The notes under the pieces are model-generated. The model made no database searches, had not been told where the DNA came from, and saw only the letters and a program-made list of their open reading frames with translations. A stretch of DNA of 64,000 nt, taken from NCBI RefSeq assembly GCF_000317475.1, contig NC_019729.1, forward strand, positions 2,370,501-2,434,500, written 5' to 3'. Position numbers and translations under genes: made by a program. The stretch comes from Oscillatoria nigro-viridis PCC 7112 (GTDB lineage: Bacteria > Cyanobacteriota > Cyanobacteriia > Cyanobacteriales > Microcoleaceae). Shown here piece by piece: positions 1-64,000 of this stretch (position 1 is the stretch's first letter; every line of letters starts with the position of its first letter).

Positions 1-928
1 CGGCACCAAAATCCAGCACTGTAATGCGATTGTCGCGGTGGCGCACCAGCAAATTAGCAGGTTTAATATCCCGGTGGACGATCGGGGGTTTTTGAGAGTG
101 AATGTAGTCCAAAACCTCACAGGTTTGGATCATCCACTCTATTGCTTGTTGGGGAGCAACTGGCCCGCGGTTGTAGATGCGTTTTTCTAAATCCTCGCCG
201 TGGAGCATTTCCATCACCAAGTATTTTTTGCCCCCTTCCACAAAAAAGTCAAAAAACTGAGGAATTCCCGGATGGTGGAGGGCCTTGAGAGTTTTAGCTT
301 CACGTTCAAACAGTTCTTGAGCTTTGACTATTTGAGCCATGTCAGCATTCATTTCCTTGAGAACTACCAGAGAAGCTGCAGGGGAACTTCCGGGTTGTTG
401 AGCTTTCGCTTTATCTCGATCCCAGGCTAAAGTCGTTGTCCCCATACCGCCTTGGCCCAAAGTTCGCAGCACTTGGTAGTGGCGCACCGTGCGCTCGACT
501 TTAATCGGTTCGCCGCAGTGGATGCAAAATAAATTCCCCGGCGGGTTTCCCGCGTGGCTACACCGCGGGGCGGCGACATTGACGCTGGGGTTCGCCTTAA
601 TTTTGCCGCCGAGTTCAATAGTAATAACTTGGAAATGCAGAATTGGGCCGCCCCGCGCCAACTGGATCAGAGCACCGTCGGATATCCAACCCTGAGACAT
701 GAGAATACCGTTAACCAAAGTGCCATTTGTCCCGGAATTGACTAAGTACCACTGACTGGAGCTCCCGCTATTAACTCTTTGCAATTCCAGATGCTGCCGC
801 GACACTAGAGCATTGGGGATCACAACGTGATTTTCTGGAGAGCGGCCGATGCGAACAATGGATTCGCTCTCGAAACTCCACTGTTGCAGGGGGGTCTGTT
901 TTTCTGGATCTAAAAGAGTCAGCAGCAT
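1..928 (-). CDS. FHA / zinc-ribbon / Ser-Thr protein kinase, 3' end outside window
   Basis: Predicted cytoplasmic Hanks-type Ser/Thr kinase. I translated 309 codons from the ATG at 928 down to the window edge, with no stop. An N-terminal FHA-like domain (about residues 20-105, with RIGRSPENHVVI and LVSRQHLEL) would bind phosphothreonine peptides. A small Cys cluster follows (about 123-138, ending FCIHCGEP). The kinase domain starts near 150, with Gly loop GQGGMGTT, beta-3 lysine in VVLKE, catalytic HRDIKPANLL and DFG in VLDFGA at the window edge. The first zinc knuckle is degenerate: one Cys followed by SHAGN rather than CxxC. The C-terminal part is not visible. The next gene upstream on the same strand is a PP2C phosphatase, so a reversible phosphorylation pair is plausible. 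Kinase identity is firm; the substrate is unknown. Confidence 0.93.
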   Translation of the reverse strand, partial: MLLTLLDPEKQTPLQQWSFESESIVRIGRSPENHVVIPNALVSRQHLELQRVNSGSSSQWYLVNSGTNGTLVNGILMSQGWISDGALIQLARGGPILHFQVITIELGGKIKANPSVNVAAPRCSHAGNPPGNLFCIHCGEPIKVERTVRHYQVLRTLGQGGMGTTTLAWDRDKAKAQQPGSSPAASLVVLKEMNADMAQIVKAQELFEREAKTLKALHHPGIPQFFDFFVEGGKKYLVMEMLHGEDLEKRIYNRGPVAPQQAIEWMIQTCEVLDYIHSQKPPIVHRDIKPANLLVRHRDNRITVLDFGA

Positions 929-1876
929 TTTCGATTGATGTGGTTGAACTCCCTGATGTGGCAGTGAGAGTTGGCGGGAATTTACAGATTCGGGGCGTAG
1001 GGCTTTGAAAAATTAGCAATTAAAAATTACTTAGGATCGTCAATTAAATAATTTCCCTTTTTTCTTGTGGGATGGGCTCTTATAGCCCGTCTATCAGGGA
1101 CGGGCTATAAGAGCCCATCCCACAACAGTCATGAAAAGTGGATTTTATTTAATTCTCATTCCTTACGAGCTTCACAGGTGAGTTTCACTAAAATTTTATA
1201 ATATCCTGATTGTGATTAAAGATTCCACAAACAATTAAGTTATAAATAGTTTTTTGGGAACAATTATCCGTAAAAATTCAGAGGGGTCGATCGCTCCTTA
1301 AAACACAGTCGATCGATTTAACAATTGCCACGACAAAAACTAGGTAAACAATGGCTAAACTTTTACGTAAATTTGATGTAGCAGCAGATTGTGATTTAAG
1401 CCCCACATATATATGATGTAGGGCGGACACTTCCCACCTATGCCCACCTTGCTCCCATAGCGATCGGGTATCAAACCGATTTCGCATCATCCCGCCTGCA
1501 GACTCACTTCATTTTAGTTGATTTTTTTTCATTAGACTAAGTATTTTTGTAAGTTAAAGCTCTTTCAACTATGATGAATCCACTTACTATCAAGCCACTT
1601 TTTCCGGTAGATTCCCTGAACAGAGTCTCAAAATTCAAGCTACGGATAAATGGTTGGTACTCCACAGCTTGTCTGCCATAGTATGGCTCTGCAATCAGTT
1701 TTCGATCGCTCAAACCGAAGCTGTTTTAACACCGGATACCTAAGAACAGAGCGAGCAGTAAAGCCTTGCCCGGAAACGGCAGAAGCTGTTTTTTTTCTCT
1801 GCAAAAATTGCAGGTTTAACCCAGACCGTCACGGGGGAAAGGCGCCACCTTTGAAAAAGTTGGCAGCATCGAAATT
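929..1876. other. intergenic region, no supported gene
   Basis: About 950 bases between the kinase start and the phosphatase stop. It holds one perfect long inverted repeat (1065-1125, listed separately). Two short open frames (1278-1490 minus, 1650-1880 plus) show no recognisable protein features. I see no tRNA. Confidence 0.6.
1065..1125. repeat. perfect 27-bp inverted repeat (hairpin, MITE-like)
   Basis: Arms 1065-1091 and 1099-1125 are exact reverse complements around a 7-base loop. The arms begin TTGTGGGATGGGCTC. It lies between two minus-strand genes with no T run, so it looks like a dispersed palindromic repeat rather than a classical terminator. Confidence 0.85.
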
Positions 1877-4174
1877 CTAAAATCGAAATGCGCCTACCTG
1901 GGCCCGAATGATAATTGCCGTGATATTGTCGTGACCGTTGCGTTGGTTGCCGAGTTCAATCAACTGGGCAACTCCCTGGTCGAGATCGGCTTGGGGATTG
2001 AAAAGGGGTTCGAGAGTGTTTTGCCAGTGAGTTTCCAACAAATCATTATCTGTCAGGCCGTCGGAAGCCAAAATCAACAAAGTATCTTCGCACAAGTCTA
2101 AAAACTGCACGTCAGGCTTGAGAAAATTACTGTCTCGCGGGCCGATGGCTTGAGTTAGTTGATAGGCGTCGGGACGGGCATAAGCAGTTTCCGGGTCAAC
2201 CCCGCGCTTAATTTCGCGCTGGCCTACTTCGTGGTCTGAGGTGATTTTTTCTAGGGTTTGTCCCTTTCTCAGTCGGTAGAGGCGGCTGTCGCCGACGTGG
2301 GCAACGGCGAATTGGGTGTCTTGAACTAAGACTGCGACTAGAGTTGTACCCATGCGGGCGCTGCCGGAGCGTCCGTCCTTTTGATTGATTTCAAAGATGG
2401 CTTTGTTGGCTAGCAGCACTCCCTCGCGGATGGTTTCTGCCGGAGGTAGTTGATTTTCCCAACGGGTTTGAAAGAATTCTCTGAGGGTTTCAGCCGCTAG
2501 TTGGCTGGCTATTTCTCCGCTGTCGTGTCCGCCCATGCCGTCGCAGAGAATGTAAAGCCCTTTGGTTTGAAAGATGCGACCGAAGGAGCTTTCGATTTTG
2601 TTGAGCTGAGTCCAGATGCTGAAGAAGTCTTCGTTGTGGTCCCGCGTGCGGCCAACATCGGTGAGGCCTGCGTCTTCTAAGCTGTAAATCTGGAGTGGCA
2701 TCGGCTGGGTTAAGACCTCGCCAACGTCGGGGGGCGACTCGTCGGGGCTACGGTAATGCCTGCGCGTCGGGGTTGAGCTTGGTGAAGGTGGGGGTTGGAG
2801 TTCGAGGGGAACTGTTTCTAGGCGCGATCGCAATTCTTCGATTGTGTTAATCTCGCCTCTGTACATTTGTTGCAGCAAGTCGAGCAAGGCGCCAAACTGA
2901 GTGCGATGCTCGGACTGGCTAAATATCACCTGCCACAATTGCCCCAAATCTACCAGTTGCAGGTTTGATCCCGCGGGTTCGGGATAGAGGTATTGCAGCC
3001 GCAAAGAAGCCAAGGAAAAGGAAGAGTCGGGGTTGACTCGCAAATTTGTCAGTTCCAACAAGCTTTGCCGACAGCGCCAAGGTTCTAGGGCAGCCCAGAG
3101 TTCTGTCATTTCGTGCAGCCAGTATAAAATTTGCTGGGTGGAAGTTTCGGGTTGACTCCAGCGTTCTACCAGCAGCGGCCATTGGGAGCAGTCTTCTAGC
3201 AGCAGGACTGCCTGTTCGTTGTCTGACCAGCTATCGTGAATGACTGGCAGGTTTTGAGAGAATTGCCACCGGAGTGCCAGATAAGGTTCAGCTATGCCTT
3301 GGCAAAGCTCTGCTAAGGCGGGATTGGTTGAATTTTCTCCGCTGATTGCTGCGCTATAGGGGGATGTTCGTCTGGCGACGCTGGCAGAGTTGGCTGCTAG
3401 CATGGCTTTGAGGGGTGACATTTCCAGCGGCTGACAGTCCAATACTTTTACTGCTACTGTGTCTGAGCGTTTTCTCGGCGGCACGGTTTCTAGGAGTTGG
3501 TAGCGCTGCTGAGTGTCTAAATATGCTCCGGCTGGCTGGGAAGGGATTAAATATTCTGAATTGGGGATGGGGAATTCTGGAGATGGAGGGGAGGTGTCAG
3601 CTATGTTTGGGCTGTCGGGGTTCTCGGTTGCTTCCTGGATTTGTTGAGGCTGCGGTGCGGTTGTAAAATTAGGCTCAGATGCGGTTATTTCGCGCTCTAG
3701 TGCTGTATTCGAGCTTTTTTCTGTTGTTTGAAAGGATGCTGGTGCGATCGCCCCCACGGCTACCACAGGCTCAATTTCTCTGCTGCTGAATTCGCCGTCG
3801 CTTGGCTGTGGAGAAGTTGGTTCGACGGTTATTGCGGGTGCGTCAGTGGTTATTTCTGTTTTAATGCTGTCTGTGATTGGTTCAGCAGAGTTTTGGGGCG
3901 ATGCAGTTTGTGGAATGATGTCTGGTGTTTGGGGAAACTCGGGTGGGGGTAGGGTGGACTCGTCTGGCTCGACTGCTGGAAAATTCGATCGACCGCAGAT
4001 AATAGCCCGCCACACTTGACCTGTTGCGACGCCGCAATTCTGACATAATGCGGCGCTAAAAGCGACTTGGGCACCGCATTCGTGGCAAGGTTTGTAAATT
4101 AGGGAATTTCCGCATTGTTGACAAAACTTGTTTGGATTGGGATTTTCAAATTGGCAGCGGGGACAGAGAAGCAT
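1877..4174 (-). CDS. zinc-ribbon / kinase-like / PP2C-type protein phosphatase
   Basis: Predicted Mn/Mg-dependent Ser/Thr phosphatase of 765 aa. I start it at the ATG at 4174 (MLLCPRC), because the open frame upstream to 4288 is low-complexity and the zinc ribbon should be N-terminal. Order: double zinc ribbon (four CxxC-type pairs, residues 1-55); a Pro/Ser/Thr/Glu-rich linker to about 210; a middle region (about 220-470) with kinase-like pieces such as VAVKVLD and LVDLGQLW but no HRD or DFG; then a PP2C domain from about 495. PP2C motifs are DVGRTRDHNEDFF, LCDGMGGHDSGE, VAHVGDSRLYR, ASDGLTDND and GHDNITAIII, covering the expected metal-binding aspartates. It probably pairs functionally with the downstream FHA kinase. 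The middle region as a pseudokinase is my inference. Confidence 0.92.
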   Translation of the reverse strand: MLLCPRCQFENPNPNKFCQQCGNSLIYKPCHECGAQVAFSAALCQNCGVATGQVWRAIICGRSNFPAVEPDESTLPPPEFPQTPDIIPQTASPQNSAEPITDSIKTEITTDAPAITVEPTSPQPSDGEFSSREIEPVVAVGAIAPASFQTTEKSSNTALEREITASEPNFTTAPQPQQIQEATENPDSPNIADTSPPSPEFPIPNSEYLIPSQPAGAYLDTQQRYQLLETVPPRKRSDTVAVKVLDCQPLEMSPLKAMLAANSASVARRTSPYSAAISGENSTNPALAELCQGIAEPYLALRWQFSQNLPVIHDSWSDNEQAVLLLEDCSQWPLLVERWSQPETSTQQILYWLHEMTELWAALEPWRCRQSLLELTNLRVNPDSSFSLASLRLQYLYPEPAGSNLQLVDLGQLWQVIFSQSEHRTQFGALLDLLQQMYRGEINTIEELRSRLETVPLELQPPPSPSSTPTRRHYRSPDESPPDVGEVLTQPMPLQIYSLEDAGLTDVGRTRDHNEDFFSIWTQLNKIESSFGRIFQTKGLYILCDGMGGHDSGEIASQLAAETLREFFQTRWENQLPPAETIREGVLLANKAIFEINQKDGRSGSARMGTTLVAVLVQDTQFAVAHVGDSRLYRLRKGQTLEKITSDHEVGQREIKRGVDPETAYARPDAYQLTQAIGPRDSNFLKPDVQFLDLCEDTLLILASDGLTDNDLLETHWQNTLEPLFNPQADLDQGVAQLIELGNQRNGHDNITAIIIRAQVGAFRF

Positions 4175-4501
4175 AGGGGTTTTAAATTGGAGATGGGCGA
4201 TCGAGTTTGGCGGTGGGGAGTTTTGGGTTTTGGCTTGTGAGTTAGGAGTTATGAGTTTGGGGGCTGACTCGCAACCGATAACTCTCATTGCCCTATGCCT
4301 TATTTTATCGGGATGAATTCAGAAGTAAGATATTTCTTAGAACTGAGATGTTGCATCCGTGTCAGGAATAGGCCTCTTCAGCCCAACCGACAAAAATTTC
4401 TCTCGCTTCAGGGGCCCAAAAGCCAGCCCCATCGGCGTTCGCGAGTGCGGGCCCCGCAAGAAAAGTTATCTGATGACTGGAACTGGCATCCCGCCTGTGC
4501 T

Positions 4502-4556
4502 TAACAATGGTGCAATATCTCAGTTAGAACTCATGTGTTGCACCATTCTCAATTAC
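4502..4556. repeat. terminal part of a dispersed palindromic repeat, left of the IS
   Basis: Contains CAATGGTGCAATATCTCAG and, inverted, GTTGCACCATTCTCAA. Similar pieces occur at 6264-6289 and at both ends of the hairpin at 60665-60785. The IS at 4564-6188 appears inserted inside such a repeat. Confidence 0.6.
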
Positions 4557-4563
4557 TTGTTTA

Positions 4564-6188
4564 TTGGAGTTTAGACTAAGCACAAATTGACTCAGCATGA
4601 GCTGAGTGGAAAAAATGGTTAATTAGCGAGAGGTTCTCAAGGTTAACTTACGAATTTTGTGGATTTTTGGAACCGACCTTTACCCTTTTTGACCACAGGA
4701 TATCGGCATCTTCGGGTGCGAGGTTTTCCCGTTTGCCATCCATCCGAGTTTCCTCGACGTTTGGGAGCAACAGTGGGAGTCCCAATCTTAATTAAAAGTG
4801 GAAGCATTGATTGTGCAACCCTTCCAGGGGTCAATTCCGGCAGAGCCAATTGCTGTGGGCAAACGAATTTCTCTGACGACATCTTTAGCTAACCATAATT
4901 GCCAGGTTAGTAAAGGCATCAAATCACTCCATCGTTCGCACTGTTCTGGGGTACTCAACTTCGGCACAGTCCAATGTAAGGTTTGTTTAACTAACCGATA
5001 CCAATGCTCGATGGTAAAACGACGCAGATATAGTTGCCAAATTTCAGCCAGAGATGGCATTTGGATACCAACCCACACTAACCATAAAGGTTGACTATTT
5101 AATCGACCCGTTACAGTTTCTAAACGTTCGACTAAAATTAGAGTCATTGGATGTTTGGGACTGCCTCGAAAGTGCAAGTCATCCCATTTTCTTAACCGAA
5201 TTTTTCCGAGTTTTGGCTCAACACATTCCAGAGTTTGTTCTGGTTCCCACCAGCTTTGAGGGTCGTTAAGTTTAAACTGGTTCCCATGAATTCTTGGTCT
5301 TCCTTTACCACTATAAGATAGAGGTGCTGACCACAAACAACGATTAGAACGAATACGCATCACTTGATCGGCGGCGATGGCTGCGGTTGCTTTAACTAGA
5401 GGCGCACACCCATACTCACTGTCAAATAAAACAATCGGTCTATTCTGAAGATATTGGCACAGTTGCGCCAATTGTTGAGCGCCTTTATCGATTGGGTTGT
5501 CCCAACTCGTAATACGTTCGTGTCTCAAGGGCAGCGCCCAACTGCCACTACTTTCAGGTATCCAGGCAATCGTACTATATCCTTGACCGATGCCGACAGG
5601 TATGCCGTGAGGTAAGGCCGTGGGTTGATGTTCATAGGTGCGTTCTTTGAGGGTACGTGCATGGGGTCTTAACCACGCTGTATGATCGATCGCCAATACT
5701 GGACGTTCTACTTGTGACATCTGTTGGATGTACAGTTGCATCAACTTTTCTCGGTCTGGGCTGCAATCTTGCAGGGCTTCGTAGACGCTTGACCATTCAC
5801 GTCGAAATAAAGGACTGAGGGCAAAATCTCCTAAACATGAGACGTGGCGGGTCGTCATCGCTGCATCTGCCAGCTCAAAGGTGGCATCTTTTGCCTGGCC
5901 GAGGCATTCATAAGCTAGTTGACGAAATTCCTGTAATTGTTCTAACTTCATGGCAGGTAGATTTGAGATTTTTAGCTGAATACTCAATCTTCTACCCTGA
6001 TGCTGTCTGTTGAAACTATCGCAGGCAGTTTTTTTCAAATTGCAAGTCTCCGAGAACGTCAACGGTCGCTGGCATCTATCTTATTGTTGAACCTGATAGC
6101 TGAGCGCCAGCAACCGTTGCCGTTCTTGAGAACTGTTCGCTAGTCTCACAGCGATCGTACTTTTTGACCTGCTTAGTCTAAACTCCAA
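4564..6188. mobile_element. IS4-superfamily insertion sequence (IS701-like), 1625 bp
   Basis: Perfect 19-bp terminal inverted repeats lie at 4564-4582 and 6170-6188 (TTGGAGTTTAGACTAAGCA and its complement). Identical 7-bp flanks TTGTTTA at 4557-4563 and 6189-6195 are the target-site duplication. The interior holds one transposase frame on the minus strand. Ends and duplication are read directly from the sequence. The family is assigned from the DDE/YREK pattern of the transposase. Confidence 0.9.
4643..5951 (-). pseudogene. DDE transposase with C-terminal frameshift
   Basis: Start chosen at the ATG at 5951 (MKLEQLQEF). First catalytic Asp in VLAIDHTAW, second in VLFDSEYG. The YREK motif is exact in YLRRFTIEHWYRLVK (Y-x2-R-x3-E-x6-K), typical of the IS4 superfamily. 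The main frame ends at 4788 with an unnatural tail. The expected basic C-terminus continues in the next frame as PQQLALPELTPGRV... to RYPVVKK, ending at 4643. The switch fits one extra base in the G run at 4857-4859 (a CCC run on the coding strand). Most of the catalytic core is intact but the tail is lost, so the copy is probably inactive. A programmed frameshift is a less likely alternative. Confidence 0.85.
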
Positions 6189-6195
6189 TTGTTTA

Positions 6196-6289
6196 GGAAC
6201 AGGCTTTTCGGCCCCTGAAGCGAGAAAATTCCTTGTTTGTGGAACGGGCATCTTGCCCGTTCTTGACAATAGTGCAATATCTCAGTTAG
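6196..6289. repeat. dispersed palindromic repeat, right of the IS
   Basis: Contains AACAGGCTTTTCGGCCC, the hairpin GAACGGGCATCTTGCCCGTTC and CAATAGTGCAATATCTCAG, abutting the recJ stop. The same blocks recur near 60.7 kb and 62.7 kb. Short open frames through it read like repeated RTGKMPVPQ and are artefacts of the repeat. Confidence 0.7.
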
Positions 6290-8841
6290 AAGGGATTTTC
6301 TGTAGAATCTTCTTGGAAAACGGTCTCTCGGGCGATCGATTGAATGGTTGACAGAGGTACTTCACAGAAATATTTCCGCCGGAATTGTTCTTCGGAGACT
6401 GCTGCTAGGAATTGCCCTGCCAAACGGGCGGCGATGGGGGAATTTGGCACTGAGAATTGAAGGGATTTGCTATCTAATAAGGGTTGGGGGATTCGATCGG
6501 GCGCGTCTTCCTGCTGTGCGGTTTCGGGTTGTCTCGTGATGTGGAAAGCTCGATCGCGATAATTGATTTTAAAACCGAGATATGTTAGGGTTTTAAACCC
6601 CAGTTGCAGGGATGTGTCGCTGATGCCGAGTTTTTGGCGGAGTTGCTGTCTGGTGACGGGTTTGTTGGTGCGGCTGAGGTATTTGGCGATGCCGATTAGC
6701 TGTTGGCAGATTTGCTGTGGGGGTACGAGTGGGGGTAATGTGTAGGCGATCGCCAGTTTTTTCTGAGTGTGCTGTGCTTGCCGAAACCAGATCCGCAGTT
6801 CGTCCCAGCTTGCGGGGCATTCTTTGAGGACGATCGAGTTTTCGCGATCGACCTTTTCGGAATTGTAAACTAGATTGTCGATCGGTCTTGGAGATTCTAA
6901 GTTTGTGCTGGCTGCTAACAACTCTTCATCGTTATTTGTATTGCGCCAGTCTACGATCCAATCTATTTTAGTCTGGGAATTGATTTGGTTTTCTTCCGTG
7001 CGTTCCCGCACTGCTACGAGGCGCACTTCATACCGCGATTTGTAAGTATTAAAATCGAGTTCAACGGTGACATCGCAGCGGCCTTGGGGAACTTCATTTT
7101 GATTGTGTCCCCACCAAATGCCGGGAAATCCCGTATCGCTAGATTCGTCCCTAATTGTAAATTCTGTTTTGATATATTCTACTTTTTGCCCTTTCAAATC
7201 CTTGATTTTTTGATTCCAGAGATTGTCAAACCAGCAGTTTTCAATCAGCAATTTTGGTGCGGGGTTGCCCATGCCGCACGGTTCGAGCAATTTTAGTTCT
7301 TGAAATAAGTCTTTGCCTAATTCGGAGACAGTAATTTTTAGGTCGGCTTGAACGGGGGTGGCTGTTAAACTATCTGTACTGTATTGTTGCCGCAGTTGCT
7401 GATTTACTGCATCGGTAAATAGGGGGATATTTTCAACGGGGAGACTCAATCCGGCAGCGAAGGGATGACCGCCAAATCTGTGCAATAAATGCGCTTGGTC
7501 TTTGACTAATTGGTAAAGGTCGATTTGATTGGCGGAACGGGCGGAACCCCTGGCAATTTTAGATAGGGAAAGTGTTGGTGATTGTGAATCGAAGAAAGAG
7601 GTAAATTCCGTTTCCGGGGAATTTTCGTTAATTTCTTCGCTTCCTTCTGTGCTGAATAAAATCACGGGGCGGCCGTATTCTTGGGCGATTTGTCCCGCTA
7701 CTAATCCTAATACTCCTACGGGCCATTGGGGGTCGCTGAGGACGATGACGCTAGTAGTTGAGAGGTCGAGTTTGGCTAATTTGTGGGCGGCATCTTTAGC
7801 AACATCTTTTTGTAAAGATTTGCGCCTAGTGTTGGCAATTTCGGTTAAATTTGCTAGTTCATCGCAGCGTTTTTTGTCGCGGCTGGTGAGGAGTTCTACG
7901 CAGAAGCTGGCGTCGCCTTGAATGCGGCTGACGGCGTTGATTCGGGGGCCGAGGCCGAAGGAAATGTCGGTTGGGCGATCGCCCGATCTTTTGCACAGTT
8001 CGAGCAATTTTGCAACTCCCGGGCGGGTGGGATTTGCGATTTGTTTTTGCAGTTGTTGGATGCCGATTTGTGCTAGGTAGCGGCTGTCTCCTGTAAGTTG
8101 GACTAAATCGGCAATTAAGCCGATCGCTACTAATTCTAATAAATCTGCGATCGGGCGCTGCGGAATATTGGGTAATGTGTGATATAATGCTTCAACTAAT
8201 TTGTAAGCTACTCCCACTCCTGAAAGGTTAAATAGTTGGTGGTTTGGGGGAAAGTAGCGGGGATTGATAATAGCTGTAGCTGGGGGGCGATCGTCCGGTA
8301 ATGTATGATGGTCGGTGACAATTGTATCGATGTTTAAGCTAGTTGCATATTCGATTTCGGCGATGTTTGTACTGCCGGTATCGCAGGTAATAATTAAGCT
8401 AATTCCAGATTTGGCTAAGGCATCTATTCCCGGGATATTGAGTCCGTGAGATTCGGTTAAGCGGTTGGGAATGTAATAAATTAGTTGGTCGTTTTGAGTA
8501 AAAAATTCTCCCAGTCCATCCCAAAGTACGGAAGTTGAGGTAATGCCGTCGGCGTCGAAGTCTCCCCAAATTGCGACTTTTTCTCCGCTATTTCTTGCTT
8601 GCTGAATTCTTTCTATTGCCCAATTCATTTCTAGTCCGAATTCAAAGGGACTTGCTGGTTGGTAAAGTTTGGGATTTAAGAAACCGGGTATTTGTTCGGG
8701 GTTTTGAATTCCTCTATACCACAGAAGTGCGGCGGCATAGTTTCCGGGGAGTTCGGGTGCGTGGTTCCTGACAGCTTGAATTAGCCAAGCTGGGGGCTGA
8801 GATAGGGGTTGATTTGGCAAATTTTGAAGTAGTTCTGTCAT
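6286..8841 (-). CDS. recJ: single-stranded-DNA-specific exonuclease RecJ
   Basis: 851-aa 5'-3' single-strand DNA exonuclease of recombination and mismatch/base-excision repair. DHH-family motif I is GDFDADG (residues 93-99), motif II CDTG (about 153), motif III VTDHH (175-179). The DHHA1 motif is FGGHPFAAGLSL (about 465). An OB-like domain follows (about 560-650). A C-terminal extension (about 690-851) looks like winged-helix DNA-binding sequence (LRQKLGISDTSLQLGFKTLTYLG), which is common in cyanobacterial RecJ. The ATG at 8841 is followed upstream by a heptanucleotide repeat with no other candidate start. The catalytic aspartates and histidines are present, so it should be functional. Confidence 0.96.
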   Translation of the reverse strand: MTELLQNLPNQPLSQPPAWLIQAVRNHAPELPGNYAAALLWYRGIQNPEQIPGFLNPKLYQPASPFEFGLEMNWAIERIQQARNSGEKVAIWGDFDADGITSTSVLWDGLGEFFTQNDQLIYYIPNRLTESHGLNIPGIDALAKSGISLIITCDTGSTNIAEIEYATSLNIDTIVTDHHTLPDDRPPATAIINPRYFPPNHQLFNLSGVGVAYKLVEALYHTLPNIPQRPIADLLELVAIGLIADLVQLTGDSRYLAQIGIQQLQKQIANPTRPGVAKLLELCKRSGDRPTDISFGLGPRINAVSRIQGDASFCVELLTSRDKKRCDELANLTEIANTRRKSLQKDVAKDAAHKLAKLDLSTTSVIVLSDPQWPVGVLGLVAGQIAQEYGRPVILFSTEGSEEINENSPETEFTSFFDSQSPTLSLSKIARGSARSANQIDLYQLVKDQAHLLHRFGGHPFAAGLSLPVENIPLFTDAVNQQLRQQYSTDSLTATPVQADLKITVSELGKDLFQELKLLEPCGMGNPAPKLLIENCWFDNLWNQKIKDLKGQKVEYIKTEFTIRDESSDTGFPGIWWGHNQNEVPQGRCDVTVELDFNTYKSRYEVRLVAVRERTEENQINSQTKIDWIVDWRNTNNDEELLAASTNLESPRPIDNLVYNSEKVDRENSIVLKECPASWDELRIWFRQAQHTQKKLAIAYTLPPLVPPQQICQQLIGIAKYLSRTNKPVTRQQLRQKLGISDTSLQLGFKTLTYLGFKINYRDRAFHITRQPETAQQEDAPDRIPQPLLDSKSLQFSVPNSPIAARLAGQFLAAVSEEQFRRKYFCEVPLSTIQSIARETVFQEDSTENPF

Positions 8842-8843
8842 TC

Positions 8844-8877
8844 GATTTTAGATTTTAGATTTTAGATTTTAGATTTT
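8844..8877. repeat. short tandem heptanucleotide repeat (STRR)
   Basis: About 4.9 copies of GATTTTA begin two bases upstream of the recJ start codon. The same unit on the other strand (TAAAATC) occurs before genes at 30850, 59401 and 61280. Confidence 0.9.
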
Positions 8878-9158
8878 GACCGCAGAGGAATCTAGGGGCT
8901 TGTTTGTATGTTAAATAAAACTTAAGCTAGTCACTGGTTCCCCGGCTCTGCCTGGAAACCCATTTTAGTCTTGCTCTGCCTCGCTTGCGATCGGGAAAAT
9001 TGGAGGCCGATCCTCCGTATTGGCGTTACCAAACAGAGCCTAGTAACGAGTAAATTCCTGTAGGGGCCCGTGAGCCAACAATCTTTCATTCACATCCACA
9101 ATATCTATAAACCCGCCCCCACCGGGTGACTAATAGTTGGCACAGTAAAAAATTTGAA
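8878..9158. other. intergenic region with a dispersed repeat
   Basis: No gene supported. Around 9035-9053 it holds CAGAGCCTAGTAACGAGTA. The reverse complement occurs at about 25009-25027 upstream of the small exported gene, so this is a dispersed intergenic repeat. Confidence 0.6.
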
Positions 9159-9974
9159 TTAAATAGATATTTCCTCAATGATAGCAAGATTTGGCAGCCA
9201 ATCTGTGGGAGTTGCTGCGAGAAGATCGGGTGAGGAATCTGTGTTGTCTGTTGTGCGGTTGCAGCGAGTGGCAAATTGACAGGAATCGCAAAGATTGGAA
9301 CTAATTTCTACTTGGGGTAAGAATTCGCCGCCTTCGGTATAGCGCTGTCGCCAGTCGGTTAGCTGCTGCAAGAGGTGGGTTAAATCTTGTTTTGTGCGAT
9401 CGTGTTCTGTTTGGTTGTAATCAAATGTGAGTTTTTTGGGCGGTTCTTCTCCTTGCAATTGTACGAACCAGTATGTCATGGAAACTTGTTCGGGGGAATA
9501 GTCGCTGGTTTCTACTAAGACGTATAAATAAAGGCGAGTTTGCCAACTTTCGGCTATCCATTTTGATTTTTGAGGGCGGGGATAGGTTTTCCAGTCGAGA
9601 ATTTGGGCGGCGTTTGGTTCGGCTATTAGCAAGTCATAGATAACGGTGAATAGGTAGTCTTGGAAAATTAGGGTGCGAGGGTGTTCGGCTTGGCGGAAAA
9701 TTTTGTCGCTATTTTCTGAATTGGCGAAAAGTTCGGGTGCGGTGTTGATAAATGCTGCCACGCAGCGTCCCAGTTCGGGGTCTTGTTGGATGATAAATTC
9801 AAGGGGAAGTCCGAGTTCTCGCTGCTGCATTAATAGGTGAAAGTGGCTTCCCCATGTGAGTTTTTCTTTTTGTTCTGGGGAGGCGGTGGTGGCGAGTAGT
9901 TCGAGGTAGCTGTGTTGGAATTTCCGGGGGCATTCTTCGAGGATTTTGAGTTGGGTTTGGGAGAGTCGGAGCAT
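9159..9974 (-). CDS. PD-(D/E)XK family nuclease, Cas4/AddB-like
   Basis: 271 aa. The N-terminus MLRLSQTQLKILEECPRKFQ and GSHFHLLMQ resemble the RecB-type nuclease domain (PF12705-like). Core: YDLLIAEPN, then ILDWKT (the D-x-K signature, about residues 140-145), then a Q/Y helix (ESWQTRLYLYVL). Three cysteines near the end (LCDSCQFATRC) plus Cys in ECPRK near the start match the four-Cys iron-sulfur arrangement of Cas4/AddB nucleases. No CRISPR array or cas gene is present in the window, so a general repair role is more likely. It is separated from recJ by about 320 bases on the same strand. Fold assignment is strong; the cellular role is unknown. Confidence 0.85.
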   Translation of the reverse strand: MLRLSQTQLKILEECPRKFQHSYLELLATTASPEQKEKLTWGSHFHLLMQQRELGLPLEFIIQQDPELGRCVAAFINTAPELFANSENSDKIFRQAEHPRTLIFQDYLFTVIYDLLIAEPNAAQILDWKTYPRPQKSKWIAESWQTRLYLYVLVETSDYSPEQVSMTYWFVQLQGEEPPKKLTFDYNQTEHDRTKQDLTHLLQQLTDWRQRYTEGGEFLPQVEISSNLCDSCQFATRCNRTTDNTDSSPDLLAATPTDWLPNLAIIEEISI

Positions 9975-10106
9975 TTTTTTAGGATTTTATATTTTATATT
10001 TTTTATGATTGTAAGGGGTATAGATATTTTTTTAACCGCAGATGTCGGCAGATGGACGCAGATGGACGCAGATAAATTAGGGCGATCGCGTTTTTGGAGG
10101 AGAGTG

Positions 10107-10142
10107 CGTGAAGCGTAGCTATCCCGTAGGGAATCGCCCTTT
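10107..10142. repeat. dispersed palindrome, GGGCGATTCCCTACGGG family
   Basis: On the minus strand reads AGGGCGATTCCCTACGGGAT followed by AGCTACGCTTCACGC. Near copies lie at 31082-31113 and 60544-60580. It is intergenic in all three places. Confidence 0.7.
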
Positions 10143-10186
10143 GCTTTCCCAAGTGCGATCGCCCGTTCAGATCGATCCAACGCTAA

Positions 10187-10492
10187 TTAATCTTCCCCTA
10201 ACTCTAAAAACAATAATTCCAAGTCTCGATCGCCCCGCAGCACGCGAGCAATATCAATCCCGTCCGCTCTGGGGTAATAAAAAATTAAATAATCCCTAAC
10301 AATAAATCCGCGCAAGTTGGGGGATAACCTCTCATAGCGTTTTCCCATATTGGGAAATTCGGCGACAAGTTTACATTTTTGACGAATTGCATCAAAAAGC
10401 TCGCTGGCTGCCCTGGAACTATTGCCAGCAATGTACTCACAAATCTCATTCAAGTCTCGGACGGCTTCATCTGAAAATGTATAACTTTTCAT
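10187..10492 (-). CDS. RelE/ParE-family toxin of a type II toxin-antitoxin pair
   Basis: 101 aa, the usual length for ParE/RelE toxins. Family features are the start YTFSDEAVRDLNEICEYIA, the central arginine-rich FPNMGKRYERLSPNLRGF and the strand pair YLIFYYPRADGIDIARVLRG. The gene overlaps the upstream antitoxin by four bases (stop and start share ATGA at 10489-10492), so translation is probably coupled. ParE members poison gyrase and RelE members cut mRNA; sequence alone does not decide which. The antitoxin type favours ParE-like. Likely autoregulated by the complex, as usual in the family. Confidence 0.9.
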   Translation of the reverse strand: MKSYTFSDEAVRDLNEICEYIAGNSSRAASELFDAIRQKCKLVAEFPNMGKRYERLSPNLRGFIVRDYLIFYYPRADGIDIARVLRGDRDLELLFLELGED

Positions 10493-10743
10493 GCCCCTGA
10501 CTGTTCTCTTCGATCGATCTTTTCTTGAATTTTGGCAAACACAAGTTCTCCATCTGTCACTTGTCCCTTGGCAATTTGTGCCGTTCCCACTGCTATTTTG
10601 TGGCGGAGTTCTTCGATGCGTTGTTTTCGTTCTCTTAAAAGTGCGATCGCTTCTCCAATTAGTTCTTCAGCGCTGCCATATTTTCCGCTTTGAATTTGCG
10701 CTTGAATAAACTCTTCGTATTCCGGCTTTAAGACAATATTCAT
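10489..10743 (-). CDS. ParD-like (CC2985/type II) antitoxin
   Basis: 84 aa. N-terminal MNIVLKPEYEEFIQAQIQSGKYGSAEELIGEAIALL has the pattern of ribbon-helix-helix ParD antitoxins: a beta strand, then two helices that form the DNA-binding dimer. The charged C-terminal half would wrap the toxin. A clear Shine-Dalgarno AAAGGAGC lies about 9 bases before the ATG at 10743. The toxin gene follows with a four-base overlap. Expected to repress its own promoter upstream of 10743; no operator palindrome was identified. Confidence 0.9.
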   Translation of the reverse strand: MNIVLKPEYEEFIQAQIQSGKYGSAEELIGEAIALLRERKQRIEELRHKIAVGTAQIAKGQVTDGELVFAKIQEKIDRREQSGA

Positions 10744-10880
10744 TGACTTGCTCCTTTAAATCATAGAAAGGTTACTGCACGATCGTGACATCTTTTGTAG
10801 ATTAGCTTAGCACAAATATCAACATTCTCAGAGATTGTGGCAGCCCTAGAGTCGAGCTTGAAAAATTTATTGTGAATCTC

Positions 10881-10914
10881 GTGCGATCCTCTTCGAGGGC
10901 TTCGCTAACGCACT
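10881..10914. repeat. dispersed repeat also found inside the GT2 gene
   Basis: Reverse complement begins AAGTGCGTTAGCGAAGCCCT and matches 19939-19972, inside a coding sequence, with only a few differences. Here it lies just downstream of the Uma2 gene. Confidence 0.75.
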
Positions 10915-10928
10915 TTTCGCCAACCTCT

Positions 10929-11597
10929 CTACAACTTCCCAATTTGTTGAGCAAACCACATCGCCGCCGTCCCATTTCCCTCATTTAAAAGTTTCAAAGT
11001 CTCCGATAGCAAAGCAATTGGCAATCCCTCAAGAGCTCCGGAAATTTCGCATTCCTGATATTTCCCGTTTTCCTGCAACCGAAATGCCAAAACTCTCTCG
11101 CCCTTAATATCTACTACCCAATACTCAGGAATTCCTAAAGCAGCATACAACCGCTTTTTTTCATCTAAATCGCTGGCCAAAGTCGTATCGGAAGTTTCTA
11201 TTACTAAATCGGGAATGCGCGATTTATTTAGATTAAGTCGGCGCGGTTCCCCTTTTTGCCACTGGATGAATTCTCCACCGACATATAAAATGCGATCGGG
11301 CGCACCTCCTCCCACCTTTGGTTTCTCAATTACACATCCACCCAAATCATCGAAAGCTTGTCCTCCTTTGCTGACAAACCAGGCGTAAAATACCAGCGTC
11401 AAGAGGTTGTTAAATCTGGCGTGCTGAGGCCCTTCATTACCCATGTCTATCCAAAGATATCCTTCATAAAAAAATATTCTGGCTTCCTCCAAAGATGGAT
11501 CTTCGCAGGCTGCTACATAATCTTCCCATGTGGCGGCTTGCCATTGGGGAATTTCTCCCACTTGAGACACGATGAATTTGGCAGTTGTAGAAGTCAT
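10929..11597 (-). CDS. Uma2 family (DUF820) PD-(D/E)XK nuclease-like protein
   Basis: 222 aa. Matches the Uma2/DUF820 family, highly amplified in cyanobacteria. N-terminal TWEDYVAACED and IFFYEGYLWIDMG, the core acidic residue in RIPDLVIETSD (D, then E-x-S in place of the usual E-x-K), followed by KKRLYAALGIPEYWVVD and RVLAFRL. The fold is a restriction-endonuclease-like core. The biological role of these proteins is not established; they are often mobile. No partner gene is evident, though a toxin-antitoxin pair lies next downstream. Start at 11597 gives the normal N-terminus. Confidence 0.92.
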   Translation of the reverse strand: MTSTTAKFIVSQVGEIPQWQAATWEDYVAACEDPSLEEARIFFYEGYLWIDMGNEGPQHARFNNLLTLVFYAWFVSKGGQAFDDLGGCVIEKPKVGGGAPDRILYVGGEFIQWQKGEPRRLNLNKSRIPDLVIETSDTTLASDLDEKKRLYAALGIPEYWVVDIKGERVLAFRLQENGKYQECEISGALEGLPIALLSETLKLLNEGNGTAAMWFAQQIGKL

Positions 11598-11661
11598 GAT
11601 TTAAAAGCAAATTGAGGATAAAATTATCCTAACTTAGGTTGATATTTATCTGCTGGGGTAA

Positions 11662-11800
11662 TTGGTAGTTAGTAATTTTTGAAATACTCACCGACCTGAA
11701 GGTGCGGTGATTCTTGACGCTTCATAGAGTTCTGCTAACCGTTGCTAGCCTGACAAACCCTCTGCGCCCGTTTAGAGTCGTGGCGATTCCCCATCCCGAC
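11662..11800 (-). ncRNA. putative omega (guide) RNA of the solo tnpB element
   Basis: By analogy with known TnpB systems, an RNA from the 3' end of tnpB through the right-end hairpin would carry a guide from the flank just beyond 11679. The hairpin is visible; transcription is not shown. Extent is approximate. Confidence 0.3.
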
Positions 11801-12990
11801 TTTCTCTATAATTTTAGCCGCATTCTCATCTCTGTCTTGCTCAGTACCACAACTCATGCAAACCACTGAACGAATAGACAAATCAATTTTTCCCCACTTA
11901 AAGCCACAGTCCGCACAGACTTGGCTAGTAGGTTCCCACCTACTAATTACTTGAAACTCTCTGCCAAATTTTTCGGATTTGGATTCACAGAGAGTTCTAA
12001 ATTCTCTCCATCCTTGTTGGCTAATCGCCCTTGAGAGTTTCCGATTCTTCAGCATTCCTGACACGTTCAAATCTTCCAGAATAATCACTTGGTTTTCGTT
12101 GACGATTTTGGTTGATAATTTATGCAGGAAATCTTTACGGGTGTCCGTAATACGATTGTGTAGTGTGGCGAGCTTGATTCGAGTTATATTTCTCCTTTTG
12201 GAATCTTTGGGCTGGCGGGCTAACTTGCGTTGGAGTTTGCGAACTTTCCGGTCTAACTTTTTGTAGCTAGGACTTTCGGCTTTTTCGCTGTTACTCATTA
12301 CTGCAAAGGTTTTGATTCCCAAGTCAATTCCGATACTTGGGTTTTTAGCTTCGACTTGAATTGGTTGAACCTCTACAACAAAACTTAAAAAATAACGGTT
12401 TGCACAATCTTTGATTACTGTGACAGAGCTAGGTTCTGAAGGTAGATTTCTCGACCATACTGGATTGACAATACCAATTTTAGCTAAATAGACACCCCCA
12501 TTTTTGAAGGAAAACCCTCCCATCCTAAATCGCGCTGATTGCCTATTTGTTCTTTTTTTTAATTTAGGATACTGAACTTTACGACCTTTCCGCTTTCCCT
12601 TACAGGAGTTGAAAAAGTTCTGGAAAGCTGTTTCCAAATCAGCTAGAGACTGCTGTAAGGGGATATTAGAAACTTCACTTAACCAAGCTCTTTCTTCGGT
12701 CTTTTTGGCTTGGGTTATTACTATTTTCTGAAGTTCAGCAGAGCTTGGCTTTTTCTCAAACTGTTTGCAGAGCGCTAGGGCATCATTCCAGACTACTCGA
12801 CAGCATCCAAACAACTGAGCTAAACTCTGCTGTTGCTGATGAGTCGGATAAATTCTGTATTGATACCTTGCTTTCATTATTTTCCGTTACTTACTTGCTT
12901 TATTATACTAGGCTTTACCAACAAAATTAAGAGACTTCAAAGAGAATTAATGCCGTCTTGAAAGACGGGGCTTGTATCCCCATTTCTTGG
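11679..12990 (-). mobile_element. solo tnpB element of the IS200/IS605 group (right end 11679, left end approximate)
   Basis: On the minus strand the segment after the tnpB stop reads GAATCACCGCACC, TTCA, GGTCGGTGAGTATTTCAA, a subterminal hairpin ending in TTTCAA. This parallels the end of the tnpB element at 28393-29809. Upstream of tnpB, near 12950-12985, is CCCCGTCTTTCAAGACGG, a left-end hairpin typical of these elements. No tnpA transposase is present, so movement would need one in trans. The left boundary is uncertain by tens of bases. Confidence 0.75.
11735..12877 (-). CDS. tnpB: RNA-guided endonuclease TnpB (IS200/IS605 accessory protein)
   Basis: 380 aa. N-terminal MKARYQYRIYPTHQQQQSL (helix-turn-helix type), C-terminal RuvC-like nuclease with catalytic residues in SIGIDLGIKTFA (Asp), VIILEDLNV (Glu) and DRDENAAK (Asp). 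The zinc finger is CADCGFKW...CMSCG. All key residues are intact and no stop interrupts the frame, so the protein could be active. Family members cut DNA next to a target-adjacent motif under guidance of an RNA from the element's right end. The nearest homologue in this window (28583-29794) is clearly divergent. Confidence 0.93.
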   Translation of the reverse strand: MKARYQYRIYPTHQQQQSLAQLFGCCRVVWNDALALCKQFEKKPSSAELQKIVITQAKKTEERAWLSEVSNIPLQQSLADLETAFQNFFNSCKGKRKGRKVQYPKLKKRTNRQSARFRMGGFSFKNGGVYLAKIGIVNPVWSRNLPSEPSSVTVIKDCANRYFLSFVVEVQPIQVEAKNPSIGIDLGIKTFAVMSNSEKAESPSYKKLDRKVRKLQRKLARQPKDSKRRNITRIKLATLHNRITDTRKDFLHKLSTKIVNENQVIILEDLNVSGMLKNRKLSRAISQQGWREFRTLCESKSEKFGREFQVISRWEPTSQVCADCGFKWGKIDLSIRSVVCMSCGTEQDRDENAAKIIEKVGMGNRHDSKRAQRVCQASNG

Positions 12991-13039
12991 TCAATTTTTA
13001 TAGCCCCCCTTTTTTAAGGGGGGGATCAGATCTTTGTGC

Positions 13040-13300
13040 TTATCGAATTGCTGTGGGCGCCGCAATTGGTACTTCTAAGTCTGGTTGCAAGTCAAAGACT
13101 ACGACAAGCGTTGCTTGAGGCATCAGTTGACGCAGACACAGCAAGTGCCCGTCAGCATCCGATCGACTGCGAAATCGCCCCACAATCGCCCGCTGCATAC
13201 TGGGCATGAGTTTGGCGATCGCCCAAGGGTAAAGGCGTTTTTGGTACGCGATCGCCCCAGGATTCGCAGCGCATCCCTCTTGATAACCGTTTTGTGGCAT
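13040..13300 (-). CDS. small conserved cyanobacterial protein, function unknown
   Basis: 86 aa. The central block YPWAIAKLMPSMQRAIVGRF and the following SRSDADGHLLCLRQLMPQ, ending in LVVVFD, looks like real coding sequence: amphipathic helix, Arg-rich RFRSR motif, then a beta strand. It resembles short cyanobacterial proteins of the form ...ARFRNRxDAexH...P.a.f.VVFD that I recall without a named function. No signal peptide or membrane segment. It is transcribed divergently from the small XRE gene at 13465. The C-terminal PTAIR is unremarkable. Confidence 0.65.
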   Translation of the reverse strand: MPQNGYQEGCAANPGAIAYQKRLYPWAIAKLMPSMQRAIVGRFRSRSDADGHLLCLRQLMPQATLVVVFDLQPDLEVPIAAPTAIR

Positions 13301-13464
13301 GATGGTTTAGTATCCTCTATGGACTACAGGAAAGGGCGTTAGTAAGTCTCTTGCCGGAAATCGACTAACGCCTCTACAACTATGATTAAACACCAAACTC
13401 ACCTCATGTGTCAATACTTGGCGCTAAATATTCACACTTGCTATGTTGAAAGGTTTATTCCGCT

Positions 13465-13704
13465 ATGGATTTGAGAGCCTTGAGAGAACGTGCAGGGCTG
13501 ACAATCTTAGACGTAGCACGGGAACTAGAATGCGCGGAGTCTTCAATTCGCAACTGGGAAAAAAGCCGAACCTTGCCAAAGATGGAAGTTTGGCAAGTAT
13601 TCCGAATGCGAGATTTGTATCGATGTAGCGAAGCGGAGTTGGTGCTAGCTGTCAGAAAGTCAATGCCGGCGGAAAAGAAAGAACAAACAAAACTGACGGA
13701 GTAA
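13465..13704 (+). CDS. XRE-family helix-turn-helix protein
   Basis: 79 aa, essentially one Cro/C1-type HTH domain. Residues 1-50 read MDLRALRERAGLTILDVARE, then LECAESSIRNWEKSRTLPKM, with the canonical positioning and recognition helices, followed by a short basic Lys-rich tail. Predicted DNA-binding regulator acting as a dimer. It is divergent from the small gene at 13040-13300, so the roughly 165-base gap is a candidate operator. It is not a close relative of the XRE array at 28-30.7 kb. Target genes unknown. Confidence 0.85.
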   Translation: MDLRALRERAGLTILDVARELECAESSIRNWEKSRTLPKMEVWQVFRMRDLYRCSEAELVLAVRKSMPAEKKEQTKLTE

Positions 13705-13821
13705 CAATACTTATGCAGTCTTGAATTTTTGCGAAAGTAATAGATTTTTGATTTTTAACCGCAGATGAACGCGGATAGAGGCGGATGAAATTGCGATCGC
13801 ACTTAATCACACAGCACAAAA

Positions 13822-14406
13822 TCACTCTTTTGTCAAGACAAAAACACTGTCTTTATTCCCCCGTCCAATCCGCAAATCTTTATCCAAATAAGTAATATCC
13901 AGCCATCCCTGCTGTTCGCGAGTATCCAGCGCGAAATCTACAGCAGCGAACTTTTTACCCGACTCAATCTCATTGATAAACTTTTCCGGATATTCATAGC
14001 CAATCAACCTGCTTAAACCGAAAATCGACCGCTCAAACTTCACCTGCACTCGCCGTTCGGAAGTTGGCTCAAATCTTGCCGCTACACTGACAATTCCTTC
14101 TAAGTAAGGCAAGCCGTAAAGTTCGCCAATGTTGTAAATTTTAGATTCTTTGACGCGGATAGATTGATAAATTTGACCCAATTTTATCAAGGGAAAAGCG
14201 TCAAGATTCAGCAGTTCGCGGCTGGTAGTGTACAATAACCGCCAATCACCATTTAAAAGCTCTGCGGCTTCTACAGGGCGTGGTGTGGGGTTGTAATCTT
14301 CCAATTGGGCGATCGCGCTTAAAATCGCTTGTTTGTCACTAGGGGTAGCCAGCAAACCTCGATTCTTACCAGCAATTATCTCTAATAGTGCAGATTTTCT
14401 AAGCAT
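13822..14406 (-). CDS. PAP/fibrillin family protein
   Basis: 194 aa, matching the plastid-lipid-associated protein (fibrillin) domain. Markers are LNGDWRLLYTTSREL (about residues 48-62), LPYLEGIVSVAARF, VQVKFERSIFG and the C-terminal WLDITYLDKDLRIGRGNKDSVFVL. Fibrillins are lipocalin-like proteins associated with thylakoids, plastoglobule-like lipid and photoprotection in cyanobacteria and plastids. No signal peptide, so it probably binds the membrane peripherally from the cytoplasm. Monocistronic by spacing. Family is secure; the ligand is unknown. Confidence 0.93.
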   Translation of the reverse strand: MLRKSALLEIIAGKNRGLLATPSDKQAILSAIAQLEDYNPTPRPVEAAELLNGDWRLLYTTSRELLNLDAFPLIKLGQIYQSIRVKESKIYNIGELYGLPYLEGIVSVAARFEPTSERRVQVKFERSIFGLSRLIGYEYPEKFINEIESGKKFAAVDFALDTREQQGWLDITYLDKDLRIGRGNKDSVFVLTKE

Positions 14407-14564
14407 GATTTTTTAAGAAGGAAGGCACGACGAGGATTTTGACACGAATACACGAATTAATTATCGAAGGTGAGGCAAAAGTCAGATCGCTCTTTTCTTC
14501 TGTCTCAAGCGAGAGGGAGGAAATTTTGTGTAGTAGCGATTTTAATCGCCGAGTCCGCAGAGTA

Positions 14565-16241
14565 TTAACAACTAATAACTAAGATACCAAATTTCACCAG
14601 ATAGAGCAGAGTCCGATACAGGGATGCTAATTCTTGCTCGTTTTTGGTATAACGCCTGAGAACTTCACCGACACTGAGAGCACCCTTTTGCTCGATCGCA
14701 TCCAATATCTCCATCTGAATGTTAACAGAGATTCTTCTGTCCTGACCGAAGCTGGTAAACCAAATTGTTTGCAACTCTCTCAGAAGTTCTGGTGTGGCGA
14801 TCGCACCCAGACTCAGCATCATCTCATTGCTTAAACTTCTAGTCGCATAATTACCCAATACCCGAAACGGATCGTCGCCTAGGGGATAAGGCGGCTTCCC
14901 GGGTTTTAAAGGTGCTGACTCCGGTGCCGTCAGGCGAATTTCTGCTAATTCCCGCCACAATTGTTCGTAAGCAGCAATTACTACTTTCCAATCATAAATT
15001 TCCCTCGCCCTTTGTCTGGCATTTTCCCCCATCCGCTTTCTCAATTCGGGGTTTTCAATTAATTGGCACAACGCCAAGGTGCAAGCATCAATGTCTACTG
15101 CTGTGGCGAGGGAAGTGTGGCCCATATAAGTCGGCCAATTTAAGCTGCCGTCAAGATAATTTAGGGCTAAATCTAAACAAGATTCCGGGGGCGGGATGAG
15201 TGTGGGAATGCGGAAGCCGTCTATTTCGTGGCGTACAGATTCTTTGTATCCGTTCCAATCGGAGACTATGGCCGGCAGTCCGTTCGCCATGGCTTCTATT
15301 GGTGTCAGTCCGAAGGATTCTTGAATGTTGTCGGACAGCGAAATGAAAATGTCGGCCGCCGACCAAATATTTATTCTAATTTCCGGCTGTCTCCCATCTA
15401 AAAAAATAGCATTCACCGAGGGACAAAATATTTGCGCGCTATTTTTAAAGTCGGGCTCTTCTCTGGGATCTTCTATCCAACCGGCTTGAATTAAGTGGAT
15501 TTTGGCTTTTGTCTGTTGTGCGGCCCGTTCTAGGGCGATGTACATGGGTACCGGATGAGCTTTTGCAGAAAAAGTCAATCGACCGACAAATAACACAACA
15601 ATATCTTCGGGAGAAATGCCGAGTTCTTGCCGCAGTTGGCGGCGACTGTTAACTGCTTCCACACCCTGCGGAAACGCGCTGCAATCCACTCCTAGGGGAA
15701 TAACGGGGAATTTGACCAAAATTTCGGGTTTACCGCCGTTGCGCTGGGCTAAATATTCAGACCACTCCCTCATCACTCCTTCTACTGCTGTTTTCACGGC
15801 GGCAGAGGTGCAGATCAGGGCGTCCCAAGGCTGCATGGGTGCGGCGATCAAATCGCCGATCGCCTCCATGATGTATTTTGTACCGATCGTGTGAGTAACG
15901 CCGCAAACGCTGTAGGCCCGCTGATCGAAAAATCTGCGCGCCCACACCATCTGCGACAGAACCGGATCGGGTCGGTAAATTGTGCCCGGTTGAGATAGCA
16001 AATCCGGTCGTTCCGTCGGAATCCAGCGGACTTTCCGAGGTTTTTGCAGCCAAGGTTGGATGTGCGAACAAAACTCCTTAAAGGTTGTTTTGCTATCGGC
16101 GCAACAGTAGAGAGAGTCTGCGGTTCCGTGTTGGACTAAGCTTTTGAGAAACCCTTCTCCGGCTGAATGACGCCCCAGAAGTTTTTGCCCTCCGGTGTGG
16201 TATCCCTCTTTGTTGTATAAAACCGCTGCCGTTGTATCCAT
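14565..16241 (-). CDS. glycosyltransferase family 4 protein
   Basis: 558 aa, GT-B fold retaining glycosyltransferase. The second Rossmann domain contains IVVLFVGRLTFSAKAHP (about residue 210) and the nucleotide-sugar E-x7-E motif in ESFGLTPIEAMANGLPAIVSDWNGYKE (the first part ESFGLTPIE). The N-terminus MDTTAAVLYNKEGYHTGGQK differs from textbook GT4 enzymes, and the C-terminal 110 residues (from about 445) form an extra helical region. A role in cell-surface polysaccharide or glycolipid synthesis is inferred. A GT2 gene lies 3 kb away, beyond mraY. Acceptor and donor sugar cannot be told from sequence. Confidence 0.9.
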   Translation of the reverse strand: MDTTAAVLYNKEGYHTGGQKLLGRHSAGEGFLKSLVQHGTADSLYCCADSKTTFKEFCSHIQPWLQKPRKVRWIPTERPDLLSQPGTIYRPDPVLSQMVWARRFFDQRAYSVCGVTHTIGTKYIMEAIGDLIAAPMQPWDALICTSAAVKTAVEGVMREWSEYLAQRNGGKPEILVKFPVIPLGVDCSAFPQGVEAVNSRRQLRQELGISPEDIVVLFVGRLTFSAKAHPVPMYIALERAAQQTKAKIHLIQAGWIEDPREEPDFKNSAQIFCPSVNAIFLDGRQPEIRINIWSAADIFISLSDNIQESFGLTPIEAMANGLPAIVSDWNGYKESVRHEIDGFRIPTLIPPPESCLDLALNYLDGSLNWPTYMGHTSLATAVDIDACTLALCQLIENPELRKRMGENARQRAREIYDWKVVIAAYEQLWRELAEIRLTAPESAPLKPGKPPYPLGDDPFRVLGNYATRSLSNEMMLSLGAIATPELLRELQTIWFTSFGQDRRISVNIQMEILDAIEQKGALSVGEVLRRYTKNEQELASLYRTLLYLVKFGILVISC

Positions 16242-16532
16242 TCTGAAATTTATTGCACAAGAGTTGACTGAATAAGCCAGATGGCTTTTGGGGCAAGGCT
16301 TTGAGCGAAAAATAAGATATTGTTGTGAATCAACTGGTTGCCGTTAGCGAGGCTTGCAGAAAACATCGCCGCGTGTCGCGACATCTTAAAGACGATCGTC
16401 TCAGATTACAATATTTACGGCTAAAAAAGGATTGGCAAGAGCGGATTTTAGTGTTATCCTCATGCCCATGCTTGGGGGCGATCGCCTTTTGGGTCTCCCA
16501 TCTTATCCCGATCCGGAACCAAACAGTGCCTG
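16242..16532. other. intergenic region, no supported gene
   Basis: About 290 bases between the divergent GT4 and DUF3134 genes. The overlapping short open frames on both strands (16325-16687) show no protein signature. Confidence 0.5.
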
Positions 16533-16541
16533 TGGTATAAT
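16533..16541 (+). promoter_or_regulatory. putative extended -10 promoter element upstream of the DUF3134 gene
   Basis: TGGTATAAT is an exact extended -10 (TGn then TATAAT), 111 bases before the ATG at 16652. No convincing -35 was found. Confidence 0.45.
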
Positions 16542-16651
16542 GCTTTAGCCTTGCTAAATGCCCGATTTGCAAGTTCTCGATCAAAGCAGCAGTTCGTCGG
16601 CAAAACGTTACCTCTATTCGATCGCGTCTTTGTCTTTAAAAACCGATAATC

Positions 16652-16891
16652 ATGTACAACCCATCTCTGCGTCAAATTCCTCGCCATTTACCTGCGGATG
16701 TAATTCCATTAAAACAGCAATCTTCTCTTTTAGACTGGTTGGAATCTAACAATCGCTTGTTAGCAAGGGATGTCCAAGAACCCGACTATCTGCACGAAGA
16801 AGAAATTTCTGAACTTATGGCAGTTGACGACAGTCCTTACGATGATTTAGAAGAGGAAGTAGAAGAGGATGTGAGTGTAGGCGAAGAATAA
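16652..16891 (+). CDS. DUF3134 family protein
   Basis: 79 aa. The N-terminus MYNPSLRQIPRHLPADVIPL and SSLLDWLESNNRLLARD match the cyanobacterial DUF3134 family, with the usual very acidic tail (EEEISELM followed by Asp/Glu runs). No membrane segment. Function unknown. It sits just upstream of mraY on the same strand, an arrangement I recall from other cyanobacteria, so co-transcription with cell-wall synthesis is possible. Confident on family, not on role. Confidence 0.88.
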   Translation: MYNPSLRQIPRHLPADVIPLKQQSSLLDWLESNNRLLARDVQEPDYLHEEEISELMAVDDSPYDDLEEEVEEDVSVGEE

Positions 16892-17021
16892 CGGGTAGAA
16901 GGGTGAAGAAATCAACCGGAAACAGGGAAGAAAAACTAAGAGATTTCTCAATCTCCTGTATCGCACCCTATTCCCCCATTGTCAATTGCTTATTCTCAAA
17001 TAGTGTGTGGTGAGGAGTGTT

Positions 17022-18137
17022 ATGGATAACTTTTTGGATGAGAAAATCCCTTTTAGTCTGCCTTTCAAACTTACAGGCCGGAATTTATTCCTGCTGCTGG
17101 GTTTGGGGCTCGGTACTTTAGCGATCGGTTTAGATTTAGCAGCGGGTAGATTTTTAAATTTACCTGCATCGCTATTTATGCCGCTAATTGTTTGTGCTTT
17201 AGTTGCGTCGGGGTTGGGCTATGCAGTTGTACCCGTACTCCAGCAACTAAAAGCAGGACAAATAATTCGCGAAGACGGCCCCCAAGCCCATTTGAAAAAA
17301 GCGGGAACGCCGACAATGGGAGGCATCTTTTTTGTACCTGCAGGAGTAGCAGTCGCTTTACTTTGGTCTAAGTTTAACTCAGATGTTGTTGCCGTATCGG
17401 CTTTAACTTTAGCTTACGGTTTCATTGGCTGGCTCGATGACTGGCAAATTCTGCGACGCAAGTCGAACAAAGGTATTTCACCTCGGATGAAATTGGCTTT
17501 GCAAATAAGTTTTGCTGCTCTATTTTGTCTGTGGCTGATGTTTCATCAACCAGCTATTTCTACGAATGTTGCTTTGCCTTTCGGTTGGGTATTGCCCTTA
17601 GGTTTGCTGTTCTGGCCGCTGGCGGGTTTTGTGCTAGTTGCCGAAAGCAATGCTACTAATCTTACCGATGGTGTTGACGGGTTGATGGGAGGTTTGGGGG
17701 CGATCGCACTTTTGGGATTGGGCGCATCTGTAGCCTCAACTTCGCCAGAATTAATGATATTTTGCGCTTGCATCAGCGGCAGTTGTTTCGGTTTCTTAGC
17801 TCACAACCGCAATCCAGCCAAGGTGTTTATGGGCGATACAGGTGCTTTAGCTTTGGGCGGTGCGTTGGGTGCGGTAGCTTTATTAACAAATAGCCTTTGG
17901 ATATTATTAATTATCAGCGGGATTTTCTTTATTGAAACGCTGTCAGTAATTGCTCAAGTAGGTTATTACAAAGCTACAAAAGGGCCTGATGGAATCGGCA
18001 AGCGTCTGTTAAGAATGGCTCCGCTGCACCATCATTTAGAGTTGTGCGGCTGGTTGGAAACTCAGGTTGTTGGCATTTTTTATATAACTAACGGGGTGTT
18101 AGTGTTAATGATTTTGATGTTGACTAGCAATAGTTGA
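17022..18137 (+). CDS. mraY: phospho-N-acetylmuramoyl-pentapeptide-transferase MraY
   Basis: 371 aa polytopic inner-membrane enzyme that transfers phospho-MurNAc-pentapeptide from UDP to undecaprenyl phosphate, giving lipid I. I choose the ATG at 17022 (MDNFLDEK), preceded by GAGGAG; an in-frame GTG at 17007 is less likely. Motifs: PTMGGIFFVPAG (about residue 95), GWLDDWQILRRKSNKG with the catalytic DD pair, NATNLTDGVDGL, FMGDTGALALGG and the C-terminal APLHHHLELCGW histidine cluster. About ten hydrophobic segments. Intact and certainly essential. Confidence 0.97.
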   Translation: MDNFLDEKIPFSLPFKLTGRNLFLLLGLGLGTLAIGLDLAAGRFLNLPASLFMPLIVCALVASGLGYAVVPVLQQLKAGQIIREDGPQAHLKKAGTPTMGGIFFVPAGVAVALLWSKFNSDVVAVSALTLAYGFIGWLDDWQILRRKSNKGISPRMKLALQISFAALFCLWLMFHQPAISTNVALPFGWVLPLGLLFWPLAGFVLVAESNATNLTDGVDGLMGGLGAIALLGLGASVASTSPELMIFCACISGSCFGFLAHNRNPAKVFMGDTGALALGGALGAVALLTNSLWILLIISGIFFIETLSVIAQVGYYKATKGPDGIGKRLLRMAPLHHHLELCGWLETQVVGIFYITNGVLVLMILMLTSNS

Positions 18138-18198
18138 GAACGGATTGCGTTACGGATTGCACAGGGGATGTAAGAGATATTTTCTACTATTTGAAAGC

Positions 18199-18263
18199 AA
18201 CAGGCTTTCCGGCCTGTTCCACAAGAACTGAATGCAGTTGTGGAACAGGCCGGAAAGCCTGTT
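18199..18263. repeat. perfect 26-bp inverted repeat after mraY
   Basis: Arms 18199-18224 and 18238-18263 are exact complements with a 13-base loop. The arm contains AACAGGCTTTCCGGCCTGTT. Related AACAGGC...GCCTGTT palindromes recur at 19050-19080, 20251-20285, 60681-60750 and 62661-62871. It may also act as a terminator for mraY, though no T run is seen. Confidence 0.85.
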
Positions 18264-18312
18264 TAATGCTCCGAAGTTATAATTTTGAGAATTGATATCC
18301 CCAGTTAATGCA

Positions 18313-19020
18313 ATGGAACTCAAAAAAATCAGGGTCAATATTTGGATAACGGTTTCATCTGCAAGCCTTCTCTTGCTAGCTGCTAGCTCAGTTTTTTACT
18401 GGAACCTCGTTAGGCTCGGTTATGCTGTTCCAATTCCCTACATTTTAGACGTTTTCTGCTTAAATAACTGTCCGGCTGATGATTTAAATATTTTGCATAC
18501 CCAATTCCCGCCCGATAATTTATTAAACTACGACAAGTCGCTAATACAAATTTTAGGCGAACCAGATAAGTTAGATAAAAACAGAATTTCCATCCTAGTT
18601 GAAAAATCCAAATACAGGCTGACTGTATACGATAGCAAAAAGCCAGTAAAATCTTATCCTGTAGTATTTGGTGGCAATCCCGCAGGTGATAAATTAAAAG
18701 CAGGGGATTTGCGGACGCCGGAAGGTGTTTTTAGTATTAAAGATATGTACCCTCACGAAAGTTGGTCAAAGTTTCTGTGGCTTGATTATCCAACCAAACA
18801 ATCTTGGCGCAAACATATAAAAGCTAAGCAAGATGGTACAATTGGGTGGGGCGACAGTATAGGCAGCGAAGTCGGGATTCACGGCGTTCCTGCTAATTCG
18901 GCTAATATTATAAAAAATCGATCGAACTGGACTTTGGGCTGCGTTTCGCTGGAAAATAAAGATGTTGAGGAGTTGTATCAGTTTGTGGAGAAAGGCACAG
19001 AAGTAGAAATTATTCGATAA
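18313..19020 (+). CDS. L,D-transpeptidase (YkuD domain)
   Basis: 235 aa from the ATG at 18313; an upstream TTG at 18292 is in frame but less likely. One N-terminal membrane segment (WITVSSASLLLLAASSVFYW) puts the catalytic part in the periplasm. YkuD features are ISILVEKSKYRLTVYDSKKP, TPEGVFSIKDMYP, GIHGVPAN with the conserved His, and WTLGCVSLENKDVEELY with the catalytic Cys. Family members form 3-3 crosslinks or anchor proteins on peptidoglycan. Its place after mraY fits cell-wall work, but they are separated by a palindrome and may not share a transcript. Confidence 0.92.
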   Translation: MELKKIRVNIWITVSSASLLLLAASSVFYWNLVRLGYAVPIPYILDVFCLNNCPADDLNILHTQFPPDNLLNYDKSLIQILGEPDKLDKNRISILVEKSKYRLTVYDSKKPVKSYPVVFGGNPAGDKLKAGDLRTPEGVFSIKDMYPHESWSKFLWLDYPTKQSWRKHIKAKQDGTIGWGDSIGSEVGIHGVPANSANIIKNRSNWTLGCVSLENKDVEELYQFVEKGTEVEIIR

Positions 19021-19086
19021 GTTAAGCTGGTATAAAACTTGTTTTTCTGAAGCAACAGGCTTTTCGGCCTGTTCCACAAGAACTTA

Positions 19087-20094
19087 ATGAACAGTGATGT
19101 GTTTTTCCCGCAAGTTTCGGTGGTAGTGCCAGTTTACAACGGCGAGGGGGATTTGCCGGATTTAATTGAGTGCCTGCGATCGCAAACTTATCCGCCACAC
19201 AGAGTAGAATATCTCATAGTAGACAACAACAGCCGCGATCGCACTTCAACCATCCTCCAAACAGCAGCCTCTAACCCCCCCTCAGTCCCCCCCTCAGTAA
19301 GTGGGGGAAGCAATTTTAATCGAATAACTATTCGCCACCTCACCGAAAACCAGATTCAAAGTTCTTACGCCGCCCGCAATCAAGGAATTCGCGCATCCAC
19401 AGGCGAAATTATTGGATTTACCGATGCAGACTGTCGCCCGGAATCTGACTGGCTGGAAAATTTAGTTAAGCCATTTGTTGACTTAGAAGTAGGAATTAGC
19501 GCTGGGGAAATACTGGCATTGCCCGGTAAAACTATCTTAGAACAACACGCCGATCGCCAAAATACTTTATCTCAAAAACATACTCTCGCTCACCCTTTTT
19601 GTGCTTACGGCCAAACCGCCAACTTAGCTGTACGCAAACAAGTTTTAGAAACAGTAGGTTTGTTTCGCCCTTACCTCACCAGCGGCGGCGATGCTGACTT
19701 GTGCTGGCGGATTTTGCGGGAAACATCCTATAAAATGTATTTTGCCGAAAATGCGATCGTCCGACACCGCCACCGTTCTACACTAAAACAGTTGCAAAGT
19801 CAATGGTATCGGTACGGCGAATCTAATAAATATTTGCACGAACTCCACGGTGTCGATTTGATGCGAGAATTCACAACAGGGGAATATTTTTACCGGCTGG
19901 CTAGGTGGCTGTTAAAGGAATTTCCGGTTGCTGCTGCCAAAAGTGCGTTGGCGAAGCCCTCGAAGAGGATCGGCTCTTCGGATCTGGTAGACTTGTTCGA
20001 TACGCCGATCGGTCTTTTGAATGTTAGGGCAAGGTCGATGGGGCAGCGCCAAGCCAAACTTCCTTTAGCAGCTTGGGAGATTGAGCGATTTTAA
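19087..20094 (+). CDS. glycosyltransferase family 2 protein
   Basis: 335 aa inverting GT-A glycosyltransferase. N-terminal VSVVVPVYNGEGDLPDLIEC, VDNNSRDRTS, then the metal-binding DADCRPESDW (about residue 115) and GGDADLCWRI (about 200). No membrane segments, so it is cytoplasmic or peripheral. Two stretches look repeat-derived: residues about 60-73 (Pro/Ser, NPPSVPPSVSGG) lie where family members have a short loop, and residues about 285-297 (SALAKPSKRIGSS) are encoded by a dispersed repeat also found at 10881-10914. Both keep the frame, so the enzyme may still work. Acceptor unknown. Confidence 0.9.
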   Translation: MNSDVFFPQVSVVVPVYNGEGDLPDLIECLRSQTYPPHRVEYLIVDNNSRDRTSTILQTAASNPPSVPPSVSGGSNFNRITIRHLTENQIQSSYAARNQGIRASTGEIIGFTDADCRPESDWLENLVKPFVDLEVGISAGEILALPGKTILEQHADRQNTLSQKHTLAHPFCAYGQTANLAVRKQVLETVGLFRPYLTSGGDADLCWRILRETSYKMYFAENAIVRHRHRSTLKQLQSQWYRYGESNKYLHELHGVDLMREFTTGEYFYRLARWLLKEFPVAAAKSALAKPSKRIGSSDLVDLFDTPIGLLNVRARSMGQRQAKLPLAAWEIERF

Positions 20095-20587
20095 TATTTT
20101 AGACCATAAGCCTTTCACGGGCGGGTAGGATGCTTAACTCCTACTCCCCACAAAAAAATTGAACTATAAGTGGAACAGCCCCGAAAGCCTGTTCTAAATA
20201 AGCCTTTCACGGGCAGGGAGGATGCCCAACCTACTCCCCACAAAAAAATTGAACTATGAGTGGAACAGGCTTTCGGGCCTGTTCCTCAAAATGGTGCAAG
20301 ATGTGCCATTGACAAATATTCGTTTGTATACAATCCCTGTCTATAAATACCTATAAGTGCAGTTTATTGGTGCATATAGATATGCTGAATCAGAAATATG
20401 AGAATTTAAGGTAATCCTTAATATAAAATTAATAAGTCGATTCTGAAGCGCTCGGTTTGACGACCGGAACGAACTCACAGGCAAACCGCCAAATTTTCTT
20501 TACTTCTGCATTCTGGCTTTTTAGTGCTGTCGTCAGCGCGATCGGAATTATTCTCAGATTTTTAAATTTTTGTAACCTTTAGATGTA
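20095..20587. repeat. intergenic region with a two-copy tandem repeat upstream of ndhF4
   Basis: Two diverged copies of a roughly 95-base unit lie at about 20107-20201 and 20202-20287. Each starts AAGCCTTTCACGGGC, contains ACTCCCCACAAAAAAATTG and ends in an AACAGGC...GCCTGTTC palindrome. The rest (20288-20587) is AT-rich and should hold the promoter of the CO2-uptake cluster. No convincing -10/-35 or regulator site was recognised. Confidence 0.7.
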
Positions 20588-22453
20588 ATGCCAATGGCTC
20601 AAATCTTACTCCAGACCGTTTGGTTTATACCTTGCTATCCACTCATCGGCGGAGTTCTGTCGATGCTGTGGTTTCCGGCAGTTACCCGCCGCACGGGGCC
20701 AAGACCATCCGGTTACGTGAACGCTATATTAACCTTGTTCGCTTTCTTACACGGCGTCATAGCCCTGACAGCTATCTGGAACCAACCGGCACAGCACCAG
20801 TTAATTCCCTGGCTGAATGTAGCAGGTTTAGACTTAACCATTCCCGTAGAAATCTCTGCTGTCACCGTCGGCGCGACAGTTTTGGTTACCGGACTGAACT
20901 TGCTGGCGCAGATTTATGCTTTCGGTTACATGGAAATGGACTGGGGCTGGGCTCGGTTCTTTTCTCTGATGGGGCTGTTTGAAGCGGGGATGTGCGGCTT
21001 GGTACTGTGCAATTCCCTGTTCTTCAGCTACATGATTTTGGAAGTTCTGACTTTGGGTACTTACCTGCTAGTCGGGCTGTGGTTCAATCAGTCTTTGGTG
21101 GTGACAGGTGCCCGCGACGCTTTCTTAACGAAGCGGGTGGGTGATTTATTCCTGCTGATGGGAGTAGTCGCAATTCTGCCGCTGGCTGGAACTTGGAATT
21201 TTGACGAGTTGGCTGTTTGGGCCCAGACTGCAAAGCTTGACCCCACTGTAGCGACGCTGCTGACTTTAGCTTTGATTGCCGGCCCGATGGGTAAGTGCGC
21301 TCAGTTTCCCTTGCACCTGTGGCTGGATGAGGCGATGGAAGGCCCGCTGCCAGCGACGATTTTGCGGAACACCGTAGTTGTGGAAACTGGTGCTTGGATT
21401 TTGATTAAGTTGCAGCCGGTGATTGCTTTGTCGCCGATGGGGATGACGATAACTATTATTGTAGGTGCTGCGACGGCGGTTGGTGCTTCATTAATTGCGA
21501 TCGCCCAAATTGACATCAAGCGCACGCTTTCGTATATAGTCAGCGCTTACATGGGCTTAGTATTTATCGCCGTCGGCACCGGACAAGCCCAGACAGCCCT
21601 GACATTGATATTTGCCTACAGCTTGGCAATGGGTTTGCTGGTGATGAGCATCGGTTCGGTAGTTTGGAACAGCATCACTCAGGATGTCCGCTCTCTCGGC
21701 GGTTTGTGGGGAAAGCGGCCAATATCGGCAATAGCCTTTATTGTCGGTAGCGCTGGATTGGTTGGACTGCCGCCCTTCGGCTGCTTCTGGGCTTTAGAAG
21801 ACTTCACATCCGGGCTTTCGCAAACTCACCCTTTCTTGTTAGGAATAGTGCTGTTTGTAAACGGCGTCACTGCTTTTGGGTTGATGCGCGTCTTCGGTTT
21901 AGTTTTCGGCGGCAAACCAAAGCAAATGACTGAACGCGCGCCGGAAGTTCACTGGCCTTTTATCTTGCCGATGACTGTTTTAATGGGCTTTACTTTGCAC
22001 GTTCCGCACTTGCTGGCGGTGTGGCATTTATTGCCGGGGGCAAGTTTGAATTATACCGCAACTGGATTGCTCGTTTTGTCAACGGCGATCGGCATCGGTG
22101 CAGGAGCATTTGTTTACCTGAACGAGAAATGGGAAAAACCTGTGCGAATTGGTTCTCAAGCTTTGCAAGACTTTTTTGCCTACGACTTTTACACTGCCAA
22201 ACTTTACCGGGTGACAGTGATATTTGCAGTCGGTTTAGTTGCTCAAATCATCTCCTGGTTCGATCGCAATATAGTTGACGGATTCGCGAACTTAATCGGT
22301 TTTGTAACAGTTTTTGGTGGTCAAAGCCTCAAGTATAACGTTAACGGTCAAACTCAGTTTTATGCCCTAACAATTCTTTTCGGAGTTGCACTTTTGGGAC
22401 TGCTCATAAGCTGGCCGTTGCTAGTTCGCCTGTCGCTGATTGTGGGCGGGTAA
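20588..22453 (+). CDS. ndhF4: NDH-1 subunit 5 of the CO2-uptake type, NdhF4
   Basis: 621 aa, about 16 hydrophobic segments, a proton-pumping antiporter-like subunit of the thylakoid NDH-1 complex. It has the shortened N-terminus and RRTGPRPSGYVN typical of the NdhF3/F4 branch, and FPLHLWLDEAMEGPLPATI with IDIKRTLSYIVSAYMGL of the Mrp/NuoL fold. The companion CupB-type gene downstream makes this the constitutive NDH-1MS' variant (F4) rather than the inducible F3. MPMAQ (20588) or MAQ (20594) could be the true start; no Shine-Dalgarno decides. First gene of a same-strand cluster to 26902. Confidence 0.93.
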   Translation: MPMAQILLQTVWFIPCYPLIGGVLSMLWFPAVTRRTGPRPSGYVNAILTLFAFLHGVIALTAIWNQPAQHQLIPWLNVAGLDLTIPVEISAVTVGATVLVTGLNLLAQIYAFGYMEMDWGWARFFSLMGLFEAGMCGLVLCNSLFFSYMILEVLTLGTYLLVGLWFNQSLVVTGARDAFLTKRVGDLFLLMGVVAILPLAGTWNFDELAVWAQTAKLDPTVATLLTLALIAGPMGKCAQFPLHLWLDEAMEGPLPATILRNTVVVETGAWILIKLQPVIALSPMGMTITIIVGAATAVGASLIAIAQIDIKRTLSYIVSAYMGLVFIAVGTGQAQTALTLIFAYSLAMGLLVMSIGSVVWNSITQDVRSLGGLWGKRPISAIAFIVGSAGLVGLPPFGCFWALEDFTSGLSQTHPFLLGIVLFVNGVTAFGLMRVFGLVFGGKPKQMTERAPEVHWPFILPMTVLMGFTLHVPHLLAVWHLLPGASLNYTATGLLVLSTAIGIGAGAFVYLNEKWEKPVRIGSQALQDFFAYDFYTAKLYRVTVIFAVGLVAQIISWFDRNIVDGFANLIGFVTVFGGQSLKYNVNGQTQFYALTILFGVALLGLLISWPLLVRLSLIVGG

Positions 22454-22557
22454 AGAAATATAAGGTTGAAGATTTTAGGTGACCGTTTTAATCTAAAATC
22501 TTAAAAACCTGAAGTCTTGAACAAAGATTTCAAACGAGATGCAACAAGGCAACATCA

Positions 22558-23277
22558 ATGAACTCAAACCACAGACCATTCAATCTTTCCCGGCGCAATT
22601 CCCTCAAATTTGTCGCAGGAGCCATTGGTACAGGGATACTCGCGGCAGGAGCAGGCGCTGATTTGGCAGCACCCGAACCGGCAATTGCTCAAAATGACTT
22701 GACTCCCGATGCAGCTCTGAAACAGTTAATGGACGGGAACAAACGGTTTGTTGAGAGCAAACGCCAAAATCCCCACCAAGACTTTGGGCGCCTCACCGAA
22801 GTTGCCCAAACTCAAAAACCCTTTGCTGCTATTCTCGGCTGTGCAGATTCCCGCTTTCCTTCCGAGATTATCTTCGATCAAGGATTGGGAGATTTATTTG
22901 TCTGTCGGGTGGCCGGAAATGTTGTTACCTCAGAAGAAATGGGCAGCCTGGAATTTGGCACGCTGGTACTGGGAGCAAAAGTGCTTGTGGTAGTAGGGCA
23001 TGAAAGGTGCGGTGCGGTAGACGCAACAATCAAAGGAGCTCAAGTTCCCGGTCAAATTGGCAGTTTGATCGACGCCATTAAGCCGGCTGTAGAAAGCTCG
23101 AAAAACCAACCTGGCGATAGTCTAGAAAATGCCGTAAAAGCGAATGTTATGTTGCAAGCTAGCAGGCTGAAAGCCTCTCCAGTTATCTCTAAGTTAATTC
23201 AAGAGAATAAACTGAAAGTTGTTGGTGGATACTACGATTTAGACACGGGAACCGTCACTATTATTCCTGAGTCGTGA
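22558..23277 (+). CDS. ecaB: Tat-exported beta-carbonic anhydrase (EcaB-like)
   Basis: 239 aa. Catalyses CO2 + H2O <=> HCO3- + H+. A twin-arginine signal SRRNSLKF (residues 11-18) and hydrophobic stretch to about 44 (ending AIAQ) predict export to the thylakoid lumen or periplasm. Zinc ligands of the beta class are in place: Cys95 and Asp97 (GCADSRFP), His148 and Cys151 (VVGHERCGAVD). It lies between ndhF4 and ndhD4, 104 bases on each side. EcaB in Synechocystis is a thylakoid beta-type enzyme reported to act with the Cup proteins, so this position supports a direct role in the CO2-hydration module. Orthology to EcaB is my inference from Tat signal and context. Confidence 0.9.
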   Translation: MNSNHRPFNLSRRNSLKFVAGAIGTGILAAGAGADLAAPEPAIAQNDLTPDAALKQLMDGNKRFVESKRQNPHQDFGRLTEVAQTQKPFAAILGCADSRFPSEIIFDQGLGDLFVCRVAGNVVTSEEMGSLEFGTLVLGAKVLVVVGHERCGAVDATIKGAQVPGQIGSLIDAIKPAVESSKNQPGDSLENAVKANVMLQASRLKASPVISKLIQENKLKVVGGYYDLDTGTVTIIPES

Positions 23278-23381
23278 TGCAATTTGGGATTGATAATTTG
23301 GGAAAACTTAACATCTAAACTCTCAAATTATCGAAGACAAGAGACTGCAAAATTAATTGTTCACTATTCACTTCACACATT

Positions 23382-24896
23382 ATGCTTAGTGCCTTGCTCT
23401 GGTTGCCCGCGTTGGGCGCTGCGGTAGTCGGATTCCTGCCCGGAAATATCAATGGGATGCGTCTGCGTTCAATAGCCTCGGCTTTTGCTTCTGCTATTTT
23501 CCTGTTGAATATCTGGCTGCTGACTCAATTCGATACAGCCAATTCGGGACTGCAATTTCAAGAATATTTGCCTTGGATTCCACAATTAGGTTTGAGCTAC
23601 AATTTGGGCATAGACGGCTTGTCCTTGCCGCTGCTGGTTTTAAGTGCTTTGCTGACGCTATTAGTTATTTACGGCACTGGCGAAAAGATGGAGCGCCCCC
23701 AGCTTTACTACGCTTTGATTTTGCTAATCAATGCTGGTATTGCCGGAGCTTTGATGTCTCAAAATTTGCTGCTGTTTGTACTGTTTTACGAAGTAGAATT
23801 AATTCCTTTTTACCTGTTGATTGCGATTTGGGGCGGAAAGCAGCGGGAATACGCTGCCATGAAGTTTTTGATTTACACGGCAGTTTCGGGACTTTTAGTT
23901 TTAGCGGGATTTTTGGGTGTTGCTTGGCTGAGTGGGTCTTTAAATTTCGATTACACTGCGATTACCACTCAAGAATTGCCCTTGAACACGCAATTGATCC
24001 TGCTAACAATTGTACTAATTGGGTTGGGAATTAAAATTCCTTTAGTGCCGCTCCACACTTGGCTGCCGGATGCTTACGTCGAAGCTTCGCCAGCAACAGC
24101 AATTCTGCTGGGAGGGATTTTGGCGAAGTTGGGAACTTACGGTTTAGTGCGGTTCTGCTTGCAGTTGTTTCCCGAAACTTGGTCAATTGTAGCTCCGGGT
24201 TTGGCGATTATCGGGACTGTGAGCGTGATGTACGGTGCTTTGAGCGCGATCGCCCAAAAAGACATCAAGCGCATGGTAGCCTATAGTTCGATCGGGCATA
24301 TGGGCTACATCCTCGTTGCCTGCGCTGCGGGTACGAAGCTGGCATTAATCGGCGCTGTCGGGCAAATGGTAAGCCACGGCTTGATTTTAGCTTTGCTGTT
24401 TTATTTGGTAGGCATCATCGAAACCAAAGTTGGCACGCGGGATTTGGACGTACTCAACGGTTTGATGAACCCGATGCGGGGTTTACCCACTGCCAGTTCC
24501 CTGTTAGTTTTGGGCGGCATGGCAAGCGCCGGAATTCCCGGTTTGGTTGGTTTTATTGCCGAATTTTTAGTGTTTCAAGGCAGTTTTTCAATCTTTCCAA
24601 TTCCAACTTTAGTCTGCATTTTAGCTTCGGGTTTAACAGCAGTTTACTTTGTGATTCTGCTCAACCGCACCTGTTTTGGGAAGTTGGACAATGCCACGGC
24701 TTACTACCCTCCAGTTACCTTTGCTGAAAATATGCCGGCGCTGGTTTTGGCGGGCGTCATATTTGTGTTGGGAATTCAACCTGCTTGGCTGCTAAAATGG
24801 AGCGAATCTACTACAAATGCGATCGTTGCTACTCTGCCGGCTGACAGAAATACCCAAGTTGCTAAAATAGCTATACTTGGAAAACTCGGATCTTGA
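23382..24896 (+). CDS. ndhD4: NDH-1 subunit 4 of the CO2-uptake type, NdhD4
   Basis: 504 aa, about 14 hydrophobic segments, NuoM-like proton-translocating subunit. Motifs are LVPLHTWLPDAYVEASPATAI (loop before TM7; key part HTWLPDAYVEASPA), KDIKRMVAYSSIGHMGYILV (about residue 300) and the conserved Glu in FYEVELIPFYLL. Together with NdhF4 and CupB it forms the distal membrane arm of the constitutive NDH-1MS' complex for CO2 uptake. D4 rather than D3 rests on the cupB neighbour. Intact. Confidence 0.93.
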   Translation: MLSALLWLPALGAAVVGFLPGNINGMRLRSIASAFASAIFLLNIWLLTQFDTANSGLQFQEYLPWIPQLGLSYNLGIDGLSLPLLVLSALLTLLVIYGTGEKMERPQLYYALILLINAGIAGALMSQNLLLFVLFYEVELIPFYLLIAIWGGKQREYAAMKFLIYTAVSGLLVLAGFLGVAWLSGSLNFDYTAITTQELPLNTQLILLTIVLIGLGIKIPLVPLHTWLPDAYVEASPATAILLGGILAKLGTYGLVRFCLQLFPETWSIVAPGLAIIGTVSVMYGALSAIAQKDIKRMVAYSSIGHMGYILVACAAGTKLALIGAVGQMVSHGLILALLFYLVGIIETKVGTRDLDVLNGLMNPMRGLPTASSLLVLGGMASAGIPGLVGFIAEFLVFQGSFSIFPIPTLVCILASGLTAVYFVILLNRTCFGKLDNATAYYPPVTFAENMPALVLAGVIFVLGIQPAWLLKWSESTTNAIVATLPADRNTQVAKIAILGKLGS

Positions 24897-25090
24897 AATC
24901 GCGTCTACACAAACTTTCTTCCGCGCAACGCGAGACTAAGATAGCTCAGCGATTAAAATAGGTTCTGCACTTCCCTTGCTTCCGCCTGTGCGGACTCACA
25001 AATATCTACTCGTTACTAGGCTCTGTATCCAATTTTCATGAAATATTTTGGACGCAGAGCCTCCAGATAAATACCAGGAGATGAGCGCTC

Positions 25091-25477
25091 ATGAAACCGA
25101 AAAAACTTTTCAGTGTATCCGCAGTTACAACCCTTCTTTTAGTAGTGGCAACTTCTGCTTTTGCACAAGCTATAACTCGAATTCGTGATTTGCCAGCGTT
25201 GAAAACAGGAATTACTATCTCTGGCCGAGTAGTCGGTTTTGGAGAATCTGATGAAAATGAGTGGATTTTAAATGATGGCAGCGGTCAAGTTAGAGTCGAT
25301 GCCGGCCCGCGCAGGTGGCGCAATATTAATCTATCAGAAGGGGAAACAATTACCGTTGTTGGCGAGATGGATGACGGCGAATTTGATGCTTTTTCGATTA
25401 CTCTGTCGAACGGCTCAATTATCAACATCCGATCTCCACAAGGCCCGCCGCCTTGGGCTGGAAAAGAGGGAAAATAA
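25091..25477 (+). CDS. small exported OB-fold-like protein, function unknown
   Basis: 128 aa. N-terminal signal peptide (LFSVSAVTTLLLVVATSAFA, cleavage near residue 26). The mature part is a short beta-rich domain: ITRIRDLPAL, TISGRVVGFGESDENEWILN, DGSGQVRVDAG and ETITVVGEMDDGEF, a pattern typical of OB folds (as in bacterial OB-fold/BOF proteins). A Shine-Dalgarno-like AGGAGA precedes the ATG. It sits between ndhD4 and cupB on the same strand, so an extracytoplasmic role tied to the CO2-uptake complex or the carbonic anhydrase is possible but not shown. I do not recognise a named family. Confidence 0.8.
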   Translation: MKPKKLFSVSAVTTLLLVVATSAFAQAITRIRDLPALKTGITISGRVVGFGESDENEWILNDGSGQVRVDAGPRRWRNINLSEGETITVVGEMDDGEFDAFSITLSNGSIINIRSPQGPPPWAGKEGK

Positions 25478-25579
25478 CTGTAAAAAGCAGCGCTATCTTT
25501 CCGAAAAGCCTGAGATTTGGGAAAAGCTTATTCGGGAATTGATAAATAGGCAAATTAATTCAAAAAAAAAGAACAAACA

Positions 25580-26902
25580 ATGGTACAAACTCCTACGAGA
25601 TCGGCAACTAAACTACCTCCTTCCAAACACGAATTTGCCGAAGTAATTCACAGGCTAGAAGCTGGCGGTGCGATGATTCCAGATACGCCGGAAAATCTGA
25701 TGCAAATCATAGCTATCTGGAAAGCTTACGCGGTGCCGATGGATTTCTACTGGCGGGATTTGCTTTACATCGCCGAACGGGTATTTTTACACCCGCTTCC
25801 CTTCTTTAAATACTTTTTGCCCCAGGAGTATTTAGACTTGCAAAATCACTATGCAGGCGACGGTGCAGATTTGCGGATCTGGCGCGGGACGGGAAGTGTT
25901 CACCCGGAACTTTTGGAGTTCATGGAAAAGGGAGAAACTGGTAAACTCCCTCGATTTCTGCACCATTTGTGGCACGATCGCATTAACATGGAATTTGCCG
26001 AAGAGTGCATGAGGTCAATGCTTTGGCACCGGGGCTTGTACGTGCCGACCAATCAATTCGATCCTTATTTGGACAGTGACGAATATAAGGCTAATGCCGA
26101 TCGGGCAATTAAAGCTTACTTCAAAAAAGACCCGTTCATGCTGGCACTGCACAAAGCATTTCCAGAAATGTTTTTAGAACAGTGCCGCCAAATGTCTTAT
26201 TACAGCAATCTCGGTTTATTCTGGGAAGTCATGGCGCCGGTGTTTTTTGAGGTTTCCGACTTGTACGACGAAGGGAAAGTTACCACAGTCCCGCAGGCGA
26301 TGGATTTCATAGTAAATGGCATATTTGCGATCGCCGGTCGTCCGATTTACCACCACGTTTACATCGACGGCGAGAAGTACGAAATCATCCCCAAATCTAA
26401 GGGTTTTACTTGGCTTTACGAAGCAGCGTTACCTTACGTGGAAGCTGTATTTTACCGCACTTCACCTTTCCGAGGCACCAAATCTTACAACGCTCAAGCT
26501 AAGGAAGTTCCTGAGGATCAAAAAGACTTCCACTACGGAGTGCTTTATGCAGACAAATTCCCTGTAGGTACGGCGGGGATTCCGCCGACTTTGCTAGCAC
26601 AAGATATGCTGCATTTCCTGCCACCTTATTTGATGGATTTCTACAAACAGCGCTGTCGGGGCGAAGATGATATCCTCAATCAAATTGGCGTGACATTTCA
26701 GCGATCGATGTACTGCGTAACTTCGGCGGTAATTCAAGCTTTGCGGACTGCTCTTTTGTATCCTTTAGACGACCCGAATCCGAAGCATTTGAAGGCAAAT
26801 CGGGCTTTCTTTGAGGCTCAGCTCGATCGCTTCTGTCGCCCGGAATACGGCATGAAATATGCGGCGAAGCTCAAGAATATTCAGACTTCGGATTACAGGT
26901 AA
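25580..26902 (+). CDS. cupB: CO2 hydration protein CupB (ChpX)
   Basis: 440 aa soluble subunit that gives NDH-1 its CO2-to-bicarbonate activity at the thylakoid. The N-terminus with KLPPSKHEFAEVIHRLEAGG, DFYWRDLLYIAERVFL and FKYFLPQEYLDLQNHYAGD is of the CupB/ChpX type rather than CupA/ChpY, which lacks the long HYAGDGADLRIWRG segment. The conserved GTKSYNAQAKEVP and TAGIPPTLLAQDMLHFLP are present. CupB goes with NdhF4/NdhD4 in the constitutive, lower-affinity system. Last clear gene of the cluster. Intact. Confidence 0.95.
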   Translation: MVQTPTRSATKLPPSKHEFAEVIHRLEAGGAMIPDTPENLMQIIAIWKAYAVPMDFYWRDLLYIAERVFLHPLPFFKYFLPQEYLDLQNHYAGDGADLRIWRGTGSVHPELLEFMEKGETGKLPRFLHHLWHDRINMEFAEECMRSMLWHRGLYVPTNQFDPYLDSDEYKANADRAIKAYFKKDPFMLALHKAFPEMFLEQCRQMSYYSNLGLFWEVMAPVFFEVSDLYDEGKVTTVPQAMDFIVNGIFAIAGRPIYHHVYIDGEKYEIIPKSKGFTWLYEAALPYVEAVFYRTSPFRGTKSYNAQAKEVPEDQKDFHYGVLYADKFPVGTAGIPPTLLAQDMLHFLPPYLMDFYKQRCRGEDDILNQIGVTFQRSMYCVTSAVIQALRTALLYPLDDPNPKHLKANRAFFEAQLDRFCRPEYGMKYAAKLKNIQTSDYR

Positions 26903-27158
26903 AAGATGTTGGCGGTAGACATCTTACCTGAAAAGTCCGCCAGTCCGTTAGTCCGCCAGGGGTTGAAACCCCTGGCTCAAAGCTCAAGTCGGTTTCAAGC
27001 GACTGGAAAAAATGAGAGCTGTTTAATCAGTTTCAAAAGTAGTATAATATTAGATTAATTCGGATCGTAATTATTCATCTCTCTCTCTCTTCTCTTCCTC
27101 TGCGTTCTCTGCGTTCTCTGCGGTTTAATCATTCCGATCTAAAAAATAACCAATAACT
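26903..27158. other. intergenic region after cupB with palindromes
   Basis: A hairpin CAGGGGTTGAAACCCCTG lies near 26957-26974 and could end cupB transcription, though no T run follows. A pyrimidine-rich CTCTCTCT stretch and TCTGCGTTCTCTGCG repeat lie at about 27081-27123. Confidence 0.55.
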
Positions 27159-27365
27159 ATGGACAGCAAAGATCTAGCCAAATATATCGAAGCAAAGGAC
27201 GGGATATCCAAACCTTGGCTGTTGGTGCAACTGCGGCTGAAAAAATTGCAAGAAAGGCGATCGGACATTTCTGCTGAAGAGTATATGACAGAACTTACCG
27301 ACATTCACAAAGATTTAATGAATCTGGGGGAATGGTGGCTGGGAATCGAGGATGAAGTGTTTTAA
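27159..27365 (+). CDS. small hypothetical protein
   Basis: 68 aa: MDSKDLAKYIEAKDGISKPW followed by LLVQLRLKKLQERRSDISAEEYMTEL and a conserved-looking acidic end. The key segments are amphipathic helices with no membrane segment. Balanced composition and a clean ATG support it as a gene. I do not recognise a family. It follows the CO2-uptake cluster on the same strand, but 256 bases away and beyond a hairpin, so it is probably a separate unit. Confidence 0.65.
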   Translation: MDSKDLAKYIEAKDGISKPWLLVQLRLKKLQERRSDISAEEYMTELTDIHKDLMNLGEWWLGIEDEVF

Positions 27366-27406
27366 AATTTAATTGAAAGTTCAACTAGGATTAAGTCGAT
27401 CGCACT

Positions 27407-27877
27407 TTAAAATTTTTCCATCAAATCTTTTTCTAGGGCGTAGACATCTCGTAGCTGTTGCAGCGCCGCCCCAGAAATGACCGATTTAACAGTAGCTACG
27501 AGTTGCCCCCACTCCAGCAAGCTGTCAACTGAAACAGCTTTTTTGAACTTGTACGTGTAGAATTTAGTCCAAAATGCTGGTGCTAGCTTGCTTTTCCAGC
27601 GTTTGTACCATCTGCCAAAATCTTGAAGTGCGATCGGCTTTACTTGTAAAATAGGGGGAAAATCGGCGTAGCTGACAAACCGACTAATGCCTTTGGCGTG
27701 TACGTAAACCATGTAGCGACAGCATTCTATGCGGTAAATCTCGTCTGCTGAGATATTGAACAAGAGTGCAACTGTTTCTTCGTTAACGAATCTCGCCAGC
27801 GGATGCAGGATTGGAGATTTGTGGAGAATTTTTGAGCAGGTGAGGGTGCTTGATTTTAGCTGGGATGATGCTATCAT
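27407..27877 (-). CDS. hypothetical cyanobacterial protein
   Basis: 156 aa, no signal peptide or membrane segment. The middle reads RFVNEETVALLFNISADEIY, then RIECCRYMVYVHAKGISRFVSYADF and a basic aromatic region RWYKRWKSKLAPAFWTKFYTYKFKK. Composition is ordinary and the frame is clean. The first 30 residues (MIASSQLKSST...) may be untranslated leader. It is divergent from the XRE array that begins at 28009. Function unknown; I find no catalytic motif. Confidence 0.7.
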   Translation of the reverse strand: MIASSQLKSSTLTCSKILHKSPILHPLARFVNEETVALLFNISADEIYRIECCRYMVYVHAKGISRFVSYADFPPILQVKPIALQDFGRWYKRWKSKLAPAFWTKFYTYKFKKAVSVDSLLEWGQLVATVKSVISGAALQQLRDVYALEKDLMEKF

Positions 27878-27918
27878 GGCTGGTAGACAGCTAGTAACTG
27901 TCTATTTAATTTTTGAAG

Positions 27919-27961
27919 GCGATCGCCCTTAGTTGTCCAGACGTGAGGCGATCGCTTTTTC
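27919..27961 (+). terminator. HIP1-containing hairpin with T run, upstream of the XRE array
   Basis: Arms GCGATCGCC (27919-27927) and GGCGATCGC (27947-27955) are followed by TTTTT. Nearly the same structure lies at 30062-30105 and 30362-30403, after XRE genes 2 and 3. It may be the remnant terminator of a lost earlier cassette, or a regulatory hairpin. Confidence 0.6.
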
Positions 27962-28008
27962 AGACATCTAATATTAAACGACAGCAGATTGTCATTTGTC
28001 AAGTAAGT

Positions 28009-28227
28009 ATGAGCAAAGGCTTGGTGAGGTTGCGGATTCGGGAGTTTGCAGACCAGAACGGCTGGACACTTAAGGAAGTTTCAGATCGATCGGGTGTTGG
28101 TTACAGCACCATTAGAAACTACGCCCAATGTCAAGGTATGACAACCGTTAATTTTACCTACTTGCACAGGCTGGCTCGCATTTTCGATATTATGATTGAG
28201 GATTTGGTGGAGATTTTAGAGGAGTAG
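28009..28227 (+). CDS. XRE-type HTH protein, array member 1
   Basis: 72 aa, a bare Cro/C1-type HTH domain. Start taken at ATG 28009 (MSKGLVRLRIREF) because the paralogues start at the same point; the open frame extends upstream to 27913. Layout: IREFADQNGWTLKEVSDRSG (helices 1-2), the recognition-helix region VGYSTIRNYAQCQGM, then a C-terminal helix ending RIFDIMIEDLVEILEE, which is nearly identical in all four members. Likely a dimeric DNA-binding regulator. It is the first of four tandem paralogues whose differences concentrate in the recognition helix. Confidence 0.88.
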   Translation: MSKGLVRLRIREFADQNGWTLKEVSDRSGVGYSTIRNYAQCQGMTTVNFTYLHRLARIFDIMIEDLVEILEE

Positions 28228-28392
28228 GTCGGTCGGCCACGATATTGACTGATTTTCAGATATCATGGTGAGTCAACCTAAGAATTGCATCAACTCTCAA
28301 GCATGGGTTTAGTCAGGCTAAAAATTCTGGAACTAGCGACGGAGAAGGGCTGGACGCTTAAGGAAGTATCCGATCGTTCAGGGGTAATTTAT

Positions 28393-29809
28393 AAATAATA
28401 CCCTGAAAACCCCGCGACTTTAGTCCGGTGATGAAAGGGACAAGGAGGCTTTAGCCTCCCAGTCTATTTTCTGAGCTCTCAGGATGGCGCTGTCAAGTAA
28501 AACCATGTAAATCTTTGTGAACAACTAGAGGAATATTAAGCCGACTCTGGTAGCATAAGACTATCGTGATGAGGTCGAAGTCATGTTAGTTTTTGAGTTG
28601 AAAGCATCGGGTAAAAAGCAGCAATTTGACGCTGTAGACGAAGCAATTAGAACGGTGCAGTTCATCCGAAACAAAGCACTGCGGTTTTGGATGGAAAACG
28701 AAAAAGTTGATAAATACGCATTGAACAAGTATAGCGCTGTTTTAGCTAAGGAATTTCCGTTTTGCGACGAATTGAACAGCATGGCTCGACAATCTAGCTC
28801 AGAAAGAGCGTGGTCGGCGATTTCACGATTTTACGACAACTGTAAAAAGAAAGTCCCAGGAAAAAAAGGATTCCCGCAATTCCAGAAACACAACCGCTCC
28901 GTCGAGTACAAGACTACGGGCTGGCGTCTGGCAGACGACAGAAAATCCATTACTTTTACCGACAAGCAAGGAATCGGAAAGCTCAAGTTAAAAGGAACGC
29001 GCGACTTACATTTCTCTCAGCGCAGTCAAATCAAACGAGTACGTTTGGTGAGACGGGCAGACGGATATTATGTCCAGTTTTGCATTCAAGTTGACCGTTC
29101 TGAAAAGATTGAAATCACGGGTAACACCATCGGGTTAGATGTAGGACTTAAAGAGTTTTACACTGACTCAAATGGCGTTGCAGTTGATAACCCGCGTTTC
29201 CTCCGCAAGGGAGAACGCAGGTTGAAGAAATCCCAAAAACGAGTTTCAAAACGAGTCAAGGGTTCACAAAACAGAAAAAAAGCTAGAGCGATTCTAGGGA
29301 AGCGCCACCTCAAAATAAGCAGACAGCGTAAAGATTTTGCCGTGAAGTTGGCAAGATGCGTCATCCAGTCTAACGACTGCGTAGTCTACGAAGACTTGAG
29401 GATCAAAAATATGGTGAAGAATCACTGTCTGGCAAAATCGATTAACGACGCTTCTTGGTATATGTTCCGAATTTGGCTGGAATATTTTGGCAAAGTATTC
29501 GGAAGAATTACGATTGCCGTACCAGCTAACGGAACAAGTCAAGAATGCTCTAGTTGCGGAACAATTGTTAAGAAAAGTCTCTCAACGCGAACCCACGCTT
29601 GTCGGTGTGGATGCGTATTAGATCGTGACTGGAACGCAGCTAAAAATATCCTGAGTCGGGGATTGAGTACGGCGGGGCACGTCGGAACTTGGATCTTAGA
29701 TCCGAACGCTTGTGGAGAATTGACCGCTACCGATGTTGAAGTAATTCTGCACCGGCAAGTTGATTCTGCGAATCAAGAATCTCCTCGGCTTTAGCCAGGA
29801 GAGTGTCAA
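28393..29809 (+). mobile_element. solo tnpB element of the IS200/IS605 group, 1417 bp
   Basis: Boundaries follow from rejoining the split XRE frame. The left flank ends TTTAT (28388-28392), a plausible target pentanucleotide / target-adjacent motif. There is no target duplication, as expected for this group. The right end is a hairpin CTCCTCGGC-TTTA-GCCAGGAG followed by AGTGTCAA ending at 29809. No tnpA. The left end starts AAATAATACCCTG and contains the CCCGCG...CCGG and GGAGGCTTTAGCCTCC palindromes. Confidence 0.88.
28583..29794 (+). CDS. tnpB: RNA-guided endonuclease TnpB (IS200/IS605 accessory protein)
   Basis: 403 aa. MLVFELKASGKKQQFDAVDE at the N-terminus, RuvC-like catalytic residues in TIGLDVGLKEFY (Asp), CVVYEDLRIKNM (Glu) and LDRDWNAAKN (Asp). 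Zinc finger CSSCG...CRCGC. All are intact, so it may be active. Its 3' coding end overlaps the right-end hairpin that should form the guide RNA scaffold. The tail after the RuvC site (LSRGLSTAGHVGTWI...) is typical of cyanobacterial copies. Quite different in sequence from the tnpB at 11.7-12.9 kb. Confidence 0.94.
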   Translation: MLVFELKASGKKQQFDAVDEAIRTVQFIRNKALRFWMENEKVDKYALNKYSAVLAKEFPFCDELNSMARQSSSERAWSAISRFYDNCKKKVPGKKGFPQFQKHNRSVEYKTTGWRLADDRKSITFTDKQGIGKLKLKGTRDLHFSQRSQIKRVRLVRRADGYYVQFCIQVDRSEKIEITGNTIGLDVGLKEFYTDSNGVAVDNPRFLRKGERRLKKSQKRVSKRVKGSQNRKKARAILGKRHLKISRQRKDFAVKLARCVIQSNDCVVYEDLRIKNMVKNHCLAKSINDASWYMFRIWLEYFGKVFGRITIAVPANGTSQECSSCGTIVKKSLSTRTHACRCGCVLDRDWNAAKNILSRGLSTAGHVGTWILDPNACGELTATDVEVILHRQVDSANQESPRL

Positions 29810-29826
29810 AGCACTGTCAGAAGCTA
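29690..29826 (+). ncRNA. putative omega (guide) RNA of the tnpB element
   Basis: In TnpB systems the guide RNA covers the 3' end of tnpB and the right-end hairpin and reads into the flank. Here the guide would begin at 29810 (AGCACTGTCAGAAGC). With TTTAT to its left, that is exactly the uninterrupted XRE gene site. Extent and expression are inferred. Confidence 0.35.
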
Positions 29827-30061
29827 TGCTCGTCGTCCTGAAATGGCAATGGTTGACTTTACTTGCCTGCGGAAATTAGCTCGCACTTTTGATGTGATGA
29901 TTGAGGATTTGGTTGAGGTTTTGGAGGAATAGGTCGATCGTCCTCGATTTTGCCGTAGTTTCTGATATCATAATAGACGCATCTCTTGATTGTAGGTGTG
30001 TACATCTTTTTGGTGTAGATGTGCAGGACTGAGATTATCTGTCCTGATTAGGTTTAATAGA

Positions 30062-30105
30062 CGATCGCCCTTTAGTTTTCCAGCCCGGGGGGCGATCGGC
30101 TTTTT
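30062..30105 (+). terminator. hairpin with T run between XRE genes 2 and 3
   Basis: Arms CGATCGCCC (30062-30070) and GGGCGATCG (30090-30098), then GCTTTTT. Loop contains TTTAGTTTTCCAG, close to the loops of the sister hairpins. Confidence 0.6.
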
Positions 30106-30147
30106 AGATGAATTTATTCTAAGGTGTTATAGCACCCATTGTCAAAC

Positions 30148-30360
30148 ATGGGTTTAGTAAGAATTAAAGTCAGAGAACTAGCCGCCGAGAAAGGTTGGAC
30201 ATTCAAGGAAGTTTCAGAACGTTCTGGGGTAATGTACAACACTGTCAAGCATTATGCCCGCTGTCCAGGGCTGACAACGGTTGACTTTACTTTGCTGCTG
30301 AAATTAGCTCGGACTTTTGATGTGATGATTGAGGATTTGGTTGAGGTTTTGGAGGAATAG
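30148..30360 (+). CDS. XRE-type HTH protein, array member 3
   Basis: 70 aa. Starts MGLVRIKVRELAAEKGWTF at ATG 30148, preceded by TGTCAAAC like its neighbours; a TTG at 30139 is in frame but unlikely. HTH core FKEVSERSGVMYNTVKHYAR, C-terminal helix LARTFDVMIEDLVEVLEE. Relative to members 1, 2 and 4, the recognition-helix residues are NTVKHYARCPG. A hairpin terminator follows two bases after the stop. Predicted single-domain DNA-binding protein, partner and target unknown. Confidence 0.9.
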   Translation: MGLVRIKVRELAAEKGWTFKEVSERSGVMYNTVKHYARCPGLTTVDFTLLLKLARTFDVMIEDLVEVLEE

Positions 30361-30361
30361 C

Positions 30362-30403
30362 CGATCGACCTTTAGTTGTCTAGACTGGGGGCGATCGCTT
30401 TTT
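30362..30403 (+). terminator. hairpin with T run directly after XRE gene 3
   Basis: CGATCGACC at 30362-30370 pairs with GGGGCGATCG near 30387-30396, then CTTTTT. Same layout as 27919-27961 and 30062-30105. Confidence 0.55.
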
Positions 30404-30446
30404 CCGATGCAATTATCTTAAAACGCAACTGCATTATTTGTCAAGC

Positions 30447-30659
30447 ATGGGTTTAGTCAGAGTTAAAGTGCGAGAGTTAGCGGCCGAGAGGGGCTGGACA
30501 TTCAAGGAGGTGGCTGAGCGATCGGGCGTGATCTACAGCACCATAACCAGCTATGCTCGTCGTTCAGAAATATCAATGGTTGACTTTACCGCCCTGTACA
30601 AGTTAGCGCGGGCGTTTGATGTGATGATTGAGGACTTGGTGGAGATTATTGAGGAGTAG
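30447..30659 (+). CDS. XRE-type HTH protein, array member 4
   Basis: 70 aa, starting MGLVRVKVRELAAERGWTF at ATG 30447. HTH core FKEVAERSGVIYSTITSYAR, then RSEISMVDFTALYKLARAF and the shared end DVMIEDLVEIIEE. It is spaced 299 bases from member 3, start to start, so the array behaves like repeated gene-plus-hairpin cassettes. Recognition-helix residues STITSYARRSE differ from the other members while the flanking helices are conserved. Confidence 0.9.
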   Translation: MGLVRVKVRELAAERGWTFKEVAERSGVIYSTITSYARRSEISMVDFTALYKLARAFDVMIEDLVEIIEE

Positions 30660-30696
30660 GCGATCGGCCTTTCCACGTTTCCACTATAAAGTTTTT

Positions 30697-30778
30697 TGTT
30701 GCGTTTTGTCAAGACGCGCTTAAGCATTTTGCATCGCAGCTAAAAGCTCAGCTTAAAGGTGCTAAGATTTAATCGAAG
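30697..30778. repeat. direct repeat copy A (partner at 34585-34668)
   Basis: Contains GTCAAGACGCGCTTAAGCAT, then GCAGCTAAAAG and GTGCTAAGATT. A close copy in the same orientation lies at 34585-34668; the two bracket the globin/IS1634 segment. Confidence 0.75.
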
Positions 30779-30849
30779 TTGTTAATCTCCCGTTACCTTT
30801 GTGACAATCAAGCAATTTGGTTCGGGGCCTCGGATTCATCTGTGGGATT

Positions 30850-30880
30850 AATCTAAAATCTAAAATCTAAAATCTAAAAT
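30850..30880. repeat. short tandem heptanucleotide repeat (STRR)
   Basis: Over four copies of AATCTAA/AAAATCT end two bases before the ATG of the 64-aa gene at 30884. Same unit as at 8844, 59401 and 61280. Confidence 0.9.
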
Positions 30881-30883
30881 TGG

Positions 30884-31078
30884 ATGACTAGAGCCAGTAC
30901 CGCCATTGGGGTTAGCCCCATCATCAAGGAACTCGTGCAGAAAAAGGCGCTAGCAACCCGACTAACGCTGAAGGAAATCATCTATGTCGGGATGCTGGCG
31001 ATTGAGGAGTTGGACGAAAAGCGCTTGCAAGAATTGGCTGACAAGGTGCATCAGATGCAGGTGAATGGCGAGATTTGA
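30884..31078 (+). CDS. small hypothetical protein, possible ribbon-helix-helix type
   Basis: 64 aa: a Thr/Ser-rich start MTRASTAIGVSPIIKELVQK, then LATRLTLKEIIYVGMLAIEEL and a charged helix. The short strand followed by two helices could be an antitoxin-like or ribbon-helix-helix fold, but no clear motif proves it. No toxin gene is adjacent. It has no visible Shine-Dalgarno; a heptanucleotide repeat abuts its start. Treat as a probable gene of unknown role. Confidence 0.5.
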   Translation: MTRASTAIGVSPIIKELVQKKALATRLTLKEIIYVGMLAIEELDEKRLQELADKVHQMQVNGEI

Positions 31079-31187
31079 AGGGTTGAGGGCGATTCCCTAC
31101 GGTATAGCTACGCAGGCGCGTACTTCGGGTGAAGTCAGGCAAGGGCGCTCCTAGGGAATTCGTCTACTGAAACAAATTCTCATTTTT

Positions 31188-31529
31188 CTACCAATAAATT
31201 GGGGTCTTCTTCTCCTCAACAGGAGCGTTCTCCCATCTAGTATTTGTACCCATGGCGGTACTCTTAGCCCCACACAGTTTGCTCAAATCGACTATGGTGC
31301 TATCCGAGCGCTGATAAAAACACAAAGGTGGATCGTTGGATTGAGCATTGGGTGGAGCAAAAGTAGCAGGCATGGAAAAGCGCTCAGAAGACTGCCTCGG
31401 CATTGGGGATACTGGAACTTTCATCTCGGTGGTTTGCTCTGAGGGTTTTGCACGGGCTGCGTCGGCCTTTACCATTCCTGAAAGCAGCAGAAATGCCACC
31501 GAAAGCAGGAGGAGATTGGAGCGTTTCAT
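31188..31529 (-). CDS. small exported protein, cyanobacterial, function unknown
   Basis: 113 aa from the ATG at 31529 (MKRSNLLLLSVAFLLLSGMV); the open frame upstream to 31682 lies within the globin gene and is not used. Clear signal peptide, cleavage near residue 24. The mature part is Pro/Ser-rich, then PLCFYQRSDSTIVDLSKLCG, a two-Cys block resembling a motif I recall in small cyanobacterial exported proteins (aromatic, STIV/RVV.L, LC). Its start lies one base after the stop of the split globin gene, so the two formed an operon. The IS1634 insertion upstream probably reduces its expression. Function unknown. Confidence 0.75.
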   Translation of the reverse strand: MKRSNLLLLSVAFLLLSGMVKADAARAKPSEQTTEMKVPVSPMPRQSSERFSMPATFAPPNAQSNDPPLCFYQRSDSTIVDLSKLCGAKSTAMGTNTRWENAPVEEKKTPIYW

Positions 31530-31873
31530 ATTACTTTTCGACAATCTTGCTTCTGAGACTATTAACAAATGCCAGGACTTCGGCTTTCTCTGGTGGATTG
31601 ACCCTATTTTTATCGAGAGCTTGGGACACATCATTAGCAAAAGCGTTAAATTCATTGTTCGTGAGACCTCCATCCATTCCACTATGGGAAAGCTTCATAG
31701 TCCGCCCTGTATAAACACAAGGCCCCCCTGCAGCTTGGCAGAATTGATCCACTAACAACTGACGCAGCCTCTGTTGTGAGTTTGTGCTCAAGCCAATAAA
31801 GTATTTACCAATTACTGGGTCAGCGAATATGAAAGTTGCTGAATCATCAATTACGGCTGCGATCGCGTTGTAG

Positions 31874-34122
31874 CCCACATTCCGCACCCTCAACTGGCAC
31901 ACACGCAGTTGGGGTGCCCCGTCCGAGTCGATCAGTCGGCTCTAGATGAGTAGAAATACTCTCGCCTGCCGTGTCAGGTGATCGAGCAAGCGATCGATTC
32001 AGTTGGAAAATGTACGAGCGTGTAAATTAACAACAAAAACCAATTATCCCCCGTGCGACGCGGAGGATAAAAATAGTCTAAACTCAAGTAGCAAACAATT
32101 CGCTCGATCGAATGAAACCCGTGCATCAAGCAACTGAACTCGCCGTCTCTAACCTCGACCATCTTGGTTTAATAGCAGGTCTAGTTGATGAAATAGAAAT
32201 TGTCCAAAAAATCAATGAGTTAGTAGGGGAACAACCGGGTGAGATTGTCAGTCCAGGTCTAGCAGTCAAAGCAATGATTATCAATGGGTTAGGGCTTGTT
32301 TCCGCTCCATTATACTTATTTCCCAAATTTTTTGAAGGCAAAGCGCTCGAACATTTAATGGGTGAAGGTATTCAAGCATCACACCTGAATGAATACCGTT
32401 TAGGTAGAGTATTAGACAAGCTATATTTAGCAGGCAGCAGCCAAATATTTACAACTATTGCCGCTTCAGCAGCTCAAAAATTTGAGCTCGATACAGAGAC
32501 ATCCCATTTAGATTCAACTTCCTTTCACCTGCATGGCAAATACGAATCCGAGCTACCATCTGTATCTGTTATCGAGCCAGAAACGGCGCTAGATAGCGAA
32601 GATAGCGAAGATAGCGAGTCAACTAAACCCGTGTCATCTGCCGTGCCAATTAAGATTACCTACGGCTACTCCCGCGATCGCAGACCCGACTTAAAACAAT
32701 TCATTTTAGATTTAATTTGTAGTAGCGATGGAGATGTACCGCTATTTTTACGGGTGGGTTCGGGAAATGAATCAGATCGAGCCATATTCGCATCAATTTG
32801 TCAGGAGTTTAAACAACAGTTAAACCTTGACAGTTTAATGGTTGCAGATAGTGCATTATATTCAGCTCCTAACTTAGAAATGTTAACCAATTTAAGATGG
32901 TTAACCCGCGTACCGTTGAGTATCAAGCAAGCGCAGCAACTGGTATCTCAGTTAAATGAAGCAGAATTTACCCCCAGTTCTGTGAGTGGATATAGCTGGT
33001 CAGAACACAAAAGTAATTATGGTGGAATTGAACAAAGATGGCTAGTAGTAGAGAGCAGTTTGCGACGCGATTCAGACCGACAAAAACTCGAAAAAAAACT
33101 CAAAAAAGCCCAGGCTGAAGCTGAGAATAAACTGCAAGAACTCTCAAAAATTGAATTTGCTTGTGCCGCCGACGCTGCCGCCGCAGCTCATCGCTTATCC
33201 AAACAACTAAAATTTTACAATATCACCCAAGTTAGTAGCAAAGAAATTACAGTAAAGACTAATACTAACGATCCAAATGCTCGCGAGAAATCCAGCTCGA
33301 AACAGAGATTTAAAGTTCAAGCAAAACTGGAACCAGATACAGGTGCGATCGCCAAAGAAACCAAAGCCTGTGGCAGGTTTATTCTCGCCACTAATGTGCT
33401 GGAAACTCAGCAATTAGAGCCTGACGATATGATTGTGAAATACAAAGAACAGCAGTCAGCAGAAAGAGGGTTTGGGTTCTTGAAAGATCCGCTGTTTTTT
33501 ACGGACAGTGTATTTCTCAAGTCGCCGGAAAGAATCGAAGCTTTGGCATTGGTAATGGGTTTGTGTTTGTTAGTCTATACTTTAGGTCAAAGGTTACTGC
33601 GTCACAGTTTGCAACGCACTAATTCCCAATTGAAAAATCAGTTGGGCAAACAAACTAATCGACCGACGCTCCGTTGGATTTGCCAGATATTTCAATCAAT
33701 TCATCTGGTGAGCCTACAAGGGATTCAACAAATTTCTAATTTAACAGCCGAGCGAATGGCTATATTGAACTTGCTGCCGCTCTCCTGTAAGTCTTATTAT
33801 TTATTAATCTGAGATCGAGCAGTTTGTTTGATGAGCAAAACTGACAGAAATTTCATAAATATTTGATTCAGTAGTGATGTGTAATTATCAGGCTGCTGGA
33901 AATATCTGCTGTCGATTAATAGTTAATTATGACGGATGAAGGTGTTGTTAGATATCGAGAATCTAGGATTTGCCCGAAAGCAGTTAATTTTCAACTTGCC
34001 CCAACAGGTCGATGCGATTGTGACCCAACAGGTCGCGGGTATTTTTGATTATTATCTCGGACGAGAGACTCGGACGGAGCACCCCAACTGCGTGTGTGCC
34101 AGTTGAGGGTGCGGAATGTGGG
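31874..34122 (+). mobile_element. IS1634-family insertion sequence, copy 1, 2249 bp
   Basis: 44-bp perfect terminal inverted repeats at 31874-31917 and 34079-34122 (starting CCCACATTCCGCACCCTCAA). 6-bp target duplication TTGTAG at 31868-31873 and 34123-34128. Encodes one intact transposase. Copy 2 at 53962-56211 shows one substitution (C at 32324, T at 54412) and one extra T as the only differences I found. Confidence 0.94.
32112..33812 (+). CDS. IS1634-family transposase, intact copy
   Basis: 566 aa. The N-terminal region (MKPVHQATELAVSNLDHLGL to about residue 110) has the DUF4277 type found in IS1634-family transposases. The DDE core includes LDSTSFHLHG (first Asp, about 140), LMVADSALYS (second, about 245) and the C-terminal YKEQQSAERGFGFLKDP with the Glu. 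A T6 run at 33495-33500 keeps the frame that T7 breaks in copy 2. Full length, so this copy could mobilise both. It is transcribed opposite to the interrupted globin gene. Confidence 0.93.
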   Translation: MKPVHQATELAVSNLDHLGLIAGLVDEIEIVQKINELVGEQPGEIVSPGLAVKAMIINGLGLVSAPLYLFPKFFEGKALEHLMGEGIQASHLNEYRLGRVLDKLYLAGSSQIFTTIAASAAQKFELDTETSHLDSTSFHLHGKYESELPSVSVIEPETALDSEDSEDSESTKPVSSAVPIKITYGYSRDRRPDLKQFILDLICSSDGDVPLFLRVGSGNESDRAIFASICQEFKQQLNLDSLMVADSALYSAPNLEMLTNLRWLTRVPLSIKQAQQLVSQLNEAEFTPSSVSGYSWSEHKSNYGGIEQRWLVVESSLRRDSDRQKLEKKLKKAQAEAENKLQELSKIEFACAADAAAAAHRLSKQLKFYNITQVSSKEITVKTNTNDPNAREKSSSKQRFKVQAKLEPDTGAIAKETKACGRFILATNVLETQQLEPDDMIVKYKEQQSAERGFGFLKDPLFFTDSVFLKSPERIEALALVMGLCLLVYTLGQRLLRHSLQRTNSQLKNQLGKQTNRPTLRWICQIFQSIHLVSLQGIQQISNLTAERMAILNLLPLSCKSYYLLI

Positions 34123-34325
34123 TTGTAGCCTCCCAGCCTAGTGTAGAGAGAATTTCCTCCGGGAACTTGTGCAATCAGGTCTGTAGTTACTTTCTCTGCT
34201 GATACTTCTGCTGACATCACCGGCGTAGAACGAGCGAAACTAGGGCTTAGTCTGAAAGTAGTCACAACTATGACTGTGATACAAATTAATGTCAACAACG
34301 TTGCCAAAGATTTACTGAGTTTCAT

Positions 34326-34694
34326 TGAAAAATCTCCAATTGTGATGGTAACGTAACATGGTTAATTGAATCTTCAGCACTAAGTCATTTACAGATACAT
34401 AGGCTTAAGAAGCCAGAAGCCGAAGTATAAGCCCAATTAAACTTAGTCTTTCTATTCGTGTGATGGTAAAAAGCGAGCGCTCGTCACATCAATTGGATAA
34501 CTTTACCATCTAATTATCTTATGGTATATTTCTTGATATTTCTTAATTAAGTCAGTATTTGCTGATTGACTTCACATTCACATTGTGTTGCCTGTTGTCA
34601 AGACGCGCTTAAGCATTTTTCGCCACAGCTAAAAGATCGGGTGCAAAGTGCTAAGATTCGATCGAAGCGATCGATATTATGTTAGATGAAAAGC
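34326..34694. other. intergenic region upstream of the split globin gene
   Basis: About 370 AT-rich bases between the globin start and the DUF1877 stop. It should contain the globin promoter and holds direct repeat copy B (34585-34668). No gene supported. Confidence 0.6.
34585..34668. repeat. direct repeat copy B (partner at 30697-30778)
   Basis: Shares GTCAAGACGCGCTTAAGCAT, CAGCTAAAAG and GTGCTAAGATT...ATCGAAG with copy A in the same order and orientation. Confidence 0.75.
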
Positions 34695-35411
34695 CTAGCT
34701 CAAGTAAAGTAACATAGCATTTCGATCGGCGGAAACTTTTTGATAGTAATTCAACATTTCATTGTAGTAGTCGGTCAACCACTCCAAGATTTCTTCTTCT
34801 GCCCAATCAATCCACGAGATCGGTTCATCTCGATCGGCTTCTCGAAGATAGCGACTTTGAAACCCTTGTTCTCCCAGCGCGACCAAACCGTTCAATATCC
34901 GTGTAATTTCATCGGGCAGAAGATACCGCACCGCTCCAGATCCCGTACTGTAACCAATCTCTGCACCAGCACCGATAGCATTCACCAAAGGCAAACCATC
35001 CCATCTCGAATTGTCAATTACCAGAAAAGGGAAAAAATCTTCCCCTTTGGCTTTTGCCATAAGATATGTGTTTGCTTTGATCTCTGGAATAGTTGCTCGA
35101 TCGAAAATGTAGCCTGGGATGTATCCAGCTAATAAGAATGTAAGTTGTTGAAAGTTTTTGTTCAAGTCTAGGTCTGGTGTTTCCCACTCAGAAACGAACT
35201 GTTCTCGCAGGGAAGGTATTCTGAAAAATGCTGTCTCACAATTTCGCTTTATCAGTTCGGCAGATGCAGCAGGCCAATGGGTTGCCGTTGCCCAAAAAGT
35301 GGATTCAGGCAACCACTTTGCGCTAAGAAAAGCCTCAACGAGGGCTGGCTCTTTTTTCAGCCTCTCAAACGTCGCTAACGATATTTCTTTAAGCTGACTT
35401 GTAATTCCCAT
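34695..35411 (-). CDS. DUF1877 family (YfbM-like) protein
   Basis: 238 aa. The MGITSQLKEIS start, LDLNKNFQQLTFLLAGYIPG in the centre, NAIGAGAEIGYSTGSGAVRYLLPDEI (key part GSGAVRYLLPDE) and the C-terminal EWLTDYYNEMLNYYQKVS...LLYLS match DUF1877. Members are soluble and of unknown function; one E. coli member is YfbM. No membrane segment. The gene stands alone, downstream of the two small overlapping genes on the same strand with about 250 bases between. Family call is good; role unknown. Confidence 0.85.
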   Translation of the reverse strand: MGITSQLKEISLATFERLKKEPALVEAFLSAKWLPESTFWATATHWPAASAELIKRNCETAFFRIPSLREQFVSEWETPDLDLNKNFQQLTFLLAGYIPGYIFDRATIPEIKANTYLMAKAKGEDFFPFLVIDNSRWDGLPLVNAIGAGAEIGYSTGSGAVRYLLPDEITRILNGLVALGEQGFQSRYLREADRDEPISWIDWAEEEILEWLTDYYNEMLNYYQKVSADRNAMLLYLS

Positions 35412-35657
35412 ATTTTGACGAGGCTAAGGGTAATACGATTGAGTCCGCTGCCACAGAATTGTTGTGTGGCTGTCAAGGATTGTATTCCATAAAGCGCGAG
35501 CATCTCAAGCCACTCCAATTACCGTGCGCATTACAGCCAAACTTTTATCCGAATCCAAAATCCCAGAAATAAAACATACATTGTTTTTGGTATTGCAAGT
35601 ATTCATGCACTGTGAATTACCTACAGGCTCATGTTAAAGATAGGGAATGCAATCGCC

Positions 35658-35867
35658 CTATGATTCCTGTTTAACAGACTCAGCCAACTGCTTCGCTTTC
35701 TCCCGGCGGTGAACATTAATCGGACTGTTGCGAATATCCGCTTCTACTATCGCAATTAGTTCATCTAGTGTTTGAGTCCAAGCTTCAAGCATTCGGTTGC
35801 TGTCCCGAAGCATGGCAACAGTTTTCTTGACTTTCTCTGGATCTGGAAGTTGTCTTTGCTGGCTCAT
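35658..35867 (-). CDS. small hypothetical protein (69 aa), second of an overlapping pair
   Basis: Start chosen at ATG 35867 (MSQQRQLPDPEKVKK) because it overlaps the upstream stop in ATGA, the classic coupling arrangement; a further ATG at 35879 lies inside the upstream gene. All-helical prediction with a Lys/Glu-rich end (HRREKAKQLAESVKQES). No recognised family. It probably acts together with the upstream gene product. Confidence 0.72.
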   Translation of the reverse strand: MSQQRQLPDPEKVKKTVAMLRDSNRMLEAWTQTLDELIAIVEADIRNSPINVHRREKAKQLAESVKQES

Positions 35868-36196
35868 AGTATGTTCCAATCCCTTTTAGCTTCTTGAACA
35901 CTTGCTGCTGACGCATCAAGCGCAGCTTGTCCTTGCTCAATGCTCCGATACAGTAAAGCAGAGGAGGCTGGCTGAGCCTCAGCAATCCGCAGCAACACAG
36001 TACACAGACGAGAGTAAGGTTCTCTTAGACGTTCAGCAGCGTTTTGCAGTTGTTCTAAAACTGTAGCTGTTGTATCTGTCTCTCCAAATTGCTCAAAAAT
36101 TGCAGATTCTGCTGCTTTGGCTGTATCAATTCCTTCCAACAGCCTCCGCTGTAAATTCAATGCACTTGCGATAGTTTCATCTGGCAACCTAGTCAT
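35864..36196 (-). CDS. hypothetical protein (110 aa), first of an overlapping pair
   Basis: MTRLPDETIASALNLQRRLL at the start, then Ala/Glu/Arg-rich helical sequence with heptad-like spacing (VLEQLQNAAERL), suggesting a helical bundle or coiled coil. No signal peptide or catalytic motif. It overlaps the next gene by four bases. It lies just past the psaB terminator. I do not recognise the family. Confidence 0.72.
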   Translation of the reverse strand: MTRLPDETIASALNLQRRLLEGIDTAKAAESAIFEQFGETDTTATVLEQLQNAAERLREPYSRLCTVLLRIAEAQPASSALLYRSIEQGQAALDASAASVQEAKRDWNIL

Positions 36197-36234
36197 GAAA
36201 ACTTGCGCCTCTCCTCTTTTTTACCTTAACCCAA

Positions 36235-36271
36235 ATACAAAAAAATCCCCCGCCAGAAGGCAGGGGATTTC
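36235..36271 (-). terminator. rho-independent terminator of psaAB
   Basis: On the minus strand AAATCCCCTGCC pairs with GGCGGGGGATTT around TTCT, followed by a T run. It lies 30 bases after the psaB stop. Confidence 0.85.
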
Positions 36272-36301
36272 ATTTAATTACCTAGAAACCAGAGTTCAGA
36301 G

Positions 36302-38527
36302 TTACCCGAATTTCCCAGCCGTCGAGGCAATTACAAAGGCCGCGTAAGTGAGGACGTTGCCCACCGAGAAGTGAACTAAGCCAACCAAACGACCTTGGAC
36401 GATCGACAAAGCAACAGGCTTGTCTTTCCAGCGAACCAAGTTAGCCAAAGGAGTGCGCTCGTGAGCCCAAACCAAAGTCTCGATCAACTCTTGCCAGTAA
36501 CCTCTCCAAGAGATCAGGAACATGAAACCAGTTGCCCAAACAAGGTGTCCGAATAAGAACATCCAAGCCCAGACTGACAAGTTGTTAGTACCATACGGGT
36601 TGTAACCGTTGATCAACTGAGAAGAATACAGCCAGAGGTAATCGCGGAACCAGCCCATCAGGTAGGTAGAAGACTCATTGAACTGAGCCACGTTACCTTG
36701 CCAGATGCCCAGGTGCTTCCAGTGCCAGTAGAACGTTACCCAAGCTAGGGTGTTCAGCATCCAGAAGACAGACAGGTACATCGCGTCCCAAGCAGAGATG
36801 TCGCAAGTACCGCCACGGCCGGGGCCGTCGCAAGGGAAAGCATAACCGAAGTCTTTTTTGTCCGGCATCAGCTTAGAACCGCGTGCATCCAGAGCGCCCT
36901 TGACCAAGATCAAGGTGGTGGTGTGCAAGCCTAGTGCGATCGCGTGGTGAACCAAGAAATCGCCAGGTCCGATCGCCAAGAACAGAGAGTTAGTACCGCT
37001 GTTAATCGCGTCCAACCAGCCTGGGAGCCATACGTTACCGTAGTTCGGCCAAGCGGTAGAAGCAATGCTGTCAGGGTTCGACAACAGCACGTCCATGCCG
37101 TAGAGAGCCTTCCCGTGAGCAGCTTGGATGAACTGTGCGAACACTGGTTCAATCAAGATTTGCTTTTCAGGAGTTCCGAAAGCGACTACAACGTCATTGT
37201 GAACGTACAAGCCGAGAGTGTGGAAGCCCAAGAACAGCGACACCCAGCTCAAGTGAGAGATAATCGCTTCTTTGTGCTGCAACACGCGATCTAGCACGTT
37301 GCCTTTATTTGCTTCAGGATCGTAGTCCCGCACCAAGAAGATAGCTCCGTGGGCGAAAGCGCCGACCATGATGAATCCAGCGATGTACTGGTGGTGCGTG
37401 TACAACGCAGCCATCGTTGTGTGATCCTGCGCTATGAAAGCGTAGGGAGGCATCGCGTACATATGCTGCGCTACCAGGGAGGTGATTACGCCCAAAGCGG
37501 CGAGGTGCCAGCCCAATTGGAAGTGCAGCGAGTTGTTGTAGGTCTCGTAAATGCCTTGGTGAGGCATATTGAAGGGGCCTTCAACCTTCTTGCCAAAGAA
37601 GTCTTTAGCATCGCACATTTCTTTGATGCTGTGACCGATACCGAAGTTAGTCCGGTACATATGACCGGCAACGATAAACAGAACTGCGATCGCCAAGTGG
37701 TGGTGAGCGATGTCTGTCAGCCACAGGGATTCTGTTTGAGGGTGGAAGCCACCCAAGAAAGTCAGAATTGCGGTTCCAGCGCCTTCGGAAGTACCGAAGA
37801 CATGGCTCGCTGCATCTGGATTCTCGGCGTATACGCCCCAGTTACCAGTGAAGAAAGGAGCCAAACCGGCCGGGTGAGGCGGCGTAGACAAGAAGTTGTC
37901 CCAACCTACGTGCTGTCCGCGAGATTCGGGGATAGCAACGTGAACCATGTGACCAGTCCAAGCCAAAGAGCTGACACCGAACAAACCAGCCAAGTGGTGG
38001 TTGAGGCGAGATTCAGCATTTTTGAACCAAGACAAGCTGGGGCGGTACTTGGGCTGGAGGTGCAACCAACCTGCGAACAGGAAGACAGCCGCCAGTAGTA
38101 GCAAGAAGATAGCTCCTTGATACAGGTCGGCGTTTGTCCGAATCCCTTGGGTGAACCACCAATGGTAGACACCGGAGTAAGAGATATCCACCGGGTTAGA
38201 AGCGCCCCCTTGAGTGAAAGCTTCTACAGCAGGAGCGCCGAATTGCGGGTCCCAAATCGCGTGAGCGATCGGGCGGACGTTTAGGGGGTCTTTAATCCAC
38301 TGTTCAAAGTTACCTTGCCATGCTACGTGGAACAGGCTGCCCGAAGTCCACAAGAAAATGATTGCTAGGTGGCCGAAGTGAGAAGCAAAAATCTTTTGGT
38401 AAAGATTTTCTTCGGTCATGCCATCGTGGCTTTCAAAGTCGTGTGCTGTGGCAATCCCGTACCAGATCCGCCGTGTGGTCGGGTCTTGGGCAAGGTCTTG
38501 GCTAAATTTTGGAAATTTCGTTGCCAT
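36302..38527 (-). CDS. psaB: photosystem I P700 chlorophyll a apoprotein A2
   Basis: 741 aa, eleven membrane helices, half of the photosystem I heterodimer in the thylakoid. It starts [16 protein letters not shown]. It binds P700, antenna chlorophylls and, with PsaA, the 4Fe-4S centre FX through [13 protein letters not shown] (about residue 560). The many His-His and His-x-x-His pairs expected for chlorophyll ligation are present. It lies 110 bases downstream of psaA, normally co-transcribed. Frame intact, length normal. Confidence 0.98.
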
Positions 38528-38637
38528 AAGCCTTGATTAATCCTGAATCCTGAACAAAGTTGAAGGGATTCGGTTCCGAGTTTGGATTCTCGATTTGAGA
38601 TTCCTCCCAAATCGATAATCCAAAACCTAGGGGTAGT

Positions 38638-40932
38638 TTACCCTACCGAAATGATTCGCGCTAGGAAAAATGCCCACGTAGTGACAATTCCTCCTAGGAG
38701 GTAGTGAGCTACACCCACAGCCCGACCCTGAGTAATGCTCAGAGCGCGAGGCTGAATCGACGGAGCTACCTTGAGCTTGTTGTGAGCCCAAACAATCGAC
38801 TCAATAAGTTCTTGCCAGTAGCCGCGGCCGCTGAACAGGAACATCAAGCTGAAGGCGAAGACGAAGTGTCCGGCTAGGAACATCAGACCGTAGGCCGACA
38901 GTGCCGAACCGTAGGACTGAATCACCTGAGAAGCTTGCGCCCAAAGGAAGTCCCGCAGCCAGCCGTTAATCGTGATCGCACTTTGTGCGAAGTTGCCGCC
39001 AGTGATGTGAGAAATCGTGCCGTCTGGCGATACTGTTCCCCACACGTCCGACTGCATTTTCCAGCTAAAGTGGAAAATCACGATCGAGATACTGTTGTAC
39101 ATCCAGAACAAGCCTAGGAACACGTGATCCCAACCCGAAACTTGGCAGGTGCCGCCACGGCCGGGGCCGTCGCAAGGGAACCGGAAGCCCAAGTTGCCTT
39201 TGTCAGGAATCAAGCGAGAACTGCGTGCAAACAACACGCCCTTCAAGAGAATCAGGACTGTAACGTGAATGGTGAAAGCGTGGATGTGGTGGATCATGAA
39301 ATCCGCCGTACCCAACTCGATCGGCATCATTGCTACTTTGCCGGCGACTGCTACTGCACCGCCGCCAAAAGCGTGGCTGACGATTTCCGTAGCGTTAGGC
39401 GCTGTTGTGCCAGGAGCCAAGGCGTGGATGTTTTGCACCCACTGGGCAAATATCGGACGCAACTGAATCCCGGTATCCGAGAACAAATCTTGAGGACGAC
39501 CGAAAGCCCGCATCGTGTCGTTGTGAACGTACAAACCGAAGCTGTGGAAGCCCAAGAATATACAAACCCAGTTTAGGTGAGAGATGATTGCATCTCTGTG
39601 ACGGAGTACGCGGTCGAGCAAGTTATTAACGTGCTGCGCCGGATCGTAGTCCCGCACCATAAAGATTGCTGCGTGAGCGGCTGCACCGACGATCAGGAAT
39701 CCGCCAATCCACATGTGGTGGGTGAACAGCGATAGCTGAGTCGGATAGTCGGTCGCGATGTACGGATACGGAGGCATCGAGTACATGTGGTGAGCCACGA
39801 TGATGCTCAGAGAGCCCATCCAGGCCAAGTTCCACGACAGTTGGCAGTGCCAAGACTGCGTGAAGATTTCGTACATCCCCTTGTGGCCTTCGCCTGTGAA
39901 GGGGCCTTTGTGAGCTTCCAGAACTTCTTTAAAGCTGTGGCCGATGCCCCAGTTAGTGCGGTAGAAGTGACCGGCGACGATGAACAGCACTGCCAACGCT
40001 AAGTGGTGGTGCGCTGTATCTGTCAGCCACAAACCGCCTGTGGTGGGGTTCAGACCGCCTTTGAATGTCAGGAAGTCGGCATAAGCGCCCCAGTTGAGGG
40101 TGAAGAAGGGCGTTAGACCTTTAGCGAAGCTTGGGTAGATGTCTGCCATCAAGCTCGGTGTCAAAATCCACTCGTGTGGCAGCGGGATATCGGCAACTGT
40201 TTTGATCAGCTTGCCGCCTACTGTCAGAGGTGCGCCTGCATCGATCGCGTCCATGCAAGCGTTGATCGGCAGCGAAACGTGGATCTGCTGTCCGGCGTAG
40301 CCCAAGCAACCGCAGCCCAGCAAACCTGCCAAGTGGTGGTTCATCATCGATTCCACGTTCTGGAACCATTCCAGTTTCGGAGCGCGGACGTGATAGTGGA
40401 ACCAACCGGCAAACAGCATCAAAGCTGCCATTACCAGGGCGCCGATCGCAGTGCAATATAGCTGGTATGAGTTAGTGATGCCGTTGGCGCGCCACAGTTG
40501 GAATAGACCAGAGGTGATCTGAATCCCGTGAAAGCCGCCGCCTACATCTGCATTTAAAATTTCTTGACCAAAAATCGGCCAGACCACTTGAGCGCTGGGC
40601 TTGATGGCTGTAGGATTTGTCAGCCAAGCTTCGTAATTGGAAAATTTAGCGCCGTGGAAATATGCGCCGCTCAACCATACGAAGATTACTGCCAAGTGGC
40701 CGAAGTGAGCGCTAAAGATTTTGCGCGAAACGTCTTCTAAGTCACTTGTATGACTGTCAAAGTCGTGAGCGTTAGCGTGGAGGTTCCAAATCCAAGTGGT
40801 GGTTTTTGGTCCCTTAGCTAGAGTGCGATCGAAATGACCGGGTTTTGACCACTTCTCGAAAGAAGTTGGAACCGGATTCTTATCGACTACTACCCTAGCT
40901 TTTACCTCTCGCTCTGGAGGACTAATGGTCAT
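38638..40932 (-). CDS. psaA: photosystem I P700 chlorophyll a apoprotein A1
   Basis: 764 aa from ATG 40932 ([20 protein letters not shown]). The open frame reaches up to 41130, but the extra 66 residues are leader sequence, not PsaA. FX ligand loop [13 protein letters not shown] (about residue 590) pairs with that of PsaB. The segment between [12 protein letters not shown] and FMIHHIH is a few residues longer than in some strains, within normal variation. An AGGAGAG Shine-Dalgarno lies about 6 bases upstream. First gene of psaAB. Confidence 0.98.
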
Positions 40933-41560
40933 GAAGACTCTCCTCTCGGTAAGACAAGGAACGAGAACTGAATACTGTACCGGACACTCCCCGCGCTTGA
41001 TTAGGCGGGGGATTCTCGAAAAAGCCGACACTGCAATACACTTTACTCTTTGCAGAGTTAGACGCAGGTGCATCGTCTCCCCAAGCATTTTGCTTCTTTG
41101 AAGAAGCCAGTTTCCCAGTGTCGCTAACAATGTGACTGGGTACTGCCAACTCTTCTCGCCAGATGAGCCGCCGATCGCCCCTTGATTCAGACTTGATACG
41201 GCTGCTCCTTTTGAGGGAGTTTTATGAATTATAAGCTTGCTAGAGGAGTATTAATCGCTTGTTAACAATACTTAAAAAAGGCTCAATTCTTGATGTAATA
41301 ACGCCTTTAAATTCCACAGTCCCTCGAAAAAGTCAAGGGGTACTGCCATTAACTTTACAAAACTCAAAGATAAAGTAATTTAGGAATACTCATTTGTAGA
41401 TATATGTTTTGGAAAAAGGCTGCTGGAATTAAGAGTGCGAGAGGATGGGTTGCCTGCTGCTGGCTCAATCCGGGTTCCTACACGGCTTTGGAATTCCCCA
41501 GCAGCAATTCCCCAATACTCAATTCATTTTTGGGCTATAGTTCCCTATGACAACGCTTCT
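40933..41560 (-). promoter_or_regulatory. psaA leader and upstream region
   Basis: More than 600 bases without a supported gene, between psaA and the divergent lipoprotein gene. It should hold the psaAB promoters and a long 5' leader. At 40989-41010 there is a GC-rich hairpin CCCCGC...GCGGGG, 57 bases before the ATG. No -10/-35 pair was assigned with confidence. Confidence 0.55.
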
Positions 41561-41574
41561 AGGAGTATGGTTGC

Positions 41575-43206
41575 GTGATAGGGATCAATTGGCACAGAAC
41601 GGTTGCGGGCAGGCTGCTGGCATTGTTCGCAGCAGCAATATTAATTTTGGGTTTAGCAAGTTGTGGCGCGGGCCATCCCGAATTGCCCAAACCAGGGAAC
41701 AAGAACGGCTCAGCTACCGCCCCAGTAAACAGAATCTCAGAGGTTTCTCCCCCAGAAGCCATTCAAAAACTGCGTCAGGCTCTAGAAATCTACCAGCCTC
41801 AAGTTAGTATTTTGAATCCAAAACCTGACGAAGTGCTTCAGGATATAAATGTGTCTGTTCAGTTCCAAGTGAAGGACTTGCCCATTTTCAAAGATGCAAA
41901 CTTGGGTTTGGGCCCCCATCTGCAAGTTTTATTAGACAACCAACCTTATGCAGCAGTTTACGACATCAACCAACCTTTAACGCTCTCCGACTTAGAACCC
42001 GGAACCCATACCCTGCGGGTGTTCGCCGCTCGCCCTTGGGAAGAAAGCTTTAAAAACGAAGGTGCCGCGGCTCAAACCACCTTTCACGTTTTTACTAAAA
42101 CAGACGACAATAATCCCGATCGAACATTGCCCCTATTAACGTACAACAGCCCCCAAGGCAGCTACGGGGCACAACCCATCCTGCTCGACTTTTACTTGAC
42201 AAATGCCCCCCCGCACGAAGTGGCGCAAGAAAATTCCCAAGATGAAATACTCGATTGGAAAATTCGAGCCACAGTGAACGGCGAAAGCTTTGCGATCGAC
42301 CAGTGGCAACCTATATATCTTAAAGGATTCAAACCAGGGAAAAACTGGGTACAGCTAGAATTAATTGACGAACGGGGAAATATCGTCAAAAACGCCTTTA
42401 ATAATACAGTCAGACTGATAAATTTCCAACCGCTCGGCCAAGACACTCTTTCAAAATTAGTGCGGGGCGAACTAACAGTAGCAGAAACTCGCGGTATAGT
42501 CGATCGCACCTACCAAGCCCCCGAACCGACACCAACCCCAACCCCCGAACCGACACCGACACCTGCATTAGAAAAAACACCAGTTGTCCCACCCTCACCA
42601 GCGGTTCCAGAAACCCCTGTTACCCTACCCAGCTTAGAGCCAACAGTTGCTCCCGAAGTTGCTCCCACACAAGTAATAGAACCGACACCGACAGCAACCC
42701 CCCAACTCGAAGCGCCGAAAATTGTAGAACCCGTTCAAGCAGTAGAACCGACACCGACAGCAACCCCCCAACTCGAAGCGCCGAAAATTGTAGAACCCGT
42801 TCAAGTAATAGAACCCACACCGACAGCAACTCCACAGTTAGAAACCCCGAAAGTTGTTGCACCCGTTAAAATAATAGAACCGACCCCAACAGCATCTCCT
42901 GAAGCAAAAAAACAGGAATATAAAGGATACTACAATCGGTTCCGCAACTTTTTGCGTCAAGTTGCCGAACCTGCTAATCCTTCAGAGTCACCAACCCTGC
43001 CAGAAATAACAGAAAAAGCTCCAGTACCAAAAGTAATCGCTCCCGCGAACCCAGCAGAACCGTCTCCCAATCTTGTACCGCCAACGCCACCAGTTGCCAC
43101 TGAAACTCCTAGCCAACCAACCAGCGAATTAGCCCCTCCCGAAACAACAGTTTCCGAACCAGAAAATCAGCCCAAATCCGAACAAAAAGTCGAATTTGCC
43201 ACCTAA
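41575..43206 (+). CDS. Pro/Thr-repeat lipoprotein, function unknown
   Basis: 543 aa. GTG start at 41575, 9 bases after AGGAG; a nearby ATG at 41567 runs into a stop. N-terminal membrane segment and lipobox LGLASC (Cys about residue 30) predict a lipid-anchored periplasmic protein. A globular part (about 55-300) has beta-rich segments such as QPYAAVYDINQPLTLSDLEP and GTHTLRVFAARPWEESFK. From about 315 the sequence is Pro/Thr/Glu-rich, with near-identical units PTPTATPQLEAPKIVEPVQ repeated about three times (42655-42895), then more Pro-rich tail. Probably spans or binds the wall. No recognised enzyme motif. Confidence 0.85.
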   Translation: MIGINWHRTVAGRLLALFAAAILILGLASCGAGHPELPKPGNKNGSATAPVNRISEVSPPEAIQKLRQALEIYQPQVSILNPKPDEVLQDINVSVQFQVKDLPIFKDANLGLGPHLQVLLDNQPYAAVYDINQPLTLSDLEPGTHTLRVFAARPWEESFKNEGAAAQTTFHVFTKTDDNNPDRTLPLLTYNSPQGSYGAQPILLDFYLTNAPPHEVAQENSQDEILDWKIRATVNGESFAIDQWQPIYLKGFKPGKNWVQLELIDERGNIVKNAFNNTVRLINFQPLGQDTLSKLVRGELTVAETRGIVDRTYQAPEPTPTPTPEPTPTPALEKTPVVPPSPAVPETPVTLPSLEPTVAPEVAPTQVIEPTPTATPQLEAPKIVEPVQAVEPTPTATPQLEAPKIVEPVQVIEPTPTATPQLETPKVVAPVKIIEPTPTASPEAKKQEYKGYYNRFRNFLRQVAEPANPSESPTLPEITEKAPVPKVIAPANPAEPSPNLVPPTPPVATETPSQPTSELAPPETTVSEPENQPKSEQKVEFAT

Positions 43207-43228
43207 CAAAAACCTTCTGGGCTTCGTG

Positions 43229-43251
43229 GCACGGGCGGGACGCCCGTGCTC
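43229..43251. repeat. hairpin after the lipoprotein gene
   Basis: GCACGGGCG-GGA-CGCCCGTGC type palindrome between the lipoprotein stop and arsM; possible terminator or member of the dispersed GGGC...GCCC repeat group. Confidence 0.6.
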
Positions 43252-43289
43252 CATCTGCGGTCAAAAATCAAAAATTAGGACACTAAAAA

Positions 43290-44258
43290 ATGACCTACCT
43301 CGAAACAGCAGCCAAATTCTACAGCGATGTTGCCGAAACACCCCAACTCGGACTTTGCTGCGTCCAAAGCAGTCCCTTGCAATTGCCAGGATTAAAAATT
43401 CCCCAACAAATGCAAGAAATGAATTACGGCTGCGGCACAACCGTTCACGCCGCCGAACTCGTCGGCAATCCCTTCGTGCTTTATGTAGGCGTCGGCGGCG
43501 GCTTGGAAGCACTACAATTTGCATATTTTTCTAGACACGAAGGAGCGATTATTGCCGTCGATCCGGTTCCAGCAATGCGAGAGGCGGCTGCACGAAACTT
43601 GCAAATTGCCGCCCACGAAAATGATTGGTTTGATGCGAGTTTTGTAGAAATTTGTGAAGGCGATGCTTTTGCGTTGCCGGTGCCGGATGCTTCTGTAGAT
43701 GTTGTCGCCCAAAACTGCTTGTTTAATATCTTTGAACCAGCGGATTTAGCTAAAGCATTAAAAGAGACTTATCGGGTGTTAAAACCGGGTGGCAGATTGT
43801 TGATGAGCGATCCGATCGCAACTCGGCCAGTTCCCCAACATTTGAAGCAAGACGAACGCTTGCGGGCGCTGTGTTTGTCCGGTGCTCTGACATACGCAGA
43901 ATACGTTCAACACCTTGTAGACGTAGGTTTTGGGCAAGTCGAAGTGCGGGCGCGCCGTCCTTACCGATTGCTGGACAAACACAATTATCAATTGGATGCA
44001 GATTTGCTGTTAGAAAGCCTGGATTCGGTGTCTTTCAAAGTGGATGTACCGGATGACGGAGCTTGCATTTTCACTGGCAAGACGGCGATTTATACGGGGT
44101 CTGAAGAGCTGTTTGATGACGGGGCGGGTCACGTTTTGCAGCGGGGCGTGCCGGCGGCGGTGTGCGATAAAACTGCTGGGAAGTTGGGGGGATTAATGCC
44201 GGATCGGGTGTTGATTACTGATTCGACTTGGCATTATAACGGCGGCGGTTGCTGTTAG
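43290..44258 (+). CDS. arsM: arsenite S-adenosylmethionine methyltransferase ArsM
   Basis: 322 aa. Methylates As(III) with SAM, the first step toward methylarsenicals or arsenosugars. Class I methyltransferase motifs are VLYVGVGGGLEALQFA (SAM loop), AVDPVPAMREAA and LKPGGRLLMSDPI. Arsenic-binding cysteines appear in GLCCVQ, YGCGTT, EICEGD and VAQNCLFN. The tail ends WHYNGGGCC, typical of the cyanobacterial/arsenosugar-type ArsM. No arsR, arsS or other ars gene is adjacent. Upstream Shine-Dalgarno is weak (GGACAC). Family assignment is strong. Confidence 0.92.
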   Translation: MTYLETAAKFYSDVAETPQLGLCCVQSSPLQLPGLKIPQQMQEMNYGCGTTVHAAELVGNPFVLYVGVGGGLEALQFAYFSRHEGAIIAVDPVPAMREAAARNLQIAAHENDWFDASFVEICEGDAFALPVPDASVDVVAQNCLFNIFEPADLAKALKETYRVLKPGGRLLMSDPIATRPVPQHLKQDERLRALCLSGALTYAEYVQHLVDVGFGQVEVRARRPYRLLDKHNYQLDADLLLESLDSVSFKVDVPDDGACIFTGKTAIYTGSEELFDDGAGHVLQRGVPAAVCDKTAGKLGGLMPDRVLITDSTWHYNGGGCC

Positions 44259-44408
44259 GAGAAAAAACGGCGGTTTAAACTGCGCCTACACAAACGAAGT
44301 CCGCCTGCGCCGACTCTTGAGAACGCGCGCAGGCGGGTTTTGTGTGTGTAGTCGCGATTTCCAATCGCCCGGTAGATTTGAGCAGAATCAAAATTCTCAT
44401 AAGGTATG
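44259..44408. repeat. intergenic palindrome
   Basis: CTACACAAACGAAGTCCGCC...GGCGGGTTTTGTGTGTGTAG forms an imperfect long hairpin near 44284-44350, between convergent genes. A related GCGTCTACACAAAC stretch lies just after ndhD4 (about 24900). Confidence 0.6.
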
Positions 44409-44888
44409 TTACCAACCTATAAGCTGAACTTGAGGCGCGGCTGATTCCTTGGAATACTGTCTGATTAGCGCTTGGGCCTTTTCCCTGTTTAGTCCTGTGT
44501 ATAAATTGTAAACTACTTCCTCATTTTGAGAGGAGAGATATAATAAACCACAGTCTTTTACCCGCGAGTAAATTAAGGGAACTTTGGCAAACTCAAGTAA
44601 AGTGGCTTTTTTGCGATCGCGCTCTCTCGCTTCTGGGCTATCGTGGTATTGAGACTGAAACTCTACTACTAGGCAAGGATTGTAGTTCAAGTCTGTGATT
44701 AGAGCATCCACAGCACTGGGGCTAAATAAAAACTTTTTGAGTTCCCAGTCAAGGTTGCTGACTTGTTCGCAAATTTGGGACAAGCTAACCTGTGTATGAA
44801 TTTTATAGTTGTTGTCTACACAGGTATGAAGAAATTCGAGCATTCTTTCTTCGTAAGGGTTGACAAGTCTTTTGGCTTTTACAGACAT
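44409..44888 (-). CDS. DUF2726 family, PD-(D/E)XK nuclease-like protein
   Basis: 159 aa. Core AVDALITDLNYNPCLVVEFQ, then SQYHDSPEARERDRKKATLL and KVPLIYSRV. D..x..E-x-Q followed by a basic helix is the DUF2726 version of the restriction-endonuclease fold. Family members occur alone or fused to helicases and in defence-like loci. Its ATG at 44888 overlaps the stop of the upstream gene by one base (TAATG), so the two are translationally coupled. Catalytic activity is not proven. Confidence 0.82.
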   Translation of the reverse strand: MSVKAKRLVNPYEERMLEFLHTCVDNNYKIHTQVSLSQICEQVSNLDWELKKFLFSPSAVDALITDLNYNPCLVVEFQSQYHDSPEARERDRKKATLLEFAKVPLIYSRVKDCGLLYLSSQNEEVVYNLYTGLNREKAQALIRQYSKESAAPQVQLIGW

Positions 44889-45568
44889 TAGTTTTGCTCC
44901 ATTATGACTTTACCAAAGTAACTGATGAATTCTTTAAGAACTTCGGGACAATTTATAGATGCTTGCCATGTATAAGGAAACAGTTTATCGCTACTTAACA
45001 AGACATAAGTTTTATTGTCGGCTAAATTAGCAGTATCTATGCTAAAATCGGCGAGATATTGAATGTATTCGCTACTTTTATAGGGATGTTTTAAACCTGT
45101 ATTTCCTGCTACTTTATTGGTAGAAATCATGTGGCTTAATTCATTTCTATATTTGATGGTGTTTAAAAATTTTTCTTTTTGACTAGGTAAAACCCACAAA
45201 CGACACACAACTATCATTTCATAATCGATATCACTGTAGTTACCCACAAAGTTATAGAAGTTTATTTCTAAGATGTGTTTTTCTAAAATTTTTTGAGGTA
45301 CACAAATACACAAATCCTCTTTCCGCTGAGCTAAAACAAGTTGATAACGCTTATCTCCTTTCCCGGGATTTTTAAGTCTGTACCCTATATATTGAGATGT
45401 TCGCTTTTCCTCAAACTTGTCATAGAAGCCCATTTGCTTGAGTAAAGTTGCAGCCGAAGACATTAAATCTTCGCCACCTTCAATCACTTGAATATTGGTT
45501 GAAATCAGGCGGGGTACGCCGTCTTCTACCTCAAAACGCTGAATAATATCGTAGATAATTTTAGACAT
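44888..45568 (-). CDS. hypothetical protein, first gene of a coupled pair with the DUF2726 gene
   Basis: 226 aa from ATG 45568 (MSKIIYDIIQRFEVEDGVPR); the frame upstream to 45637 is unlikely. Soluble, mixed alpha/beta, no membrane segment. Features are a conserved-looking start with LISTNIQVIEGGEDLMSSAA, a charged centre RLKNPGKGDKRYQLVLAQRK, and YEMIVVCRLWVLPSQKEKF. I recognise no family. Tight coupling to a nuclease-fold partner suggests a joint function, perhaps in DNA or RNA processing or defence; this is inference. Confidence 0.78.
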   Translation of the reverse strand: MSKIIYDIIQRFEVEDGVPRLISTNIQVIEGGEDLMSSAATLLKQMGFYDKFEEKRTSQYIGYRLKNPGKGDKRYQLVLAQRKEDLCICVPQKILEKHILEINFYNFVGNYSDIDYEMIVVCRLWVLPSQKEKFLNTIKYRNELSHMISTNKVAGNTGLKHPYKSSEYIQYLADFSIDTANLADNKTYVLLSSDKLFPYTWQASINCPEVLKEFISYFGKVIMEQN

Positions 45569-45737
45569 GGGCTGCTTCCTAAAAACCTTGGCTAAGATTA
45601 ATAGACATAGCTTAAACTGGCCAGCCAGAGATGTCAAGCATCTTGGCTAAGATTTTTAGATGTTACTTACCGAGGGATTATTTGAGTATTTATACGCAAC
45701 AAGGACAGTGAGACCCGATCGCACCCCTCGCCCCCTC

Positions 45738-45769
45738 TTGTGGTACAGGCACTCCGACCTGTACCACAA
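45738..45769. repeat. hairpin in the intergenic region before the thioredoxin-NHL gene
   Basis: Arms TTGTGGTACAGG (45738-45749) and CCTGTACCACAA (45758-45769), loop CACTCCGA. Dispersed palindrome of the GGTACAGG type. Confidence 0.75.
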
Positions 45770-45862
45770 GCCATTGTTTAACCCGCTTTTTCCCCATGCC
45801 GCTAAACTTCCCGCTAAATTAAAGAAGTAAAAAAATCATTCACATCCTACCCAGGAGATGCC

Positions 45863-47503
<1,641 letters not shown>

Positions 47504-47844
47504 GCCGATCGACCTTTTTCCCATTAGCCAGGGTTATCAATTCTACTGATTGCCAGATTAATTGCGGGAAGGTAGGGTGCTCTTGGGCGCACCTTACCAC
47601 AATTTTCAAGCCAAGTAAGTTACCCTAATTATTATTCGCGGTGAGTGCAGTGCCTCACCCGCAATTCCCTCCTGGATGGAGAACTTCTATATTTACGTGT
47701 ACGGCCCAAGAACACCTGACCGATATAAGTAGAACTTCAAACCACTTTTTGCGTCCCGGACTGAATTACTAAATGTTGTTAATTCCATCGCTACTAAAAC
47801 CGCGATCGCCCGTATTAAATAATGGCAAAAATCCTCGCCCCCAT
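47504..47844. other. intergenic region, no supported gene
   Basis: 341 bases between convergent genes. It contains one imperfect hairpin, GGTAGGGTGC...GCACCTTACC near 47571-47599. Nothing else recognised. Confidence 0.6.
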
Positions 47845-48645
47845 CTAAAATTCCGAATAGCTCAGCAACCGCACTATTTTTTCATCATCATTCAATTCGC
47901 CGACAATTCGCCGCACGGGTTTCGGCCAGATTTTGATCAAAGTAGGAGTTGCTGAAATCTGATCTGCCTCAGCTTGGTCTGGATGTTTCAAAACATCAAT
48001 TACTTTTAAAGTGTAGGGACGATCGAGGCATTTCTCTAAGAACTGGTGTAAAGTTTCGAGGGTGCGTTCGGTGCTGGGGTTGCTGCCGGAAACAAACAGA
48101 CGCAAAACGTAGCCTTGAGTTTGTGGCGGCGGGGTTAGTGCTGTTGGTTTGGGAAGCCGAGTCTGCTGCGATTGCGGAAAGCCCAAGGGAGGTAATATCG
48201 AACTGCTCCAGTCCGATCGAGCTTCGGGACTGGCATACTGTACAACTAAGTCGTGATTTTCCCAAAGTTCGGGGAATTGTTCGTGATAAGTAGCAATCGC
48301 CATCGGTTCGCACATTTCTTCGCTCCGGGGATGCCACACTAAGTCGCCCGTCCCAAAAATGGCGTTCAGCAGCGTTTGATGTCGCAGCACGGGGGGGTAA
48401 GCCTCGGCAGCAAGCCGCACCTGCCGATCGCCTGGATCGAGCCAGCAGTCAACGGTTGCCGTGTAGCAAGGTATCAGAAAATGCGGGGGTTCCGACAAAC
48501 CGAGGATCTCCTGTAGAGCTACGCACAACTGCAAATGCCACCGAGTTTGCTTGCGGGGATCTATGCAATAGATTAAGTCTCCCCCTGGCGTAAACAGCGC
48601 AATGCCTTTGAAAATTTCTGGCAAAATCGGGCGATCGACTTTCAA
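47845..48645 (-). CDS. protein with C-terminal KaiB-like domain
   Basis: 266 aa. Residues about 185-262 have the KaiB/thioredoxin-like pattern: YVLRLFVSGSNPSTERTLET, LDRPYTLKVIDVLKHPDQAE, ISATPTLIKIWPKPVRRIVG. The N-terminal 175 residues (LPEIFKGIALFTPGGDLIYC, WHLQLCVALQEILGL, then a Pro/Gln-rich linker) form another domain that I do not recognise. KaiB-fold partners bind KaiC, so a circadian output or input role is possible, as for the SasA sensor, but no kinase domain is present. No kai genes are adjacent. A palindromic GTTAAC-rich spacer follows on the pilT side. Confidence 0.85.
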   Translation of the reverse strand: MKVDRPILPEIFKGIALFTPGGDLIYCIDPRKQTRWHLQLCVALQEILGLSEPPHFLIPCYTATVDCWLDPGDRQVRLAAEAYPPVLRHQTLLNAIFGTGDLVWHPRSEEMCEPMAIATYHEQFPELWENHDLVVQYASPEARSDWSSSILPPLGFPQSQQTRLPKPTALTPPPQTQGYVLRLFVSGSNPSTERTLETLHQFLEKCLDRPYTLKVIDVLKHPDQAEADQISATPTLIKIWPKPVRRIVGELNDDEKIVRLLSYSEF

Positions 48646-48713
48646 TTCAGTACACCAATAAAAGTTAACAGTTAACAGTTAACTTTTAACTGCTAACTGT
48701 TAACACTCGACCT
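48646..48713. repeat. GTTAAC-rich palindromic spacer
   Basis: Repeated AACAGTTAAC units in both orientations between the KaiB-domain gene and pilT; can form a hairpin and may act as a terminator for the minus-strand pilT transcript. Confidence 0.6.
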
Positions 48714-49982
48714 TTAAACTCGACCTCGGAGCATCTGAGCCATTTCGTTCGGGAACGGCGAGTTCTCTACACAAAGTTCTTCAGTAATCCGACCTTCTTG
48801 ATAAAGACCGTAGAGCGACTTATTCATCGTCGTCATGCCTTCATAAGTATCTTTGATCATAATTTGATTGATTTCCTCATTCTGGCCCTTCAGAATGTAT
48901 TCCTTAACCACGTCGGTATTGATCAAAACGTCGTGGAAAGCAGCCCGCTTCCCGTCTGTGGTTTTGCACAGCAGTTGAGCAATAATCGCCACTAGGGATT
49001 CGGAAATGGAAACCCGTATGGCTTCCTGTTCTTCGGGCCCGAACATATCAAGAATCCGGTTCAGGGTTTTAATCGCACTGTTGGTGTGCAGGGTTCCTGC
49101 AACTAAGTGACCGGTTTGAGAGGCTTTGAGGGCAATTTCCACCGTCTCTCTGTCCCGAATTTCTCCTACTAGCATCATGTCCGGGTCTTGCCGCAGAGCG
49201 CCTTTGAGAGCGTTCATAAACTTGAGGGTGTGCCTGCCGACTTCCCGGTGCTTGATCAAGGATTTTTTGCTTTCGTGTACGAATTCTACCGGGTCTTCGA
49301 TCGTGATGATATTGTAGGCTTTATGCTTATTGATGTAGTCGATCATGGCAGCCAAGGTGGTAGACTTACCCGAACCTGTCGGGCCAGTCACCAAAATCAG
49401 CCCTTTGTGGTAGCCGCATATTTTCTTAAAGACCTCCGGCAGTTTCAATTCCTCCAGTGTCATTATTTTGGAAGGAATTAGCCGCAGCACCATTGCCGGC
49501 CCGGCCAAGGAGTCCATGCAACTGATCCGAATCCGGACGAACCCGAAGTCGAAAGCGCCGTCAAAGTCTAGGGTTTTTTGGAAAATTTCAATTTCTTCAT
49601 CGCTCATGCACTCGCGCAGCCAGCCAAAAAACGTATCTAAATCCGTCGGTGGATAGCCGATGTCGGCAATCTCGCCACGGGTGCGGAAGCGGGGAACTTC
49701 GTTTACTCCGAGGTGAAGGTCGGATACTCCTTCATCTTTGGCTCGGAGGACTAGCTCTTTCAAAGTGGGAGCCCCGCCGCTGCTAGTGCTCGGGCCTTTA
49801 GGTGTGGCGAAGGATTGTGGCGCTGGTGCCGGTGGCGCTGCTGGTGCTGGTGCCGGGGGCGGTGCTGGTGGCATTCCTGCTGCTCTGGGGGGCATTCCGG
49901 GAGCTGGAGGGCGGGGCATTCCTGGCGGTGGGGGGGCTCCGGGTACGGGCGGGCGAGGAGCTGGCGGATGCTGTTGTGTCAT
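48714..49982 (-). CDS. pilT: type IV pilus twitching ATPase PilT, with Pro/Ala-rich N-terminus
   Basis: 422 aa from ATG 49982 (MTQQHPPAPRPPVPG); the upstream frame to 50075 is dropped. Hexameric ATPase that retracts type IV pili at the inner membrane. Walker A GPTGSGKSTT (about residue 215), Asp box ITIEDPVEFVH, Walker B DPDMMLVGEIRD, His box TGHLVAGTLHT, and LKELVLRAKDEGVSDLHLGV at the PilT N-domain. A 65-residue Pro/Ala/Gly-rich N-terminal extension precedes it. Cyanobacteria often have two PilTs; the extension may suggest the PilT2 type, but I cannot decide. Motility/phototaxis role inferred. Confidence 0.92.
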   Translation of the reverse strand: MTQQHPPAPRPPVPGAPPPPGMPRPPAPGMPPRAAGMPPAPPPAPAPAAPPAPAPQSFATPKGPSTSSGGAPTLKELVLRAKDEGVSDLHLGVNEVPRFRTRGEIADIGYPPTDLDTFFGWLRECMSDEEIEIFQKTLDFDGAFDFGFVRIRISCMDSLAGPAMVLRLIPSKIMTLEELKLPEVFKKICGYHKGLILVTGPTGSGKSTTLAAMIDYINKHKAYNIITIEDPVEFVHESKKSLIKHREVGRHTLKFMNALKGALRQDPDMMLVGEIRDRETVEIALKASQTGHLVAGTLHTNSAIKTLNRILDMFGPEEQEAIRVSISESLVAIIAQLLCKTTDGKRAAFHDVLINTDVVKEYILKGQNEEINQIMIKDTYEGMTTMNKSLYGLYQEGRITEELCVENSPFPNEMAQMLRGRV

Positions 49983-50288
49983 ATGCGCTACCTTAAGTTG
50001 GTGAGAAGGCTGACTCGAACAGATGATTTGTGGGAGTTGAACAATGCCGATCGCTATTGTGCGCCTCTTGCACAATAGCTTAACTGTTGTACTAAGTCTA
50101 TCCTAAGAGGGGGTCGTAGTGCTGCAATACTAAGGAAATATTCTGCCAATTGGAGGATGCGATCGCTCTCGATATACCCCCTAATATGGATTCTCCACAT
50201 TTTTGTATAATTTTTTTTAAGGAAAAGAGTTTTCCGCAAGCAAGCAGTATAAATTGCTACTTTAGCCAAAGATTAAGGACTTAAACGG

Positions 50289-51686
50289 ATGAATTTTGTC
50301 GATCGGGCTTTTACTCCAGCTTTGGAGTTGGCGGAGTCGATCCGCACCCTGGAAGTGTCGCCTTTAGAAATTGTCAATCTCTACTTGGAACGGATCGAGC
50401 GATTAAACCCCGAGCTTGGCAGTTATTTTACTGTAACGGCCGAGCGGGCGATCGCCCTGGCTAAATCTCAAACCGAAAAACTAGCTGGCTTAAACAAGCC
50501 ACAGGAATTGCCACCTTTTTTCGGAGTGCCGATCGCCATTAAAGACTTGACACCAGTTACCGGCCTTCCCTGTACTTACGGCACTCAGGCTTTGCTGGGT
50601 AACATCTCTGCCTACGACGAGTCAGTAGTATGGCGGATCAAAGCAGCGGGATTTAACATTCTGGGCAAAACAGCCACCTCTCAAATTGGCTCATTACCTT
50701 ACACCGAACCAGAAGGTTTCCCGCCAGCCCGCAATCCCTGGAATTTAGACTATACGCCCGGAGGTTCCAGCGGAGGCTCAGCGGCCGCTGTAGCAGCGGG
50801 TTTGTGCGCGATCGCCCAAGGTTCAGACGGCGGCGGTTCGATTCGAGGCCCAGCTTCCTGCTGCGGTTTAGTGGGCATTAAACCGTCGCGGGGGCGAGTT
50901 TCCTGGGCACCTGTCGGAGATTACCTCAGCGGCATTTCGGCAAACGGCCCCTTGGCGCGGACTGTAGCTGACGCCGCCGCACTTTTGGACGTGATGTCAG
51001 GCTACACAACAGGCGATCCGTACTGGCTACCAGATTCAAATCCGACGTTTTTAGAGGCTTCCCGTCAAGAGTCGGGCAAACTGCGAATTGCGTTTTCTAC
51101 GACTATTTCCCCTGTGGGCGAGGCTTCGGCTACCTGTCAGCAAGCGGTACTCGAAACAGTAAAATTATTGACAGATTTGGGTCATGATGTCGAACCTGGA
51201 TGCCCGGATTTTACGGGTTTAATCGAACCGTTTATCGCAATTTGGCAGTCGGGGGCGGCTGCAAGCGGCATTCCAGGCCCTGCTTTGGAACCGATGAATC
51301 GCTGGCTGTTAGAAAGAACTATTTCGGCTGGGGAATATTTGCGGGCGGTAAATCAAATGCAGGTGATTTCACGGCGGATTGTAGGATTCTTTGAAAAATT
51401 TGATGTGTTAGTTTTGCCCACTTATATGCACTCGCCAATCCGGGTTGGGGAGTGGGCGGATTTGAGTTTTGAAGAAACTTTGCAGCGGATCGTTAATTGG
51501 ATTGCTCCTTGTCCGCCGTTTAATGCTAGCGGCTTGCCTGCGATCGCACTGCCTGCTATTTTAGATAACAACGGTTTGCCCGTGGGAATTCAAATTATCG
51601 GGCGACCGGCTGCGGAAGCAAGTTTAATTGCTTTAGCGGCGCAGATGGAAGCGGCGAAACCTTTCCCGGTTTTAGATTTTAAATAG
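50289..51686 (+). CDS. amidase (amidase signature family)
   Basis: 465 aa. The Ser-cisSer-Lys triad is visible: Lys in [10 protein letters not shown] (about residue 85), Ser in the loop [14 protein letters not shown] and the nucleophile Ser in [19 protein letters not shown] (key part [10 protein letters not shown]), about 155-180. The C-terminal [14 protein letters not shown] and [12 protein letters not shown] are typical of the family. Hydrolyses an amide; the substrate is not predictable. It is not the GatA subunit of the tRNA amidotransferase by context, since gatB and gatC are not adjacent. Soluble. Confidence 0.92.
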
Positions 51687-51758
51687 GGAAGAGCAAGGGA
51701 TAAAAGCACGTCTTCCTTTTTTAGGGGTATGTCAAATCAGGACTTGTGCGCGGGGAAC

Positions 51759-51792
51759 TAGAAATCCGGTTTTTTGCAGAAATTTCTAGTCA
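51759..51792. repeat. small hairpin after the amidase gene
   Basis: CTAGAAAT...ATTTCTAG palindrome; possible weak terminator, no T run. Confidence 0.4.
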
Positions 51793-51943
51793 TTCAACCC
51801 ATATTTTACCAATAAACCGAGTTGCTACCGCCCAGTCCTACTTATTACCAATTACGCTGTAATTAATTGAGAATACCTCTTTAGATTGATAGATATTTTG
51901 ATTATTTTATTTTAAAAATAATAGCAGTTCGCTGCCAATATTT

Positions 51944-53959
51944 ATGGTGAAATTCATGTTAACTTCCGGCCCGATTACCGCTCCCGTTCCCGTTTTTCTA
52001 GTTCTTTTAGCAATCATGCTAATCGCGCCGCTGGTATTTGAGCGCTTGCGACTACCGGGAATAGTCGGTTTAATTATTGCTGGCGTAATTGTCGGGCCCA
52101 ACGGTCTCAATTTGCTGCAACGGGACGCTACTATTGTTTTGTTAGGTACTGTAGGATTGCTGTTTTTGATGTTCCTAGCGGGACTGGAAACTAGCCTCGA
52201 CGACCTAAAACTCAATGCGGACAAAGCTGTTGTATTTGGGCTGGCTACTTTTTCGCTGCCGATGATATTGGGGACGGGAGCGATGCTGCTGTTGGGGTAT
52301 AGCTGGCTGGCTGCAATTTTAGTCGCTTCTTGTTTCGCTACGCACACGCTTTTAGCGCTGCCAATTCTCACAAAATTGGGCTTGATGCGAACTCAGACTG
52401 TTACTGCAACTTTGGGCGGGACTTTAATTACGAATGTGTTGGGACTGTTGGTGCTGGCAATTGTTGTCAAAGCTTACAAAGGAAATCTCACTCTCGAATT
52501 TTGGCTGTTTCTCATTCCATCTCTTGCTATCTACACTTTTGCTACTTTGTGGGGGGTTCCCAAAATCGGTCGCTGGTTTTTTAAGAAATTCGGACACGAC
52601 GAAAATGCCGAATTTATATTTGTATTGGCCACCCTGTTTCTAGTTTCTTATGCAGCAGAAATAATTGAAATCGAGGCAATTATTGGTGCATTTTTATCGG
52701 GAATTGCCATTACTCAACTGATTCCCAAAATGAGTCCCCTGATGAATCGAATTGAGTTTATTGGCAATACGCTGTTTGTGCCGTTTTTTCTGATTTCTGT
52801 GGGGATGTTAATTGACCCGCTAATTTTGGTAAAGCAGCCGCAGTCTTTGTTGGTGGCGGCGGTGATGATTTTAGCTGAGGTGGTGAGCAAGTTTTTGGCA
52901 GCTTGGCTACCGGGGAAATTATTTCGTTTTGAGTTTCCCAGCATTATGGTAATGTTCGGTCTTTCTGTTGCTCAAGCTGCTTCTACTTTGGCGGCGATTA
53001 CGGTTGCTTTTGACATTAAATTGGTCGATCGCGTAACGGTGAACGGCATCATTGCCATGATTTTAGTAACTTGTGTGGCTTCTCCTTGGATTGTATCTCG
53101 GTGGGGTCAAGAAATGCAGCAGCCGGGGTCGAGTTTGCCGGCTGCTACTTCGAGAAAGCATTTAGGGGGAGAGCGAGTTTTAGTGCCTGTTGCCAATCCG
53201 AATACGGAAGATAATTTGCTGCGTTTGGCTTTGATTTTAGCAAAAACATCTCAGGGAACTTTGCTGCCGCTGCATATTTTGTCCGATCGCGGCGAAGCAA
53301 TTTCGCCCGCAGATAAAATGCAGCAAACTCAACTTTTGACGGCTGCGGAAACTGTCGCCCATGCGGCTGCTTGTGCGGTTGAACCGATCGCGAGGATAGA
53401 TGATGCGATCGATCGCGGAATCCTGCGGAGTGCAACCGAACGCGAGGCTAGTTTAATAGTTTGCGGTTGGAAGGGATTTTCCACGACTCGCGACAATTTT
53501 TTTGGCAGCATCATTGACAATGTGGTAAGGCGATCGCCCGTACCCGTACTGATTGCTCGATTTCCCAATCCTCTCCAGAATACAGCCAGAGTTATTGTGG
53601 CAGTAACTGAGGGCGAGTTGACGCAGTTTGGATTTCAGGAAACCGTGGATATTGCTAAGAGTTTAGCCGAGGAACTCAAGGCGAGTTTGCAAGTGTTGTT
53701 GGTGGCGACAAAACGGGAACAAAGCAACAAAAGTGCGGCGGAGGTGGAAATTCTTTCTGAGATACCAGTAAATCGGGTGCGGGGAAATTTTATCAAGCTA
53801 GTTTCCCAGAATTTGTTAGAACACGATTTGCTGATTTTAACAACAATTTCTCAGCAACAAAATTTGTGGGAAAAACCGGGAACTCTCAAGGAACCGGAAG
53901 CGATCGCCAGGACTCACCAAAATATTTCGATGCTTGTTGTTTATTTTCCTGTATCTTGA
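51944..53959 (+). CDS. CPA2-family cation/proton antiporter with C-terminal USP domain
   Basis: 671 aa. The membrane part (about 1-390) has 12 or so hydrophobic segments with the KefB/NapA pattern: RLPGIVGLIIAGVIVGPNG, GTVGLLFLMFLAGLE, a conserved SCFATHTLLALPIL region and FLSGIAITQLIP. The C-terminal half (about 415-671) is a universal-stress-like nucleotide-binding region (RVLVPVANP, ASLIVCGWKGF, PVPVLIARFP). Exchanges Na+ or K+ for H+; the plasma or thylakoid membrane is possible. The stop codon TGA lies within the TTGAGG duplicated by IS1634 copy 2, which starts two bases after it; the coding sequence is unchanged. Confidence 0.92.
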   Translation: MVKFMLTSGPITAPVPVFLVLLAIMLIAPLVFERLRLPGIVGLIIAGVIVGPNGLNLLQRDATIVLLGTVGLLFLMFLAGLETSLDDLKLNADKAVVFGLATFSLPMILGTGAMLLLGYSWLAAILVASCFATHTLLALPILTKLGLMRTQTVTATLGGTLITNVLGLLVLAIVVKAYKGNLTLEFWLFLIPSLAIYTFATLWGVPKIGRWFFKKFGHDENAEFIFVLATLFLVSYAAEIIEIEAIIGAFLSGIAITQLIPKMSPLMNRIEFIGNTLFVPFFLISVGMLIDPLILVKQPQSLLVAAVMILAEVVSKFLAAWLPGKLFRFEFPSIMVMFGLSVAQAASTLAAITVAFDIKLVDRVTVNGIIAMILVTCVASPWIVSRWGQEMQQPGSSLPAATSRKHLGGERVLVPVANPNTEDNLLRLALILAKTSQGTLLPLHILSDRGEAISPADKMQQTQLLTAAETVAHAAACAVEPIARIDDAIDRGILRSATEREASLIVCGWKGFSTTRDNFFGSIIDNVVRRSPVPVLIARFPNPLQNTARVIVAVTEGELTQFGFQETVDIAKSLAEELKASLQVLLVATKREQSNKSAAEVEILSEIPVNRVRGNFIKLVSQNLLEHDLLILTTISQQQNLWEKPGTLKEPEAIARTHQNISMLVVYFPVS

Positions 53960-53961
53960 GG

Positions 53962-56211
53962 CCCACATTCCGCACCCTCAACTGGCACACACGCAGTTGG
54001 GGTGCCCCGTCCGAGTCGATCAGTCGGCTCTAGATGAGTAGAAATACTCTCGCCTGCCGTGTCAGGTGATCGAGCAAGCGATCGATTCAGTTGGAAAATG
54101 TACGAGCGTGTAAATTAACAACAAAAACCAATTATCCCCCGTGCGACGCGGAGGATAAAAATAGTCTAAACTCAAGTAGCAAACAATTCGCTCGATCGAA
54201 TGAAACCCGTGCATCAAGCAACTGAACTCGCCGTCTCTAACCTCGACCATCTTGGTTTAATAGCAGGTCTAGTTGATGAAATAGAAATTGTCCAAAAAAT
54301 CAATGAGTTAGTAGGGGAACAACCGGGTGAGATTGTCAGTCCAGGTCTAGCAGTCAAAGCAATGATTATCAATGGGTTAGGGCTTGTTTCCGCTCCATTA
54401 TACTTATTTCCTAAATTTTTTGAAGGCAAAGCGCTCGAACATTTAATGGGTGAAGGTATTCAAGCATCACACCTGAATGAATACCGTTTAGGTAGAGTAT
54501 TAGACAAGCTATATTTAGCAGGCAGCAGCCAAATATTTACAACTATTGCCGCTTCAGCAGCTCAAAAATTTGAGCTCGATACAGAGACATCCCATTTAGA
54601 TTCAACTTCCTTTCACCTGCATGGCAAATACGAATCCGAGCTACCATCTGTATCTGTTATCGAGCCAGAAACGGCGCTAGATAGCGAAGATAGCGAAGAT
54701 AGCGAGTCAACTAAACCCGTGTCATCTGCCGTGCCAATTAAGATTACCTACGGCTACTCCCGCGATCGCAGACCCGACTTAAAACAATTCATTTTAGATT
54801 TAATTTGTAGTAGCGATGGAGATGTACCGCTATTTTTACGGGTGGGTTCGGGAAATGAATCAGATCGAGCCATATTCGCATCAATTTGTCAGGAGTTTAA
54901 ACAACAGTTAAACCTTGACAGTTTAATGGTTGCAGATAGTGCATTATATTCAGCTCCTAACTTAGAAATGTTAACCAATTTAAGATGGTTAACCCGCGTA
55001 CCGTTGAGTATCAAGCAAGCGCAGCAACTGGTATCTCAGTTAAATGAAGCAGAATTTACCCCCAGTTCTGTGAGTGGATATAGCTGGTCAGAACACAAAA
55101 GTAATTATGGTGGAATTGAACAAAGATGGCTAGTAGTAGAGAGCAGTTTGCGACGCGATTCAGACCGACAAAAACTCGAAAAAAAACTCAAAAAAGCCCA
55201 GGCTGAAGCTGAGAATAAACTGCAAGAACTCTCAAAAATTGAATTTGCTTGTGCCGCCGACGCTGCCGCCGCAGCTCATCGCTTATCCAAACAACTAAAA
55301 TTTTACAATATCACCCAAGTTAGTAGCAAAGAAATTACAGTAAAGACTAATACTAACGATCCAAATGCTCGCGAGAAATCCAGCTCGAAACAGAGATTTA
55401 AAGTTCAAGCAAAACTGGAACCAGATACAGGTGCGATCGCCAAAGAAACCAAAGCCTGTGGCAGGTTTATTCTCGCCACTAATGTGCTGGAAACTCAGCA
55501 ATTAGAGCCTGACGATATGATTGTGAAATACAAAGAACAGCAGTCAGCAGAAAGAGGGTTTGGGTTCTTGAAAGATCCGCTGTTTTTTTACGGACAGTGT
55601 ATTTCTCAAGTCGCCGGAAAGAATCGAAGCTTTGGCATTGGTAATGGGTTTGTGTTTGTTAGTCTATACTTTAGGTCAAAGGTTACTGCGTCACAGTTTG
55701 CAACGCACTAATTCCCAATTGAAAAATCAGTTGGGCAAACAAACTAATCGACCGACGCTCCGTTGGATTTGCCAGATATTTCAATCAATTCATCTGGTGA
55801 GCCTACAAGGGATTCAACAAATTTCTAATTTAACAGCCGAGCGAATGGCTATATTGAACTTGCTGCCGCTCTCCTGTAAGTCTTATTATTTATTAATCTG
55901 AGATCGAGCAGTTTGTTTGATGAGCAAAACTGACAGAAATTTCATAAATATTTGATTCAGTAGTGATGTGTAATTATCAGGCTGCTGGAAATATCTGCTG
56001 TCGATTAATAGTTAATTATGACGGATGAAGGTGTTGTTAGATATCGAGAATCTAGGATTTGCCCGAAAGCAGTTAATTTTCAACTTGCCCCAACAGGTCG
56101 ATGCGATTGTGACCCAACAGGTCGCGGGTATTTTTGATTATTATCTCGGACGAGAGACTCGGACGGAGCACCCCAACTGCGTGTGTGCCAGTTGAGGGTG
56201 CGGAATGTGGG
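53962..56211 (+). mobile_element. IS1634-family insertion sequence, copy 2, 2250 bp
   Basis: The same 44-bp inverted ends as copy 1, at 53962 and 56211. Target duplication TTGAGG at 53956-53961 and 56212-56217. Inserted at the end of the CPA2 gene. One base longer than copy 1 because of the extra T at 55583-55589. Confidence 0.93.
54200..55901 (+). pseudogene. IS1634-family transposase, frameshifted copy
   Basis: The N-terminal 460 residues equal those of the intact copy at 32112-33812. At 55583-55589 there are seven T instead of six, so the frame changes after LKDPLFF and ends at 55711 with an unrelated tail. The remaining C-terminus continues in the other frame to 55901. The catalytic Glu region (YKEQQSAERGFG) is just before the shift and is kept, but the C-terminal 100 residues are lost. 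Probably not functional, though the ends could be used by the intact copy. Confidence 0.93.
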
Positions 56212-56831
56212 TTGAGGAAGATTTTAACCGCCGATGATGTTATGAATCTGCATTCATCTGCGGTTAATATTTTAGGAATAAAGCCAACTGGCACCTTAAA
56301 CAAAGGTATGTCTTTGCGCTCGACTCGCTCTTTCTTTTCTAACTAAGCTGTGGCGGCATTTAAATTGTATGTCTAAAAAAAATCAAGTTTTGTGAGGTGT
56401 CCAGCCCGCAGAGAATATACAATTTAAATGCGCGACAGCTTAAGAGCGGACAAGCCCAACTACATACCTAAAATTTAAGCCCTATTTGTGACAATTGTGT
56501 AAGTCTTATATTTAATCCTAATCCAACAGAATGGCTAGCTAAATTTCTGCTCTTTGGCGGGGTTGGGAAATACACTAGATCGCTCTTTTCACTCGCGAAG
56601 TTTGTATTTGTTGACCTGCAGATTAAAAAATCCTTCAACTCATCATCATTAGCACCCGCACAAGAAGTGTACTTAGGTACGGAATGTGCGATCGGCAAGT
56701 AAATATGCGTAGAGGCCTTGCCGATCGCACTCCGATGGAGGCAATTTCTCGGCATCTAGGACAATATCTCGGTATCTGGGAGAATTTTGAGAATATGGTG
56801 ATCTACCCCCTCATAGTTCAATAAGGTAAAA
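56212..56831. other. intergenic region between IS1634 copy 2 and the hydrolase gene
   Basis: 620 bases with no convincing gene. It contains an imperfect inverted repeat (56345-56441, listed separately). The open frame 56468-56755 (minus) has no recognisable features. Confidence 0.6.
56345..56441. repeat. imperfect inverted repeat of about 26 bp
   Basis: AAGCTGTGGCGGCATTTAAA... at 56345-56370 pairs with ...TTTAAATGCGCGACAGCTT at 56417-56441 with few mismatches; the 46-base middle is A-rich. MITE-like or a hairpin RNA. Confidence 0.65.
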
Positions 56832-58490
56832 ATGAGCATCAGACCAAATTTCAGATGGTTTTCTTCAGTGGCGAGTGTTTTGGGTTCGATTTCGATTAAT
56901 CCTTTCAGCGGCGCGACATCCTCTGTAAAAGCTGCACAAACGGTTGTTGTCCGCAAAGGTATTTTAGAATCGTCAATATCGGTTGCGGATTTGCGCGAAC
57001 TCGCAGAAACAGGAAAAGTCCCCGCCAAACTGCAAGCTTATGCCAATCTCCTGTCTGACGAACAGCGCAGTAAAATCTTTCGGGCGCTGCAAGCGAAAAT
57101 TCCCCTAAATGTAGTCGGCCTGAGCAACTTGCTAAATACTGGCATCGGCACTGCCATCCTGACGGATTTGACTACTGTCATACCCAGGCGCGACGGTGCG
57201 GGTGTGGAAGCGCTGCGAGCGGCTTTGGTGCAGGGAGCGAACGCGCCGGAAGGCTTATCGGTATTGAGTTTCCTTGAATCTTATCCGAGTTCGCCGGTGG
57301 TGGTGGATCTCGATCGAGCTTTCGCAGTTTTGGGAAATATGAACGCAAGTTTTTGGCAAACTCAGCGCTTTATGGCGGCGATCGCGCCTCAGTTAGCAGC
57401 GGTTAAACCCGCGTTTAACCTGCCTTTCGATCCAACCCAAGCAGGCCCTAATTCCATCCGGGTACTCGCACTAGATTTGAACGATAGCGCCCGCAATCGG
57501 CGCATTCCAGTTGACGTGTATTGGTCGAAAGCTGCGACAGCCGACAAACCGACGATCGTCTTTTCTCACGGGTTGGGTTCTGTCCGCACGGATTTGCGCT
57601 ACTTAGCCGAGCATTTGGCGTCTCACGGCTATGTGGTAGCAGCTTTAGAACATCCGGGAAGCAATGAAACGAATACTAATGCTGCGATCGCGGGTAAGTC
57701 TCCCTTGCTAGCTCCTCAAGAGTTTTTAGACCGTCCCAAAGACATCAGTTTTGTACTCGACGAACTGACAAAATTGAACCAAACTGATGATAATTTGCAG
57801 GGGAAAATCGCGATCGACCGATCGGTGATCGTTGGTTATTCCTTTGGCGGCGCTACAGCCTTGTCCTTGGCGGGCGCCGAACTGCAATTGAGCCGACTCA
57901 AACAAAGGTGTCAGGGGGATTTGATTGGGTTCAGCTTGGGCGAAGGCATTCAGTGCGCGGCGGCCGGATTGCCGGAAGAACGGTATCAATTGCGAGATGC
58001 GAGGATTAAAAGGGCGATCGCCATGAATCCGATCGCATCATTACTATTTGGAGAAACGGGTTTGAGTTCCATTCAAATTCCCACATTAATAGTAGCATCT
58101 TCTGCGGACAAAACCACTCCCGCCTTAGCAGAACAAATTGCCGGATTCCCAAAGATTCCATCTCCCAAATGGCTAGTCGGTTTTGTAGGAGGCACCCACT
58201 TAAGCGTCAAAGATCCCAGTACAACTTTAGACCAAGTTCGCAGGCCGAACACAGTAATTAGCGGCGATGAAGTTGTGGGCGACCAAGCTGTTAGCATACG
58301 CAATTATATTAAAGCTGTAACTTTGGCCGCGGCCGCTCAACTAACTGCCGAAGCTGACAAATATGCTGTTTTTCTTACGCCAGAATACGCGCAATTTGCT
58401 TCAACATTGGCAATCCCGGTGCGGCTGGTAACAGAAATTTCCCCGGAAACTAATGCAATAGTGCAAACTTTTATTCAACGGAATAAGTAG
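56832..58490 (+). CDS. alpha/beta hydrolase with DUF1400 N-terminal region
   Basis: 552 aa. The N-terminal part (about 1-170) has a signal-like start and the DUF1400-type sequence with VRKGILESSISVADLRELAE and LDRAFAVLGNMN. The alpha/beta hydrolase domain follows (about 210-500), with oxyanion-loop VFSHGLGS, nucleophile elbow GYSFGGA, and downstream acid/His candidates around ASSADKTTP and FVGGTHLSV. The cysteines at RCQGD and QCAA may pair. Predicted periplasmic or membrane-associated lipase/esterase-like enzyme. Substrate unknown. ATG 56832 follows AAGGTAAAA, no strong Shine-Dalgarno. Confidence 0.9.
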   Translation: MSIRPNFRWFSSVASVLGSISINPFSGATSSVKAAQTVVVRKGILESSISVADLRELAETGKVPAKLQAYANLLSDEQRSKIFRALQAKIPLNVVGLSNLLNTGIGTAILTDLTTVIPRRDGAGVEALRAALVQGANAPEGLSVLSFLESYPSSPVVVDLDRAFAVLGNMNASFWQTQRFMAAIAPQLAAVKPAFNLPFDPTQAGPNSIRVLALDLNDSARNRRIPVDVYWSKAATADKPTIVFSHGLGSVRTDLRYLAEHLASHGYVVAALEHPGSNETNTNAAIAGKSPLLAPQEFLDRPKDISFVLDELTKLNQTDDNLQGKIAIDRSVIVGYSFGGATALSLAGAELQLSRLKQRCQGDLIGFSLGEGIQCAAAGLPEERYQLRDARIKRAIAMNPIASLLFGETGLSSIQIPTLIVASSADKTTPALAEQIAGFPKIPSPKWLVGFVGGTHLSVKDPSTTLDQVRRPNTVISGDEVVGDQAVSIRNYIKAVTLAAAAQLTAEADKYAVFLTPEYAQFASTLAIPVRLVTEISPETNAIVQTFIQRNK

Positions 58491-58932
58491 TCATTACTCA
58501 TTAAGTAGGTAAGCGCTAAAAAAACATAGTATCTTGTACAGTTCTCGACCTAGAACATAATCATTCCTGGGCGCACGCTTCCCTAAAAAACCCGGTTTCT
58601 CCTTGTCGCGAGCGAGCGTATGTGACCAAATTACGTGCAGAGACCGGGTTTTTGCGTCCAGGACTGATAATTGTGTAGGGTGCGAAGTGCGTACCTTACC
58701 GCTATTAGTCATTAGCTAATAATCTGATGTCCGCTGGAACACCTATAATAAAAGTGTTTGTAGTGGTAGTTCGACGGGAAATCATATTGTGACTAGCAGC
58801 CTTTCCTTTTCTCTGCGCGGCTGCTTCGCCCCGAAGGGTGTATTTTTCTTCTAAAGCTGTTACTGATATTTTTTGTCCGTGCAAGGGCAAAATATAACAA
58901 ACTGCTTCCACAAACTCTACTCCCAAACTGCG
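58491..58932. other. intergenic region with hairpins
   Basis: 442 bases. An imperfect hairpin, AAAACCCGGTTTCTCC...AGAGACCGGGTTTTT, at about 58587-58656 ends in a T run on the plus strand and is the probable hydrolase terminator. The short minus-strand open frames here are not supported. Confidence 0.6.
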
Positions 58933-59157
58933 ATGCCTAAAAAAAATCTTATCCCGCTGTTGCTGCTGTTTGCAGCCCTGTTTACCCTTTACGGTGACAC
59001 TTTAACTTTTCTGCCCAAACCTGTAAGAGATACTAGCGTGGCCAGTCGAAAGTTCTTCGTCGGGTTGTGGCCAGATTGGTTGAGACCGAGAGATTTCAAC
59101 GAGAAAAGGCAACAGGATATTGATAAATTGCAAAAAAGTCCTAGTCCCAGTCGATAG
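58933..59157 (+). CDS. small membrane-anchored protein, function unknown
   Basis: 74 aa from ATG 58933 (MPKKNLIPLLLLFAALFTLY). The in-frame upstream ATG at 58873 would add 20 non-conserved-looking residues. One N-terminal hydrophobic anchor, then a conserved-looking VGLWPDWLRPRDFNEKRQQD tail that is probably soluble. I think short cyanobacterial proteins with a FYGD...FLPKP...LGLFP-type layout are its relatives, with no known function. Isolated by palindromes on both sides. Confidence 0.7.
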   Translation: MPKKNLIPLLLLFAALFTLYGDTLTFLPKPVRDTSVASRKFFVGLWPDWLRPRDFNEKRQQDIDKLQKSPSPSR

Positions 59158-59428
59158 TTTTGAGCTACCCGCGAGAAACCCGGTTTCTCTAATAACACCT
59201 AGCCATTTTCTTGTAGGTTGGGTTAAGGGAACCACAACCAAACATGAGGATTTGAGATTGTACATTTGAGATTTTTCCTCCAATCTCAAATCGATTAAAC
59301 TTGAGATTTTAGATTTTCCTCCCAGCCGTAAGGTGTGCATTGCACACCCTACAGATAGAGGATAGGCGTCCAGACTGTTTTAGATTTGTACTCCCATTTA
59401 AAATCTAAAATCTAAAATCTAAAATTGA
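59158..59428. other. intergenic region, convergent genes
   Basis: No gene. Contains another ACCCGGTTTCTC repeat (about 59177), GGTGTGCATTGCACACC palindrome (59331-59347) and the start of a heptanucleotide repeat. Confidence 0.55.
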
Positions 59429-59431
59429 TTA
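59401..59431. repeat. short tandem heptanucleotide repeat (STRR)
   Basis: Over four copies of AAAATCT directly after the ilvC stop codon (ilvC is on the minus strand). Confidence 0.9.
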
Positions 59432-60427
59432 AGCCTGCTTTTTCAACCAGCTAAACATAGCTCGCAAATCTTTACCAACTTCTTCAATAGGATGTTCTGC
59501 TTCCTGACGGCGCATGGAGGTAAAGCCCGGTTTGCCGGCTTGGTTTTCCAGAACGAATTCGCGGGCAAATTGACCGGATTGAATTTCGCTGAGAATTTTG
59601 CGCATTTCGGCGCGGGTTTGATCCGTGACGATGCGGGGGCCGCGAGTTAAATCGCCGTATTCTGCGGTATTGGAGATGCTGTCGCGCATTTTGGCGAGGC
59701 CTCCTTCTACTACTAAGTCAACGATAAGTTTAACTTCGTGCAAACATTCAAAATAAGCTAATTCCGGTTGGTATCCGGCGTCAACTAAAGTTTCAAATCC
59801 AGCTTTAATTAAGGCGCTCAAACCGCCGCACAAAACTACTTGTTCGCCAAAAAGATCAGTTTCTGTTTCTTCGCGGAAAGTGGTTTCCAGGATGCCGGCT
59901 CTGGTGCCGCCGATTCCTTTAGCATAGGCCATTGCCCGATCGCGCGCTTGACCGGAAGCATCTTGATATACTGCAAACAAACTCGGAACGCCTTCCCCTT
60001 GTTCGTAAGTCCGGCGCACCAAGTGTCCGGGGCCTTTGGGCGCAACCATTACTACGTCTACATTGGCAGGGGGAACAACTTGGCCGAAGTGAATGTTAAA
60101 ACCGTGAGCAAATGCTAAAACATTTCCTTCTGAAAGGTTCGGTTCGATTTGTTCTTTGTAAATAGTTTTTTGAACTTCATCGGGCAATAAAATCATGATG
60201 AAGTCAGCAGCGGCGGCTGCTTTGTCTACCGGGTGAACTGTTAAACCCGCGTCGGTTGCTTTGGCTGCAGATTTGCTACCGGGATACAAACCGACAACGA
60301 CATTCATGCCACTGTCTTTGAGGTTAAGGGCGTGGGCGTGTCCTTGGGAACCGTAGCCGATGATAGCAATCGTTTTGTTGGCTAAGAGGTCTAGGTTCGC
60401 GTCGGTGTCGTAATACATACGGGCCAT
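59429..60427 (-). CDS. ilvC: ketol-acid reductoisomerase
   Basis: 332-codon class I enzyme of branched-chain amino acid synthesis, converting acetolactate or acetohydroxybutyrate with NADPH and Mg2+. Start at ATG 60427 ([15 protein letters not shown]); the longer frame to 60478 is leader. NADPH-binding [13 protein letters not shown] (about residues 24-36), catalytic and metal sites in [28 protein letters not shown] and [12 protein letters not shown]. The C-terminal knotted domain is complete. Intact, certainly housekeeping. The ilvBN genes are not in the window. Confidence 0.97.
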
Positions 60428-60811
60428 AGTGCTTGTCTCCTGAGATGCAAATTGGGGGATTGACTGCAAAACTCTCATTTTATCAAAGTAGGGTACTTTT
60501 TTTACAGAAATTTTGAGATTAAGATTTTGGCGGGGGAAAATAAAGGGCGATTCCCTTCGGGATAGCTCCGCTTCACGCGCTGAATTTAGCAGGGTTTCTC
60601 GCCGAGTCTGCGATCGTCAAATATAATTGTCAATAGCGTGCTGTGCATTGGAAAAAACCTCACATCTGGCACCATTCTCAAGAACAGGCTTTCGGGCCTG
60701 TGAAGCGAGAAAATTCACTCTTCGCTTCACAGGTCTGAAAGCCTGTTCATAAAAAGCTTATTGAGAATGGTGCAACATCTCAGAAAAACGCAAATAACTA
60801 ACTTTTGTAAT
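60428..60811. other. intergenic region with dispersed repeats upstream of ilvC
   Basis: Contains GGGCGATTCCCTTCGGGAT (60544) and a large palindrome family member: AACAGGCTTTCGGGCCTGTG, GAAGCGAGAAAATTC, then its inverted half at 60681-60750, flanked by CACCATTCTCAAG and TTGAGAATGGTGCAAC. This is the intact form of the repeat that the IS at 4564 interrupts. Confidence 0.75.
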
Positions 60812-61198
60812 ATGAAAATAAAGGCAATACATCATGTGGCGATTATTTGCTCGGATTACGAAGCATCGAAAAATTTTTATGTAGAAGTATTGGGATGTTC
60901 CATTATCAAAGAAACTTTCCGAACCGAGAGGAATTCTTACAAATTAGATTTGCGAGTCGGAAACGGCGACACCATCGAGCTTTTCTCATTTCCCCATCCT
61001 CCTGAAAGAGTTAACAATCCTGAAGCTTGCGGTTTGAGACATTTAGCTTTTGCAGTTGAAGACATAGAAGCATCAGTTGCTTACTTAAAATCTCAACAAG
61101 TAGAAGTAGAAAAAATTCGCCTTGACGAGATTACCGAAAAACGATTTACATTTTTCCGAGATCCCGACAATTTACCGTTAGAAATTTATGAAATTTAA
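60812..61198 (+). CDS. VOC-family protein (glyoxalase/dioxygenase superfamily)
   Basis: 128 aa from ATG 60812 (MKIKAIHHVAIICSDYEASK); the longer frame begins inside a repeat. One VOC fold: HHVAIICSDYEASKNFYVEV at strand 1 with the first metal His, ELFSFP, then GLRHLAFAVEDIEAS (second His) and FFRDPDNLPLEIYE (Glu). The pattern resembles the YaeR/SMU1112c lineage of glyoxalase-like proteins, often metal dependent. No neighbouring pathway gives a substrate. Single gene. Confidence 0.88.
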   Translation: MKIKAIHHVAIICSDYEASKNFYVEVLGCSIIKETFRTERNSYKLDLRVGNGDTIELFSFPHPPERVNNPEACGLRHLAFAVEDIEASVAYLKSQQVEVEKIRLDEITEKRFTFFRDPDNLPLEIYEI

Positions 61199-61279
61199 GG
61201 ACTAGCCCGATTTTGTAAAATCGCTTTTAAGTCAATAGGTGGGGTGTGCATTGCCCTAAAAACTGCATGATTCATTCCC

Positions 61280-61311
61280 AATCTAAAATCTAAAATCTAA
61301 AATCTAAAATT
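61280..61311. repeat. short tandem heptanucleotide repeat (STRR)
   Basis: AATCTAA/AAAATCT units immediately upstream of the ATG at 61317; fourth copy of the family in this window. Confidence 0.9.
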
Positions 61312-61316
61312 GTATA

Positions 61317-62609
61317 ATGGACTATATCATCAGAAACACAATCACGCTCGGATTGCCTGCTTTAATGCTATTTTTAGCCATATTAGCTACAGGTAAAACA
61401 GGTGACGCAGCCGTTTGGTCGGGTTTGGTCAAAGTCGGCGGTTCCTTTGGTATGCTGATCGGTTTAGGTGTGTTGGTATTTGCAGGATTTGTTGCCAATT
61501 ATTTTAGTTATTTTGTGGTAGATAGCTTGCTGGTGAGATTTTATCAAAAGCGGCGAGAGTTGGAACAGCCAGAACAACTGGTAAAAGAAATTGATAAATT
61601 GCTGATTACCAACGACCTTAAAATCAAGCTCAAATGGGCGGTGATGCACAGCATCCCCAACAAAAACCTTAGCTTAAAGCACGTAATTTTAAAATGGTTT
61701 ATTATCGCAGCAACTGTAAATGCAGTATTGTCAATAGTCGGTTATTTGGGAGAATTTAACATTTTTTTTGAATTGAGTTCTCATTTTAAACTACAATATC
61801 TGCTGGTTGGTTTCTCTACTTTTATATTCTTCGCTCTCGTGCGCTCAAAAAAAATATGGCTGCTGGTGAGCGCATTTTGCATTATCATTAATTTGGCGGA
61901 AATTGTTCCTTGGTACTTTCCAGGGCCAGCATTTGCAGGAGCAACGCCCGGACACAACTTGCGGATTTTGCATTCAAATGTTTTAAGGAGTAATCGGCGA
62001 TATTCTGAGGTGATATCGCTGGTTAAAGCAGAACAACCGGATATCGCCGTTTTTGTAGAAGTCAACTCATCTTGGGCAAAAGAGTTATCGGTTTTAAGCG
62101 AAATTTTTCCTTACTCTTCTACCCAGCAAGAATCTGAGAGATTTGGCAGTGCAATATACAGCAGGCTGCCTTTAGAAAATTCTTCGGTTAAAGCTTTTTC
62201 AAATCAAAGAAAGAGCTTGTCGGCGGATGTTAAATTTCAAGGTAAAATCATTTCTTTGATTCTTGCTCATCCCACTGTGCCGATCAAACAGCACAGTTTT
62301 ATCAATCGCAACGAACAGCTAGCAGCCATCGGCGAGTATGCAGCCCAACTAAAAAATCCCGTGATTGTGGTTGGGGATTTAAATACCACAATGTGGTCGC
62401 CATTCTACAAAAATATGGTAAAAACCGGAAATTTGCGAAATGCGCGATCGGGCTTTGGCATTTTACCGACTTGGCCGACTTTTATGCCGCTGGCTTATAT
62501 TCCGATCGATCACTTTCTAGTCAGCAAAGAAATTGGTGTTTTGAAGATGCGTACTGGCCGCAATGTCGGTTCGGATCATTTGCCGTTAATTACAGATTTG
62601 GTGATTTGA
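61317..62609 (+). CDS. membrane protein with C-terminal endonuclease/exonuclease/phosphatase domain
   Basis: 430 aa fusion. Residues 1-115 (MDYIIRNTITLGLPALMLFL to KLKWAV) look like a separate small cyanobacterial membrane protein with two hydrophobic segments and a charged tail. Then three or so membrane helices (about 120-205), followed by an EEP (DNase I-like) domain from about 215: LRILHSNVLRSNRRYSEVIS, DIAVFVEVN (Glu), SAIYSRLPLE, VVGDLNTTMWSPFY (Asp-x-Asn) and IDHFLVSKEI...GSDHLPLI (Asp/His). All catalytic features are present. Likely membrane-bound with the active domain outside or inside; substrate unknown. Start is two bases after the TATA-like TGTATA near the STRR. Confidence 0.88.
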   Translation: MDYIIRNTITLGLPALMLFLAILATGKTGDAAVWSGLVKVGGSFGMLIGLGVLVFAGFVANYFSYFVVDSLLVRFYQKRRELEQPEQLVKEIDKLLITNDLKIKLKWAVMHSIPNKNLSLKHVILKWFIIAATVNAVLSIVGYLGEFNIFFELSSHFKLQYLLVGFSTFIFFALVRSKKIWLLVSAFCIIINLAEIVPWYFPGPAFAGATPGHNLRILHSNVLRSNRRYSEVISLVKAEQPDIAVFVEVNSSWAKELSVLSEIFPYSSTQQESERFGSAIYSRLPLENSSVKAFSNQRKSLSADVKFQGKIISLILAHPTVPIKQHSFINRNEQLAAIGEYAAQLKNPVIVVGDLNTTMWSPFYKNMVKTGNLRNARSGFGILPTWPTFMPLAYIPIDHFLVSKEIGVLKMRTGRNVGSDHLPLITDLVI

Positions 62610-62660
62610 AGGAAGTTAAAGCAGTGACTGATTAGAAATCCGATATTTCATTATTTTTAG

Positions 62661-62871
62661 GAACGGGCAAGATGCCCGTTCCACAATAAAACTGAATTTT
62701 TGTGGAACAGGCATCTTGCCTGTTCTTCCCACAATAAAGCTGAATTTTTGTGGAACAGGCATCTTGCCTGTTCTTCCCACAATAAAGCTGAATTTTTGTG
62801 GAACAGGCATCTTGCCTGTTCTTCCCACAATAAAGCTGAATTTTTGTGGAACAGGCATCTTGCCTGTTCTT
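62661..62871. repeat. 48-bp tandem repeat, about four copies
   Basis: Unit starting TTCCCACAATAAAGCTGAAT and continuing with GGAACAGGCATCTTGCCTGTT, length 48. The first copy is diverged. Since 48 is divisible by three, it gives repeated 16-residue peptides (RTGKMPVPQKFSFIVG type) in minus-strand frames, which should not be read as a protein. Each unit contains a GAACAGGC...GCCTGTTC hairpin. Confidence 0.92.
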
Positions 62872-62912
62872 GATGATTTGACAGTGCAATGAAAGTAATA
62901 TATAATATAAAA

Positions 62913-64000
62913 TTATATGACTTTTATTCGGTCCAATTCTGCTTCTAAGTTCTCGATTAAATTATTTATTAACTGTAACTGGTACTGTTGAACATTCATA
63001 TTTAATGGCTCTTTGCTGTCTTGAAAACAGATAACTTTTCCAGCGATTTCCTTGTAGTGTTGCAGCATGGAAAAAGTATCGGTGCTAAAGCGAGCGAGAT
63101 AGTTTTTAGCAGCCTCGCTGCAAATTTCCGTTACTTGATTTAGATAAGCTTCGGACGATTCAGGCGGCTTTTCATTCCCAGTTCTTTTATTCAAAATATA
63201 GCTAGCACCGCCGACTACTGCGGCTCCCACAGGCCCGCCCAACAGCCAACCTAAGCCGGTGGCGATCGCCACTGGAGCCACTTCGCTGTCGATCGACTTT
63301 TGAGGTGGAGGTGGCGGCGGTTCCGGCAAGGTGACTTGCGGGGATGGAGGAAAGGAAATCAAAAGTGCGATCGGCTGTTCTTTCTCAAAGAATTCGCAAG
63401 CTTTATTTACCCATTCTGCGATGGTTTGCTGCTGATGTAAGACCTCTCGCTGAAATTTTAGCTTCCACGCATCAAAACTTCCTTCCTGGAGCGACAGCGC
63501 CATTTCCGATTGATACCGCTGCAAAAGTGTCGGCTGGTAAAGCCAAATCTCGAAATCGGAAACGCTGGCTTGAAAGCCTTTTGATATCAGTTTTTCAGCT
63601 TTTTGTTGAATTTCAATTTTGTCTTTGTGCTTTTTTTGAGCTGCGGCTATTTCTGCGGTGACAGTTTCAGCTTTAGCTCGGAGAGAGTGGCCAATTTTAG
63701 TAGCTATAGCTTCAATTCTGGGCAACTTAACTGTTAGTTGTTCCTGTTGAGCTGCCACAATACTTTGCAAAGCCGATTCAAACGCGGCAATTCCTGTAGT
63801 TTGGGCGGCCGCCACATCTCCTTTCAGCCTCGCCCTCAAAGCCGGCAAAGCATCGACGCGGTAGATATTGCTGATATTGTTCGGCAAGTTCGAGCGAAAA
63901 CTTTCGGCAACAAACAACAAGCGATTGTAAACTTGTTTTTGCTCGTCTGGTTCGAGTAGATTGAGAAAATTGGCAACAAAGAGTACAGTGTTGATGTTGC
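62913..64000 (-). CDS. dynamin-like GTPase, C-terminal part (gene continues past window end)
   Basis: Open frame continues without stop to the window edge. The visible 335+ residues include TVLFVANFLNLLEPDEQKQV and YNRLLFVAESFRSNLPNNIS, a pattern of the dynamin-family G domain and its alpha/beta neighbours, then ISNIYRVDALPALRARLKGD. Long helical segments rich in Ala/Lys/Glu (about 75-185) follow, a Pro stretch (LPEPPPPPPQ), a hydrophobic hairpin (VAIATGLGWLLGGPVGAAVVGGASYI) that could be a membrane paddle, and a helical end. The Gly-rich P-loop is outside the window. Bacterial dynamin-like protein is the best reading. Confidence 0.72.
   Translation of the reverse strand, partial: NINTVLFVANFLNLLEPDEQKQVYNRLLFVAESFRSNLPNNISNIYRVDALPALRARLKGDVAAAQTTGIAAFESALQSIVAAQQEQLTVKLPRIEAIATKIGHSLRAKAETVTAEIAAAQKKHKDKIEIQQKAEKLISKGFQASVSDFEIWLYQPTLLQRYQSEMALSLQEGSFDAWKLKFQREVLHQQQTIAEWVNKACEFFEKEQPIALLISFPPSPQVTLPEPPPPPPQKSIDSEVAPVAIATGLGWLLGGPVGAAVVGGASYILNKRTGNEKPPESSEAYLNQVTEICSEAAKNYLARFSTDTFSMLQHYKEIAGKVICFQDSKEPLNMNVQQYQLQLINNLIENLEAELDRIKVI

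Follow-up and report, generated by a model that had tools for sequence, protein, structure and literature searches.

The DNA studied is a 64,000-nt window of the Oscillatoria nigro-viridis PCC 7112 genome (NC_019729.1), and all positions are numbered within it. One strand of the window carries a gene cluster in which a putatively exported β-carbonic anhydrase (CA) of the EcaB type is encoded between genes for NdhF and NdhD subunits, followed by a gene for a CO2 hydration protein of the ChpXY/Cup family (Table 1).

Table 1. Features of the cluster, with positions in the window and the evidence for each assignment
Feature	Position	Strand	Evidence
ndhF3 (NdhF of NDH-1MS)	20588..22453	+	TIGR01960 above cut-off; 6tjv_F 758 bits
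Two predicted hairpins, ndhF3-CA gap	22463..22531	+	gap fold z −4.57
EcaB-type β-CA, putatively exported	22558..23277	+	PF00484 (Pro_CA) E 7e-40; residues, fold, tree
ndhD3 (NdhD of NDH-1MS)	23382..24896	+	6tjv_D 651 bits vs 539 for paralogue
OB-fold protein (BOF/YgiW-type), putatively exported, optional	25091..25477	+	PF04076 E 5.8e-06; NF033674 E 1.2e-08
cupA (CO2 hydration protein of NDH-1MS)	25580..26902	+	PF10216 E 1.9e-161; 6tjv_P (Tlr0906) 726 bits

An earlier note on this DNA had named the cluster ndhF4-ndhD4-cupB, that is, the constitutive NDH-1MS' system. The position of the CA between NdhF and NdhD genes on the same strand was borne out, but the paralogue names were not. The NdhF, NdhD and Cup proteins of the window are orthologous to those of Thermosynechococcus elongatus NDH-1MS (6tjv) and match its chains better than do their paralogues at locus L272 of the same genome, which score 577, 539 and 331 bits, respectively. 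The two Cup proteins of PCC 7112 share 43% identity, and in one surveyed genome (L092) the Cup of the window type is identical to Tlr0906 (CupA) along 393 residues. On the strength of these scores and this identity, the cluster is identified as ndhF3-CA-ndhD3-cupA of the high-affinity NDH-1MS (CupA) system, and the paralogous NDH-1MS' cluster is that at L272, whose neighbours look by eye like ccmK, ccmL and ccmM. The window NdhF3 carries R39, Y43 and E116 of the putative CO2 channel and the window CupA carries the zinc-site residues H129 and R134; these channel and zinc-site residues are kept in at least 59 of 61 cases.

The CA gene encodes 239 amino acids, and its product is identified from sequence and predicted fold as a β-CA for which catalysis is predicted. 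The zinc ligands Cys-His-Cys and the Asp-Arg dyad are all present. Two alignments (20/20 and 26/26 rows) show no variation at C95, D97, R99, H148 and C151 or in the twin-arginine pair R12-R13, in agreement with the earlier description of a Tat-signal enzyme having all zinc ligands. The predicted fold (mean pLDDT 82.5) is nearest to Mycobacterium tuberculosis Rv3588c (2a5v; Foldseek E 1.6e-21, TMq 0.76). Carboxysomal CcaA (5swc), which shares the β-CA fold, is also among the Foldseek matches; it differs in occupying a separate branch in both CA trees, and the window enzyme has an export signal. As read by eye, R12-R13 is followed by a hydrophobic segment and, at 42-44, an A-x-A site, and this signal suggests that the enzyme leaves the cytoplasm by the Tat route. 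Tat export is compatible with the lumen and the periplasm alike.

The remaining features of the locus vary in their constancy. The OB-fold gene that precedes cupA, which the earlier note did not mention, occupies the same place in 4 of the 80 nearest named relatives and in none of 60 loci sampled across the phylum, and in its tree the cluster-linked copies are not grouped (4 changes; shuffled mean 4.3); the gene was therefore rejected as a conserved partner of the cluster. CupS was dropped as an additional member: in L092, where CupA equals Tlr0906, inspection by eye shows no CupS-like gene immediately downstream, and the fasciclin-type genes of PCC 7112 lie away from the cluster. The hairpins of the ndhF3-CA gap, a single-copy element in the genome, are kept in the window and nine relatives; they were rejected as a proven RNA element since no pair is changed on both sides. 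Promoter- or terminator-like matches on the plus strand were found in neither gap flanking the CA gene, in a scan that yields no more than shuffled sequence. The top promoter-like match of the scan, no better than shuffles, lies at 24841-24868 and could drive the OB-fold gene and cupA alone. In Microcystis PCC 7806, ndhF3 is reported slightly down and ecaB constant at high CO2, which is not as a simple operon predicts.

Conservation of the arrangement was surveyed in the 80 nearest named relatives and in 60 loci or genomes drawn evenly from the phylum; the two sets overlap (e.g. L053/L175 and L145/L237), and their counts must therefore not be summed. The 60 Cup loci include L094, which at 34% identity is not of the CupA type and was left in the count. 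The synteny survey, proposed in the earlier note, found the slot between ndhF3 and ndhD3 to be conserved. Among the 80 named relatives, 67 carry ndhF3-CA-ndhD3-cupA in full and a further three carry only part of this order. These relatives include Microcoleus, Tychonema, Nostoc, Fischerella, Calothrix, Microcystis, Planktothrix and Chroococcus; slot-bearing strains also occur in Chlorogloeopsis. All five Microcystis loci among the named relatives hold the slot CA, yet external CA activity in Microcystis is termed negligible in one paper (PMC4419860). Across the phylum, an intact slot CA is present in 14 of 60 genomes, the window being additional; 13 of these are at cupA and one (L257) has cupA elsewhere. 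The slot of three further sampled genomes (L070, L080 and L088) holds CA fragments, showing that the enzyme has at times decayed in place. No intact slot CA occurs in 46 of the 60 sampled genomes, where the enzyme is therefore dispensable; L092 likewise lacks a CA in the slot, unlike the window.

The association is specific. Of 49 exported β-CAs, 15 have a CupA-type gene no more than 10 kb away, where about 0.19 would be expected at random for an assumed mean genome size of 5.2 Mb. None of the 49 has a CupB-type gene at that range, which sets NDH-1MS' apart from the window cluster. Over 78 loci, with named and sampled loci pooled and identical CA ends removed, CA distances track NdhF3 distances (r 0.80; 0 of 999 permutations as high). 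The gaps flanking the slot CA are short, with medians of 81 and 117 bp in the pooled named and sampled loci. The gene order thus recurs widely, involves a specific group of exported CAs and a specific type of cluster, that of CupA, and is inherited together with that cluster. Because of this conservation, specificity and co-inheritance, a functional linkage of the exported CA to the CO2-uptake NDH complex is well supported by genome comparison. The coupling put forward in the earlier note accordingly stands, with NDH-1MS (CupA) as the complex in place of NDH-1MS' (CupB).

A passenger CA, held in an old accidental gene order by operon inertia and working elsewhere, would account for the absence of the slot enzyme from most sampled genomes and for the unrelated OB-fold gene that comes and goes within the same cluster. 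It would not readily account for retention confined to a single CA group and a single type of cluster across families f1, f5, f6 and f16, nor for the interaction of EcaB with CupA/B that is reported in a species where the gene lies elsewhere. This explanation is considered very improbable.

Phylogenetic placement tentatively relates the window enzyme to EcaB of Synechocystis. The first CA tree excluded matches with E > 1e-7 or fewer than 150 aligned residues, plus the duplicate loci L041 and L125; the second excluded 31 of 35 rows labelled CcaA (identity below 36% to the window CA), including the long-branched L161. The slot CAs fall in one group, in which 15 of 20 rows are in the slot and whose support as a single clade is 55/80. 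A second clade of exported CAs (clade B; 27 rows, support 99/88) has no member in the slot. PCC 7112 itself encodes a second putatively exported β-CA elsewhere, likewise missing from the earlier note, which groups apart from the slot enzymes, and no match to an α-CA (EcaA) was found in its genome. Sequences presumed to be Synechocystis EcaB join the family-f5 slot enzymes with support 99/94 and are separated from clade B at 99/88, inside the whole group supported at 55/80. Their genomes are presumably Synechocystis, as the neighbours rnz, purU, ilvN, GST and trpG, read by eye, fit the slr0051 region. Among five genomes so taken, two have the EcaB-type gene at one shared locus outside the slot; in a third it lies next to sbtA-like genes, in another ndhF3-CA-ndhD3 is retained, and the last is without such an enzyme. 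This agrees with the earlier note, which places EcaB of Synechocystis at a different locus. At L254, a clade-A ecaB adjoins genes read by eye as sbtA-sbtB; SbtA-SbtB is a plasma-membrane bicarbonate uptake system.

EcaB (Slr0051) of Synechocystis sp. PCC 6803, whose signal has a twin-arginine motif according to PMC11360081, is an exported β-CA like the window enzyme. Represented by the presumed rows, it would belong to the same tree group; it is encoded at another locus, whereas the window CA lies inside ndhF3-ndhD3-cupA. For EcaB a lipid attachment site has been proposed, which reviews describe as hypothetical; it is missing from the window CA, which has no Cys before C95; L159, taken as Synechocystis EcaB, also has no Cys ahead of the Cys matching C95. 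The best reading of the gene order and tree is that the NDH-1MS cluster is where EcaB belongs, and that the gene may have been relocated away from it in Synechocystis.

The presence of the CA inside the cluster of a light-driven CO2 pump in many cyanobacteria suggests that it supplies CO2 to the pump from the far side of the membrane. In NDH-1MS, a tunnel is described as running from the lumenal side to CupA (PMC6981117). An EcaB-type CA, ancestral in ndhF3-ecaB-ndhD3-cupA, may thus be the lumen-side partner in a vectorial CO2 pump of two enzymes, a proposal to which we give about an even chance. The enzyme would be exported by Tat into the thylakoid lumen, where, at acid pH, it would convert leaked or carried-in bicarbonate to CO2 near NDH-1MS. 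The CO2 would then cross by way of the hydrophobic NdhF3 channel and reach the CupA zinc site at the cytoplasmic face, where CupA would trap it as bicarbonate, and protons would leave through NdhD3. We infer both the lumenal, rather than periplasmic, position of the CA and the direction of its reaction. The wider claim that, in a broad range of β-cyanobacteria, NDH-1MS has EcaB as a dedicated subunit or partner in the lumen, with enzyme-made lumenal rather than cytoplasmic CO2 as the uptake substrate, is advanced only tentatively, at well under even confidence.

Studies of Synechocystis bear on the site of the enzyme. According to PMC10096703, EcaB is mainly thylakoid, is raised at low CO2 and interacts with CupA/B, and has also been detected in the periplasm by proteomics; early studies reportedly gave EcaA/B no role in the CCM. 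A Synechocystis strain in which deletion of ndhF4, bicA, cmpB and sbtA leaves CupA-dependent uptake as the sole active Ci system is described in PMC11456788. A periplasmic CA could make CO2 from external bicarbonate, which would diffuse in and be trapped by NDH-1MS, the gene order then marking one pathway and not one complex. Tat export suits this site equally, as do the periplasmic proteomics (PMC10096703) and the clade-A ecaB beside sbtA-sbtB (by eye) in L254, but most Synechocystis EcaB is reported in thylakoid membranes, and external activity in Microcystis is called negligible (PMC4419860) although its loci carry the slot CA. A periplasmic role is regarded as rather unlikely.

The CA might instead be attached to the complex to assist CO2 hydration, to regulate CupA or to serve as a proton-consuming safety valve at high light. 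Reviews report the interaction of EcaB with CupA/B and its formation of bicarbonate from CO2 at high pH, high light or low CO2, and one of them gives EcaB this direction, opposite to that proposed here (PMC9283085). A Tat-exported CA would, however, be separated by the membrane from CupA, which published descriptions place on the cytoplasmic side, and an acid lumen favours CO2 rather than bicarbonate; such a role is judged improbable. The helper or regulator view is reportedly due to Sun et al. 2019.

DAB pumps (DabA/DabB) combine a subunit of the NuoL/NdhF family with a β-CA-like enzyme, the large cytoplasmic-side protein DabA, and achieve vectorial CO2 hydration. The window NdhF matches DabB2 (9rd0_B, E 1.6e-16), and the window cluster differs in pairing a small exported Pro_CA enzyme with a separate cytoplasmic hydratase, CupA. 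Published descriptions of the solved T. elongatus NDH-1MS, in the portions that name its parts, list no β-CA, and no published report of the ndhF3-CA-ndhD3-cupA arrangement was found in searches that joined EcaB with CupA.

A review of 2026 holds that the lumenal CO2 route for NDH-1MS rests on structure alone and that biochemical evidence is wanted (PMC13249358); an indexed search counts no mention of EcaB in that paper. The conserved gene order provides independent evidence tying a non-cytoplasmic CA to NDH-1MS specifically, and the cluster link would place the puzzling EcaB in a pathway. The slot-bearing groups are organisms in which a lumenal or cytoplasmic source of CO2 becomes testable as one gene cluster. 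If the proposed vectorial pump is true, NDH-1MS would dehydrate bicarbonate on the lumen side and rehydrate CO2 on the cytoplasmic side.

The window carries five head-to-tail genes, all on the plus strand, at 20588-26902. Comparison of their products with the solved NDH-1MS complex of T. elongatus (6tjv) gave 758, 651 and 726 bits for NdhF, NdhD and Cup (Tlr0906, the CupA chain P), respectively, as compared to 577, 539 and 331 bits for the second Cup cluster of the same genome (L272), and the window-type Cup of one surveyed genome is identical to Tlr0906 over 393 residues. On these scores and this identity, the window cluster is assigned by sequence to ndhF3-ndhD3-cupA, the high-affinity system, and the L272 cluster to the ndhF4-ndhD4-cupB type. 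The earlier note had described a carbonic anhydrase (CA) inside ndhF4-ndhD4-cupB; its position between NdhF and NdhD genes holds, but the paralogue names do not. The ndhF3-ndhD3-cupA operon is described as low-CO2-induced in Synechocystis and Synechococcus PCC 7002 (PMC5853218, PMC11456788).

Features of the ndhF3-CA-ndhD3-cupA cluster in the window
Feature	Position	Strand	Remark
NdhF (ndhF3)	20588-22453	+	
Two predicted stable hairpins	22463-22531		ndhF3-CA gap; fold z -4.57 for the gap
Beta-carbonic anhydrase	22558-23277	+	Pro_CA domain, E 7e-40
NdhD (ndhD3)	23382-24896	+	
Small exported OB-fold protein (BOF/YgiW-type)	25091-25477	+	between ndhD3 and cupA
ChpXY/Cup protein (cupA)	25580-26902	+	

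An OB-fold gene also lies between ndhD3 and cupA in Tychonema, Chroococcus sp. FPU101 and two Microcystis genomes (4/80 named loci, the best 80 of 577 relatives), and a homologue occurs somewhere in the genome in 18 of 63 genomes, the window genome included. An ORF at 28583-29794 resembles, by eye, an IS605-type TnpB/OrfB transposon protein. The promoter scan of the cluster, with its top match at the end of ndhD3, was uninformative. The gap hairpins are conserved in the window and nine close relatives, and their exact pattern has a single match in the genome; no base pair is changed on both sides among these ten sequences, so the structure is a prediction and unproven. Genes judged by eye to be ccmK, ccmL and ccmM run divergently from the L272 cluster. 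The CupB-type protein of this cluster (L272:5563-6789) aligns a Tyr with the CupA Zn-ligand position His130 and retains His133 and Arg135; zinc binding of CupB may differ from that of CupA.

The window CA bears all the zinc ligands, as the earlier note had stated, together with the Asp-Arg dyad, and none of these residues varies in either of two alignments (20 and 26 rows). Its predicted fold is that of a beta-CA, with M. tuberculosis Rv3588c as the nearest structure. Residues 1-44 look like a Tat signal by eye, with an RR pair followed by a hydrophobic stretch and an A-x-A site; the RR pair, too, is the same in all rows of both alignments. A lipid anchor was formerly proposed for EcaB (PMC10096703, PMC11360081); it is absent from the window CA, as evident from the lack of any cysteine N-terminal of C95 in the sequence.

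The ChpXY gene is present in 63 of 146 genomes sampled evenly over the phylum. Among 60 Cup loci taken from other genomes, all with the lower-scoring type, 59 are of CupA type (at least 69% identity to the window) and one is not (L094, 34%). The synteny survey proposed in the earlier note placed a CA between ndhF3 and ndhD3 on the same strand (the slot) in 13 of these 60 loci and, with cupA elsewhere, in one more of these genomes (L257; named twin L237), which gives 14/60 genomes, and CA remnants remain in the ndhF3-ndhD3 gap of three loci (72 + 22 residues in L070, 23 in L080 and 27 in L088). When named genomes were searched with the clade alignment and the best 80 of 577 relatives analysed, the complete gene order was present in 67/80, a partial one in three (L169, L202, L237) and a CA elsewhere in ten; the 80 are near relatives by construction, so 67/80 is no frequency and 14/60 is the fairer figure. 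Slot-bearing genera among these best 80 include Microcoleus, Tychonema, Nostoc, Calothrix, Fischerella, Microcystis, Planktothrix and Chroococcus, and two Planktothrix loci (L222:5426-6983, L224:6971-8519) hold two tandem CAs in the slot.

The surveyed genomes have 49 exported beta-CAs, of which 15 are encoded no more than 10 kb from a CupA-type gene: 14 occupy the slot, and one is upstream on the opposite strand. Random placement in an assumed 5.2 Mb genome would give about 0.19. At the same distance limit, no CupB-type gene accompanies any of the 49. A CcaA-like CA adjoins a CupB-type gene in L096 (G099:C19:10053-11884), the domain matches being 306 bases apart. In the CA tree, a branch without firm support (55/80) sets apart 20 rows, made up of the 15 slot enzymes and five further CAs. 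The second exported clade (27 rows, support 99/88) contains no slot enzyme. The second exported beta-CA of the window genome (L163, G000:C1:4611941-4612375) belongs to this non-slot clade, and searches of that genome for Pro_CA and alpha-CA found no Pro_CA match beyond these two and none for alpha-CA.

CA distances track those of NdhF3 (r 0.80) and CupA (r 0.67) over 78 loci, with 0/999 permutations as high in either case. The CA is closely flanked: the median gap is 81 bp on its ndhF3 side (82 loci) and 117 bp on its ndhD3 side (83 loci). Slot carriers are dispersed in a tree of joined NdhF, NdhD and Cup proteins from 61 genomes, occurring in families f1, f5, f6 and f16, with CA fragments in f6 and f11. 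This scatter and the remaining fragments make one ancient insertion, lost many times since, more probable than repeated insertion. Several arrangements occur within a single genus represented by five genomes. Two genomes (L255, L256) have the CA near rnz, purU, ilvN, GST and trpG by eye, a neighbourhood which we take to be the slr0051 region, and the genus is presumed on this match to be Synechocystis. A third (L257) retains ndhF3-CA-ndhD3; a fourth has an ecaB-type CA beside genes read by eye as sbtA-sbtB, another inorganic-carbon uptake system (L254:7172-9740); the fifth has only a CcaA-like match.

The EcaB family, the NDH-1MS complex and the reported association of EcaB with it are already known. 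No statement of a CA inside the ndhF3-ndhD3-cupA cluster was found in searches of open-access literature, some of them pairing EcaB with CupA and none with ndhF3, and the accessible text of two genome surveys covering both gene sets (PMC5472144, PMC9120777) does not mention this placement. The former reports EcaB as not found in its 12 strains, and the latter a scattered distribution of ecaB in thermophiles.

Several observations count against the proposed supply of lumenal CO2 to NDH-1MS by the slot enzyme. The slot enzyme is absent from 46 of the 60 sampled genomes; EcaB has also been detected in the periplasm, and early studies are cited as assigning it no CCM role (PMC10096703, PMC11360081); in Microcystis PCC 7806 at high CO2, ndhF3 is reported slightly down and ecaB constant; and one review gives the direction of EcaB as CO2 to bicarbonate (PMC9283085). 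Lumen and periplasm cannot be separated by Tat export alone. In favour of the lumenal reading, external CA activity of Microcystis is described as negligible (PMC4419860), and all five Microcystis loci among the best 80 of 577 relatives carry the slot enzyme. A review (PMC10096703) places EcaB mainly in thylakoids, with raised levels under low CO2, and reports an interaction with CupA/B. A tunnel leading from the lumenal face to CupA has been described (PMC6981117). The window NdhF has R39, Y43 and E116 of the putative CO2 channel, and the window Cup has H129 and R134 of the Zn site; at least 59 of 61 sequences conserve each of these residues. According to a 2026 review (PMC13249358), the evidence for the lumenal CO2 route is structural only; an exported CA whose gene lies between those of the channel subunit and the following pump subunit would be a source for this route.
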